From Adineta ricciae (Eukaryota > Rotifera > Eurotatoria > Adinetida > Adinetidae): DNA of 64,000 bases. The stretch lies in assembly GCA_905250025.1 (NCBI GenBank), contig CAJNOJ010000215.1, forward strand, positions 114,752 through 178,751, given 5' to 3'. Position numbers and translations under genes: made by a program. Shown piece after piece: positions 1 through 64,000 of this stretch. Every line of letters starts with the position of its first letter. The first letter of the stretch is position 1. The notes under the pieces were generated by a model. That model ran no database searches, had not been told where the DNA came from, and saw only the letters and a program-made list of their open reading frames with translations.

Positions 1-2041
1 CTGTCAGAGAGAAAAGATAATAATATTATCGATGGATAATACAGAATAAATATGAGAAATGTAATTGAGATGCTCTAAACAGAAACTGTCTACGTCAGAG
101 AGGTAAATCAAAATCTAATTTATCGTCTAGGGTACAAATCAATAAATCTTTACTAGATAAATTTGAAAAAACCGTACATAGATGATTTGCGCTTAACTAT
201 CAATACACACTTGCAGTACTTCTTAACCTTCTTTAAGTATTTTCTCGAAATAGCATAGATGTTGAAAATATCACATGATGGTTAGGTAATGGGAATGATC
301 TCCGGGGGTTCACAGTGATGTATCATGCTTAGCATGTCGAAGAATCATATAAAAAAATAGATGAGGGTGTTCTTAAACTGGACTACGCTCATGTATTAAT
401 ATATCGAACTGGTTTCTCTACACTAATACACACGATTAGGCTGAAGAGCATTCTTTGAATTAACATAGCAATGATAGACGAGATTGTCGAAGATGCAGAA
501 ATGACTATATGAGTTACTTGTACTTTCCAAGAGTAATTCTATTAGTAGAAACGACTAAAATGTAAATACTCGTCTTTTTCCGATAAGAAAACACTTCCTA
601 TTAACTTAAACTTATGTATAATTGTGTTTTCTTAACAAGAAAAAATTCTGTTCCTTATGTAATTAAACAAGAATCTTTCTGTAGATCTACGAAGAAGAAA
701 CAAGTAGAAAAACAAGCCAGAAGTGTCGTTTGTTTACGTCAGACAACTCTTTTAAAAGTTACTTAAATTTGTCAATTGACAAAACAGCATCAAGTCAATA
801 AATACTATGAATTATATTCTATTTGTATTTTCATCTCTCTAGACTATCTAACGATAAGTAAAAGGATAGAAGAAATCGAGCCCTCAACGAGAATTCATTT
901 GAAGCTGCTAGTGCACATTAAATAAACTCTGTTATGTCAAGATCAGAAGTGTTTTTTTATATATGATTGTAGGTTTCTTGCATCTCCGGAATGTTTCTCT
1001 GCTAGCTGAATAACAATCGCTTTGATAATGTAGGAAATCTGCGATGTATAATAAGTCGTAAATGTTGTCAAAAGTTCAACAATATCTATTCGATATTAAA
1101 GAAACGGCTTACAAAAATTTTTCCACATTTCTGAAAATTTCAATGTTTGTGAAGATATCTATAGACAGAAAGATGACGATATTCTCCTAGATAGGTGATT
1201 ATCTGCTCTGTAAATCTTAATAAACAATGTGTGTTGAGCATTTGAAACTCGGGTATTATCACGACATGACGTGATATTAAGATTCTGAAGTCATGCGGAA
1301 TTGTGAAAGTCAGTGGGAGAGAGTAGATGCCCATCATTAGTGAAAAATGAATAGAAACGGTGCCTCGATTCCGTGCGAAGAATAATATATTCGCAGCTCG
1401 TTAAATATTAGAATCTTAAAAGACGCGACCATAATTGCTACTTTGAAAAGGGTTACTTTGATCTTGTTTGAACAAAACGATTTCGGATTACGCTAAATTA
1501 CATAGCATTACAGAGGAATGATCATGTCAAACCGTTTATTTAAACTCCTGATGAAATAGTATACGAATTAACGACAAGGAACAGGTAGATTGTGACTGTA
1601 ATTTGATAGGGGGAAACATGTATGATTTGTCAGCAAAGCGATTGCTGTTTATCTACTTTCGATGGTTCATTGTCGATGATCGCTATGGTATATTGAAGCT
1701 TTCTCTTACAGAAAACTCAGTTTTTATTCGACCGTCTCCTCGTTGATTACAACTGCAAGAGTATTTTCCGGTCGATAATGTCACGAATCGGATAAGAAAA
1801 CCTAATCCATATATGTTGTTTTTGTCCATCAGGTCCATTTCCATGCATCCATCTTTCAGAATTCTTCTGCCGATTAGTTTCTTTCATGTGTACAAGGTTT
1901 CCTAATGTATCACTGTCAATCGTTTCTAATTAATCAAAAAGATAAGCACTGTTTATGATTTCATTTACTGAAATGTAAATGAATCATATTATTTTCTTCT
2001 TTTTTGTCGAAACAAAAAACATTGATAGCATGAAAAAAGAT
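1..2041. other. Gene-free AT-rich stretch
   Basis: No frame here gives a convincing exon or a recognisable protein motif on either strand. The sequence is AT-rich and non-repetitive. Its right end is probably the 3' flank of the BUD23 gene that terminates at 2042. An exon of a gene lying mostly outside the window cannot be excluded. Confidence 0.5.
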
Positions 2042-3442
2042 TCAAAACGGTTTTGGTCGTCGGCGGGCCGTATACTTTGAATCTGGTCGTACTTCTCTAG
2101 AATGTAAATAGGAAAATTTGTCATTAATCCTCTTATTTCTTTTTCAATCATTCATGATCCTACCTTCCTTTGTTTCTCCAACGATCTTTTTTCTCCAAAA
2201 TCCACGTTCGACTCTTCTTCAATGATTTACCGCGAAGATCTTTGTATCGTTGTCTAGGAAACTCTTCGATTCTCGATTTTCATAAAAATTTCTGTTCTAC
2301 GTTACCGTTCTCTATCGAAACGTGCTTGTGTTGGAACATCCTCGGTACCTTCTTCTCCAGTAAGTCCTTTCGGTAGTTGTTGAATTTGACCACCAGCAAA
2401 CAAACACAAAAACATCCTTTAGACGAAATTAAATATAATAAGACATTCATTATCGTTTATGAAATACTTTTTCGCTCGAGTACTATTGGGATAGTCAACA
2501 ACGAGACCACCAGTAAAGCCAGCTTTCATTGCTTGTTGTGTGATCATATCAACCTAACAAACAGAAGTATGAACGTCTTAGTAAAATACGGAAAATAGAC
2601 CTTACATGGGTAGGTGTTTCCGGATAGAACTGAAGTACCGCACGTGCTCCACGAGCCTGAAGAAAAATCATGAAACAATACTCAAAATAGAAGTTTGACT
2701 TGTAATTACTAAACAACTGTAGAGTGTTGAAAAGAATTTATACAATCTTTTCACGGGATTGTGACAACTTTTATCAGCTTGACATAACCATTGTAATGCT
2801 GAGATACTAAAATAACGAACATTTCGTATTTCTACCTTTTGAACTCATTTGACTGTTCCATACCTTATCGCACCATCGAACGATCCTGCACGGAATGGCA
2901 TACCATAACCAATATCGCCTAGGACGAGTTCACCTTCAACTTCTCGTTCTTGTGCTACATCTACATAGGAAAAGTAAAAAAGAACGAAACCGTCTAAATT
3001 ACTCATGTGAATGAAATACTAACCTAACATTGCAGTAGATATATCTAATCCAAACCATTGATGGCCCAGTTCAGTTAGTACTTCTCCACTTAAACCAGAA
3101 CCACAGCTAAAGAAGAGGATATTTAATAGAGATCAACAAATAATTAGGTATTCGTGCCCAATATCGAGTACTAAACAAGATTCTTCGTCGGGTAAATTGA
3201 GTAACTCAATAGCACGTTCAGATAATTTCGTTTGTACATCGATAATATGTGTACTAAAACGAAAAATGTTGTTTGTTTCGAATTTAGAATCGACTGCAAT
3301 CTACTTTTGCGAATATTTTCGGGCTTCTTCTTCATTGTAAAACTAAAAATTTCAAAATAAACACGATACATTTCTTTCTAATTATTCAACTTCGTCATAC
3401 AATGTCCGGTGGACCTTGATGTTCTGGTCGTTTAGATGCCAT
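2042..3442 (-). CDS. BUD23: 18S rRNA (guanine-N7)-methyltransferase BUD23
   Basis: SAM-dependent methyltransferase that, with TRMT112 in other eukaryotes, methylates a guanosine of 18S rRNA during small-subunit maturation. The start at 3442 gives [14 protein letters not shown], almost the family N-terminus. Later exons read [12 protein letters not shown], a SAM-binding core [54 protein letters not shown] and a basic tail [17 protein letters not shown] before the TGA at 2042-2044, all in family order. The gene has about eight short exons with introns near 50-60 nt. One intron, 3157-3107, appears to use a GC donor. Identification is firm; some inner exon limits are approximate. Nothing in the neighbourhood suggests coregulation. 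Confidence 0.93.
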
Positions 3443-4206
3443 TAATAAATTTGTGAACTAAACTGTATTACAATGAAAATCGACTTTCCGTTCGTTACTT
3501 TACGAGTGTATTTTATTGGAGAAGAGAAACAAACAATGTAGGAATAAAAGCGACAGATGACACTGTATAACAATCTACGAAATCATATACGTTACATAGA
3601 GATTTTCTTAAATCTGAGTAAATCTGTACTCAAACAAAGGTTATGACATAGAAGAGAGTACTTGAGGGTGAGAAATTCATGATATTCTCTCGCTGAAACG
3701 AAGTGAACTCGAGTGCATTCTCTCCGCAACATCTCGTGAAGAAAATACTCATTTCTATAAAACGAAATGTTGGATTCGATAGGATGCCTCATCATTTACC
3801 AAATGTTTTTCTATCAAAAATAATCACTATGGTCACATCTCGAAACATCGGACGCTCAAGATCAGGTAAATTTGATCCAATGATCGAATTTGCTTTTATT
3901 ATTATCATTACAACTATATATCAAAAAAGGATTTGAGATACATAATTACCTAGAGTACCTTCAGTGCATCGATACTGAATGAATAGATATTTCCTTTTCG
4001 TCACGATCAAGTAGAGCTACTTTATAAAATTGTTTCTTCTTTCTACTAATTAGTTCACTTTTGATAGTATTCATCGAAGTACTACTTGAAGAAAATTGTT
4101 TTGCTACCACGGTCTCTGCTAGCAAGCTAGAACATATAAGTACAGTGTGTTTGTGAAGAATTTGCAACAGATAAATTTTAAGATATACTATCGAAAGAAC
4201 TTAACA
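3443..4206. other. Intergenic region, BUD23 to secreted-peptide gene
   Basis: Divergent interval between BUD23 (-) and the small plus-strand gene at 4207. Short open frames on both strands lack recognisable motifs, and none has clear splice support. It should contain both promoters, but no clear core element stands out. Confidence 0.45.
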
Positions 4207-4498
4207 ATGGGACTAAGTATAATCGAATGAGAATGTTTTTCTTTGAAATCTACTCTTGATATTTTTAGTGTATGTGCTTGCTCTTGTCGTCCTTTTCGCA
4301 ATGACATTTAACAATGCTTTTTCAAATGCATCGCCATCCTCTTTAGAGATTGACTCTTTGGTAAATGTTGTCAAATCGAGGATGATACGTCGGGAAGAAT
4401 ACGATCCATATGGTTTCAATTCCATTTTGAGTCGATATTACAAACGTTCAAAATTCGATGAGATTACAGTTCCAGATGAACTTAACTTCTTCGAATAA
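4207..4498 (+). CDS. Putative secreted prepropeptide, neuropeptide-like
   Basis: Two exons: 4207-4216 and 4269-4498, joined across a 52-nt GT...AG intron (4217-4268). The joined frame gives 79 residues. Residues 1-24 are a signal peptide (MGLMYVLALVVLFAMTF, then NNAFSNA). The rest is short and cysteine-free, with dibasic sites Arg44-Arg45 and Lys62-Arg63. They bracket a 16-residue candidate peptide, EEYDPYGFNSILSRYY, followed by an acidic C-terminal peptide. A small propeptide cut at basic pairs is the architecture of many invertebrate neuropeptide precursors. No amidation glycine precedes the KR, and I cannot match it to a named family. An AATAAA overlaps the stop and another lies at about 4545. 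The structure is clear; function is inference. Confidence 0.55.
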
Positions 4499-5708
4499 AT
4501 CTCCGATGAAAAGTTCTCTCTTCTTATTAATAAGAATCTTTTTAAATAAAAAAAAAACCTCAGCAAAACATTTTCAATCATAGGTTTCCTTCTCAAATAA
4601 GAGATTTCGCATTGATGGCTAATAAATACCGCAGATGGAAAATCGATAGTAATATACATCAATTCGTTTTCTTCTTTGTATGGACATAGACATTACTGTC
4701 AAAGTTTTTCCAAGCAAAGGACCATGTGGTGGAAAAAAGAAAGAAAGATTTTATAAGTACGCATATTTGGTGCGTTGACTTGCTAAGAAATTGTTTTTTC
4801 TCTTGTCTCAATTAGCAATTTCATTTCAAAAGAAAACGGAGCGATTGATTCTTGACATTTGAAAAGATGTGCACTTTGAAATTCTTAACCCAAAGATAAT
4901 ATTATACTGATCGGTTCATTTTTCACTATTATATAATAGATTGATGGTGAGAATGAATAGTTTATATGTGAGGTATTCGAAACAAATCACGACACATGTT
5001 TCATTCAGTTGTTTCGCATCCTTGCCATAACTAATAACGAGAAAAAAAGAGGTGTACAACTCATCGACACAACCATAAAACGACCGACGTCACTCGATCG
5101 CCTATGCACACACGCGCGAGTCAATCAATTCATTAAAAATCACACGGCACAATGATACCAACAGAGATCGATTTTCATCGAGAGTGACGAAACAGAAAAG
5201 GAATACAATTCTAACCAATCAATTTTTAAGGTCAACAGTGATTGTCATTAGAATAGACAACGCATATGTTTGCTCATTTGTTTGATGAACAATCGGTAGA
5301 TAACACAAAAGATGGCACAAGAAAACAAGTCATTAGGATTGGACAAGGGTCAATGCGATGGGAATACAAACGTCAGGTTGTCTTACCCCCGTAAGCGTTG
5401 ACAAACATACTTCAATTAATCTCTCTTCTATGTATACAAATAAAACTTGACGTACATATCCATCGTTTATTCTTGTCAACTATCCTCATTGATAGTATGG
5501 GAAAAATTAGAAGAGTGCAGATTGCAAATTTTTCAATGTATATATATTTATAAGTAAAGAGAGAAGACAAAAACGAGAGAAAGAGAAAAGACAACAATAC
5601 AAGCGCGAAAAAAGGAAAAAAAAAGAGAACTTGGAAATGTAAATGGAAAGAAATAGTTTGATTTAAATTTTGAGTTTCATTTCTTCTAGTTTTTTCTTTT
5701 GTAAGAGT
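4499..5708. other. Intergenic region without genes
   Basis: Convergent 3' flanks of the peptide gene (+) and basonuclin (-). It contains A-rich and purine-rich runs around 5540-5640 and no supported coding exon or structured RNA. Confidence 0.5.
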
Positions 5709-8058
5709 CTATGATACAAGTTCTTCGTCTACTCTTTCGTCTTCTGGTTGATCGTCGATCGATGAAGACATGTTCGATGAAATATTATCATCTTCATCAT
5801 CTAGATATAAATTAACTTGTGATTGATGTTTACCATCAGATATAATTGGACCAGTTGTATGATAACGATGAGACATTGCATTTGGTCTTGGTAAATGTAA
5901 TTTCGGATTTGGATTAGCTGAATGGCGATTTCGTGAACGACGTGAGGAGAACATCATTGTACAGCCAGGCGTGGTGCAACGATGCATTTCACGTAGATGT
6001 ACAGCCGAGAAATGGATTTTGAGCGCACCTTTGTCACAGAATGTTTTCATACAAACATTACATTGAACACGTTTTTTCCCATGTGGACTGATCAAAATAC
6101 GTTGTTCACTTAATGAAAGACGCTTACGTGCTGCTGGAGTTGTTGTCGATGAATGATTTGAATTGTTGTTGTTGTTAATATTGTTGTTATTATTTGTTAA
6201 ACTACTTGTTGATGACAAAGAACTATCGGATATTCGTGCAATTGATTCGGTTGATGCTGGTAATTCTGATGGTGAACGCGATGTTGTTGAGAGATTCAAC
6301 GGAGAACAAAGGCGTTTACGTTTGTTGGAACTTTTTCTTTCAATTACATTATTGTTTATTTCAGGTAAATCGTAATGTTTACCGTTGATTTCTTCGTTTG
6401 CTGATGGAACTGAAAGTGAGGGAAGACTCGATGCAGCTGCAGCAGCAGCGGCGGCGGCAGCGGCAGCAGCTGCTGTTGGTAAAAGATTATTTCCGATGCG
6501 ACGAAAGTCATAATTCATCATTAGAGGATTCGATAGTTGTGCCATTAGAAGATTCATCATTTGTAAATCTGTTGAAGGCCATGGTGATGGAAATGGAAAT
6601 GGTCCAGGTGGACGAAGTAAAAGATTTGCTGGTGTAGCCGATGATATTGTTGGTGGTGGCAGAGGTAGCAACGAAGGAGCAGCTGAAAGAGCTGCTGATG
6701 GAACACGCATTGGTTTTGATTCTGTTGCTGAAGGTGATGGTGAACGACCATTCGATGATGGACAGTGCGGAGAGCTACGTTGTTGTTGTTGTTGGGCTAC
6801 TTGGAGAAAGTATTGGGCAAGTAAACGAGTTGATTCAAAGCGGAGAAATTGGGGTAATAAATATTGATCTTCTTCATCGGACGATGGCATTATTAAATTG
6901 AAATTTGATGAAGAATTATTGAAACTCTAGATAGAAAGAAGAAGAAATAACAACGATAATTAACATTGAATTGATAATTTTCATCGAGAGAAGAAAATAT
7001 TGAAGTTACATAGTCGACACTTGACACATTTGTGATCAAACCTTACGTTGTTCTATTGAAGGTGTCGGTAGTCAAATAGAACAGCTCATCGACAAGTATA
7101 TAATAAATACGGTGCGTACAAAGATCAATCGATTGCATGACATTCGATGTCGGGTATCCTTCATGATTACACTTATCGTATTCTGGTTTCTATCATAAAA
7201 AGACGATGCAATTTCAAAAATGACAAATCCCAGAGAAAAAAAAATGGAACGACGACTCTAAACCATCATTCTGATGAGATTTTTTTTTGTTCTAACGTCT
7301 AGAAGTACTACTTGAAATGGTCACAAGTTCAAGGGTGAATGTCGATTGATATGGTACATATCGAAGGTCCAGAGAAGAAGAAGAAGAAATTATCCGGTTC
7401 ATTGACAAATAATTCTCTCGATCGCGAGATTGTTCGTCAATGGACAAAGAAGAAAAAAAACTAAGGATCATATTTCATCTCTTCGTAATTGAGTTCACAT
7501 TAGTCAAAGCATAAGAGCGAAGGAGAGTGAAGATTGATTTCTTTCGGTCAATATAGAAACAAAAAAAAGCTGGTGTTCATTCTGGTACAACGTGTCTGGA
7601 CACAGATAGAAAAGTAGAAAATTTTCATTGATCAATAATTCAAATCATACATACATGTTCTCTATAGGATTTTTCATAGTCGTCAATAGACCATTTTAAT
7701 GATTTTAAAATATTATCTCGTTCGGCTTGAGTTAATGTATCTAATATATGGTCAAGTAAAATTTTTATGCGTGGAGAAATAACCGTTGTACCATATAAAC
7801 AAAGTGTGCATAATTCATAGATATGTTCAGCAGTTAAATGTTTAATAACATCATCAGTATCCAATTCGTTCAGATTGACAACTAGATGAGGAAAACAGAG
7901 ACAAATCTCAGGTTAGGAGATCTTCTGATTTGAACAAACTTACCATGGTTGACAAAACTATGTTTACATTCGTCACACGAACGTACTGATAGGTTACAAC
8001 TATTCCCCGGAAAGAACTGTTCACATTGACAATCAGCAATGTTACACTTTAATACAGT
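5709..8058 (-). CDS. BNC: Basonuclin / Disconnected-type zinc-finger transcription factor (5' incomplete)
   Basis: Three exons are visible. Exon 8058-7944 encodes the basonuclin N-terminal cysteine cluster ([15 protein letters not shown], then CDECKHSF). Exon 7881-7655 has the helical region with [20 protein letters not shown]. After an intron of about 730 nt, the large exon 6927-5709 has [18 protein letters not shown] and, near the C-terminus, the paired C2H2 fingers [20 protein letters not shown] and [19 protein letters not shown], which are diagnostic of the family. The first visible exon starts in phase 0 without Met, so a small start exon lies further upstream. There is one finger pair, where vertebrate basonuclins have three. 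Low-complexity runs include a tract of about 15 alanines and Asn-rich and Gln-rich stretches. It probably binds DNA in the nucleus; its targets are unknown. Confidence 0.9.
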
Positions 8059-8760
8059 CTAAACGAAATTGAAAAGCAAAATCATTTGTTAGATTGTAAA
8101 TACGAATGTTCGATCAGCTATCATTTCTCTTACTACCTTCATTCTTCAATGTATCTGTGTGTGCGACGAACCAATGTGACAGTCACAAACATACATGCAC
8201 GCACGACAACTTTTTTTCTACTTTTTTTTTCTTCGCTTGCTCGTCTTCTTTCTCGCCCTCTCTATCTCCCTTCCTTTTTCAGTGCTATTTCGGTTAAGGC
8301 GACGAATGACAATGCAGCATCGAACTATTTCGATTGGTCGCACATATTCGACACTCACACTTTTTTCTTTTACAATTCTCCTTCTCTCTCGTTCCTATTC
8401 TCGCGTCTTACATCGTTTATTTCGTCGTCCTATTCTTCTTCGTTTCTTTTTTTTTTCGTGCATACAGACATCGTGCTTATCAGTGGAATTTTCGTACGGC
8501 TGCTGATGCTTCTGGTGATGACATAAACACACACACATTGTGCTTTTCATCACATCGGGGTTTCTTTTTGATAGAAATTTGAGATGTACACACATCTATA
8601 CGATCGAACAGATACACAATTTCGTTTGATGAGCAAAAACATTAACTTGAAATTAGCAAGAGACAAAAAAAGAGGCAAATGATGTCATTTCAAACAAGCG
8701 AATTGATTGTTGTAAAAAGACAATAATAACAAGAAGAAAAACATGAGAGGCGAAACCAAC

Positions 8761-8788
8761 GAAGAAGAGAAGAAGAAGAAGAAGAAGA
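8761..8788. repeat. (GAA)n microsatellite
   Basis: Interrupted GAA/AGA trinucleotide run in the basonuclin 5' flank. It is non-coding in any supported gene model. Confidence 0.85.
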
Positions 8789-9766
8789 CACAGCAGGTCT
8801 TATCAATCGAAACTACACTTGTGCCTCATTCGTCATTCACTTTCTTCTTTTCTCTTTTTTTTCCTTAATCGAAAACAGACACAAGAAACTATTTGAAAAA
8901 TACACATGCATGCATGCACAGGTGCTTGTCCCATCACACATAGAAGAGAACAATGTCATCGATTGTAAAAATTAGAAAATGTCCATGGTGATTGATCACA
9001 ACGACCTCATCTGTGTGTGTGTATTTGAATGCATGTCTATAGCATCGACATGCGAAAACATGTGTCGGCGATTAGAACAACAATACGAGAGAAAAATAAT
9101 GAACTACTAGTGCGAGAGAGAAAGACAGAAAGACCAACGGGTGGTCACGGATGACACTAGGGTTCTAATGAGACAGACAGTTAGATCGACTGCTCTTCTT
9201 CGTTTTCTTATATCTGCACTTGTATGCTGTGCTGCATACGCTCAATTGCTTGTTCTGACCCTCAATCATATTCTTTTCCTTGTGTGCCATGATTTTTTGC
9301 CTTCTTCTCTCCTTCGTCTTTTTTTGTGTCGGTGTCTACGCGAATCTGTGTGCATGTGTATGTACGTGCTTGTTCTACGTAAAAATGAATTTAGTGATAA
9401 GCACGTCAAAAATGACAAATTGCCATGATGGGCTCCGTTCTCAATATGATGCTGATGACGAGAAAAGAAAAGCTACTCTCGCTTGTTGTCGTCGTTGATC
9501 GTCATCGTTCTTCCATAAACAACTTCCGATTCATGTCACTTTTCATCTGTATGCGTTAGGATAATGTCGACAAACGATTTTCAACGATGTCGTTCTTTTG
9601 ACAAGGTGCTTGTTTGATTTATCACCTTCTTCGTACGATTTTNATGCTATCGGCAAAAGAGCGACTCTCACGGGGTGTGATTGCGCGAGCGAGACATAAG
9701 TCACATTTGGCACGACAAAACGAAATCACCTAATCGATCAGAACTCCCGAATGGATGCTGGATGTA

Positions 9767-9784
9767 GATGATGATGATGATGAT
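9767..9784. repeat. (GAT)n microsatellite
   Basis: Six GAT units in non-coding DNA upstream of basonuclin. Confidence 0.85.
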
Positions 9785-9924
9785 CAATCTTATAAATGAG
9801 AAGATTTGTTTCGCCTTTGACCAACAGATTTCTTTCCTTTTTTGGTTGATTATATGATTGTACTGAATTTTCCTTTCTATACTTTAAACTAAATATCATT
9901 TCAAGAGATAGGAAGAGAGAGGGA

Positions 9925-9942
9925 GTGTGTGTGTGTGTGTGT
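9925..9942. repeat. (GT)n microsatellite
   Basis: Nine GT dinucleotide units following a GA-rich run. They are non-coding. Confidence 0.9.
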
Positions 9943-10501
9943 GAGTCGAACTGATATGGTTAGTCAATGTTTTGCAAATGTTCATTAAACTCGCAAGTGT
10001 TTGATAGACGTTGGTACTATGAAGATATAAGCTGTCAACTCTTGTTATCACTTGATAACGAGGCGTGAAAGAATAGCTTGTGTATCTCAAGACTAAAAGC
10101 GCATCATCACATTAAGTTTTGATCATCGACGACACTGATGACTGATCTTAATCAGTAAATACGAGGAAAGAAATATTTGACTAACAACATATCTCAAATA
10201 TCGATCAGAATCAAAAGCTCACCAGTGAATCTCGAACCATCGTGTAGATCATCTTTTGCGAAGAGCAAATTCCTCATTCTTTTTCTTAGAAACATACTTT
10301 GCATAAAGCTTCTTACTTAATTCAGCTCTGACATGAATATTTTAGTGGCTATAATATACAGCCATTGGCTCTCTCCACCATATGTACTCGATGTGTTACA
10401 GATGAGTATTTCGTATCTCTCTAAAAGTATAATTCATACACCCATCGACATTCCGAAACTATCTTTATATTGATTTTAATCAGATATTTTTATATACAAC
10501 A

Positions 10502-13500
10502 TTACAATCGTGTACATGTGACAGATGAAACACCATGGACAAACATAGTTGGTGGTAAATCTTTTGATAGCATGTCTAAAACTTGCATATAACGTTGTGA
10601 AAGTCTTCTGTCACGCGGCGGTCGTGGTAAATATAAGTAGAGACATGATGTATTATCACTTTGTTGTCGAATAAGTTCATTAATACCTCGAATGTATTCA
10701 TCGTTCACATCAACAAATGAATCGGATGCTACTGCTGCAGTTGTTGATTGTTGTTCAGTAGAGTTTGTTGTTACGCTAGCAACAAGTTCTGATGTATAAT
10801 TATGTAAAAGACTAGTAACGTTCTCCCAAGAAATCATTCGCGTTTGTGCTTTGATACGAAGTTGTTTTAACAGCTCATCAAGGTAATAATGTGCATGAAG
10901 CGCATTCTCATTGACCGCATCGATACAAAGAAAAACTCGTAAGATTGTATGTGTTTTCCACGGTTTAACCATAGAAAGTATAGTTGCTAATTGAAACATG
11001 TAGAGACATGTAATATCGAATTGTGTTGACGTTTTGGGAAAGATGAAATTAACCTAGGCGTAGTGAAGTGAACTGTTTTTAAGATAGTAGAAGAAACTAA
11101 CTTACTGGCCAAATATCGATGAAGGATTTTCGTTCGTTTGATTCAAGATTATCCTTTTGTAGATGAATAAAGTTTCGTGCTAGGCAAACACTTTTATTCA
11201 AATGAAGTGCATCTTTAACAATTTGGACGTATGTCAGTATATCCAATTGTTTTTCTTCATCCTCTTCTCGTAATTCTTAGTCATAGGAAAGTAAAGGTTA
11301 TACTTTGAATGAAGTGACAGAAAGTGTGTTATACTTGCAAATTGCAATGTCGAATATATGTCCGAAGGAGAACTGGATTCCGAGTTCTGATAAATATTTG
11401 AACTCGTCGATCGTTGTCGTTGAAATACCGAGAGATTTGTTTTCAACCATCGTCGTTTCGCAAATGAGCGGCTATTTAGTTTATCTTCCGGCACAGTATC
11501 ATCATAAAAACCAAGAATAACTGTGTTCGGTCGTAGTCCACCTGAAACACATATTCTTTAAAAATACTATTCTTCTCAGTATAGCACAATACCTAAACCT
11601 GACAATCTCATCAGATGCATTACCCCATCACGAATATTTGCTGCTGCTGTCATATTGACAAATGCTTTGAATTTCATCTGTTTAATTAATGATATCCAAT
11701 GTGGATACTCTCGTGAACAGGAATCATCGATATCGTCATCCGCAGACGTCTTAACATGGCCCAAGATAAACAGTCCGCCTTTTTTCATATCGTTCACACA
11801 ATCAATCAGATTAATCGTTGAACGTGGATTCGAAACAAGTAACAAGATTTGCGGACGCCAAAACTTGACGTGTTCTTTGCGTGGATCAAGTAAGAGAAGA
11901 TACTTTCGTACTTGATGGAAAATTAATGCTTGAGAAATGGAGCCCCATGATGCTTCAGGAAAATCTCTTAAATGTAGGATCGCTATTAAACCTGTGAGAA
12001 TTCCAATGGCAATTGAGGCTAATGTTGTTGAGACGACAAAACACATGATAATCGATCCTATGGCACCAATGACTGCTGTATGCCATGAGAAGTATTTGAA
12101 TGTCGGTCGAAAATTGGGCGTCGATGCTAAATCGAGTGCCAGACATGCGAGATTAACAGCAAAATAAGCCAAAAGGAAGAAAATAGTTACGATACGAGCT
12201 ATTTTATTCAGAGAACCGATCAATAATGTTAACTAAACGAATAAATAGAAAATCTATTTTTTTATTCCAGTCAAGTATGACTTACTTCGACAAGAACAAA
12301 AGTAACGAACACAGCAGCGACTGGATTTCCATGGCGAGTAGTTCCTCTTTTGAGCCAGCGTAATAATGGTCCTAAATAGGAAGGAAGACTCAGAATTATA
12401 TTTTACAATAGAAAGATATATTCACCGAAGATTTCATCAATTGCCAATGCTTGTAATATTCGCGATGCACCGATTATACCTGATAGACATGCTGAAAATA
12501 CAGCAAATACAATACCGATAATTACAAAAGGTTGCCAGATATTAATTTCTTGTAAGAATAAATAATTGTTCAATAAAGTATATCTAAAATGTTGGTCAAT
12601 ATCAAACGAAATCTGATAGACATATGTCATCTTTCAACAAACCGATCTGTTGTTGCAGCGATAAGTAGAGTTTCAATGATATAAATAATAAATACATAGA
12701 GAGTAGCGGAAATTGAACCAGTTGGAATACTTCGATTTGGATTATTCAATCCGCCTAGAAATACACAAATATAGACATTATTCTGCAAAAAAAGATCATC
12801 GTTTATGATAAAAACTCAATTAAACAAACGCATAGGTTTAGGATTTCACGTACTCCATTCAACTCTATTTGCTCCAGATAACAATCCAATAATACTTGAA
12901 AAGAGGACACCAAACACACTGACGAAATTCGTTGTATCTCCCGTCGTATAATCAATCGTATAATTAGCATAAAGATTACCAGTCCATGTAGACGAATTAA
13001 AACTTGTATAATGTCCATATAAGTGATCAGTTTTATTAAAAATCTGTTCTTCATTTTCATATGCATAGATATTCACTTTAGGTATAAGGACAAGATGTGG
13101 ACCACGGATAAAAAATGAAATCACAACCATAAGATAGACAAAACTAACGAGAATAAATATCGAAAATGCAGCCATTGAATACAACCATGAACCGAGTAGA
13201 CATGTTAACAAGCTTAGACAATTAATTATAGTTCCATACAGAAATCTCCACCAACGTGTGCTATAAAAAATATTGGCTTTACCTATATACAAAACCTAGT
13301 TTATTTCATCTGATGCCATAACATTTGTCTTCTTACTTCCAGGACCGAAACTATCGACTAATGCTTCGACAAGTGCAGCAACGCTTTGCCCGTTACCAAT
13401 GACTTGTGCAGAAAAGAAGAGTACACCAATAGCTCCACCAAATTCTGGTCCCAATGCGCGTGATATCATATGATAAATTCCACCACTTTCAATAGCTCCA

Positions 13501-13955
13501 TTTGTTGACAATGAACAAATACTTAGTAGAGTACAAAAAAGAATAACAAAACAAAGACTCAACTGGAGTAATGTTTGTAAGACACCTGCATGAGCAAGGA
13601 CAAAACCAATACGCATAAAGATTGAGATTGCCAACATCGATAAAGCAATTGGACAGAAAACACCGGGAATAGTTCGTAGTGTACGTTTCGAACTATTGGA
13701 TAAGATCTCTGGATGACTCTGATTTGAATTGATGATGGTTGTTGATTGAGAGATTGAATTCTCATGTTCGTGCAAAGTATGTAAAGATGTTTCTAAGTAT
13801 GTTTGACGATTTGTAGGTAGATTAAAACGGTAATAGGAAGAAAAATGATTATTTGATACTGAATAGCTTTGTTGTCCATCAGAATTTATGTTTGTATTCG
13901 TAGATGAGGAAAAAGCACGCTGAATTCGTGTTCTTAGATGGTCGAAAGCATTCAT
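10502..13955 (-). CDS. SLC12A9: SLC12A9-type cation-chloride cotransporter family protein
   Basis: Multi-pass membrane protein of the SLC12 family, SLC12A9 (CIP1) branch. Start ATG at 13955. After a Ser/Asn-rich cytosolic N-terminus come PGVFCPIALSMLAISIFMRIG and NGAIESGGIYHMISRALGPE (TM1-TM3 region), then TGDTTNFVSVFGVLF, ASRILQALA, APNFR-type ASTPNFRPTFKYFSWHT, QALIFHQVRKYLLLLD, HVKFWRPQILLLV and KKGGLFILGHV. The C-terminus has FIDIWPVNF, FQLATILSMVKPW, LYLYLPRPP and ends VHGVSSVTCTRL, as in vertebrate SLC12A9. The order and spacing follow the whole family, so the gene looks complete, with about ten exons and short introns (the first joins GPGS to KANIFYSTRWW). Transport activity of this branch is poorly defined; some data treat it as a regulator of other cotransporters. 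Confidence 0.93.
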
Positions 13956-15094
13956 TTAAAGAATTTGACTGAAGTACGATGAAGGAAAGATAGATGCAAC
14001 AAGTTATTGTGGAAGATAAAATTTTGATAATCATTTCGTTCTGTCTTCAAGCTTTCTTTGAGTAAATCGGCTGGTTGAAGTAAAAGGTCATAGTTGTTTC
14101 GTTTTACATGTTATCTCACGAACTTTGTAATAGATGTCACTGATTAGAATATGAAGTTTATGCCGAACGAAACCGAACGATTCAACTCTGAATCATTTCA
14201 TTTTAGTCTTTAAAATCCATTACAATAGTCTCTATATGAACACTGGTTAGTAATTCATCGTAGCACAAATTATAACATATTCAAGGTATTATCATGTAAT
14301 CAGTATACTATTCTATAAATAGCAGTCGAAGAAGTATCATGAAGCGAACAAAAGACAAGCGTCTTGCCAGGCGCATGTATCGTGCTCTATACTCGTCCTT
14401 CAGATAACTATATGTGTACTTTGTAACTACGTGCTAAGGCTCGAATTAATTGCGTTGTTGTGCCGACTTGCATGTAAACTATTTTGTAGATGCTTTGTGC
14501 AGTGTGCGATGTTTAAGATTTCACATGGAAAAAGTATATGAATGACAAGATTCTTGTAATTTTACATTGAATTTCAACGGGTCGAACCATGCTGATATCG
14601 TTGGTATGTAGTAAAATGTGAAACGATCAACATGGGTACAAAGTACATTCTCTTGTATATGCACAGTAAGACCTGTAATCTAATACTGAAGAATACGGTT
14701 AAATTTGTTGAAATAGCATCGAGGCTTGATGAATCTGTGTGGACTTACATACCTTTGGCAATACGTTTCACCACGTAGTTCACCCTTTGGTTTTATTCTG
14801 TCGATTCGGCTTAAATAATCTTGATAATACTCGTCAGTCTAATCATATTTTTATTTGTCAAAATGTGAAGTCTTTCATTTTTTTTTCCTGTCTTCACAAG
14901 TCAGACGCAGGCGAATCTAGAGAGATTCTGCGCTTCGAGAAGTTGTCTATAAGAAGAAAATGTCGCAATAATTTTCATGGATAAACTCGTTTAATTATGA
15001 AATCATATTTTTCACTCGCTTCTATAAAATGTATATATGCTAAAGATTAAAAGCTACATATCACAAGAAAAACTTTAGAAAAAGAAGACAATGT
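13956..15094. other. Intergenic region between two solute-carrier genes
   Basis: Holds the 5' flank of SLC12A9 and the 3' flank of the SLC30-like gene, both on the minus strand. No open frame here carries a recognisable motif, and I see no repeats or structural RNA. Confidence 0.5.
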
Positions 15095-16907
15095 CTATTT
15101 CTCATTCATTGTAGTGACGACGACTGACGAATTCGTCAGAGATGGAGCTGAAGTATTAGCACTTGAATTGTCAAGTAACCGCTTTTCCTGTTCTGTTTCA
15201 ATGTCATTATCCTTGTTCAGATCTACACTACTTCGTCGACGAAAGTGCATAATTTGCGACGGGGAGGTGCTTGTGCCAGTCATAATAACAGGTGAAGTTT
15301 CACAACATTGCAAAGGACTACAAGTGGTGCTTTTCGCTGAACACTGATAATGACAATCAAGTTTGTCAATTTGTTCCGCACTCTAAGAACGAAAATGAAG
15401 TTTATACATTAGTTTGGAAGACGATCAAACCAATGCAAATTCAGGTTGAATAGTCACATGGTCGATATGATGCGTTTGAAAGATGAAAGAAATCGTTTTA
15501 TATTTAGTTAGAATGTTTTCTGTAGTATTAAATACTACATGCACAGTTGCCAATGTTTTCTGAGGTGTTAACCGCCATATATGTAGTTCGTGAAGTCTTA
15601 CAACGCCTGGAACCTAAATTGAGAAAAAAATTCAGAAGAATACTTTCTAGAGTAAAAGAGACATCTTACAGAAGACATAACTCTGGATTCAATGTCGTCA
15701 GAATTTACGCCATACGGTTTTGCTTGCAAAACAAGGTGAACAACTTCCCGTACTGATCAAGAGATAAAAGTTTGCTCATGATAAAAACATGTGTAATACT
15801 TACTCGGAATAATAAGCATTAGAAAGTAATAAGAAAATAGCAGACATCCCATTAAAGGATCGACTGCACGGCGGTAAGTAATTTCTTCAGAAGTTTTGTG
15901 AGGTAGAACGAACAGGAGTATGCCGCATGTTAAGAGAGCTAAAGGGCCAAGCAACATACTTAATATTTGAAGAAATGAGTGTCGAATAGGTAATGTATCG
16001 GTAATGAGCACTGAAAAAAAAAGGAACGAATGAGAATTTGTAACATGAATTAATGCAATATACATGAGTCGGACATGTTCTTTGGTATTGGTTCTGTATT
16101 ACTTGGTCGTCGTTGTTTTAATTGTTGTTTAAATTGTTTTGAACGTCGCATAATTGTAACTAGATAATACATCGAAAATTCTTCTAACTGAAAAAGTAGT
16201 TTCTCACATACAAAACAGTACGACAGCTAAGATACAATTTGATATCATTGAATATACTCCAACACCAAGAATGAATTCAGGTCGATCATAAAGACTGTGT
16301 ACATGTTCTAATAATAGAAATAAAAAAACAACTTTATATTTCGGTCCGATTTCACAAAGACAAAATATACCATGTCCATGTGCAGTGAGTATCTTTGAAC
16401 TGTTCGTTTCTCTCTTTGGTATAACAAAGAAAACATCATAAAGGTGTTTGATGCTTTCGAGAAAGATAGAGATCGACAATGAAAGGAAACTAACAAAAGC
16501 AACTAATTCACCAACAACACCAACTAATTCAATCAAGAAAAGAGATGTACATTATTAAAATAACAAAAGAAAATGTACCTCGAGCTAGTCCATACGTAAG
16601 TCGTGGAGTATATGTAAACTGAATCTAAAAACACAATCACATGTTCTTCAAAAGTTGACTCAAACAATAATATTTACTCGTTGTGAGACGATTCGAACTG
16701 TACATAAAATGACTTGGCATAAGTGATAATAACCATTCAGTACCATAACGACTGTATTAGCCAATAGAAAAAAAGATACGTTTAATTTCCATATCGTTTC
16801 TAACATAGAAAAATCGAGTACGTACTGCTATGACAAAGATGATATCCAATAATTTCCAAAAAGAATAAGCCAACATAATTGATTAACAACGCAATCGATA
16901 AAATCAT
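15095..16907 (-). CDS. ZnT1/SLC30A1-like CDF protein with degenerate metal-binding motifs
   Basis: About eight short exons encode a six-helix CDF protein of the ZnT1 branch. The ZnT1 link is clearest at the C-terminus: VRLHELHIWRLTP, then ATVHVVF, VTIQPEFALS and a cysteine group ending LQCCETSP. Upstream are RLTYGLARVGVVGELVAF (TM3), FLSLSISIFLESIKHL, EFILGVGVYSMISN (TM4), HSFLQILSMLLG (TM5) and YRRAVDPLMGCLLFSYYFL (TM6). CDF transporters bind zinc with HxxxD pairs in TM2 and TM5. Here TM5 reads QxxxM (codons 15969-15955). The TM2 region (SFFLLANTVVMVLNGYYHLCQV) has no HxxxD in any alignment I can make. The fold is intact, without stops or frameshifts, so it may be an accessory subunit, as ZnT6 is in vertebrates. 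The N-terminal exon junction near 16835 is uncertain. Confidence 0.75.
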
Positions 16908-17649
16908 TGTTGAAATTGTTTCTCGACAATCGTTTTGATCAAAGTATAAATCAATTACTCAGCACAATTTATAGCTAACCTCTAAACGTCTTTCTTTCTT
17001 GCATATGACTATCGATATGGCCTCTCTATGTATTTGATAATAATATAGACCACGTTTTTTTCTTCTTTCTTGTTTTTTTTCTCCGTTGCTTTATTGCTAT
17101 TCTTTTTTTTCTTTCTGTTCTGTTTAGTTCTTCGTTGCCAGCTTATGTTTGTCTATATACAATCTTTTATCATTTCTTACATCGGTCATGTCAGCTCTAC
17201 CGTTTGCATGAAACATTCTCATTATGTAAGAATTCAAAGAGCATCACAAGAATAAAATAAGATAATAATTAGCCAAGGCAAGTATATTCGATAATTGTAT
17301 CTCTCTTCTTTTTTTTTCAAAGTACAATATCTCGAAGATGCACGGAAAACACTAGCAATAACAAATAACAAAAAAGGACAGTAATAGAAAAAAACATACA
17401 TATAGAGAAAGAGAAAAAAAAGAAGCGCAAGAAAAATTGATCACACGTCACATGACGAAGTCCAGCGTCAGCAGAGCGGATCACCGGTACAGCGCAGCAA
17501 GAAAAAGAAAAACGAACACAAACAATTCAACCATTGAACAGAGATATAGACGAACATGAAATGCATCTCAAACACAAAGGAAAAGAAAACAAACAAACAG
17601 AAATGCATAACTTTTTTTTTTCTTTCAAATAACAGTAGAAGAAAACCAA
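16908..17649. other. Intergenic region, SLC30-like 5' flank to CPEB 3' flank
   Basis: T-rich and A-rich low-complexity sequence between two minus-strand genes. No coding exon or RNA gene is supported. Confidence 0.5.
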
Positions 17650-19719
17650 TCAGGAAACACTAGCATTACGCATGAGAGGTTTATGTGCGAGTGCTTCAGT
17701 TAACGGTTGTTGACTGTTTATACCTGTGTGTGCTTTCGTCCAACATTTGTCACAGAAATACTTCCAACAGGCGAGTGACCGACAGAAATATTTGCCTAAT
17801 TGAGTACATGATTGACCGTTGGCTCCGCTGCAAGTTTGAGCATCAACCAAATAGGGATCAAGTTGAATCTAAGAGAGATAGAGGTAAAATGGAAATTTGA
17901 GAATATCAGATTTCATCTTCTCTTTCCATAAAGCTAGAACTCGATTGACTTACTACTTTAGAGAATCTCTCACAATCAATAAACACATAGTTTGCCTAGA
18001 ATAAGAGAAAAAAGAACTGTTGAATAATCAGTTCTTTTCTTGCATAGTATACGCTTACCGTCATAGCACTAAAATAGCTATGGATACTTGTAAAGATCAC
18101 TCGGCCCGAACCTGTATAGACATTTAAATCGAATTTCAATGCAAGGCAAATACGAATGAAAAATGGGATTACCAATCGGATATTTATTTCGATCAGTATC
18201 AATAGCCGCAAAATCAACTTCACCAAATAGTTTCGAAAAAATTCGAGCAAGTGCATATGCGGTCATCATACCTGAAATGAGAACTTTCTTTTTAGTTTAC
18301 GTTGACGCATACGCAGTGGATTACCATGCAAAGCTCCAACAAAGACAGTCGTCTTATATGGATCGTCTTTGAGTAGGTCACACATAGCTGCATCATGTCG
18401 ATTCGATGACATCCATTGTGCATCTTCCGTCTGTAAAGAAAGAACGATTAGGGTTGCTTGCCGTCAAATTCTATCGAAATACTTACAAACCATGGAATGA
18501 GTTGGATCTAGAATGAAAAATGTTTATCTTAATTATCATCGTTGCCCTTTACTAGATGAACTTACACTTTTACGTTTCGAAGCTGATCGTTGACTATTAA
18601 GATTAAGATAATATTCACAACGACCATCCGAATTACGTTGTGGCTGTTGACAGCAAGCTAAAAGTAATTCATGTACAGACGATTCTTTATCAAATATTGC
18701 ATAAGCATAACCGGATTTGCCTAAACAGAAAGATTCAACGTACGGATATATGAGATATTACAGAAGAATCTACCGTGATTAGTTCGACGACGAGTACGGT
18801 TATTTTCAGCTGGCCATTCGATACGAACAGAGCCGAATTGACTAAGACGAGTAGCTAATTCACCTGATGGAATCAAAAAAGTATTTACACATGAGAAAAA
18901 GCTTGCGAACATTCATCGCTTACGTTCATTAAGATCATGCGGAATGCCACCGAGAAAAATTTTATTCGAAAGTGAAGGAGGATTAATTGAGTAAGCACGT
19001 GGTTTAACAGGTAACGGCGCACACCAGCACATATTCTGACTGACTTTTCCGAAATGACCTAAACATGTCTATTAAAGAAAAACTATGTGTACATCTTGGA
19101 AAGTCTTACGGGTAGCTTGACGACGTTCATTTGCCGCCGCTATTTTCAATCGATTATCATCGTTATCAATTGTAAGACATTGCTGAAAAGAAAAAGTTTG
19201 ATCGATCGTATCAGTTGAAAAATCAGAAATAACAAACCATTTGTTCGATTAATGATGTTGGAGGTGGGAGATTCTGATGTCTTTCTTGTAAATATCGATC
19301 TTCTTCGTACTGATCATCATCAGCAGCATATCGGGCGGTAAAATCTTTACTCATTAAAAATTGAAGTAATTTTTCATCCGAACGCATACTAAACAAACGA
19401 AATTTCTCGTTTCCACACGAAAGATTCGGGTATTTTCATACTTGACAAGAGGAGTTGGTGTAAAATTCATGTGTGGCATGGACCATTGCGGTAAATTATT
19501 TGTTCCATTCATCATTAGCATTGATCGTTGTTGATGATGTTCATAATCTGTCGAATTCGGTAATGCATCATCGAGTAAATTACCTAATGCAAGAGATGTA
19601 TTAAAGGGACGATCAATTGATGGATAATTCCCTCCCATGGTAAAAGCCTAATGAAGAACGTAATAGGAAAATTTCATCATAAAAACTAATCCTGTACTTA
19701 CATTTTCTTTTGAGATCAT
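17650..19719 (-). CDS. CPEB1: Cytoplasmic polyadenylation element-binding protein, CPEB1/Orb type
   Basis: RNA-binding regulator of mRNA polyadenylation and translation, typically in germ line and neurons. A small start exon (ATG 19719-19717, MISKEN) joins [17 protein letters not shown] poorly conserved N-terminal half is followed by RRM1 ([21 protein letters not shown], then [13 protein letters not shown]) and RRM2 ([11 protein letters not shown], then [17 protein letters not shown]). At the C-terminus is the zinc-binding ZZ domain ([17 protein letters not shown]) ending HKPLMRN plus four residues. FVGALHG and DTDxxKYPIGSGRV point to the CPEB1 subfamily rather than CPEB2-4. About nine exons with short introns. 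The stop is TGA at 17652-17650. Identification is firm; the N-terminal exon order is less certain. Confidence 0.92.
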
Positions 19720-19741
19720 TGTAGTTGTTAGTTTACACACT

Positions 19742-19759
19742 CACACACACACACACACA
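19742..19759. repeat. (CA)n microsatellite
   Basis: CA dinucleotide run immediately upstream of the CPEB start exon, probably in its 5' UTR or promoter. Confidence 0.85.
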
Positions 19760-20597
19760 AATAGGTTAAAAGTTAAAAGAAAAGGAGAAAGATCGACTAC
19801 TAATCACGTCGTCGACAAGCAGTGCTAAATAAATAGTGAGACAAGAGAGAGAGAAAGATATGGACACGTTTTCTCTCGTCCATTTCGTAGCTGATATTCT
19901 GACTGGACAGACATTAATAACGAAAAAGAGAGTATAGTAGACACTACTACTGTACATTGTTGCACCGTCTGCATATGCAGAGTCGTCTATTATCATGATA
20001 GACAAACCCTGGATTTGCAACAGAACGGAAAAAGAAAATGGTAGAATAGTACGGGACGAAGTACTAGACAGCCGACGAGAAAAATTGATTTGAAAAAGAA
20101 TGGGAAATGCGTATGAGAAAAAAAAAGGATTTTATATCGTCTGATTAATCTGTATGTTGAATTACCAATCACGTGTTTCAACCAGGGAAATATTGGAAAA
20201 CAGATGGTCATTCTGGTTCAAATAGACATTTTATATTTGAAAAAAAAAACCTCTTATTTTCAGTTGTACTGAAAACACAGTCTTTCCATATTGTAAATAC
20301 GTGCAAACATATATTTCTGGATGTATATGTCGAAGTACATTAGTATATGATGTTTTTGTACTTGTTATTTGGGTACTGACCGATCAAGGATAAATAAACA
20401 GAATTTGAGCTGTGATATCAAAAGATACAAATCCGTGTAATTTCAGATGTGCTTCGTATTCATTACATTCAACTTTGCTTTGGATAAAAATCAAACCGAG
20501 AATTTTTATCTTCTCTCATAGTGAAACTTTATTAATTTAATCGTAATTACGTCTAAAAACTACTATCCCATCTTGCATTCCAAAAGTGAATATAGAG
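19760..20597. other. Intergenic region, CPEB 5' flank to MMAA 3' flank
   Basis: No supported exon. Open frames here are short and Phe/Ser-rich, as expected from pyrimidine-rich DNA. It should contain the CPEB promoter. Confidence 0.45.
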
Positions 20598-22031
20598 CTA
20601 TCTTGTTTGATTCGGCTTCGTTTTGGAAAATAAAGATAAAATTGCATCTGCAGCAAGAAATGGTGTTATGAGACCGCGAACAACGCGTTGTTCATACGAA
20701 TGAATAGCTGATTGAATTTCCTCGTCGGCTAAGAATTGATCTAGCATTCGATCTTTAACGTTATTCCACATCCATTTTCGAAGTTGATTAGCACGTTTAT
20801 CCATAAATTCACCGGAATCTTTCATCGCATTTTCAAAAGCAAACATTTGCGACCAAGCTTTATCGATGCCTTCATTTGTACGAGCAGAGACGGATAAAAC
20901 CTTTTGAAAATAATCATAATGAAATCGAAAACACGATGGAGATGCTTACTTTCGGTGTCCAATTGCTGGATCGGCGTCGCATCAATCGAAGAGCACTGGA
21001 CCATTCCGTTTTCAAACGACGGACTTCCTGCATCAGTTCCCCATCCGCCTTTGTGATTATGATCAGATCAACTAGTTCCATAATTCCCTTTTTCATGCCT
21101 AAACACACTTAAACTGTAAACAAAACATATAACATTGAGTTTACCTTGCAGCTCATCACCCGAGCCAGGTGGTAGTAACACACAAAACATATCTACCATA
21201 TCCACGACAGCAAATTCAGATTGACCAACACCTACAAAGAAGAGACTGTTTTTTGTAAAACAGAAAGTAAAGATGAAGTTTTCAATCTTACCGACAGTTT
21301 CTACAAGTATACTGTTATAACCCGCAGCTTCACACAGAACGATTGCATCGTTAGTAGTACGAGTTACGCCACCTAATGTGCCAGCAGATGGTGATGTTCG
21401 GATATATGCATTGGGTTCGCGTGACAATTCCAACATTCGTGTTTTATCACCAAGAATCGATCCTAAATTTTCTAATAGAAAATATTGAATTCAAAGAATT
21501 CGTTACCTCCAGTTGTAGACGATGATGGATCAACTGTTAATACGGCAACTTTATGCCCTTGGCTTATCAGATGCCGACCGAACACGTTGATAAACGTCGA
21601 TTTGCCTACATAAATTTAAACTAATCCTCTCGTTAAACGATTGAAAAAGAAGCGAATAATTTTCGAGTCATATCTTGAAAATGAGACAAAAATTAAGTTT
21701 TACCATTTACCAGCACCAGGGCTACCGGACAATCCTAAACAATGACACAAATGTCGCTTCTTCTTGAACAACAATTATTTTCTCATTTCAAACCTATTCG
21801 AAAACTGATTGGTACATTTCCTTGTTTCTCTTGTCGTTGTTTCAATCCTTGTAGAACTTGACTTAACAATTCCTTCGCTTTATGTTGCTTTTCTGCATGT
21901 GTCGATTCTACTAAAGTGATACTTCTGGCTAGGCAACCTCGATCGCCATTGACAAGTCCTCTATACAGCTCAGAAATATCAGTTGATGCATATCGTCGTA
22001 GAATGATACTCGGAAAACGTTGAGCAAGCAT
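20598..22031 (-). CDS. MMAA: Methylmalonic aciduria type A protein, mitochondrial GTPase (MeaB/ArgK family)
   Basis: G-protein chaperone that protects and reloads B12-dependent methylmalonyl-CoA mutase in mitochondria. The start at 22031 gives [16 protein letters not shown], a basic, acid-free presequence. Then come [18 protein letters not shown] (Walker A/P-loop), [24 protein letters not shown] (switch region), [30 protein letters not shown] (Walker B), [20 protein letters not shown] and [11 protein letters not shown] (the NKxD-equivalent). The tail ([11 protein letters not shown], then AADAILSLF) is the dimerisation arm. About seven exons. The ATG lies only 112 bp from the stop of COA5, another mitochondrial gene on the same strand. 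Presence implies a B12-dependent propionate route in this animal. Confidence 0.94.
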
Positions 22032-22143
22032 AATGTAAACTTTCGATCTGAAAGCATATCAAGGATGATCGCTTTTATGAAAAGGAAATCAAAATGAACA
22101 GTACAAAAGAAAAGACAAAGAAAGGAAAGTTCATGTTCAATAA

Positions 22144-22524
22144 CTAATATATTTCGCCTTTACGACCACGAAATCGTGCACGCATATCGATCTAAACGAA
22201 AACATATGAAAACTAATTATTGAATGAATTATTGACATTACCATTGATCGTTTGCATTCGAAGAATGTATAAGATAAACGTCGACATTCTTCTGGAACAA
22301 ATTCTCGTAATTTTTCGTTAGATAAACATTCTTTCGGTGTGTGTCCGAGCTTTGAACAAACAAAGAACATTTTGTTAACATTTTCACCAAAATTCTCCTA
22401 CTTTACAGCAGTCACTCGCTAATAAACACATTTTCAAATCATATCGAAGTAAATCGCATGCAGCATGCGGCTTCTTCTGTTGTTCTTCCAAATCATAGTC
22501 AACTGGATATTCGACTTTGTGCGT
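22144..22524 (-). CDS. COA5: Cytochrome c oxidase assembly factor 5 / PET191 (5' incomplete)
   Basis: Small twin-cysteine protein of the mitochondrial intermembrane space needed for complex IV assembly. Three exons give KPHAACDLLRYDLKMCLLAS, DCCKLGHTPKECL, ECRRLSYTFFECKRSM and a terminal IDMRARFRGRKGEIY, matching PET191 through its CX9C-type cysteines and the RARFRGRKG signature. The stop TAG is at 22146-22144. The upstream exon begins at 22524 after a clear TTTTTGCAG acceptor without an in-frame Met, so a short first exon is missing from this call. The ATG at about 22663 reads into a stop and does not splice in frame. The gene lies in a tight minus-strand cluster with MMAA and IPMK. Confidence 0.88.
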
Positions 22525-22672
22525 CTGCAAAAAGCAAAAACAAATAGAATTAGAAATAGAAAACTGTTATGTTTTTTGTCTTTCAATTTATTTTCAACAG
22601 AAAAGCTTTACTGTTCGAACAAAAATATTAATAGACTTTTAAAAATGAAAACATCCGCATGACAAATTGAGA

Positions 22673-23980
22673 TTATTTGTCTAAGAAAATTTTCGTGCAA
22701 GTTGATGAGGGTGAATTAGTTTCATGATCTAATTTAGCGATCGTAGTATAATGAAAGTTTTCATCCAGTAGCATCTTTAGATATTTTATACAATGACGAA
22801 GTCCAAAAAGGAAGTTTTCATCGGGTTCACTTTTAGATGATGACGGAAAGACATGGGCGAAATCCACAAGGCGCACATCAGCTTTCACCTCACTGTCTTG
22901 CGCTTTTCCCTCGTAGATTATCAATAGCGAGGAGGCAATAAAAACAAATTCAAATTGTTTGACCATGATCCGTTCAAGGTCATTTAATCGATCGAGTACT
23001 TTGTGGACTATTGCACGAATATTACGTTCGGGGGCACCGAAAAAATGCGCCAGACCATGGAGAACTTCATCTTTTGTCAACGATCGCGAGCATTTCTTAT
23101 CGTGATAAATATACGAGTTATCAGATTGCTGGTAAGATTTCCAGCCGAGTAATTGAAAGCCAATTTCAGCAGCTGGTTCAAATTTTGCTATTTGTCGTTC
23201 GATTTTCTCCGGTGTTGCTTCTTGATCGTAAGTGATTCGGCCAAGTTTGATGTCAATAACACAGGGACATTGGTATGATCGAATGGCATTCTCTAATTCC
23301 AGATAAGTCATGCCACCGAATTCGTATGTTCCTAGTAATTGAGGAAGAAATGGTCGTAATGCACGAAGTTCAGAAGAGGCGTTTGCAGAGAATATATGAG
23401 TGTAGAATTTATGTTCACGTGGACCACGTGGTGGGTTAAGCAATGGTTTGAGAACATTGCCATTTGAACAACGTTGTAATAAACCAAATTTGGTCTTGGA
23501 TCGTCCGTAAAAGTGTCCAGCAACTTGATGTACAAGTGGTTCGGTGCCTGGTGGCAATTGTGGTAAGGTCATCACGTCGTCCGATATCATCTGAAGAAAA
23601 TGGGAGGAGGTGGAACGCACGATTAGCGATGAAGCATTTAACGAAAGCATTTCTTTCTATCGTAAGGAAAACAGAAAAACGTACTGAGGATCTCTACAAG
23701 AATATTTTGAATGAGAATAATTGCCATGCTTGTATTACTTCAAGTTGGATTGGCTAATCTTATTGTCTTTCTTTTCAAAAACGAGTCCGAAAACAAAACA
23801 AAACAAACTTCAACCAGTACAACATTTATCTTCAGGAAAGACAACCTTTGATTAGTGTTAGAAATTAGTTTACAACCCATATCCGATTTCCGAGGCGGAT
23901 ATTAAGTTCTAATTACTGTATAAAAACACTCTTTTCTTCTGGTTAGAATTGTAAACACTTACTGATTTCGCTTCTGCCAT
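22673..23980 (-). CDS. IPMK: Inositol polyphosphate multikinase
   Basis: Kinase that phosphorylates inositol phosphates (IP3 to IP5) and, in many animals, PIP2. The start exon is at 23980 (MAEAKS) and is joined across an intron of about 370 nt to MISDDVMTLPQLPPG in the main exon, which runs to 22673. Motifs appear in family order: QVAGHFYG, NPPRGPREHKFY, the catalytic PCVIDIKLG (PxxxDxKxG), RSLTKDEV, the SSLL motif in IASSLLIIYEGK and the metal-binding VRLVDFAHVFPS, then a GLRHCIKYLKMLL helix. The loop between SSLL and DFAH is short, without the long insertion of the human enzyme. The main exon also opens upstream of the acceptor, but splicing to MAEAKS restores the expected start. Confidence is high. 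Confidence 0.93.
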
Positions 23981-24126
23981 CGCTTCTCCAGTAATGTAGT
24001 TGCTCTTCGTTTAAAAACTAATATCTATTTCTTTATATCTATAAAAACGTTAGAAGAAAATTTTAATCGTAAAATCACCGATTGCAACGAGAACGAAATA
24101 ACAAAAACAAACAAACAACTAAATTA

Positions 24127-25695
24127 TCACAATTCAACAAATCCAATTTCATTATAAGCCTGTAACAAATTCGGATCAAATGATTCCTCATTCGACGACA
24201 ACTCCATACGATCATCTGGCGTTTGTACGAGATTATCCTCGGTTAATAAAAGATTTAACAAATGTTTCGTTTGTTGGCAAATTTCATTCTCTTGCTTCAG
24301 TTTTCGATCATTAAAACCGCTTAAAAACCGTCGGATTTCTTGTTGTCGAGAAGTAGATTGTTTTTGTTTCGCATTGATTTGTTCGAGAATAGCATCGGAT
24401 GAATGACATCGACTTAGATGTCGACAGATCGATGCTTGACAAGTAAATGTCTTTGAACAAGATTTCATTGGACAGGGTAAACGCGAGAGATTCTCATGAT
24501 GAATTCTTGAAAAGAAATCGAAAGATTCTTTTCTATCCCTTCCGTGAAAATACCTACCTGATGTGATGCTGAAGATTCCTCATATAGGAAAATATTCGTC
24601 CACAATTGTCATACTGACAAGTGAACTGTTCTTGATGAATTTTACTATGTCGATGTTGATCAAGTTGAAATAATGAACGAAACATTCGCTGACATAGATC
24701 ACATTGGAATACTACAGTAAAACATGATTTTAATCAACAAAATTCACCTTTGATTTACTTTGCATTCGCTCTACACTATTCAATAATCGATTCATTGTCC
24801 ATTGAACATCGAGTTCACGACGTTCATCTAAATATTAGATAAATGTGTCTTATAATGTCTGTATCATATTCATCCATTGACGGTCTTCAAAGGTGGTCAC
24901 CCGACCCTCTACTAACCGTATAAAACGCGCAAAGGCCAATGGATGATCTAAATCAAATTAGAAAATAGCAACAGGTTTCTTCGCTGCACTATCCTTTTCA
25001 ATCATTCATCATACCTGTATGAATAATTCGATGATGCATCAAACGCTTTATCGATAGGAAGATCTTCGAGCAGTCTATACATCTAAATCATTGGCAAGTT
25101 ACGAATGGAGATCTTCGTAATATGATATACGTACTTGAATTTATCTGGAGATATTGAATTATGTTCTGTGATTAAATGTGATTCTAATGATTCAACAAAT
25201 TCCGAACAGTAAAAACACTAGAAAAATAAATGTGATTGGTTTTCGGCATAAATCGCCTTTTTTCTTTACTCGAACGGGATTTGGTTTGGTTGTCGCATGG
25301 GCGATTCTAACATGTCTATCAAGGTTCTGTTTATTAGCAAACACTTTCGCGCAATCACCGATAGCACAAGTAAATCTGAATCGTTAATAAGAACGATACA
25401 AAGATATCACAAGATAGAATGACATACTTCTTTCTTCTCGTATTTGCTTTTTGATGAACATTACGATAATGACGATTCACATGATCTTGATTGGAATATG
25501 GTTTACCACATTCAGAACATTCAAAGGAGAACTACTCGACAAAAAAAAAGATAATCTTGTGATTGTCTTTCAACTAGTTATCTCGGTTACCTTTTTCTCA
25601 TGATGAAAAGCGATGTGATATTGAAGTTTACTTGGTCTTGCAAATGATTTATTACATATCAAACATAGATGAGATTTAGCATCGCATTGCTTCAT
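24127..25695 (-). CDS. C2H2 zinc-finger protein with at least eight fingers
   Basis: Several short exons encode a probable nucleic-acid-binding protein. In order the fingers include HLCLICNKSFARPSKLQYH, FECSECGKPYSNQDHVNRH, CAIGDCAKVFANKQNLDRH, YCSEFVESLESHLITEH, CIDCSKIFLSIKRLMHH, CDLCQRMFRSLFQLDQH, CQYDNCGRIFSYMRNLQHH and CPMKSCSKTFTCQASICRH. Fingers 3, 7 and 8 have four residues between the cysteines. Linkers are not of the TGEKP type. A non-finger region (HPLAFARFIRLVEGRVTTFE) separates fingers 5 and 6. The C-terminus is acidic and finger-free. I cannot assign an ortholog. The ATG at 25695 is possible, but an exon near 25902-25940 may precede it, so the start is uncertain. Confidence 0.8.
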
Positions 25696-26076
25696 TGATT
25701 GTTGAATGTAAAGAGAAAAATAACATTATAGTATACAAGACAAGATTCTCTATAGATCGGTTTCGTTTACTAGATCAAATCGACCAATGAGAATCAATTG
25801 GCGCTAGTAGTACTAATTCATTTTTAAAAACATAAATAATCTGAAATTGACGAAAGAATCGAGCGATATCAGTCGAATAAAACAAAACATTGACTTACTT
25901 TTTCCAATATCAATGCTTTTCGAGTATGCTTCTCATGTTACTATATATAAACACATTTCCTTGACGGAGGTTTTGGTTATGTCAAATGGTTGACTCGTCA
26001 GAAACATCTATCCAATATTCACTACTCAAGATTTGAATAGAAAGTACACATTCATATCGATTAATAATAAACAAAT
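25696..26076. promoter_or_regulatory. Divergent intergenic region, zinc-finger gene and TMEM33
   Basis: About 380 bp between a minus-strand and a plus-strand gene, so it must supply at least one promoter. It may also contain a first exon of the zinc-finger gene (about 25902-25940). No clear TATA element. Confidence 0.35.
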
Positions 26077-26907
26077 ATGGTTCTTGTTGAAGACGTTACA
26101 TCCAATGCATCATCAAATGCAAATTCTAATAATGATAGTACATCTACTTCAACTTCTCCACCTCCGAGAAGTACAACTCAAACTCCTCCACGTTCAACAC
26201 CGTCATCTCCATCGCTGATCAATGTTTTATTAGAACGAAAAACTGATGCAGTCTTATTATTATCACGTTTAGCAACAATATTCTTTACACTAATGTATAT
26301 CTTACCATTTGCTCGTACAAATGCAGACGCAAATGTTTATTATACGAAAGCGTTGCTTGCCTCGGCTGTCACATCAGCCTTACGCTTACGACAACGAATT
26401 CCAGGATTTCAATTATCACGTGAATTCTTCGCTAATGTAATCCGTGAAGACAGTGCACATTATTTAATGTATTCATTTCTATTTCTGAGTGGCTCATCGA
26501 TGACAATCGTGCTCATACCTATTTCAACGTACGCTATCTTGCATTCATGTTCATTTTTAGCACAAATTTTAACAAGTTATCCGTTCATTAAGTCTAAACT
26601 TGATCGCATAACAGAAAATCATGCAAATTTACTTCGTTTTGTTGCATTAAATGAAATTATTCTTATGCCATTATTGATTCTCTCGATTTTTGTTGCACGT
26701 TCAAATTTCTTATTAATCTTTATGTATTATCGATTTTTAACATTACGTTACGCATCACATCGCAATCCATACACGCGTACATTATTTTACGAACTTCGTC
26801 AAACTGTTGAGCATTTATGCAGTCGGCCCAATTGCCCACCATTTATCGCTCGACTTTGTTATAATGCTATAGCTTTCGTCAATCGTCTAGCACCAGTCGT
26901 AAATTAG
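26077..26907 (+). CDS. TMEM33: TMEM33 / Krueppel homolog 2, ER membrane protein
   Basis: A single exon of 276 codons, unusual in this intron-rich window. Endoplasmic-reticulum multi-pass protein that in other animals regulates reticulons and the unfolded-protein response. The N-terminal 50 residues are Ser/Thr/Pro/Asn-rich and not conserved. From about residue 55 the family sequence starts: DAVLLLSRLATIFFTLMYILP, KALLASAVTSALRLRQRIP, FQLSREFFANVIREDSAHYL, LRFVALNEIILMPLLIL, MYYRFLTLRYASHRNPYTRT, and a C-terminal PFIARLCYNAIAFVNRLAP. Three to four membrane segments are evident. It is full length relative to the vertebrate protein. Confidence 0.95.
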   Translation: MVLVEDVTSNASSNANSNNDSTSTSTSPPPRSTTQTPPRSTPSSPSLINVLLERKTDAVLLLSRLATIFFTLMYILPFARTNADANVYYTKALLASAVTSALRLRQRIPGFQLSREFFANVIREDSAHYLMYSFLFLSGSSMTIVLIPISTYAILHSCSFLAQILTSYPFIKSKLDRITENHANLLRFVALNEIILMPLLILSIFVARSNFLLIFMYYRFLTLRYASHRNPYTRTLFYELRQTVEHLCSRPNCPPFIARLCYNAIAFVNRLAPVVN

Positions 26908-27197
26908 AACACAAGAGCACATCAACTAAAAGAATGAAATATCGAGCGAGTCAGATTATAGAAACAATATCAAATCACTAAGCAAAATGAACGAACGGGC
27001 GAACATTGTATCCTTCAATTTTCTCTTTGATCGATGTTAACTGTTGTTCTTGTTATAGTTCTTTTTCTCTTTTTGTTAGTGTCATGAATATTTACATTAC
27101 TCCTGCTTTCAACGTTTTCCTATCAGCAGATTTTGTCAGTTTCTTCTTCTCTATTCTAGATAATGTGATGCTCGTGCTTGCCACTGGTTATCACTGA

Positions 27198-30100
27198 ATG
27201 GCCGCTATCACTCGCGCGTCTTTTACCGACGACGATTCGATTGGCGAACATTCACCTTTAGAAATGGTTCGCATGGATGCATCGAAAGGCAAACTTTCAC
27301 TTACTCAACATGATCCCGACGATCATATCATGTTGGATGATTCAGGTGGAACATTAGGTGGAAGTGGCTATACTCAAAATGATTTTCTGTTAAATTCAAG
27401 TACGGGTCTCATTGAAGGAATCAATCGTGAATACGAAATTCCAAATCTATTCACGTATAAAAAGGTAAAATGATCATTCGTTTGTTCTATTCAACAAAAA
27501 TCGTTGTTTGTTTTTGTGTAGATTGAAGCATTGCTCGAAACAATGCAAGATGAAAATTCTGGTCTGCCGATAAAATCTGTTAAAAGTTTTATGTCGAAGA
27601 TTCCGAGTGTATTCACCGGTGGTGATTTAATTCAATGGATTTTAAAAACACTCGATGTTGATGATACAGGTATGAACATATCCACGACTTGTTAGGGAAG
27701 AAAAACAAGCTAGACATTACCATTTTAGCTGAAGCACTTCATCTCGCTAATCTGATGTCATCTTATGGCTATGTAAGACTCTTATCGACTTTTTTTCCCT
27801 AAATTAAAACTCATCTTTCTCCATCATAGATTTTACCCATCGAGGATCATGTTTTGACGATAAAAAATGATGGAACATTCTATCGTTTTCAGGTATATCT
27901 GACGTTCTCTCTTCGGTTCTTGAATGAGAAAATAAACCAATGTGTTCTTTTTCAGACACCATACTTTTGGCCATCGAATCACGGCGAACCCGATAACATT
28001 GATTACGGTAATACTCATTCGTCTTTTGATAATTGTTGATTTCCTTACCTATCATTTCTTTTCTGCATAATTAGAAACGACTGAGTTAATTGAAACGAGG
28101 TAGAATATTTTGCTGCTAAAACTAATCCCTAACATTCACTATTAACTCATTTTCTCTGTTTCGCTCTCGTTTCTCATCTGATTAGCTCTGCTACACATCG
28201 CTGTTCTTTTTTTCTTCTTAGCTGTTTATTTGTGTAAACGAACAATGCAAAATAAGACTCGCTTGGAATTAGCTGATTACGAAGCGGAAAACTTGGCTCG
28301 ATTACAGAAACTTTTTGCCAGAAAATGGGAATTTATTTACATGCAAGCTGAAGCACAAATCAAGTAAGAGATTGTTTTCCGTGTACTGAATACTCTCTAC
28401 GGCATGTCTGTAATTAGAGTGGATAAAAAACGTGATAAAGTCGAACGAAATGTTCTCGATTCGCAAGAACGAGCTTTTTGGGATGTTTATCGTCCTGCAC
28501 CTGGTTGTTTCAACATGAGCGAGCAAGATATCAAAAAATTAATGCGACGTAAAGCACCGGTTCTCTCGTCACATGCATTATCAAGTAATCTAAGGAAAAC
28601 ATCGTCGACATCTGCATCGAACACTGGACCCGCATCAGCCTTAGCATTCGCTGCCAACAAGAACCTTATGACAATGACTGTCGGATTATTGTCGGCAGGA
28701 CCTCCATCAGCAAATCAAGATCCATACTCGTCATTGAATCGAATAGGAATGTTGCGTGAATGCGATGAAACTGCACTGATTGAGCAGTTATGTCATGAAA
28801 TCGAATTCCTCAAACATCGTCTGGACCGAAGATGTTTGAAAACGTCGAAAGTCTGCGAAAGTTATGTGTCTTATTTCGAACAGTATGCAGAATTTGATCC
28901 ATTCCTAACACCTTGCGAGCCATCCAATCCTTGTAAGTACTCCTTTTTCATCTCTTATTCATTGATAAGACGAATGTATTTTTATAACCTTATAATTAAA
29001 ATTCTCCTGACTTTTTCTTATCAAAAAAAAAACATTTCTCGTACGAATACTCCAGAAATGCGATCAGACTCACGTAACATGATCTTTGAGTTACGTCAAT
29101 CATTAGTTACACTGAAAAGTTTTCATTTACAGAAAATCAATTTCTATTGTAGGGATAACTGATTCAACTGACTTGTGGGAATTGGAAAAGATGGGCAATG
29201 CAAAAGAGCTTTCGTCACGGCGTGTTAAACGATGGGGATTCTCAATCAACGAATTACTGAAAGATCCAATCGGTCGCGATCATTTCTGGAGATTTCTTGA
29301 CAAAGAATATTCCAGTGAAAATTTAAGATTCTATGAAGCCTGTATCCAGCTTCGATGTCATACACCACAGCAAGATGTTCATAATCGAGTGCATGAAATT
29401 TATAACGAATTTCTCTCCCCAGGTAGATTGAAATCTTTTGCATGAACGGAGTTTAATTTCGTCTTAAGGTGCTTATTATTCGATTAATATTGATCAACGT
29501 GTGATGAATCTAACGAAAAATAATATGACACATTCTCCTAGCCGTTACACATTCGATGAAGCTCAGGTTTGCTTTTAAATCTTATGAAGATTTTCCTTGA
29601 AATTTGTCTGTCTAATGTTTTTATAGGATCATATTTTCAACCTAATGAATCGTGATACATACGCTCGATTCTTACGATCCGAAGCTTATAAAGAATTACT
29701 CTTAGGTGGAAAGAAAAAGGTAAGTCATGAATTCGACGTGAGAAAAAAGACTTGATTTAATTCTCATTCTTCCAACTAAAAAACTTCAATGCATTCCAAT
29801 CATACTCTCTACGTTGTTTTTCCACATGCCTTTTATTGACAACTATGCATAAGACTGCACACACATACATACAACCATATCAAAACTAAAAGAATGGTTG
29901 TACTGATGGTAGTAATAGTTATGTGAATATCATCTCAAAGTTCCCCTCTCCCTTTTCTACTTCTATTCATTCTCAACATCATCATCATCTTCTTCTTCTT
30001 TGTTTGTTGTCGTTGTTGTTTTGTTTTTAGTTATCCAAAAAATATTAATGTAAAAAAAAACACATTGCGCGCAGATATCAGTAATAAACTATTCACGATT

Positions 30101-30657
30101 ATATCCACATATATATATATACATATACACATATATTTACTCTCTATCTCTCATTCATTTTACTCTGCCTGCATCAACCTTGTTTTTCTTTCCTATTGGC
30201 ACATTCTTACACTAGATCATTTAATTTTTCGCATAAATGAAATCATTTCATAAATAATAAACTAACCATGTTTGTTTGTATGATGTCTTCAACCTTTAAT
30301 TATCTCTCTCATTATTACACATATCTAGTCTATTCATTTGCTTGAATGATAAATTACTGCTTGATTTGATTTTTTCATACAATTGATCGTTTTCCTATTG
30401 CCTCTTGTCCTATTGTCTGCTTTCCTTATTTCAATTATTTACTTTATCTTTATCTAGTTATCACTTATATTTAAACATTTTCATTTTCACGACAAAACAG
30501 AACGATTCTAATCTTGTTCTTTTTTTAGCCACCATCATTAAAATCGGGCCGACTTTCCATTGTCGTACGAACTCCATTAGAAACTCTGTCGATGGGTGGT
30601 AGTAGCAGTATTAGCGGAATCAATGAAAGACATTTATTAAGTGGCGGCTCCCGTTAA
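27198..30657 (+). CDS. RGS7: R7-family regulator of G-protein signalling (RGS7/RGS6, EGL-10 type)
   Basis: GTPase-activating protein for Gi/o alpha subunits that works with G-beta-5 through its GGL domain. About nine exons. Domains in order: DEP ([50 protein letters not shown]), DHEX ([55 protein letters not shown]), GGL ([33 protein letters not shown]) and RGS ([67 protein letters not shown]). Sequence is very close to vertebrate RGS7 in DHEX. The last intron (about 29720-30529) is roughly 810 nt. A 25-nt exon-like segment lies in the intron at 28008-28221 and would shift the frame. The stop TAA is at 30655-30657. Confidence 0.95.
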
Positions 30658-31324
30658 GAAAAAAATTCAAAGTTTTCTTTTATCAAAATCTAGTCACAAA
30701 TCCATTATGTTTTCTATATTTTATGTATTTGTACGTGTGTGTGTAATTTGCTCTTATCGCATATCTCCTACCTGTGTATATTCATTAGTTGATTGTCATA
30801 CGTTTTAGTTCATCATTGATAAAGAATATATTCTTGCATAGTGATATGCAAGATCGATGATCCAGCTGCTCGTTCTGTTCGATTATGACACAATTTCATA
30901 CACCGGATGAAGCTGTGTGCGAAAAGGCTTGTTTCACGCCTAATCAGCATCACATCAATTTTCAACGAAAAGACAAACGCAGAAGAAAATCTATGCGATT
31001 GTCAATGTATTTATCAGAATATTCGGATAGTAGTGAATGAGAAAAAATCTGCTCACTAGTAGAACAAATTTCCCAACAGCACGCAGCTTGCACTATGTAT
31101 GGTCATCACTTAAATGTGAATCAAAACGATTAGATATTCCTTTTCTCTCACTCAATTATCCGTTGATAACGAAAAGTGTGTAATCACTTTCTCCCTTTCT
31201 CTCTCTCTCTCTCTCTCTCTTTCTTCTCCTTCATTGATATTGATAAACGAGAGGAAAAAAGAAGTCATTTCCAGGAAGATTAACAAACTGATTACTTGAA
31301 TATCTTCATACAAGCAAAGACAAA
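30658..31324. other. 3' flank of RGS gene with CT microsatellite
   Basis: Probable RGS 3' UTR followed by the 5' flank of the orphan gene at 31325. A CT run lies at 31199-31220. No coding exon is supported. Confidence 0.45.
31199..31220. repeat. (CT)n microsatellite
   Basis: Eleven uninterrupted CT units about 100 bp upstream of the orphan ORF at 31325. Confidence 0.9.
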
Positions 31325-31555
31325 ATGTTATTTCAAACAAGCACACCGAAAAAACGAACTTTAACGCCATTACCTCGTTCATCAACACCCAAGACTTGCT
31401 CTAATCTTATCAAAAATAATTATCAACCAGATATTGTCGGTGACAAATCATATCGACCAATGATCAAACTCGATTCACTTCTCTACCGACCTAAAGCCGA
31501 ATCGCATCATCATCATCATCATCGACAACATCACAAACAATCATGGGACATTTAG
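31325..31555 (+). CDS. Hypothetical short basic protein with histidine tract (orphan 1)
   Basis: A single-exon frame of 76 codons in which I recognise no family. It is basic and Ser/Thr/Pro-rich at the start (TSTPKKRTLTPLPRSSTPK) and contains six consecutive histidines near the end (AESHHHHHHRQHHKQSW). No signal peptide or membrane segment. An ATTTTAG-type, AT-rich 3' flank with AATAAA follows at about 31612. A second small gene 550 bp downstream on the same strand shares the TSTPKR-like element and a His-rich segment, which suggests a tandem pair. Coding status is plausible but rests mainly on this resemblance. Confidence 0.4.
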   Translation: MLFQTSTPKKRTLTPLPRSSTPKTCSNLIKNNYQPDIVGDKSYRPMIKLDSLLYRPKAESHHHHHHRQHHKQSWDI

Positions 31556-32106
31556 AAACTCGATGATTCATCTTTTATTTTTGTTCGATTGTATTTTAGA
31601 ACAGATCTCCTTAATAAATTTCTCTTCACGCATATTAACACCTTTATATATACCGTATAATTAATTACTGTCTGCTCAATGTTTTGTCTTTATTTGAACG
31701 TATCGGATACGGCACGTGTCCTTGTTTTGCTTTACAATTCACACCTTTCATTCAAATATGACATCATAAAACCAGAATAAAACCTTATCTTTAGTAGATT
31801 TTCAATAAAATAATTCGATTCTTTGGATGAAAGTCGTGGTCAAAGAGATGAGAAAATCATTCAAGTACTTTCAGTTGAGTTCAATATCATAATTAATTTC
31901 TTTATTTGTTTTATTTTCATTTTTATCCTATCTGCCACCGTTTAACAATTACTTGTGAATGTTTACTCGATAAGGAAGTCAATTTGCTCTTTCTTTCTTC
32001 TCTCCAATTAGTGTTCACATAGACAATATGAGCATTGTTTTTGCTCTCTTTATAAATACACACTCACTTCTCTTTTCAATATATTATCATAACATTAAAC
32101 AAGAAA
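31556..32106. other. Intergenic region between two orphan genes
   Basis: AT-rich spacer. It holds a TATA-box candidate at 32051 for the downstream gene. No exon is seen. Confidence 0.45.
32051..32058 (+). promoter_or_regulatory. TATA-box candidate upstream of orphan 2
   Basis: TATAAATA lies 56 bp before the ATG at 32107, a spacing compatible with a TATA-driven start and a short 5' UTR. Confidence 0.45.
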
Positions 32107-32475
32107 ATGACAAACGACGGATCTTCATTACTTCCAAGTCTTGATTCATTTCAAATTCATATACCATTAACATCAACACCTAAACGAATGAGCAAATCAT
32201 CGAATTGTCAGCCATTATCTTCAACTTTATCAAAGTCAAACATATCCTATAAACAATTCGAATTATCCATTTCAGCAATTACATCAAATCAAAAGTCGCC
32301 AGCAGTAACATACGAAAAACAAACTCGGATACATCATCATCGACGAAGTCACGTTCATCCATCAACAATTATCAAACGTATTGAATTGAAATATTTATTA
32401 TATTCGTCAAGAGCAATGAAACACAACAAACAACGACAATACCTCGATGCGGATATGAAAATTTATGTTGTATAG
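32107..32475 (+). CDS. Hypothetical basic Ser/Thr-rich protein with His-rich segment (orphan 2)
   Basis: A single-exon frame of 122 codons, unrecognised. The N-terminal half is Ser/Thr-rich (HIPLTSTPKRMSKSSNCQP). The C-terminal half is strongly basic with IHHHRRSHVHPS and IIKRIELKYLLYSSRAMKHN. No signal peptide, no membrane helix and one cysteine. A TATA-like box precedes it and AATAAA follows at about 32560. Its resemblance to the orphan at 31325 (STPK-R motif, then a His-rich run near the C-terminus) suggests an old tandem duplication. Function is unknown; a histidine-rich metal-binding or nucleic-acid-binding role would be speculation. Confidence 0.5.
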   Translation: MTNDGSSLLPSLDSFQIHIPLTSTPKRMSKSSNCQPLSSTLSKSNISYKQFELSISAITSNQKSPAVTYEKQTRIHHHRRSHVHPSTIIKRIELKYLLYSSRAMKHNKQRQYLDADMKIYVV

Positions 32476-32823
32476 ACATTTTTCGAGCACGAGGAATTTT
32501 TATTTATTAAATTTCGTTTTGTTCTTGTCGAATAGAGTGTATGCAAATATTTTCGTAATAAACCATTTCATTCTGCAAACAAAATACTGTATTGTCTGGT
32601 ATGGATATACTATTTTTGATCCACTTCGTCATTAGTTTTGATAGATCGCATTTCACTCGACGGTCTTATCTAAAAAGCTTAGTTTGATCAATGTATCATA
32701 TTTTTTTGTTTCAAAAGCAAAAAGAATCGATCTTATAAGCTAGTGCTTAGTATATATAAGTGAAATACGAAGTAAAAAACGCATTGGTTTTTCTTCACAA
32801 AAGCAAAGTTTTCTTGACAAGTA
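32476..32823. other. Intergenic region with TATA-like element
   Basis: Spacer between orphan 2 and the CUB-LDLa gene. A TATATATAAG element lies at 32751. No coding sequence. Confidence 0.45.
32751..32760 (+). promoter_or_regulatory. TATA-box candidate for the CUB-LDLa gene
   Basis: TATATATAAG lies 64 bp before the ATG at 32824. The position is consistent with a core promoter. Confidence 0.45.
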
Positions 32824-33572
32824 ATGATGAATATGATTTCAAGTTTCCTCGCATTGCTTTTATTCGTTAACATCAGCATTCTAAACGCTGCCGATAAAAG
32901 TGAGACTAGTTCTTTGAAAAACTTGCTCTTTTCTCCATGACAAATCTAGTTCTGATGGATAAAATCTGCGGTAGTGATGCCATTGTTCTCGATGGTAACA
33001 TTAAGCCTGGTTTAACATTTCAATTGTCCAATATCAATAAGTTTCAACCAAATTTCAGTTGTTCAATCAAATTTCGTACAGCTCAGCCAACACAACGATT
33101 GGTGATTGTCGTTGAACAAATGAATATTGCTGATTGTCCAGGTGATACATTGCAGATTCTTGATGGTTCGACATTGCTCAATAAAGATGTTAAACAACAG
33201 TGTGGTGCACCTGCAACATTTACATTCACCGTATGATATTCAGTATGAACTATTATTAAGTTCAATATAATGTTTTAGACCGCAAATACATTAGCAACGT
33301 TTACGTTCAAAACTGGTAAAACAACGAAAACAGCCAGTTTTCAAGTTGCTATTGCCCTTCATTTTACTAGTAAAACATCTGTGATAAAGTTTGATTCATC
33401 AATCGATCTGTTTTTGTTTGCTTTTCTAGCCATTCCTGGATGTCCTCAAAGTCTGAACGTTTTTCTCTGCAAAAACAAAAACTGTATTTCGAAATCACTT
33501 GCATGCAATAAACACAATCATTGTGGTGATAATACTGACGAATTGAATTGCAGTATCATCGGCAAAAAATAA
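32824..33572 (+). CDS. Secreted CUB and LDL-receptor class A domain protein
   Basis: Four exons. The start at 32824 (alternative Met codons follow) gives a signal peptide, MMNMISSFLALLLFVNISIL, cleaved near LNAADK. A CUB-like beta domain follows with cysteines in KICGSDAIVLDG, FSCSIKFRTA, IADCPGDTLQILDGS and KQQCGAPATFTF. At the C-terminus is a single LDLa module: CPQSLNVFLCKNKNC, CNKHNHCGDNTDELNC, which retains the calcium-binding CGDNTDE signature. The protein ends at TAA 33570-33572 with no membrane segment, so it is probably secreted. It is about 200 residues, much shorter than most CUB/LDLa receptors. The ligand is unknown. The first intron follows the signal peptide. Confidence 0.8.
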
Positions 33573-33698
33573 GAATATAACAAACATCTTTAATTAATTA
33601 TAAAAAATAACTGACATATTATATTTAAAAACGAAAAAAATAAACAAATAAAGATGTAAAACAGCTTTCTATAACAATAGAAGATATTATTCCGATCA

Positions 33699-35021
33699 CT
33701 AATGTTGCTCACCAACATCGATTAACAAATGTGTATAAAGATGATAGAGTGTCGTGTTTAGTAATTTATATATTACATTATTAACACCGTCGGAATCGAT
33801 TCGATTATTAGCTGTACGCAGGACTTTCATCCGAGCTGGATTCAATTTCTGATGACTATGCTTTAACATCTTATATCGTGCAATAGCTGCCGGTGGTCGA
33901 TCAAGTATTAGTTTCTTTTTAACGATACGTTTGTGCATATCATCATCTTCACCACCCCAGCCCCAATAATTCGTTGAATAACCATTGACCAATAGATAAT
34001 GCTCACGACGCATTGCTAGAAAATAAGAAATAGTACACATAGTCTTGAAATTGAAGAAAAAAATGTGAAATATGGAAACAAATTCTTTACATTTTCTTTC
34101 TTGAAAAAGAGAATAAGTTTCATTTTTGCTGAATTAACTGTATGTCTATTTCTGTTCGAATAATTATAGTGCTATTCATATTCATTTTTAGATATGAAAG
34201 TAAAGCAATTCACATTAATTACCTAGAACACCACCTACTAATTCGGGATATGGTAAGTAGAATTGAAATTTATCAACAGCAACACTCAAATGACGTGGAT
34301 TTGTTGGACATGAATACATATTTCGATCGTCGATTAGCAATAAATCAACATCATGCATTATAAAACATCGTGTATTCGGTTCTAATTTGAGAATTTCTTT
34401 GAAACATCCATTCATAACAATACCTTTATTAAAGGTCTTATCGTATGCTTGTTCACAAACGAATATTCGATAATCTAATTGTTGTCGTTGTAAGAATATG
34501 TGTGTATGAAACAGAAATTGTTCTAAAATTTCCCAACGATTACGATACGGCACAATGATAGCTACTTTGTGACGTGCTAAACATGTTTTTGGCTGATGTC
34601 GTCCACCCAACTGCACTTGAAAGTGATATGAAGATTCATTGAAAAGAGAAAAATTTTTCGGTAATCCTTTTATGATCAAAGGTCCCTCTAAATCGGGCGG
34701 TATTGACGGACAGAGTACATTCGTTGAATTGTGTTGATGCATTGTTGAAATGAACTTTTCATTAAAAGAATCTAACATTTTTTTGAACGCTGCTTGAAAA
34801 ATAATAGATTGATTATTAGGAATTTTCATTACTTTGGTCGTTTGTGATGAATCTTCCGGTTTGACAGTTGTCGATAATTTCTGTTTATCATGTTCGCCGT
34901 CTACGTGTGTAGTAGGATGACGTAGAATATACATAATATTTAAAAAGCTGGTAATTATCATTAAAATAGAGCTTAACAGACATAATTTGTAGAGGTAATT
35001 TTGTTGGTGAAACACAATCAT
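33699..35021 (-). CDS. Beta-1,4-galactosyltransferase (GT7 family)
   Basis: Golgi type II membrane enzyme that transfers galactose from UDP-Gal to GlcNAc, or xylose/glucose in other subfamilies. The start at 35021 gives a short cytosolic tail and a signal anchor (LCLLSSILMIITSFLNIMYI), then a stem. Catalytic motifs: VAIIVPYRNRWEILEQFL, FIMHDVDLLLIDDRNMYSC (DxD-like DVD), PYPELVGGVL, and NGYSTNYWGWGGEDDDMHKR, the family hallmark. Exon 1 is 35021-34223, intron 34222-34016, exon 2 34015-33699. Complete and probably active. The subfamily (B4GALT1-7) cannot be fixed from motifs alone; the length, about 370 residues, fits B4GALT1-6. Confidence 0.93.
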
Positions 35022-38000
35022 TGACTGCTAGATATGAAAGAAACAAATAACTAGTTTCTGAAGAGATCAGAAATAATATTCAGGTAAAGAAAAATTCTAC
35101 GATAGTATTCGAATTCAATGTTGTCAAAGTTTACCTAATTCTCATCGGAGGCAGCGGACGAAATTTACTTCGACATACGAAGAACGAATTGAAGGACATT
35201 GACGTGTATTTCAATAGTGATAAGAAGACTTTATGATTCATTTCAACGACAGATATTAAACAGTAGATATTCTATTTACAAAGTGTACACAATGCAACTC
35301 ACTATTCTCCTATCTCTCGAAGTTTCTTCTTCCCACGTTCTAAATATGCAGCACCGTTAGCTTTCATTTCTCTTACTTCAAGATAAGAAGCTTATCAAGT
35401 TTGTAAAGAACTACCAAAGAAAAACTAGCAATGACAGTGTTACTATTACAGATAGTTCAAGATAAAAAAATAGAGATGGAGTCCTTTCTGTCTAGTAGAT
35501 AATTGTAGCACGAATAAGTAAAAATGAGATGCGTTCTTATATGTAAAGATAAAATAACAGTCCAGTGACGTGCGATGCGTGTAAGACATAACGATAAAAA
35601 GAAGAAAAGCAATAGATTCGGTTTTTATCTTAATGCGTTGTTTGTCAGCTTATTCGAATTAATACTTTTCGCCGACTCTTTTTATTTAAAGTAATAAAAT
35701 AATTCAAAAGACGTAGACTTTTTCCGTTGATAAGATATGACATGTTCGTATGATTAATCCTTCAACATTAAAGTACCTAAGTAACTTATTCGTCAGTGTT
35801 GCTACAAATCAGCTGTTAATATTTTGTGATGAGTAAGATGTACAAATGTAGTGATTAACATTTAGACATAAAATTTCATACATACTTGATTGGTTTTGTT
35901 GATTTGTTAATCGACTTAATTCACTATACGAGTTTCAAAGTAAATAATAAACAAAAATGAAAAGTTATTGGTAAGATTTTGTCGAATAGTTATAGTCATG
36001 GTTCAATGAAAACAGAATTAATCAAGCGGAACTAGGAAAAGAACAGACATACTTAGTTACTCGGTGTCCTATTTAACATCTTACATCGTGACAAGACGTT
36101 TCCAAAGCAAAATATCGGTATTAAGGTCAAGTTTTAACGTAATCCTTACTAGCTGTTTCAGGTATTTCATCATGTAATAATCAGAAACTTAAATAGTGGC
36201 CTGTGTAGCAATATTAAAGTGACGTATAACGCCATGCTAAAACTATACACTTATCGCTGTATGAAACTCTAGCTAATCAACAAAATTCAATGCCCATCGA
36301 AACAGAAGATGACGATTTTGATGGAATACAATGAAGTAGACGAAACTTCGTTAATTCTCTTACTAGTCAATTAACAAAGATGTTTGTTAGACTCAAATGA
36401 AAGTAAATAAAAGGTTTGTGAAGGTTATTTAAGAGTGATGATATTATAACAAGCTAAAAATGAGGTTTATTTCAACAATTGAAATAGTATCTTTTAGTTG
36501 TTTCATGTGTTATAAATGTTATTTATTCAAAATCAGTTCAAAAACTTATTATTTTAATAAATTGAAATCGTTTTGGTAAACTTCTTTTTTATTTGCAACT
36601 CTTATAAGAAAATAAAACAAGTTATCGTGTTTTCAACATCTATTCTCCAACAGGCGATGCGAATCATTTCGAATAAATCTTAAATATGCAATTCTTCACA
36701 AGATGATGAAATCAATGAGCAGACTGTGTTTGTAGCATCATAGGCTTACCGAACAGAAGCCGTATGATCTTTGACTAATGTCATGATCAGAGTATATAAT
36801 TAATTTATTTCATAAAGCAAGTGTTACAGTGAACAATTATCAAAATTCACATACGGTCACCATTGTTTAAATGGTTCATCAGAAATTATACATAAAATAT
36901 TAGATACTCTTTAACTTTAGATATTTACTCATTGTTAGCTCAAACTATAGGAACATCAGCGAAAGAGAGAAGAATCGAGAAAAAGCGACCTTCGTAGGAC
37001 ACGAACTCACACCTTCTGCTATCCGGACAGATGTCCTAATCCACTTAGACTAGAAGGACCATCTCAATCTCCAGCCTAGCGTTGTGTAATTCATCACAAA
37101 CGCTAACACTTATAGAGAAGTTGTCTAACGACAAGCAAGTAGTACAAATAGTCGACAAAAACAAAATAAATTCCTAAATCATTTTGGTCACTGGACTTTT
37201 TATGAATTATCAATGCTAATTTTTGGTTACAAACAGTATTAAAATATGGAAATCAATGATTCTATCGTATCATTGAAGATATGCAAAATACCAGTGCTAT
37301 CGTTTGTCATTGTTGTATTGGTCTACTATTCTTTCTTTTCACAATATCAAATCATCTAGTGTAAAGTTTTTCAAAACTATAGAAATGTACTCACCTGCAG
37401 CTTTAAACAACAATGCTAATGCCGTACGTATAGAAGACAGAACTTATGATGTAAATTGAAAAGTGATTTGCAAATTATAGTTTCTTCTCTCTCATTATAT
37501 CAGCATAACGAAAATGATATATCATATCAGGATTTCCATGATCGTTAAAATAAACGGAGAGAACAGCGATGCTTCTTTTAGTAACTATATTAACTCGTAT
37601 TTTCTTTGCAAGAGATCGCGCTCGTTGTGATCGCGATCAGTGTCATCTGAAGAACACATTTGTAAAGATGCAGTTTTCAAAACATATTTGTAATTCAACG
37701 GCTATAAGTATCATATAGTTATCGTGTGATCAAATGTTTGAATACGAATCGTCGATTTGACACTTAGGCTACACTAAATTGCACAATAGTTATAGCATTA
37801 GAAATTGAAAAGAAATAAATGATTAGACAAAACTTATGGTGTGCTATTTGAACTTGCTTTTTGAATCTTAATAGTGTAGTATACAAACATGTTTCTAAAA
37901 AGGTGTAATACTCTGCTATGAGATCATTTCAATATACTTCTGACGCATCAGTTTTATCTATTTTGTCGACGCTCATGACAGAAAAAAGACTTTTTAAAAA

Positions 38001-38081
38001 TAGCTCGATAATTTATTGACTCGTTAATCATATACAAAATCAAGGCAAACATAGGTTAAAAAATATGTTAAAAAATAAAAG
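35022..38081. other. Three-kilobase gene-poor interval
   Basis: The longest stretch without a protein-coding gene in the window, between the 5' end of the galactosyltransferase and the 3' end of the epimerase. Open frames are short and lack motifs. It contains the degenerate tRNA-like sequence at 36985-37060 and a small palindromic GATCGCG region at about 37613-37640. No transposase or reverse transcriptase remnants are recognisable. Confidence 0.45.
36985..37060 (-). pseudogene. Degenerate tRNA-Arg(CCG)-like sequence
   Basis: Read on the minus strand, the sequence starts GGTCCTTCTAGTCTAAGTGG and ends CCTACGAAGGTCGC. It shows a near-perfect 7-bp acceptor pairing (GTCCTTC with GAAGGTC), a D-arm with B-box-like and A-box-like content, a TCTGT/GCAGA anticodon stem and a T-loop-like GTTCGTGTC. 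Order and length, about 73 nt, match a tRNA, and TCTG-TCCGGA resembles eukaryotic tRNA-Arg(CCG). The loop is displaced so that no U33 precedes a normal anticodon, and the T-stem has mismatches. I read it as a tRNA pseudogene or tRNA-derived repeat head; function as a tRNA is doubtful. Confidence 0.45.
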
Positions 38082-39621
38082 TTATTCTAAATAAAAGTGA
38101 AATATCGTTTGTTCCTGATAGATCTCACCAGGACGGAGAATTGTACCCGGAAATCGAGGCTAAAATGAAAATAATCAGTTTGCAGCTAGTTTCAAGATAA
38201 AATTTACTTGATTATTAACACTATCAGTAAAGTTTTGAGCTTCTAAACACAAACCACTATATTTATGATATGAGACATCGTCGCGTCCTTTGTTGTTATC
38301 AAGATATGTTCCAGTGTAGAATTGAAGACCTTTCTGTGTCGACTGAACACTGATTGCTCGGCCACTTTCTCGATGAACAAGTCTAAAACGGAATGCATTT
38401 GAAGGGTTTCTCAGTTATAAAGGATTTACTTTCCAAACGATCGCTTTCCATCTCCATCAACAATATACATAACATTATACGCATAGGGAATTTCATTAAT
38501 GTGATCACCAATACGTGCCAATACTCGAAAGTCATTTGGAGTATCCACAACAGATGCAATTTCGCCTATAATCTCTGCTTAGTATCTCATAATCATCTCG
38601 TAATAAAAAGTAACAAACCAGTAGGAATATGCTCAGCATCGAGCGGAGTATAACGATCGGCTGCTACCATCAATTCGTGATCAAGTATTGTTCCATTTGC
38701 CTTGAAAGAAAAGAAAACACATCGTTTCTTCTCAGTTTATCTCGAAAGATTCATATATCTGTCGATGTTTTCATTGTCCAGTCAATGGTTATAATAAAAG
38801 TAGACAAGGATCATCTGTTACTTAATTACCATAGACATACGCTCGTATCATTGAATCTGTCAAAGTTTGTAGTAATATTTCCAATGATTAGTAGTATCAT
38901 CTCATTGAACAGCACAAAACAATTAACTTAGTGTATGTAAATATGTCCTCGGAAGATGATTTTCTATCTGTTCGGATACATACATGTCCGGCAAGATTAA
39001 AATATGTATGATTCGTCATATTAATAGGTGTTGCCTTGGTCGTTGTAGCATAAAAATCGATTATTAAACAATGCTCATACGTTAAAGTATATTTCACAGT
39101 AACATCGACTTCTCCTGGATAACCATCTTCTCCTTAAAAACAACAACGTCATACTTAGATTATCTTAGAATCAAAACTACCATCTGGACTTAGATATTTA
39201 AATACAACTGTTTCATTATTCTCTACTGAACTCTTCCATAGACGTTTGTTAAACACGCCATGTAAATGATGTTTTCCATGGTCATTTTTTTCTAACTGAT
39301 ATTCATGTCCATCTAACTGAAAATAGCCGTTCTTAATTCGATTGGTTACTCGACCAACAGTACAACCAAAATAACACTTATCGTCAATATAGTCTAATTG
39401 GACAAAACAACTCAGAGTTCATTCTCAATCTCAAATCTACCTTGTAAATTGTCATAGCCAAGAGTAATTTCAGCGACCTGATTATTTTTATCAATTTGTC
39501 GAATGGATTGAATCGTAGCACCATAGTCAATCAGAGCAACTTCAAAACCACCTGATGTCGAAAGAGTGTATCTAATCAACAATTCACGTTTTACTGCTAT
39601 GTAATTATGATCATTCGACAT
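38082..39621 (-). CDS. GALM: Aldose 1-epimerase (galactose mutarotase)
   Basis: Cytosolic enzyme interconverting alpha and beta anomers of galactose and glucose, first step of the Leland route. The start at 39621 gives MSNDHNYIAVKRELLIRYTL, then GGFEVALIDYGATIQSIRQI, ITLGYDNLQG, the catalytic-site strand TPINMTNHTYFNLAGH (NHxYFNL motif with the catalytic histidine), a Val/Asp-rich middle and the C-terminal PGTILRPGEIYQEQT ending FHFYLE. The stop TAA is at 38084-38082. About seven exons with introns near 50-200 nt. It appears complete and of typical length, about 340 residues. It diverges from CCAR1 across 355 bp. Confidence 0.92.
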
Positions 39622-39976
39622 ACTTCATACATTCACGATTAAATTCAGTTCTACCAAATGAACTCCTTGTTATACTAACGTTTGCCATTTTGTTTTTAAA
39701 AGAAACGAAGGGAACAGGGCATATCTCTTTCTTTATCTATACAGGCGCTTCTACTTATCAACGACTACTAACGTTCTCTATCGTCTGTTTTTATTAAACC
39801 AATCAGACATTGAAAACGATGATTTATTTGTTTTGTTTATTTATTACATCTTCTCTTCTCTTCTATTGTTTTATAAGCGTATTGATCACTGATGCGGCTG
39901 ATGATAATCTTAACATTAGCAATCTGTAATTTCGTTTTAGATTGTAGCTAATATTTTAATCTTTTTGTAAGTAATC
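39622..39976. promoter_or_regulatory. Divergent promoter region of GALM and CCAR1
   Basis: 355 bp separate the two start codons on opposite strands, so both promoters lie here. No TATA box is clear. An upstream non-coding exon of CCAR1 could also lie here. Confidence 0.4.
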
Positions 39977-42900
39977 ATGGCATTCAAAGGAGCGTGGCAC
40001 CGAGGTGATGGTGGTAATAGTGCAGGAGGTGGTTCAGGTGATCGTCGTTATGCATCATCCACAGATTCCTTTCAATCATTCGCTCTACCTCCACAAGGTG
40101 TGTCTGGCAATCAAATAGGTTTACCATCAATGAATTACCAAACAAATCCCAATTCAATGTACTCTGTTATGAATTCTGTACTGACGAATTGATAAATATA
40201 TGAACGATTGTTGGAATGTGTATGTCTTTTTTTTAGGGACCATCGATGTTGTCGTCAACAAATTATTCATCTGCAACGAAAAGTCTACCGTATACTGGAA
40301 CTGTATCAAATATGTATCGAGATTATGGTGTTATTGACAATGAAATTTCATTTAAATTGAAGTAATGCTACTATTTTGCATGATCTTCTTTTTCATGAAG
40401 AAAATTTCCGTTGTAGTGCGGTCTCCGGTCCTATACCACGTGTTGGTGACCATGTTGTATGTCAAATGAAACCTGCTGAAGGTTATGCTACTCAGACGCC
40501 TTACAAATACTATGGATTCGAAGTTCGAGTAGTTCCAGGACCTCCAGATAATCGGCGACCACGTAAGAGAATGTTTTCATTTCAAACATCTTTCATTTTC
40601 GTTCGATCAATCTAGAACGCCCAACAGGAAGTAACAGTTCACAACCAATGTCACGCAATTCTGATTCCTATATTAATCGTAACCCAAATCGCAACCAATC
40701 ATCGAATATGAAACGACCATTGCCTTCAAATAATAATAATAATACTCATAGCAACAATAATAATAACAACACCAATGCTGACCATCATCGTCAGTATAAC
40801 AACAATAACCGTGATCGACATGGACCTGTGAATAATGGTTCAAACGCTAATGATCGTCGTCGTTCAGATTCCACGAGACGTAGCCGATCGCGTACGAACA
40901 AAGCTATCACACCAAAACGAGCTTCGCGAGCACCACTACCAAAATATACCTGTACATTACCAAAAGCATCACTCGACTGGTAAATATCAACTGACATTAG
41001 TTTTTCTTCGAAATACTTATTTCGTTCTTTAGTTCCGAATTAAATGTGACACAAATTCGTTCTCATTATTCACGTTTACATATTCCATCCGATTTTTATC
41101 ATGCATCTTATACATGGCATCAAACAATACCACTCGATCGTCCAATGAAATTTATTACTCCTTGTTCATTTCATGTATTTAATAAAAATGTGCCGCGTCT
41201 ATCGACTGACAAAGTTTCCGTTCTCGATCCACCTGATGCCGATTATTCATGGAATGTTCGAGTATGTCGCTCGTGCTCGTTAACTTGTTGAAATTAAAAC
41301 GGCAATCAATCTCTTTTAGGTTATGTTAATGTCATCACCGGATATTCAAACATTGATATCGCGTTCATGTTTAATCAACAACGATGATAGCAAAACTTCT
41401 TCAACAATAAATCCAGATGATTTAGAACATCCAACAAAACTAATCAAATTTCTTGTTGGTGTTCGTTATCAGAATGAATATTTTCCATTAGGCGGTTCAT
41501 GGTCTGAATCACTTGATGGTCCCAATCCCGATACCGATCCTCAAGTGCTTATTCGCACAGCTATTCGTTGCACTCATGCACAGACTGGCATTGATCTTAG
41601 TAAATGTCTTCAATGGTACGTAATTAGTGTGTATAATTTGATATATTCTTCACAAGAATTTTTTTGCATCATATTCTATGTTATTTTCCCTCGAGGAACA
41701 ATATACATAACGATAAAGAATAGTCTTTGACAAATTTCTTTTTTTCTATGTGATATATCTTATTGTTGACCATATCTGTCATTGATTCTGATCATCAAAT
41801 GTGTACCTCATCCTAGGTGCCGTTACCTGGAGGTGCGCTATCATCGTCCAGAAGAAATTCACAAGGGTCGTTTGATTGAGAGTCGTGTCGAAAATATCGT
41901 CGTTTTCCTGCCGGATATTGCTGCTGCCTGTATGCCATCAAGCCTCGAATGGGAAGAAACAATATCAATGTACAAGCAAGCATGTGATGAAGAAATTGCT
42001 GAAGAACTCAATGAAGCCAATATATCTGTACATATACATTCGTTGATCTCTCTCTCTCTCTCTTTTTCTCTCTTTCATCTCCTTTTGCGTGCCTGATACG
42101 ACAATTGTCATTTTGGCGACATACAAAACTAACGATGTCTATCTGTCTTTCTTCTTATTTTTCGTTCCTTTTTTTTAATCATTGAGTCAAACATTCGTAT
42201 TTCACTTTTCAGGATGAACAAAGCGAGACACCCAGTGCATCTCATCATTCAGCTATAGACGTGGAAAATCTTCGTGTAAGTTTAGTCGATATTCATGACT
42301 TCGTTCCTATCAATTAGTATTTACAGGTGAGCGATCTCAAAAAAGAATTGAAAGCACGCGGACAACCTGTTACTGGAATAAAAGTGGATTTGAGAAAACG
42401 ACTAACTAAAGTACTTCAACAAGAGCAAGTAAGTTTACAATTGAAACGTCTAGTTTCAGAAACATATCCATTGATAACATTTGCTAGGCCGATGAAGAAA
42501 AAGCTGCAGCTGTTGTCAGTACTGAAACTAGCGAAGAGCAAGTACAGACATCAACAACTGCACCGGAAACAACATCGAAATCGGAAAAGGTTGAAATAAA
42601 AGAGCATAACCAAGCTGATATTGATAAATTACGGAAAGATATCGAAAGCAAATATCAACTTCCTTCCCAACGTTCAATACTTGTTCATCCAACTACAGCT
42701 AAAGGTGATAAATTCGACTGTCGTGTTGTATCACTTCATTATCTTCTCAACTATGCAAATAAAGATACAATCAAGGAAAAGTGTTTCGAAGTAAAGCTCA
42801 ATCTAACGAATTTGTTCCGTATTTAACACGATTGTCTCGTTTTTTCACAGCTATATCTGTTCTCTGAAGCGTTTTCTGAAATGTTAATGCGTGATTATTC

Positions 42901-44323
42901 TTATCATATCTATCGATCATTATACAGCTGTTTGGAAGTCACAGATACAAGCAATGAACCTCCGAACGCGAATACTGAACTAACAACAAACGAACAAGAA
43001 ACGAATCATGAAGCAAAACAAGAAGAACAAGTTGAAACTATGGTAACAAGTAATGAAGATGTTCCTGTGATTGATTTGGATACAAACGCAGAAGAAAATG
43101 AAAAGAAACGAAAACGAACGCCAAGTCAAGTAAGGAAACTTCTTTCCATAAACGAAAAGATTAGTGAATATTGTTTGATCTGAAGGATGATTCATCTGAG
43201 CAACATAAGAAAGCTGCTCACGAAGAAACTAACGAAAACCATAAGACATCTACAACAACGGTTCAGACTCGACAACGTACAATTCATCCTGAACTATTGC
43301 TTGCATTTACATATTTTGATCGAAATCGTTGCGGTTACCTAACGGAGAAAGATCTGGAAGAAATTCTTCTCCTAGCAGGCTTATCTTTAACCAAAAGCGA
43401 AGTAAATTTAACAAAAGAACGAGGTTCAATTGACATTCAAACTAAATAATCTTTCCTAGGCAAAAATGTTAGTTAGTCGAACGGCGCATAATGAAAAAGT
43501 TCAATATCACAAATTAACTGATAAAGCTTTACCAACCGATGATAACAATTCAACAACTTCTATTGAAATCAATGAAACTGACATTGATCCACTTGCACCA
43601 AAAGGTAAATCTACATTCGAAATTCTCATTCGATATGAAATTCTTCGATGTTTTCTTCACAGGAAACCTACTTTCCTTGCCGTCACATGTATCTGTGTTT
43701 GGAATACGTTCAACTACAATCAATGAGACTCAATCGACGAATTCACTGGATAATCAACGTGCAATGAAACAGTTGGAAATATCAAATAAAATCCAAACAG
43801 GTCTGGAATTGAAAATTGATACATTGAAAAAGGAAATTCGTAAGTGAAACTCTCGAAATCACTTTCGCTTAAATAACAATTTTATTTAGAAAAACTAACG
43901 GATGATTTACATTCCGCACAAAAAAGTAGTCGTTCCTATAATGACCAATTATCCGATACGAAGAAACGTTTACGTGATACTCAACACGATCTTAAAGAAC
44001 TCGAAGAGAAATACAAACGTTATTCGGATGCGCTGTATCGTGCTCGTGGTGAATCACGTACATTATTCGATCATATCACACATACACTCGGTATCAAGGA
44101 AAAACAACCGTCTCAAACACGAAAATCAGAAGATGATACTAAGAAAAATCTTCCTATGAAACCATCAAATGAAACCGATAAACCTAAACAAACAGAAAAA
44201 CCAGTTGAAGAAGAACAGACAACGAAAATCGAAGGTAATTGAATTAACTTCCAGAAAATTACACTCAATAGTTGTTTCTTTCTTTTAGCTTTAGAAATCG
44301 TTCCACCCGAATCGACTGAATAA
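39977..44323 (+). CDS. CCAR1: Cell cycle and apoptosis regulator 1 (CCAR1/CARP-1)
   Basis: Nuclear coactivator linked in other animals to Mediator, splicing and p53/Wnt responses. About 12 exons. Order: Gly/Ser-rich N-terminus (MAFKGAWHRGDGG); S1-like RNA-binding fold (TGTVSNMYRDYGVIDNEISF, RVGDHVVCQMKP); Asn/Arg-rich linker; DBC1-type core (HSRLHIPSDFYH-like region, LDPPDADYSWNVR, VLIRTAIRCTHAQTGIDLSK, EVRYHRPEEIHKGRLIESR); SAP domain (VSDLKKELKARGQPVTGIKV); KFDCRVVSLHYLLNY region; EF-hand-like repeat (LLAFTYFDRNRCGYLTEKDL); and a coiled coil with a final TTKIEALEIVPPESTE. The EF-hand lacks several calcium-binding acids, as in the vertebrate protein. The domain set matches CCAR1 and the stop is TAA at 44321-44323. 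Confidence 0.93.
42047..42063. repeat. (CT)n microsatellite in a CCAR1 intron
   Basis: CT dinucleotide run followed by T-rich sequence, within an intron of CCAR1. Confidence 0.8.
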
Positions 44324-44650
44324 AACGAAATTGATTGCGACTTTGTTAGGAATTGTATTGATATATCAATTGTTTTTTTTTCTTTGTCATGATTGCAACT
44401 AATTCATTGATCTTTCTCTGTTTTTGTGTGTCAAAGTTCAAGTGGTTTTAGTTTGAGAGAACGAATATGTCTAGAGATGCGCGCGTACTGAATGTTATCG
44501 ATTGATTGTGTTCAAATTCATCTGTCTATTTGTGAAATGTGTTTTTTGTCTATTATTTACAAAAAAAAAGGAAGACGGAAAGAAGTTTCTTATTCATTTT
44601 CATTTCCACATAATGTTCTTCTCTCGAACTTTAGACAAATAAAACAGAAC
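44324..44650. other. Intergenic region, CCAR1 to HMG-box gene
   Basis: Short spacer between tandem plus-strand genes. An AG acceptor (CTTTAG at about 44633) just before the next ATG may mark a spliced 5' UTR exon. Confidence 0.4.
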
Positions 44651-46495
44651 ATGTGGACAGCAGGTACAACTCAGATGATCGCACGAGTCACAGGTTCGAC
44701 GTTGTTTGCGAAGTAAGACCAATGACGAACAAATAACAAACAATAAATCTTCTTTTCAGTCAGAATCTTGTATCTGTATTAACATTTGAACACCGGTCAA
44801 TGGCAACAGGAAGTGATAAAACATCACTTACTGCTGATGAGATCGAAAAAAATACGAATTTGATCAATAGAATGCGGGAATTACGTGCACGAAGTCCGTA
44901 TGCAAGTTTTGTGAAAGATAATTACCATGATGTTAGTGCAAAGTATCCGGGTAAACCAACACTCGACTATGAATTCGAATATGAACAATACTAAATCGTT
45001 CTAGATTTGAAATTGGCTGAAATCACCAAGAAAATCGCTGAATTGTGGAAAAATTTACCCGTTGAGAAGAAACAAGTATAAAGGAAGAAATGAAGAGAAT
45101 GTTTCATCGTCATTTTTCTTTCGATAGACTTATTCGAAAAAAAGTCAAGATCAGAAAGTAGCGTATGAACAAGAAAAACAACGTTTATCACCGAGCGATT
45201 TACAAACCATCGATGCAGCTGAAAAAGCTAAGAAAATTGAACATCGTATCAAGAAAAGTATTGAGCAATTGCCAACAAAACGACCACGTGCAGCTTATGC
45301 ACACTTTCTCTCCACGCTCGATCGCGGTGAAGCCACTTTAAAAGTATTTGTGTTTTTTAATAATGAATAACAAAGCACCTCTTTCGTATATAGGACTTCA
45401 TGGCAGGTGCTGCTAAACGTTGGGCACAAATGAGTGTACAAGAAAAACAGGTAAAGCTGAATTGGTTCAAATATTTTCAGTGTTAAGAAATCGTTCGTTT
45501 AGCAATTCGAAGATCTTCATCAAGAAGAAAAACAAGCGTATATCAAAGCTTTAGCTGCTTGGGATGCAACACAAGCCGAAGCAACAAAGAAAAGATCGCC
45601 ACGGTCATCATCATTGACTGCCACCAAACGAAAAGCTGTTCGTATTGATTCAGAAAAAGAAGTTTTTGGTTAAGCGGGCATTTGTTCTTTTGCATGTGTA
45701 AACATAGTCCAACTTGTGCTCTACTTCTGTTCAAAAGATTCAAACGTCTGTCTTATGGAAATGCTCCTAAAAAACTAGGTCTTCATTCATCTTGATACAT
45801 AAAAAAAATTGTTATTTCTCGTATGAAGTTGTTGAAAAGAGTTCAGACAAGTCACACAATATTCATAGTTGATTGATGAGGACTTATTTTTAAGTTCAGT
45901 TCATGATATACGATGAGTCTGTCTATACTCTAGGGAAAAATTATTAATTACTGAAAAACTAGTAAATGATTCATTATTTAGTTAACGCTGATCTTAAATG
46001 CGACGGACTCTTCGAATTCGAATACTCAAGTTAGACTGTTTTAAAGCACGTAGAAAACTAAATATGCGCTAATTATTTTGATAATGAAGAACTAATTCGT
46101 TGAGAAAAATTGATTTCAGATGCAAATTATCCATACGAAACTATCTTTTGTATGAACTCAACAAGGAAATTTTCCCATGCGTCCTTTTTATTTTGCATTT
46201 TACTCGAAATTTGATCCGATAGGAAATTCTGTCTATAATAATTTCCCTAACAATCTCGAAATCTGTCCATTCATTGTAGACTGCAACAAAAAAGAAACGT
46301 GCAGCATCCGCAACTGGTAAACAAACCGTAAAAAAGCGCGCTAGTGGTACATCAAAAACTGCCGCTTCAATAAAGAAAACAATGAAAAGCAAAGCAACGC
46401 AAACCACAAGTGATAAAGAGGTCTCATCATCCGACGATGAATCATCGCCGAAAAAAGTGACCAAGTCAACTAGTCCGAAGAAGAAGGACTCGTAA
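44651..46495 (+). CDS. Two-HMG-box protein, TFAM-like (mitochondrial transcription factor A)
   Basis: The N-terminus, MWTAGTTQMIARVTGSTLFA, is basic, hydroxylated and free of acids, consistent with mitochondrial import. HMG box A runs RARSPYASFVKDNYHDVSAK, then LKLAEITKKIAELWKNLP and VAYEQEKQRLS. Box B runs TKRPRAAYAHFLSTLDRGEA, DFMAGAAKRWAQMSVQEK and EEKQAYIKALAAWDATQA. Two boxes joined by a basic helix resemble TFAM, which packages and transcribes mtDNA. The tail after box B is unusual. The frame can stop at 45673 (RIDSEKEVFG), or splice from about 45661 across roughly 600 nt to a Lys/Ser-rich exon ending KKVTKSTSPKKKDS at 46495. The tail looks nuclear or histone-H1-like, so localisation is open. 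Confidence 0.75.
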
Positions 46496-47649
46496 ACAAA
46501 AAATCTTTTCTTTTTATGTACATTTCTTTTTCTGCTGTTGATCAGATATCTTCTTTTTTTTCTTTCTTCTCTGATTTTCATCCTTCTCAGCATGGCACAC
46601 TGTATTTTCGTGATGATTATGCTTGTCTTCTTTTTTTTTCTGATTTTCGATCATAGACTAAACAGTGTAGAACTTCATCAATTGCAATTCAATATGCCTC
46701 GCCAGATGATAAAACCATTCGTATCCAGTCCCCAGTGCTAACAGAGTTTTCATTTCAATGATTCCACACATTTTAAACATCCAAAAAATTCACACCTCTC
46801 CGCATTGATAAACTAATATGACATTAACAATTGCATTTTGCGTTCGTTTTTCAACATAATATGTCGAACATAATCAACAGTTCCTTTTCACCCAAAAATC
46901 TAGTGTTTAATCAACGAGCAATCGGTCCCATCCCTCCTCGATAATAAATATTTTTCATTGCAATTCGATGTGCATCGCCTGAACCGAACACTTATATTTA
47001 CACTACATACACTTCAAAATCTTCTAGAAAATTGACAACAGACTTATCTATAATTAGCGTTTAATTTCACATAATTTCTCTCAATGACTTTTACTCTTGA
47101 AAATATTATAGGAAACAAAATGATATGGTCGTCATTCTATACGTAGATCTCTTTGCGAGACGCCTTCAATTATCTCTCTATATTCTTGAGTTTCTGGCTC
47201 GTTTTCTTTCAGTGAAATGTATTATATTTCCTGTTCTTGCTCGGTTAGAGATTCCGGGCTATATGTCAAACGTCTGCGCGCAGTAGTCTTGTTGTCTGAA
47301 ATTGCGTGAGAAAGGAGAGAGGGCGAACGTGAAGTAAATGCCGTAGCGCTTTCGATGAGAACTTCGAATAGAGAGAAAAAAAAAGGAAAGAAATCAAGAT
47401 CAATGATATATTTCTAATGCAAGAAATGTTCATTTCTCTTGACAAGCCGAACTAATTATGAATATGAAATTGTTTCTGTTTGCATTTCTATGATACAATT
47501 CATTTAAAAATAATAGCTATATATAGGTATAGACAAACAAACCAATAAACAGAAAAAAAAGACAATTGAAGAGAGAAAAAAGAGGAGATAGAGAAGAAAA
47601 AGAAGTTTTGAAGAAGACTTTTTTCTTTTGTTCAGAGATTACATTCAAT
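46496..47649. other. Convergent intergenic region
   Basis: 3' flanks of the HMG-box gene (+) and GPSM2 (-). It is AT-rich with T-rich tracts. Short open frames carry no motif. Confidence 0.5.
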
Positions 47650-50600
47650 TTATGGTTTCACACGGGTTTGTTTCGATGGTGTACTAATTGAATTCGGTGA
47701 TACCAGCGGAGATTTTCCTTGAAGATGAGCGACCGGTAAACATGTTCGTTGTTGATCGATTCGACGTGATTGTAAACGATTTAGAAGAGAAAAGAAATCA
47801 TCATCGGGAAGCGTTTTTGACGTTGCTTCATGAATAGGATTTTTCGACGGCGATCCTGTTGATAATGTAGTTATTGTTGATGTTGAAACAACTGACGATG
47901 CAGATGCTGGTCTGACTGAAGATGTATTATGATTATGGATCGGTATGAGTACAGCTCGTTGATCATCGAGACGCGAGTCCTAAAAAAGGGAAATGAAGAC
48001 ATCTTTAGAAACAGAAAGTTATAGTTTTTCTTACTTGACACTTCGATAATTGATCAAAGAATTGTTCGTTCAATGGTGAAAGACGTCGAGTTGTTTTAGT
48101 ATTGCTGCTATCATGATGATTCGCAGCTGGAAGACTTGTTCGTTGATCATCGAGACGCGATTGTTGTAATCGATCAACTGTATTTAAAATATCTTCAAGT
48201 TGAACACTCGAACCTAATTTACAGAAAAGACATTTCTCGTTTTTTCCTTTCCGCTTTTCGTTATTGAAAAAAAAACGTTGTCCTCATCATTTATTCTAAT
48301 TAGATGTTACATTTCCGATCTTTCTCGTCAAATGATCTCTGAGCAGGTATGTAAATATTTTCTAAATGAATACTCTCAAAATTATTTCCGTTATTCCTTG
48401 ACATCGTCATTTCCTTTTGCGACATATTTGTACAACCGTGGATTTACCACGTGATTCGAAAATACGTACGTTGTGTATGAGGATTCGTTGCTCCAGGGAC
48501 GCTGGCTGTTGCTCTTAAATCACAACGTTGATCTTCAAAACGTGATTTCTGCATTCGACAAACCAAATCAACTAAATCATCATGATCAGCTGGTAATGAC
48601 TAGCAAAGAAAAAGCAACTTTTCGTATGAAAATTCATTAACATTATCTTTAATTATACTTCTTTTCTTGTTTGCATTGGCGATTTTCTTCCGAGATGTGA
48701 CATGAAATTGGTTTTGAGACTTGTCGAATTTGTTTTGCTTTTCTTACTCTTATTTGATATAGATTTGTTATGTGACGAAGTGTTTTGTGAGCCGGTATAT
48801 GAACGTACATCGGTGACACTGCTATTCACGCTAACATTTGAGCGCGATGAGCGTGGACTTTGAGATGCTGAGCCTGACGAACCATTATTCGTTCCACCGC
48901 CCTCCGATAAACTGATACTAATGGAATCGGTACGTAGATTCTAAAAGAACGTCCAACATTCGAGAATCAGATCGCCTTGATTTCGAAAAAAAAGTAACCT
49001 TCAGTGTATGTTTCGTTGGTCCTGATGCTGTTGACATGGATATTGTGTCATCTAATGGTTCATCAATCTAAATTAATCGAATATATCATATATAATTCAA
49101 TGGTTTATCTTTGTTATTTTACTTCTCGTGCGAGAGCTTTGTAAAGGCTATCATATTTGGTTGCTTTTTCAAGTTGATTAATTTTTTCATGTAATTGACT
49201 TAAAATATAATAGGCTCGACATTGGCCTATTGAATCTCCTAATTGTCGCGCTAGATGCAAATGTTTCTCATGAAAATAAATCGATGTATCATAATCTTGT
49301 TTTAAACTATAAACACGACCGATAGTAAAATTCATTCGTGCAACGAACAATTCATCGTGAGTCAGTTCACCTATGCTCATCGCTTCTCTAGAAAAGAAAA
49401 CAGTTACAAAACTAGTTTAGCGAGGTGAAATCGTTTTTGTTCGCACCTGTAATGTTGCAATGCTTTGTCAAAATCTTCTAAATATAAATAAGCATTGCCA
49501 AGATTACCATGAGCACGACGTTGACCGGCTTGATCGTTACATTCTTTGGCAATCGTCAAACGCTAGAATCGATCAGTCGATGGCGAAAAATGAAAAAAAT
49601 GAAACAGTCCATTTACTTTGTCAAGGTACTCAATCGATGTTGAGTAATCTTGCAATAAATAATTGACATTGCCAATATTGCCTAAAGTTCTACCTTCTGC
49701 CACCTTGTCGTCTAATTCTTTATTAAGATCGAGATTTTGTCTAAATGAAGAAAAAAAAAGTAGAATTGCTAATGAATCGAGATTAATTTCCACTTTCTTT
49801 TGTTTCTGCTCTGTATCTTGATATGAAAATATTTCTATCAAGCGCACGAGATAGGAAAAACACAATGTTGTTCTAATAGAACAAGACACAGAAGATGGAC
49901 AACAACAAGAAAAGATAAGACATGTTTGTCTGTCCTATGACAATACATATGCGCAATAAACAGACAAATACAACTATTAACATCTATCATATAGAAATAT
50001 GAATAGGACAAGACAACTGTTTGACATGTTCTATCTGGAGAAAAGAATGCGACAGGATAATCTTGTTCGTTAACTGCTCGTTGACATTACATATTAGTCT
50101 GTGAAATGAAATGGCAAATGAATGAAATATACAACACTGATCATGGATGAAGAAAAAATCAGTAAATTAAACAAGAGTGTATTCATCACACGCTTCATGG
50201 TCCCAGTGGAATTTTCAATGTATTTTTGTCTAAATATGCGACTGTCGCGTGATGTGTTTTTGAATAGAAGGTAAACATCGAAATCGATCGAAGAAAATGA
50301 CAGATAATATCATCTGTTTGCTTACTGCAAGCTGTATTCATCGTTCGATACTAATACTCACTTAATCGTCGAATGTAAGCAATTATGAAAAAGGAGGTTT
50401 TATATGCTTTTCTAGTTTTTTTATGGACGATTAATAAGGGAGGAAAAACAGAAAAAGAAATGTTCCTTTCCGTGCTACTTTTTATGTTCGAACTTACGTG
50501 AGATTGAATAAATGTAGATGTTCGTATTTATGATTAGGCGTGTAAGATAAATTTGTTATTCTCCGCATTTATATGTAAATTAAGTCGGCCGAAGAAAATG

Positions 50601-52333
50601 TGAACTATCTTTTAAGATCTCATTTCGTTCTCCGAAAAAGAAAATAACAATAACCAGAGTTATGAAGAAAAAACTCTAGTTATTCTTCTGTTCAAACTAA
50701 TTAAATTCTTTAACAAGGAAAATAGAAAAACTATCGAGTGCATGTCTCACGAAAAATAGGCGATATGTGAGAAAAATAAGAAGGATATAGTATTCTTTTC
50801 TTTTTTTGACAGCCTCGCTTCTTTTCATTGTTTTCTTAACCTCTATTCAATCAAGTAGATGAACGAACGTTCTGTTTCCTTCTTACTCAAGAGACTATTT
50901 ATATGGAAAATGTGATCTTTAGTTTGAATATAAGGTCTTGAACGCTGAAAAAATCTGATATTAACACAAAAAATCAAGTTTCGTCTATTTAAGAGATAAT
51001 CACAAGTTGGTGCATGAGTGATTCTTTCTCGCTCTGAATCGACTAACGACAAAATGATGACAAGAATGATTCAATAATTTATGGTAATGTTTTTTTATCA
51101 AGCTGGTAATTTCTAATTCTCTATCAATGGTCAAATCAAACCAATCTAAGAATCAAATGAGAAGAAAATACAGTTCACTCAAACGATGTGAATACGACTG
51201 TGCATTTGCTGTGCCTTACACAAATAGATTCAACTGAGCACGCACTATACTCATCGTTTCGAGATTGAATTAAAATAAGCACATACATACATATAATTAC
51301 CATGGCAGGAGAATGAACTTGCCGACATATATACGCCTACTCATCATCGAGTCTTCTTAAACTCTTAATATTGTTTCAGAAGGAAAAGAAGAAACAGATT
51401 GATACTCGAATTCTACTTTAGATTGTCTTAAACTAATACAATTATCACAGATGGATTCTTTATGTAGTGTAAACGTCGAATGTACCTTTCTATTTCTCAT
51501 CAAGCAATCATAGAAAGTCATCGTGAAAAATAGTTTTCTTTTATTCTAATCTGACTTCTTTTCCTTCTTCTTCTTTTCTCCTTCTCCTGCTCCTTTTTTT
51601 TTATTTCTCTTACGCACACGAGCTCTCTCTTACTTCTCAAGAAGATAGTCTGGAGAGGAATAGAGAAAACTATATGTGTGTATATGCTGGAAGCTAAACG
51701 GAAACTGAGCAACACACTAACACATGAGCAACTAAAGAGAAAAAAAAACAAGCAAATGACAATGAATGAATGCTATGCACGCGGAAAATCAAACTGCATA
51801 CGAATGACAGACAAGCAGAAAATAGAAGAGAAGCGTACGTAACTATCCATCCATCTATCATCATCATATCAATGGGCAAACGAGAAACACAGAGAGAAAG
51901 AAAAGGGGGGAAAAAAGAAGATGAATGCACGTCTGGTTTTCCGATCATGGATGAAAAAGTTTTCGGGAGTAGAATGAATAACTATGTATTCATTAACTAT
52001 TCACAAAACCAGAAGAAAAGATCAAAATATTCGATTGTGAGACAATGAGAAATTAGTCTTTTTGTTTAACAAGAGAAAACAAAACTTACTCGTAATAAAC
52101 AATTGCTTTGTTAAGTAATGTTCGGATATCATCACTGAGAAGACCATTTGATGAGCTGAGCAATTCTTTGGCTTTGAGATGATATGTCAAACCTAGAAAG
52201 TATAGTGCACGAGATTGATCAGCCGAATCGAGAAATATCGATTGCTGCTCATGCTGTTGTCTTGGTCGATTTTCTTTCTTCGAACCAATGGAATGATGCT
52301 TTCGACCGAATCTTTTATGTAACGTTGACATGT
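47650..52333 (-). CDS. GPSM2: GPSM2/LGN/Pins G-protein signalling modulator (shortened TPR region)
   Basis: Scaffold that links G-alpha(i) at the cortex to NuMA-dynein for spindle orientation. Exon 1 (52333-52090) starts MSTLHKRFGRKHHSIGSKKE, then SRALYFLGLTYHLKAKELL. TPR units follow: VAEGRTLGNIGNVNYLLQDY, RRAHGNLGNAYLYLEDFDKA, MNFTIGRVYSLKQDYDTSIY and CRAYYILSQLHEKINQLE. The linker is Ser-rich. Four GoLoco motifs end the protein: LVCRMQKSRFEDQR, VDRLQQSRLDDQR, LSKCQDSRLDDQR and LNRLQSRRIDQQR; each carries the Asp/Glu-Gln-Arg triad that inserts into G-alpha. The first three or so TPRs of vertebrate LGN are absent from this model. The intron 49741-52089 is about 2.35 kb. An acceptor (TTTCAG) before exon 1 indicates upstream exons, coding or not. 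Confidence 0.9.
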
Positions 52334-53450
52334 TTTCGATCTGAAACACGAAAATCCTACTTGACAGAACACGAATCTTAGACACATGCGATGATCGAGA
52401 GAAAAGAAATGAAAATATCGCCTTTTGTTTCTTTTCCAATGACGAACTATATTCTTTGTTCAATTCAAAAATTCTATAACCAATCATTAGATAAGATGAC
52501 GTACTCCATCTACACTAAAACGAATATAGATCGATCGGTGACAACTAATGATTTTCTCTCTCTCTTTCGCTCTATCTTATTCGTTTATTTACATTGAGAT
52601 ACAAAAGTCAGTGTGAGAGAAAAGAATATTAACGCCGTCTTCCACTTAGCGAATTTCGATATGACAAACAAAATATATCTTTTGTTTTCTCCGACGAGTT
52701 ATTAAGCTGGATTTTCTCGATAAAAGATTAGATTTCTCAATCAGCGAAGCTTTCTGATATCCTGTTTCTATTAACGATAATTCGAAAAGAAAACCAAGGT
52801 TTTCCTATTAAGTACACAGGAAATGGAAAACAGTTTGCTCGTATTTTGTTGTTGATTTCATTATAGTCTAGAATAAGCTAGATCGACTGGATAACTTCAT
52901 TTTGTTTTCTCGAGTTTCGGCCGGCTTTCTTCATATACAATCGATCGATCTCAACATTACCTATCGGTGTTTTAATCGATCTATAATACAGAAGTAAAAG
53001 TCTTTTGAGAACAATAACCACGCAACAATACTGTGCTCTACAGAAGGCAAATTCCGTTTCCGATTCCGTTTGAATAGACTATTGGTTTTGACGTTTCTTT
53101 CTGCTTATAAATTTTTAAAAACATCAACGACGCACCAATTATACAAAATTATCCGACGTCACACAAGACATGATGACGTCAGCCTTATTCGTTGGATTTA
53201 TCTGTTTTCTCATAGAATGAACAACATTAACATTCTTGTATATTTATCCTTTTACAGCCTGTACATGCTCGTTTGAGAGCAAGAGAGATATAAAAAGAAA
53301 GAAAGAAAAGAAAAGAGAAAACGCGATTTGACGAAAGAAAATAAATTTGTTGATTTCCAATTGACAAAAATATTCTACCGAAAAGATCAGTCTAAACATT
53401 GAAAATAGAATCATGTTTAGTTTATTTTCTACGAAATGAGCAAAGTGCAA
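52334..53450. other. Intergenic region, GPSM2 5' flank to ECT2 3' flank
   Basis: About 1.1 kb on the promoter side of GPSM2. Because the first annotated exon starts after a splice acceptor, an upstream exon may lie here. I found no TPR-like coding segment in any frame. Confidence 0.4.
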
Positions 53451-56400
53451 CTAACATTCTTGAATTGAATGCATAAATCTTGATGGTGATTGAGGAAAAT
53501 TACGTTCACTCGTAAATGAATCTTGTCGAGATGGGACACTTAAACGTTTCATTGTGTTGAAATCATTATTGTCTTTATCATTTAAATGTAATAGTGAACT
53601 ATTCGATGTTAACATTTTCTTTAAACGATTTTTCGATGAAATTGGACTGAAAGAAAATGTTCGACTGAGACGACTTTTTGCTTTGTATAAACCACTAAAC
53701 AACAATGCAGAGATTCATTAAGAACAAAAGGAAAGAGAATAATTCGATTTCATACGTTCGTAATGCACTTCCCACGGAATTTAATCCACTAGTTGTTGTT
53801 GTTGCACTCATTGTTGAATGAGTTGATAGAGTATCATTATCACTCATGAAATCCATTGCTGAAAGAGGTGTAAATGCTCCATTTTCTGGTCCGACATTTT
53901 CAATTAATGACGTCTATAACAAAGTCAACGAATCGATTTTCCTCTCTTCAACTCGTTCAGCTTTACTTTATCGAGTAGACATCGTTCTTCAGCAATCGCT
54001 TTGGCTAGATGTTGAAGAACTTCTGTTTTACTTGTCTGATTGATACTTGCGACAGTCGAGAGAGATGTTAACGATGTCATCGAGTCGGTTAGATGTGAAC
54101 GTGATACAGACATGTGATTATCAGCAACACGAAATATGAGTTGACGAGCCTGACCATCGATTGAACACAACATACCGAACTGTTCATTTTCTATCGGAGA
54201 AAACAATGATCGAGCGAGAGATTTCGTTTCGAAGATATTTACCATCACATGATGAGGCACCGATATCGAATAAACTTCGTATGTCGCTAAGTTGAATTAG
54301 CGCTACATGTTTGTAAGATTTCGTCGATTTAACACCTGGTGTTTTCCATGTGTTTACACGTAATTTAGTTATCTAGATAGAAATAATTCAGTGGAGGCAA
54401 TGATGATGAAGATTTGATTTACTTCGATGCAATCGGAGAAAAGAAACAATGTCAAGTGCGTTCGTTTGCCAGTTAGTTCTTGTGAAAGTTCGATTAAATT
54501 GAATTTTTGTAAGTAATCTCGATGTGCTGCAAGCAGTTCGGGCTACAAGAACACGAACAAACGATGATAGAAGTCATGTTCAATGAAAACATACTGGACA
54601 ATTATCAATACTATTAACGATACTGAATAATGAAAGATGTTTTTCCGTTTTTCCTCGTTCTTCATTTAATTTCTTTGCTACTTCACGTAGTTTATCGATA
54701 GTATTTGTTAATTGTTGATGATCTGTATGTGTCGTTGGTATATATTTAAGTAAACGTTCTAAAAGCAATAAAACACTTGGCAAACGCTGAATAGGTCGAA
54801 TCATTAGATCAGCGAGATGTTGTTTGCCTAATTCTGATTTGTGTTCACAGATCTAGAGAGAAGAATAACATCCGATGATGAAAAAGAAGTCGCACTTTGA
54901 GATTTTTAACGATTACTTTCAAATAAGCATAGAAACGCGAATTGCTTTTTTCAAGTGAGTGAATTGCTTGAATAGTTTTATCATAGAATTTCGTATAAGG
55001 TTGATAAACACGTAAGAGTTCAGTTGCCTGAAAACATAGAAATAAAGTAATTTGACGTTTTTTTGTAAGTTCAAAGGTTACTGAAGCGCAAGTAAAACGA
55101 ATTAATTAATCTCAAATGAAGACTATTATCAATAGTTATGTGAAACTTGAAAGAATGGACTTAACTTACATTAGCTAAGAAAACCGAACCAATACAGGCA
55201 TCTTCATTGAGTGCTCGGTCAAGTTGTTCAGCAATGGTCAGATGTAAATGATAAATTTCTTCGATATTACCGAATATTTGTGTACTTTCAACTTTGGTTA
55301 AGATAGGTCCATTTCGACGATCATCTTTTTCCATTTCTGTTTTGAAAAACTGTAAAAGTTAAATGATAGAATTTTGTAGTTCTTAGTAGTTTCATTTTAC
55401 TACTCACACGAATGATATTCGACAGCATTGTAACATAGTTTCTTTCTGTTTCTCGAATTTCCATGCTGATTAAATATTTATTATCTTTTTTCATATTCGG
55501 TGTTTTTTGTTTCTCAAAATTTTCTGTTGACATTTCATCACCAAGACCATTTTCATTCTCGTTGCTGCTATTAAATCTCTTATTGTTAGGTGTAGTATTC
55601 ATTTCCATATTGGAATTCGATTCTTTTCGTCGTTTTCGTTTCACTGATGTGGTTGCATTATGCTGCTGCATATAATTCGAATCATTTATCGACGTTGACA
55701 ATGGTGATAAGGTTGAGAGCGAAAGTAATGTTGATCGAGGAGAATCGGGCGTTGTTGTTTCATTCATACCAGGTAATTTGATTGAATAACTTGATTCATC
55801 GGCTTTGCCCATTAAACATAAACATTCCCAAAACCACTAGAAAACAAATATTTTGTATAGCAAAGAATAATTTCCAAAGAATATCATCATTACTTGAACA
55901 TTAACCATATGTTGACGATGTTTCCGTTTGTACGAGGGAAAAGCGGTGAGAAAAGTATTGGCATCCATTCCATTGCAAAAGACGATATGTGTAGCATCGG
56001 ATATTTCGTTTGTTGTATAGCCACCTAAATCGAAAGACAGATTTCTATGCGACATTTCTAGTTCTCATGAAACTAGATGTTCCTAATAAAATCCATCTTT
56101 TATATAGTACTTTTAAAGTGATCTGAATCCACTCAAACGGAATGTATAGTCTAGAAAATATTCCTAAGTACTTTGCTGTAAGATTTACACACACGTATTG
56201 TAGATTTTGCAAGCTTATAGTATCAACGGTAATGCCATGCATGTTTTCGAAGAGGCAATAGACTTAGGTGCAATTCTTACCATTAGCAAGAACAAGGGTG
56301 CGTAAGTGTCGTTGTTCTATATCATCAGCAGCACCAAAAAAGAAGAGATTCAAATTATGCAGCGGTTTAGCACGATATGTTCGAATAAAATCTGCGTTCA

Positions 56401-57215
56401 ATGCATCAAAATTTCGATTATCTTTTTCCTTCCAACATTCCAATAGCCAATCTTCTGTTAGAATTTCGCTTCGTTCCATATTAAACGCCGTCTACGCAAA
56501 AATATCAACAATTTTACATGATGGAATGATTCAACTCTTACCAGATATTTCTCGCCTAAATTCGCAAACGATACTACATGAGTCACTTGATCGCTGTAAT
56601 CTTTTCGAACTGATCCACCAAGATAATGTACAATATCACTAAACTTCGTCTAGAAAATGCCAATTCAAATAGAATTACAAGATAATGAAATGATTTACAT
56701 GTATTTCACGACGAGTACCACCCACAAAACAAATCACTGCCGATGCCAAATGTTGGGAATACAATGGACGATTTCTCCGTGGTACTGGAATATCCTGAAA
56801 ACAACGCGATCATATTTTCTTAAATGAAGTTATTTCAATCTTACGATTTTCTTTTCTGCACATGTTAAGACAAGCTCGGCACTAATTATGTAGATGTTTT
56901 CATCCTCTTTTAAACTATAAAACAGATTTTCATCAAACGATTGCACAACATAAATTCGCAATTGACGTTTTGTTAACAATTGTTTCGTTTCGGACAAGGT
57001 TCGAAGAACATGTTCATCATCAGTTAAACATTCATACGCATAACGATCTTCGAGTGCGGCAAGTAAACGCGTATTGGAACACGCTTTTCCAATAACGCAA
57101 AATGTGATTGCTAAAGAGAAAAAAAAGTTCAATTCATCGAAAGAGATAAATCAAGATGATTTACTCCAATCTTCTGATGATGATTCGTCATTTTGAGTTT
57201 TATGAATATCTTCCA
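53451..57215 (-). CDS. ECT2: ECT2/Pebble RhoGEF, cytokinesis regulator
   Basis: Guanine nucleotide exchange factor that activates RhoA at the division plane. The start at 57215 (MEDIHKTQNDESSSEDW) splices in frame to TITFCVIGKACSNTRLLAAL, the first BRCT-like unit. Then come BRCT repeats (TEDWLLECWKEKDNR, NLNLFFFGAADDIEQRHLRT, LSFDLGGYTTNEISDATHIV), a Ser/Thr-rich hinge with a basic KRKRRKE cluster, the DH domain (MEIRETERNYVTMLSNII, RNGPILTKVESTQIFGNIEE, LADLMIRPIQRLPSVLLLLE), a PH domain (RTHLTLFLFSDCIEITKLR) and a C-terminal tail SRLSRTFSFSP resembling that of vertebrate ECT2. The order matches ECT2. About 13 exons; stop TAG at 53453-53451. It lies downstream of GPSM2 on the same strand. 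Confidence 0.93.
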
Positions 57216-59312
57216 TTGGTACGAAAATCTAATTGGGATATTTAACACACAAACGACATATTCCCGCTCTCTCTCTTCTTTCATCAAGACATTCGCAGAC
57301 AAAGAACAAAAACGAGCACGGGCATTGACCAATGATAAAGTATTTTAGAAATAGACAAAGCTTTACTAGTAAAAATTTCAATTAGAAAATCAATTTCTCG
57401 CTCGATACTATTCGATTTTCGACTTTTTCTTTTCAATATTTAATTTCTAAGCTTCATTCCTATTTGTCAATAATTTCATCCAATCAGCATATTGTTGTTT
57501 GAAAGTTCATATTTTCTCCTTTCAGCCATCATGGCTCATTTTGTGCTTGTGACTCGAATCGGAAATTAAACTGGGATGTTTTCTCTCGGGCCTTTGAAAC
57601 TAATCTACCGTAAATTCGCGTGACTGACACCTCGTGATCCGACTACGAGCTTAAACTTTGGTTCACTGTAAGATTGAAGTTATAGTACCTTTCTTTGTTT
57701 ATCAGAACGAGATGGTTTTTCTACTTCCGACTTAGAAATGATTGCAAAATATTTACAGATGTTTGTACCCGACAGCAAACGGTTCTTTGATGAATAAGCT
57801 AGGATAGAAAATTATGTTTATCATCGTGTTTGTGGACTTTGTTTCGTCAGTCATTTGCATGTTATCATGTTTGAATTTTATCAATGTGTACGATGATTAC
57901 TGAATATTTATCTTGATTTTGGATAGAAAGTTTTCATTAAAGAATAGAGGATCTATTGCTAGATAGCATAAGATTGTGATTGATAAGTACCTAATTGCTT
58001 TTCGAATAGGCTAGTCGAGCCGCCATCTCAAGAACTATTCTTAGACTTCGATGAAAAGAAAAGCCCATATTCAGCATTTCACATCGATTTATTTCATAGG
58101 GAAAGAATGAGAAGTACTCAAAACTCAAACTAGAAGTGTCGTTTTTTGTATCCCGACTAATACAAATGTGATCTAATCAGATAGGACATGACGTCATGTT
58201 TTCCAATGGATTTATTTGACTAATTCAGCACACAGTCTTATCGAATGATTCAGTAGTTGGTTGCAATATGACGAGATTGGGCCTGCATTGTATTTATAGT
58301 CAGCCGAAATCTCATTTCGTTTTGTTTTTCGAGTAGTAATCGATTGATCTCAGTCATTGATTTACGTGTCTATTGCGTAGATTTTTTTCTTCTGAATTGA
58401 TCAATTAATTGTGACATTGACGTCAAACGTGTCGTCGAGTTTTCTCATCTATGTAGATGAGAACAACAAATGATTATTCTCTACTCGAATTTGTCATCTA
58501 GACCTTCGTGCTTTTTTTTTCATTTGTTCTTCAGCGTCTCACGCACTTTCACATGAGAATATAGTTATCTAGCAATACATACATCGATTCTGTTTAGATG
58601 CTTTCTGGATTTGCTACTGATACGAGAGTAATCGCTACACAGTGTTCTTTTTTTCTCTCGCCCTCTTTTCTTTCTCTTTCTTTCGCTTAACATCGAAGAA
58701 TCGTATGCACTCAAAGGCATATATACACTCCAAAAAAATGAAAGAATCTAAGCCTTCGACTTGATTTGCTTGTCGCATCTGTAGCGAACCGATAAGAATA
58801 ATATTCTTTTTTTATTGACGAATGCTAACCTTTCTTTTTTTTCTCTACTAACCTAATTAATAGCGAAATCTCACTGGTGGGATCATAAAAAAAAAGTACG
58901 TCGTATCTTTGATCGCTCGTGATGTTATTTGAAATTTCGTCTAAAGTTTATTCTGACGTCATTTTCAAGTAACATGTTTTCTTTTTTTCCATTATACAGC
59001 TATGAAAGTCTATATACACATAAAACGATTAAATCTATGCCATTGCTTTCTTTTTTTTCGTCGACGTCGTCGAAATGTTTGCGATTTTTCTTTTCTCCGA
59101 TAGCGTCGAACATATATTCAAGCCTTGAAAGATACATATGCACATACATATACGTGGGTGTGCACAAGTATTGCAAGTGCTTCGTTTTTTTCATCATATT
59201 TTTCACTTGTGACATACAATCAGTCGGTATAACTTTGCTTTTTTTTTAGATTATATTCATTCTGTCTAACTTCTGTTTGGGAGTTCTGGCGATCACGTTT
59301 TGCGATTATTCG
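57216..59312. promoter_or_regulatory. Divergent region between ECT2 and PTP4A
   Basis: About 2.1 kb between the start of ECT2 (-) and the leader of PTP4A (+), so both promoters are here. It is AT-rich with T-runs. A pyrimidine-rich run lies near 58660-58690. No coding exon or RNA gene is supported. Confidence 0.4.
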
Positions 59313-59469
59313 ATGAGTACAACTGTTGACGGTACATATACGCCTAACCAAGCGGTAAGAGATCGAGATCATAATTGAAATTGAATGGTTCTAATATTGA
59401 TTATTTTTGCAGACCGAATACGTGCAAGACTGCACGCTCTCGGGCGAATTCTGCCGAGCGCAATATTGA
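59313..59469 (+). CDS. Upstream short ORF in the PTP4A leader
   Basis: A 32-codon frame in two exons: 59313-59354 and 59413-59469. The 58-nt intron has good sites (GCG|GTAAGA and TTTTTGCAG). It encodes MSTTVDGTYTPNQA then TEYVQDCTLSGEFCRAQY and stops at TGA 59467-59469, 171 bp before the PTP4A start. Both sites and the codons of the peptide look ordered rather than random, and the stop lies inside the leader. In vertebrates the PRL/PTP4A mRNAs have a conserved uORF reported to couple translation to magnesium; whether this peptide is homologous I cannot tell. It could also be an incidental uORF. Confidence 0.45.
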
Positions 59470-59640
59470 CTAGTACGCCAACACCATCAATCTTTTCCCT
59501 ATCGATATTATCCGTATCGATACCGTTCCAACAAATTCGATTGGCGTCTTATTTCCACGAAAATTAGAGACTAAATTAGAGATTCAATAGAAAACAAACG
59601 TTTTTTCTTCACAAGGAACAAACTTTTATCAAGTATAATC

Positions 59641-60314
59641 ATGCCTTCACATTTAATCAATCCATCGATGACAGAGCTTCGTTACAAACATTTACGTTTC
59701 TTAATCACGGACAGCCCAGCCGATGAAAATCTTCAAACATTCATTGAGGTAAGAGTCTGTCAGTAAGATGATGATCAGATCTTTACATTCATTGTTTTGT
59801 GTATATAGACTTGTTTGAAATATGATGTTACAACATTAGTTCGTGTCTCCGAAAAAACTTACGATACGAAACCAATTGAAGCAGCTGGCATTAAAGTTTA
59901 CGTGTGTATCGATTTCACAGAAGAAATCAGATTTGAAAGAATATTTTCGTCTTTCAGAATCTTGAATATCCTGATGGCAGTGCCCCTGACTCAATCGTTC
60001 GTGATAAATGGTTAAATATTGTCAAAGAAAACAAACACGGTTGTATTCTCGTTCATTGTGTTCATGGGCTTGGACGGTAAGTGATTTCTTTTTATCTTTC
60101 GAACACATAAAATATTCTTGTCGATTGTTCATCTAGCTCGCCTGTTCTTGTTGCAATGGCCTTACGTGAAGCTGGAATGAGCCGACAAGAATCTATCGAC
60201 TTCGTTCGCTCACGTCGTCGTGGTTCATTCAATATTCGTCAATTAGAATTTCTTCAAAATTATCAATCAGGTCATCGCCTTATCAACAAACATGCTGGCT
60301 GTCTTATTATGTAA
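59641..60314 (+). CDS. PTP4A: Protein tyrosine phosphatase type IVA (PRL family)
   Basis: Small prenylated phosphatase; in animals PRLs bind CNNM transporters and influence magnesium handling. Four exons: MPSHLINPSMTELRYKHLRF, then LITDSPADENLQTFIETCLK, YDVTTLVRVSEKTYDT, VYNLEYPDGSAPDSIVRDKW (general-acid region) and the P-loop VHCVHGLGRSPVLVAMALRE, then FVRSRRRGSFNIRQLEFLQN. The C-terminus CLIM is a CAAX box, as in the family. Two P-loop differences stand out: Ala is replaced by His after CV, and the residue after the catalytic Arg is Ser instead of the PRL-typical Ala. The polybasic stretch near the tail is weak. The stop is TAA at 60312-60314. Introns: 59749-59808, one of about 58 nt inside KVY|NLEY, and one inside GLGR|SP. 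Confidence 0.93.
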
Positions 60315-60498
60315 TCGTTTTCCTTTTTTTTTTTCATTCACTATTCGTTGGATCTCTCTAATCCCTTTATTTGCCCCTCATCTTATCGCCTCATTTACTC
60401 TTAATCACTCTAATAATTCTGTTTTTGCCACTTATTTACGCACGAATTACTTTAAATGAAATAAAATAACTGTTTTTTTTTTCGTTTCCTTTATGAAT

Positions 60499-61359
60499 TT
60501 AAATCAAGCTTTTCACATCCGCTGTCTGTATCATAGAACAACCATGAGCAATCAGTTCATTAAGACGTAGATTTATATTGTTTTCATCCACACCACGGCA
60601 TGCATCTTTTATAATATGAGTTTTATAACCATTTTCAAGTGCATGCAACGCGGTTGCATAAACACACACATCTGTTGCAATACCAACGATAAACACTTGT
60701 TGAACGTTATATCCTTTCAGTCGGGAGTGTAAAGTTGTTTCACGTATTTTCATGTTATCCCAAAATGCGGAGTACGAATCAATGTCACTGTCATAACCTT
60801 TGAATAGGTTGATTACTTGACGATTTTTATTTGATTTCACGATTGACAGATCTTGGTGTAGTTCAGCACCATGCGTATGCTGTACACAATGCACAGGCCA
60901 AAGGATTTGTTCCACACGAGATTGACGTTCATCATCGAATACAAATATTGCTGTATCGAATACTTTCAATTCTTCCATTGACTTTGAATCTTTTGCTAGT
61001 AGATGTGCTCGTAAAGGTAGATTATCATAGAACGAAATATGATCAGGTGTATGCCAATCTTGCGTATAAACAACGACATCAAATTTGATTTCGTCCAATA
61101 ATTTATTTATTACAGGTATGACTTGTTCTCCTTGGTGTTGACTGGGACAATTCTTCAGAGCTAATGAACCATCAATGAAATCATATTGTACATCAACGAT
61201 TAGTAGGGCATTGACATGCTTTGATTTTTTCTTCGGACGAATTGCATTTGGAATAGCGTCAGTTATTGCATCAACTCTGTAAAATCAAAATCAATCGATT
61301 AGTTTTCAAATTAAACAAATGTATTACGCTCTGCAAATCGCCGCGTTCACGTTACCCAT
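60499..61359 (-). CDS. Nicotinamidase (isochorismatase family)
   Basis: Hydrolyses nicotinamide to nicotinate for NAD salvage, a route present in many invertebrates but absent from vertebrates. The start exon (61359, MGNVNAAICRA) splices at about 61330 to VDAITDAIPNAIRPKKKSKH. Key sites: catalytic Asp in ALLIVDVQYDFIDG, metal-binding Asp/His in VVYTQDWHTPDHISFYD, a Lys in the LFKGYDSDIDSYSAFWD segment, and the nucleophile Cys in FIVGIATDVCVYATALHA. It ends at SMIQTADVKSLI (stop at 60499-60501). The length, about 270 residues, is normal for the family without the N-terminal extension seen in Drosophila. Its tail faces PTP4A's tail across 184 bp (convergent). Confidence 0.92.
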
Positions 61360-61826
61360 AGATTTGTTTTCGTTGGCGTTCTCTTCTACACACGCTTATC
61401 ACCGAAAATAACTAAAAAATATGTATGATAAATGTCCAAGTTGTGTTTCTTTTGACAAGGCAAACATTGATTCATCCTACACAAGTCGATACATACCGAA
61501 AAAGAAATAAATGCATGATAAGTAGTGTGTATGTCTAATATTAGTGAAATTATTTGCAATTGGCGATTGATAAGCATTGTAGAAGAAAAGGAAAAAGAAA
61601 GGGAAGAGGGAGAGAGAAAAAACAGCGTGATCGTCGGTCTATCGTTGAAAGTTTTTCCATGACGCAATCACCTTGAAATCATCGCTGGAAATTTTCTACT
61701 GAATTATTGAAAATAAACATTATTTATTATTGATAAACATTTTTACGACAAACATTCGTTTGAATAAATGAGAAAAATTTTGCGCTCTTCTTGTTTCTTT
61801 CTTATTTGTGATTACAGAAAAGAAAT
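61360..61826. promoter_or_regulatory. Divergent region, nicotinamidase and orphan gene
   Basis: About 470 bp between two start codons on opposite strands. It should contain both promoters. It is purine-rich and pyrimidine-rich in blocks, with no clear TATA box. A splice acceptor-like ATTACAG lies just before the plus-strand ATG (about 61817). Confidence 0.35.
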
Positions 61827-62660
61827 ATGTCAGAAAAAGAATATTTTCAATGGAGGTTATTTTACCCATTGACGTCAGATAATATGAATATTCAATCAGA
61901 AAATGTGTCTTCCATTTCACCGTTTACACTAAATACTAAATTAAACATGTTAGCCATCATTGATGAAAAACATTCGAAACAATCATCTATTGTGGACGTG
62001 TACTATCCATTGGAAAGTATGGATATTTGCTTAAAAGTTCACTATTTGGAAAAATCCAATCCGTGTAAAATCGAAATTGAAATAAGGAATCGACAGAGAG
62101 AACAACTATTGACGTCTGTTCAACATTGGTCGATTTTTGAAATGAAATTTCCACAAGTAAATCTACCGGACAAAATCTTGACACGGCTCGATGAAATAAC
62201 CAGTGAAAAAATCAGCAAATACCTCCAAATGATCGTTAATGAAGAACATGACCGTTTAGAGTACATTCAAATCGAGAAAACATCGACAATATGGCAAATG
62301 GATGATAGTGATCGAGAATTAGAACAAAGTGATATTCACTTAATATTGACGAAAGGAAATAAACCTAATGAAGTGTTTTACATTCCGAAGTATTGGAGAA
62401 CCATAGCGATACAAACAGGTGATTATGAGAAACTTGTCAAGACATTAACAACGTTACAAATCGAAGATAATCGAGATCTTTTGGATTATTTTTCATATCT
62501 TATATCACAGACACGTTTGAATTCGTTTTCTTTACAAAATCAACAACAATTAGGCAATTCAAATCTATCATCGGAAAAAGCTTATATGAATCTCTTAACA
62601 ATGAGTTATGCTGCATTTATTGAACTAATTCAACGTATTCAGAAGAATAATCAAAGCTAA
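61827..62660 (+). CDS. Uncharacterised single-exon protein, weakly CYTH-like
   Basis: An uninterrupted frame of 277 codons. I do not recognise the family. It starts MSEKEYFQWRLFYPLTSD and has no signal peptide or membrane segment; the composition is charged and mixed alpha/beta. A segment IVDVYYPLESMDICLKVHY, then CKIEIEIRNRQREQ, and later DIHLIL, EVFYIPKYWRTIAIQTGDYE, resembles in spacing the alternating strands of CYTH/triphosphate-tunnel proteins, but the ExExK signature is missing, so this is only a hint. The C-terminus is helical (SYAAFIELIQRIQKNN). The long frame length, normal codon usage and preceding acceptor-like site support a real gene. Confidence 0.7.
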   Translation: MSEKEYFQWRLFYPLTSDNMNIQSENVSSISPFTLNTKLNMLAIIDEKHSKQSSIVDVYYPLESMDICLKVHYLEKSNPCKIEIEIRNRQREQLLTSVQHWSIFEMKFPQVNLPDKILTRLDEITSEKISKYLQMIVNEEHDRLEYIQIEKTSTIWQMDDSDRELEQSDIHLILTKGNKPNEVFYIPKYWRTIAIQTGDYEKLVKTLTTLQIEDNRDLLDYFSYLISQTRLNSFSLQNQQQLGNSNLSSEKAYMNLLTMSYAAFIELIQRIQKNNQS

Positions 62661-64000
62661 ATCGAGTTAACGACAAAGATTCTAGTGACCTCTTCGGATA
62701 ATCACACGGAAACCGGATATGTTACTAATATAAAATAGGAAAAATCCGCTTTTCTGGCATTTACTTATATTTATTCTGTCAATCAAAATGAGCGATTGAA
62801 ATCAATCAATATTTAACAGCAAAATGAATGAAGAAAAAACACGCATTGATTGCGACTTTTTTTAGTTTTTCTTTTTTCTTTCAAATCAATATTTTCACGA
62901 AATGAGATGGTGTGTGTTCACAAGCTGCTCTCAAGAGATAAATGTGCATGAAGTATTTTGTTTGCACTCGTCATTATCAGACGGAAATGAATGTAACGAA
63001 CTAACAACCCACATTGACAACAATGCGCATGTGTGTGTGTGACCGGAGTAGACGGTCGGAAAAACATTTAATCCTCTTCATCTTCAGTTTTTCTCCTTTT
63101 TCTCTTCTGCTATACTTATAACACTGATTATCAGCAATTTATTGCGTGTATGTGTGTGCCGTTCTGATGACGGTAGTGTGAATTCTTATGCATTACATTC
63201 TTGAAGGCAAGCAATATCAACAATGTTGGTAACAACAACTGTTGTCACCATATCCCGTTCTCTATGCCTTAGCATATGGACAGATAAAAGATGGTTAACG
63301 ATGTTGGTAGCTTTTTTTTCCTTTTCTTCTAGTACTTCTGTTGATTCTCTCTCATCAATGCATCCCAAATCTCTTTTCTTTCTTCTTACTCTGCCACTCT
63401 GTTTCGGCCTTCTTTTTGTTGATGGCAGGCAATACATGCAAACATACATATATACAGGCATCAGTCTCGAAAAGATATCTCTTTCTTCTTTCTATGTATT
63501 AGAGGGGAAAAAGGTCGGATGGATACACAATGGTATCTCTCCATCGTTGACTATCAATTCTATTCCTATGAGATAATTCTTCTCGTTAGATGCTATTGTT
63601 TGATTTGATCTTTCTAACCCATTTCTCCTTCTTTCTCTATCATTCTCTTTTCTATCAATTCTATTTTCAAGTGACTATCTCATCTACTGTTAATATGATG
63701 ATAAAGATTAATCATTTCCATAATTCAGTTCTTTTTTTTTTCGTAAAATGTTCAAGTAAAGTTACTTCATTAGCATTGATTTATGGTGATGTTTTCCTTT
63801 CTAGTTTTCTTCTCTTTCGTTCTTTTCTACTTCTTCCCTTGTAGACGAGAGGAGTGTAATTGTTGTTTCTTTCTGATAATGCTGTTATATACATATATAA
63901 GGGTAGAGTAGGCAAGCATCATGTTCTTTTTCTGTTGCCGCTACTCTTTTGTGCATATCGTCGATCATCTAAAACTATTAGTGATAGCGAAAGAGAGAGA
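62661..64000. other. Gene-free right end of the window
   Basis: AT-rich and pyrimidine-rich sequence downstream of the orphan gene. Frames at 63223-63576 and 63590-63844 are Phe/Ser/Leu-rich and look compositional. A purine tract and GTGTGT runs occur at about 63026-63160. No gene is supported. Confidence 0.45.

Follow-up and report, generated by a model that had tools for sequence, protein, structure and literature searches.

The 64,000-nucleotide stretch of DNA analysed here (the window) contains a short two-exon gene at 4207-4498(+) that is likely, from the pattern of its sequence, to encode the precursor of a processed secreted signalling peptide with a receptor-read core, that is, a neuropeptide or hormone. 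The product is probably real and so far undescribed, and it probably represents a new non-amidated peptide family. As a gene it is of an ordinary kind, and comparison within one genome makes its reality well supported. A protein search of the genome with E values of up to 10 found three places, namely the window gene itself, a close copy on contig C169 and a diverged duplicate on contig C48. Two diverged paralogs that share a conserved core would offer a defined ligand to try on orphan receptors. The gene also illustrates how gene finding can miss a signal peptide when the first exon is very short and the intron tiny. Rotifers and the other gnathiferans have been little sampled for neuropeptides: the excerpts available of a 2021 survey (PMC8557429) state that the one study with three Rotaria species found very few precursors, and present a survey of the gnathiferans as the next frontier.

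Gene structure

The genome searched for relatives is a 130-Mb assembly in which the window lies on contig C215. The coding part of exon 1 is 10 nt long (ATGGGACTAA; 4207-4216(+)), is identical in the C169 copy and is matched by a 10-nt ATG exon in C48. It is followed by a phase-1 GT-AG intron of 52 nt (GTATAATC...ATTTTTAG; 4217-4268(+)), whose position and phase are common to both other copies, and by exon 2 (4269-4498(+)), which encodes the remainder of the precursor and the stop codon. The spliced frame translates to 79 residues (MGLMYVLALVVLFAMTFNNAFSNASPSSLEIDSLVNVVKSRMIRREEYDPYGFNSILSRYYKRSKFDEITVPDELNFFE), confirming the anatomy proposed in an earlier note on this DNA. That note also held that the start methionine is restored only by the splice. 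This is not quite so, as an ATG is already present inside exon 1 and the A|TG junction creates a second methionine at position 4, but the first in-frame ATG of an unspliced reading is indeed Met15, and most of the hydrophobic stretch would then be lost. The genome carries the bdelloid spliced leader (see below), but trans-splicing at the 4268 acceptor in place of cis-splicing was rejected by the same reasoning, because it would again put the first in-frame ATG at Met15 and remove most of the signal peptide.

The sequence TATAAG, a possible TATA box, lies 72 nt upstream of the ATG (4135-4140(+)). C215 and C169 both have it at -72, and C48 has it at -76 and -68; an additional TATAA[AG] at -184 in C215 is absent from C169. 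AATAAA overlaps the stop codon (4494-4499(+)) and recurs at 4545-4550, and either may serve as a poly(A) signal.

The nearby SLC12-type cation-chloride cotransporter gene (10505-13955(-); AA_permease E 1e-12, SLC12 E 8.6e-6, the latter just under the cut-off) has four likely introns of 52, 53, 54 and 59 nt in the window and of 50, 57, 55 and 56 nt next to the C48 gene. The 52- and 60-nt introns of the precursor genes are therefore of ordinary size. These four introns were kept from six candidate groups; for the group at 12312-12233 the second-ranked candidate of 53 nt, which has the better donor, was taken, and the groups at 12042 and 13091 were dropped by eye as spurious.

A scan for the whole anatomy (an ATG exon, an intron of 45-65 nt, a hydrophobic start and a bracketed peptide) found one instance on the two strands of the window and none in any of 10 size-matched first-order Markov controls, a result that serves as a guide only because these criteria were chosen after the gene had been seen.

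The precursor and its predicted peptide

The presumed signal peptide comprises residues 1-24, encoded by exon 1 and by 4269-4330(+) of exon 2, with cleavage presumed to fall after Ala24. The maximum 11-residue Kyte-Doolittle mean of the N-terminus, a measure of hydropathy only, is 3.0 in the window and 2.99 in C48. A spacer leads to the predicted N-terminal dibasic cleavage site, Arg44-Arg45 (4388-4393(+)), which is kept in all three copies, both of its codons differing synonymously between the window and C48. Next comes the predicted 16-residue peptide EEYDPYGFNSILSRYY (residues 46-61; 4394-4441(+)). Within it lies the conserved core DPYGFNSILSR (residues 49-59; 4403-4435(+)), identical to C48 at 11 of 11 residues. 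The predicted C-terminal dibasic site, Lys62-Arg63 (4442-4447(+)), is kept in C169 and is not found at the same place in C48. A basic site nevertheless follows the core in each of the three copies, differently placed in C48, and is predicted to be cleaved.

The two dibasic sites that had been described around the 16-mer, RR at residues 44-45 and KR at residues 62-63, are thus present, and the reported absence of an amidation glycine also holds: the residues before the C-terminal basic site read YY-KR in the window and LQ-KKR in C48, so that the glycine characteristic of C-terminally amidated families is missing from both. The window precursor has no cysteines and the C48 precursor has two, both within its hydrophobic start.

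A signal-like N-terminus, an RR site and a short length would suit any processed secreted peptide, including an antimicrobial, mucus or cuticle peptide without a signalling role that is released by furin-like cleavage. There is some chance of this, if a small one. As read from the sequence, the 16-mer is acidic and its core contains a single Asp and a single Arg, whereas antimicrobial peptides are typically cationic. A non-signalling role also sits poorly with 11 core residues that stay invariant while the rest of the precursor evolves fast. A signalling peptide is the reading preferred here.

The copies on C169 and C48

The C169 gene has 89% protein identity to the window gene in the matched stretch, and the surrounding DNA is 93% identical over about 3 kb. 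It keeps the frame and an intron of 52 nt, and differs in length by 18 nt (six codons), in frame, near the C-terminus. It is read as the other haplotype of the window locus.

The C48 gene is far more distant (34% identity in the matched stretch, E = 1.3e-4; 35% identity between the precursors overall). It has a first exon of 10 nt (ATGGTTTCCA), a phase-1 intron of 60 nt and a product of 86 residues. The region of the peptide reads RR-QVFDPYGFNSILSRFVDHEPYYNLQ-KKR, so cleavage at these dibasic sites would give a peptide of 25 residues, against 16 in the window, and its N-terminal Gln may be modified to pyroglutamate. What the two genes share is RR followed, after two freely varying residues, by DPYGFNSILSR with an aromatic residue on each side.

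A relative of the SLC12-type gene adjoins the C48 gene on the same side and in the same orientation as in the window. The 9.9 kb around the C48 gene contain no match to a zinc-finger-like frame (weak C2H2, below the cut-off) that lies at 5.7-6.9 kb of the window. Excerpts of PMC5818035 mention an old genome duplication in bdelloids. The layout of the two loci fits such an event, and the genes may be ohnologs. A 901-base query, used to look for another haplotype at the C48 locus, found nothing in the genome but C48 itself.

Selection on the core

The two pairs of copies contribute very differently to the argument. Overall, the C215 and C169 genes have a dN of 0.056 and a dS of 0.059. Before the 17-codon block that contains the core they differ by two replacements and two synonymous changes in 43 codons, within it by none in 17 codons, and after it by six replacements and one synonymous change in 19 codons. 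With dN close to dS and replacements following the core, this pair, taken by itself, therefore gives no sign of constraint across the precursor as a whole. Its members have diverged too little for that, and the old pair, window and C48, carries the argument.

In that older comparison, the 13 codons of RR and DPYGFNSILSR show nine synonymous changes, four identities and no replacements; 7 of the 11 core codons are changed synonymously. The wider block of 17 codons (RREEYDPYGFNSILSRY) has the same nine synonymous and four identical codons together with four replacements (E/Q, E/V, Y/F and Y/F). Outside the block, replacements are found at 26 of the 36 aligned codons before it and at 17 of the 19 after it. 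When the 72 aligned columns, of which 25 are identical, were shuffled 200,000 times, an identical run of 11 residues was reached 9 times. Selection between these copies is thus concentrated on RR and the core while the flanks are mostly replaced, as in neuropeptide precursors. Such a pattern, in which the core is invariant and the rest of the precursor evolves fast, is typical of peptides that are read by a receptor.

The near equality of dN and dS between the haplotype-like copies is also what a chance open frame combined with a chance splice might show. That the gene is such an accident is very improbable, since C48 keeps the exon structure, the frame, RR and the core, and the changes in RR and the core are synonymous only. 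Against chance, this relative with the same gene structure and codon pattern is stronger evidence than the anatomy scan.

The earlier note had expected conservation beyond chance between Arg45 and Lys62, and inside this genome it is found close by, at residues 44-45 and 49-59. The conserved unit is RR and the core, not the 16-mer as bounded by RR and KR, because the C-terminal KR is not kept in C48. Most simply, the core would be the active part.

Comparison with known peptide families

In its general plan the gene resembles the precursors of invertebrate neuropeptides and peptide hormones, which are short and have a hydrophobic N-terminus, a spacer, a peptide after a dibasic site and fast-evolving flanks around an invariant core. 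It is unlike them in that the predicted C-terminal cleavage site differs between the duplicates and the amidation glycine is absent.

None of the three precursors had a Pfam match above the cut-off; the sole match to any of them, Phage_DsbA (E 0.072), lay below it and was judged to be due to chance. NCBIfam had no match to exon 2 of either the window or the C48 gene, a weak null because that library is prokaryotic, and neither the window precursor nor the C48 peptide region matched the PDB sequences. The unbroken core string DPYGFNSILSR was not found in the literature searched. Of 12 strings taken from or near the core, 11 had no match there, and the other, GFNSIL, occurs in one mosquito serpin paper. 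No such peptide was found in the available portions of the rotifer and gnathiferan neuropeptide literature, the supplementary lists in which precursors are usually given being outside the search. Within the scope of these domain, structure and literature searches, the description of the peptide as undescribed is upheld.

A search of the genome with a degenerate DNA pattern for [FY]DP[FY]GF[ND]-like codons, allowing one mismatch, gave 23 matches (backward control 2), the three exact ones being the genes already described. Reading covered 20 of the 23 loci, leaving out those on C485, C811 and C821; the 17 further loci among them, inspected by eye without splicing and on both strands, included none that was precursor-like. 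No relative was found in the bacterial/archaeal and viral contigs scanned, as expected of an animal gene, and none of the 25 (viral) and 40 (genome) stretches that fitted the pattern was confirmed. A fourth, weak match on C284 (E = 0.83), attractive at first sight, was rejected as chance. It lies antisense to an ATPase-like frame which, from its motif, we take to be a proteasome-type AAA ATPase; the match has four relatives, one nearly full-length with an internal stop and three partial, one of them with stops.

There are likenesses to pedal peptide/orcokinin, many members of which lack an amidation glycine, as here, and to prohormone-4. The FNSI of the core is similar to FDSI, a motif found in pedal peptide-type peptides (excerpts of PMC4990251), and LSRYY in the window and LSRF in C48 resemble the LSRFY of honeybee prohormone-4 (excerpts of PMC8398477), the likeness extending to a short [LF]SR[FYL] in the honeybee IDLSRFYGHFNT and the oyster MSVDFSRL. 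It is improbable that the gene is a very divergent member of a known family such as these, no longer recognisable as such. Each of the three precursors has one copy of its peptide, whereas the excerpts of PMC4990251 and PMC5814872 give 8 and at least 6 copies per precursor in a bryozoan and 13 in a starfish. The rotifer core differs further in the additional conserved residues around the motif, DPYG ahead of it and LSR behind. The pedal peptide/orcokinin family alignment, in the part available of PMC5814872, has conserved hydrophobic positions near both ends. An FDSI-type pattern found 20 matches in this genome (backward control 5), none of them in an open frame that carries more than one copy; the pattern is strict, and genes of this kind may have escaped it. 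As for prohormone-4, its LDL-receptor class A domain with six cysteines was found in none of the three rotifer precursors, the only two cysteines of the window and C48 products being those in the hydrophobic start of C48, and the rotifer peptide comes after a spacer and RR.

Two further families were compared with the rotifer gene. Excerpts of PMC6425005 describe FCAP-related peptides in three Rotaria species, with eight or nine copies of 11-residue peptides; these are likewise products of rotifer neuropeptide precursors, but the present gene has a single longer peptide, the comparison being by description only. The peptide ends in Tyr, as in the NKY family of lophotrochozoans. The central NKY motifs FW[RQ]P[LM]G[YG] or G[YF]WIWMPAQG (excerpts of PMC6425005) are both absent, by reading, from the three rotifer precursors. 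For pedal peptide/orcokinin, prohormone-4, FCAP-related peptides and NKY, a tested defining feature is in each case missing here.

Proposed processing and action

Transcription would start near the TATA box, and removal of the 52-nt intron would join the start codon to the sequence for the signal peptide. The product would then enter the secretory pathway, where a prohormone convertase is predicted to cut after Arg44-Arg45 and, in the window copy, at Lys62-Arg63, releasing the non-amidated EEYDPYGFNSILSRYY. A G-protein-coupled receptor is the commonest case for such peptides, and the released peptide would most likely act through one as a neuropeptide or hormone, expression in neurons being presumed in the former case. 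The part read by the receptor is probably [YF]DPYGFNSILSR[YF], and the C48 duplicate would make a longer form with the same core. There is about an even chance that the two paralogs arose by the old duplication from one ancestral hormone, which now exists in two forms with the C-terminus cut differently (16 versus 25 residues), and that they define an undescribed non-amidated hormone family of rotifers, perhaps of all Gnathifera.

Spliced leader and other features

The bdelloid spliced leader was found at 41 sites in the genome, always with a single mismatch that falls on the first base (backward control 0). At the two sites inspected, GT follows directly after the leader, as in spliced-leader RNA genes. 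These sites support the rotifer origin that the earlier note assumed and point more narrowly to a bdelloid. Of the 41 sites, 28 form 14 minus/plus pairs with starts 151-154 bases apart, and six more are paired at 371 or 467 bases; the contigs concerned include C6, C8, C43, C77 and C99. This arrangement suggests divergent paired SL RNA genes.

Elsewhere in the window there is a tRNA-Ser with anticodon GGA (36985-37059(-)), and open frames with domain matches to inositol polyphosphate kinase (22676-23656(-)), TMEM33/Pom33 (26071-26904(+)), GGL and RGS-DHEX (28368-29159(+)), the N-terminal region of a group 7 glycosyltransferase (34218-35027(-)) and isochorismatase (60502-61284(-)). On contig C94, around 146309, a stop-to-stop frame of 129 residues, which begins with a signal-like sequence (MSLFNKILLIALLMCSCTVHG) and contains several dibasic sites, may encode another secreted precursor.
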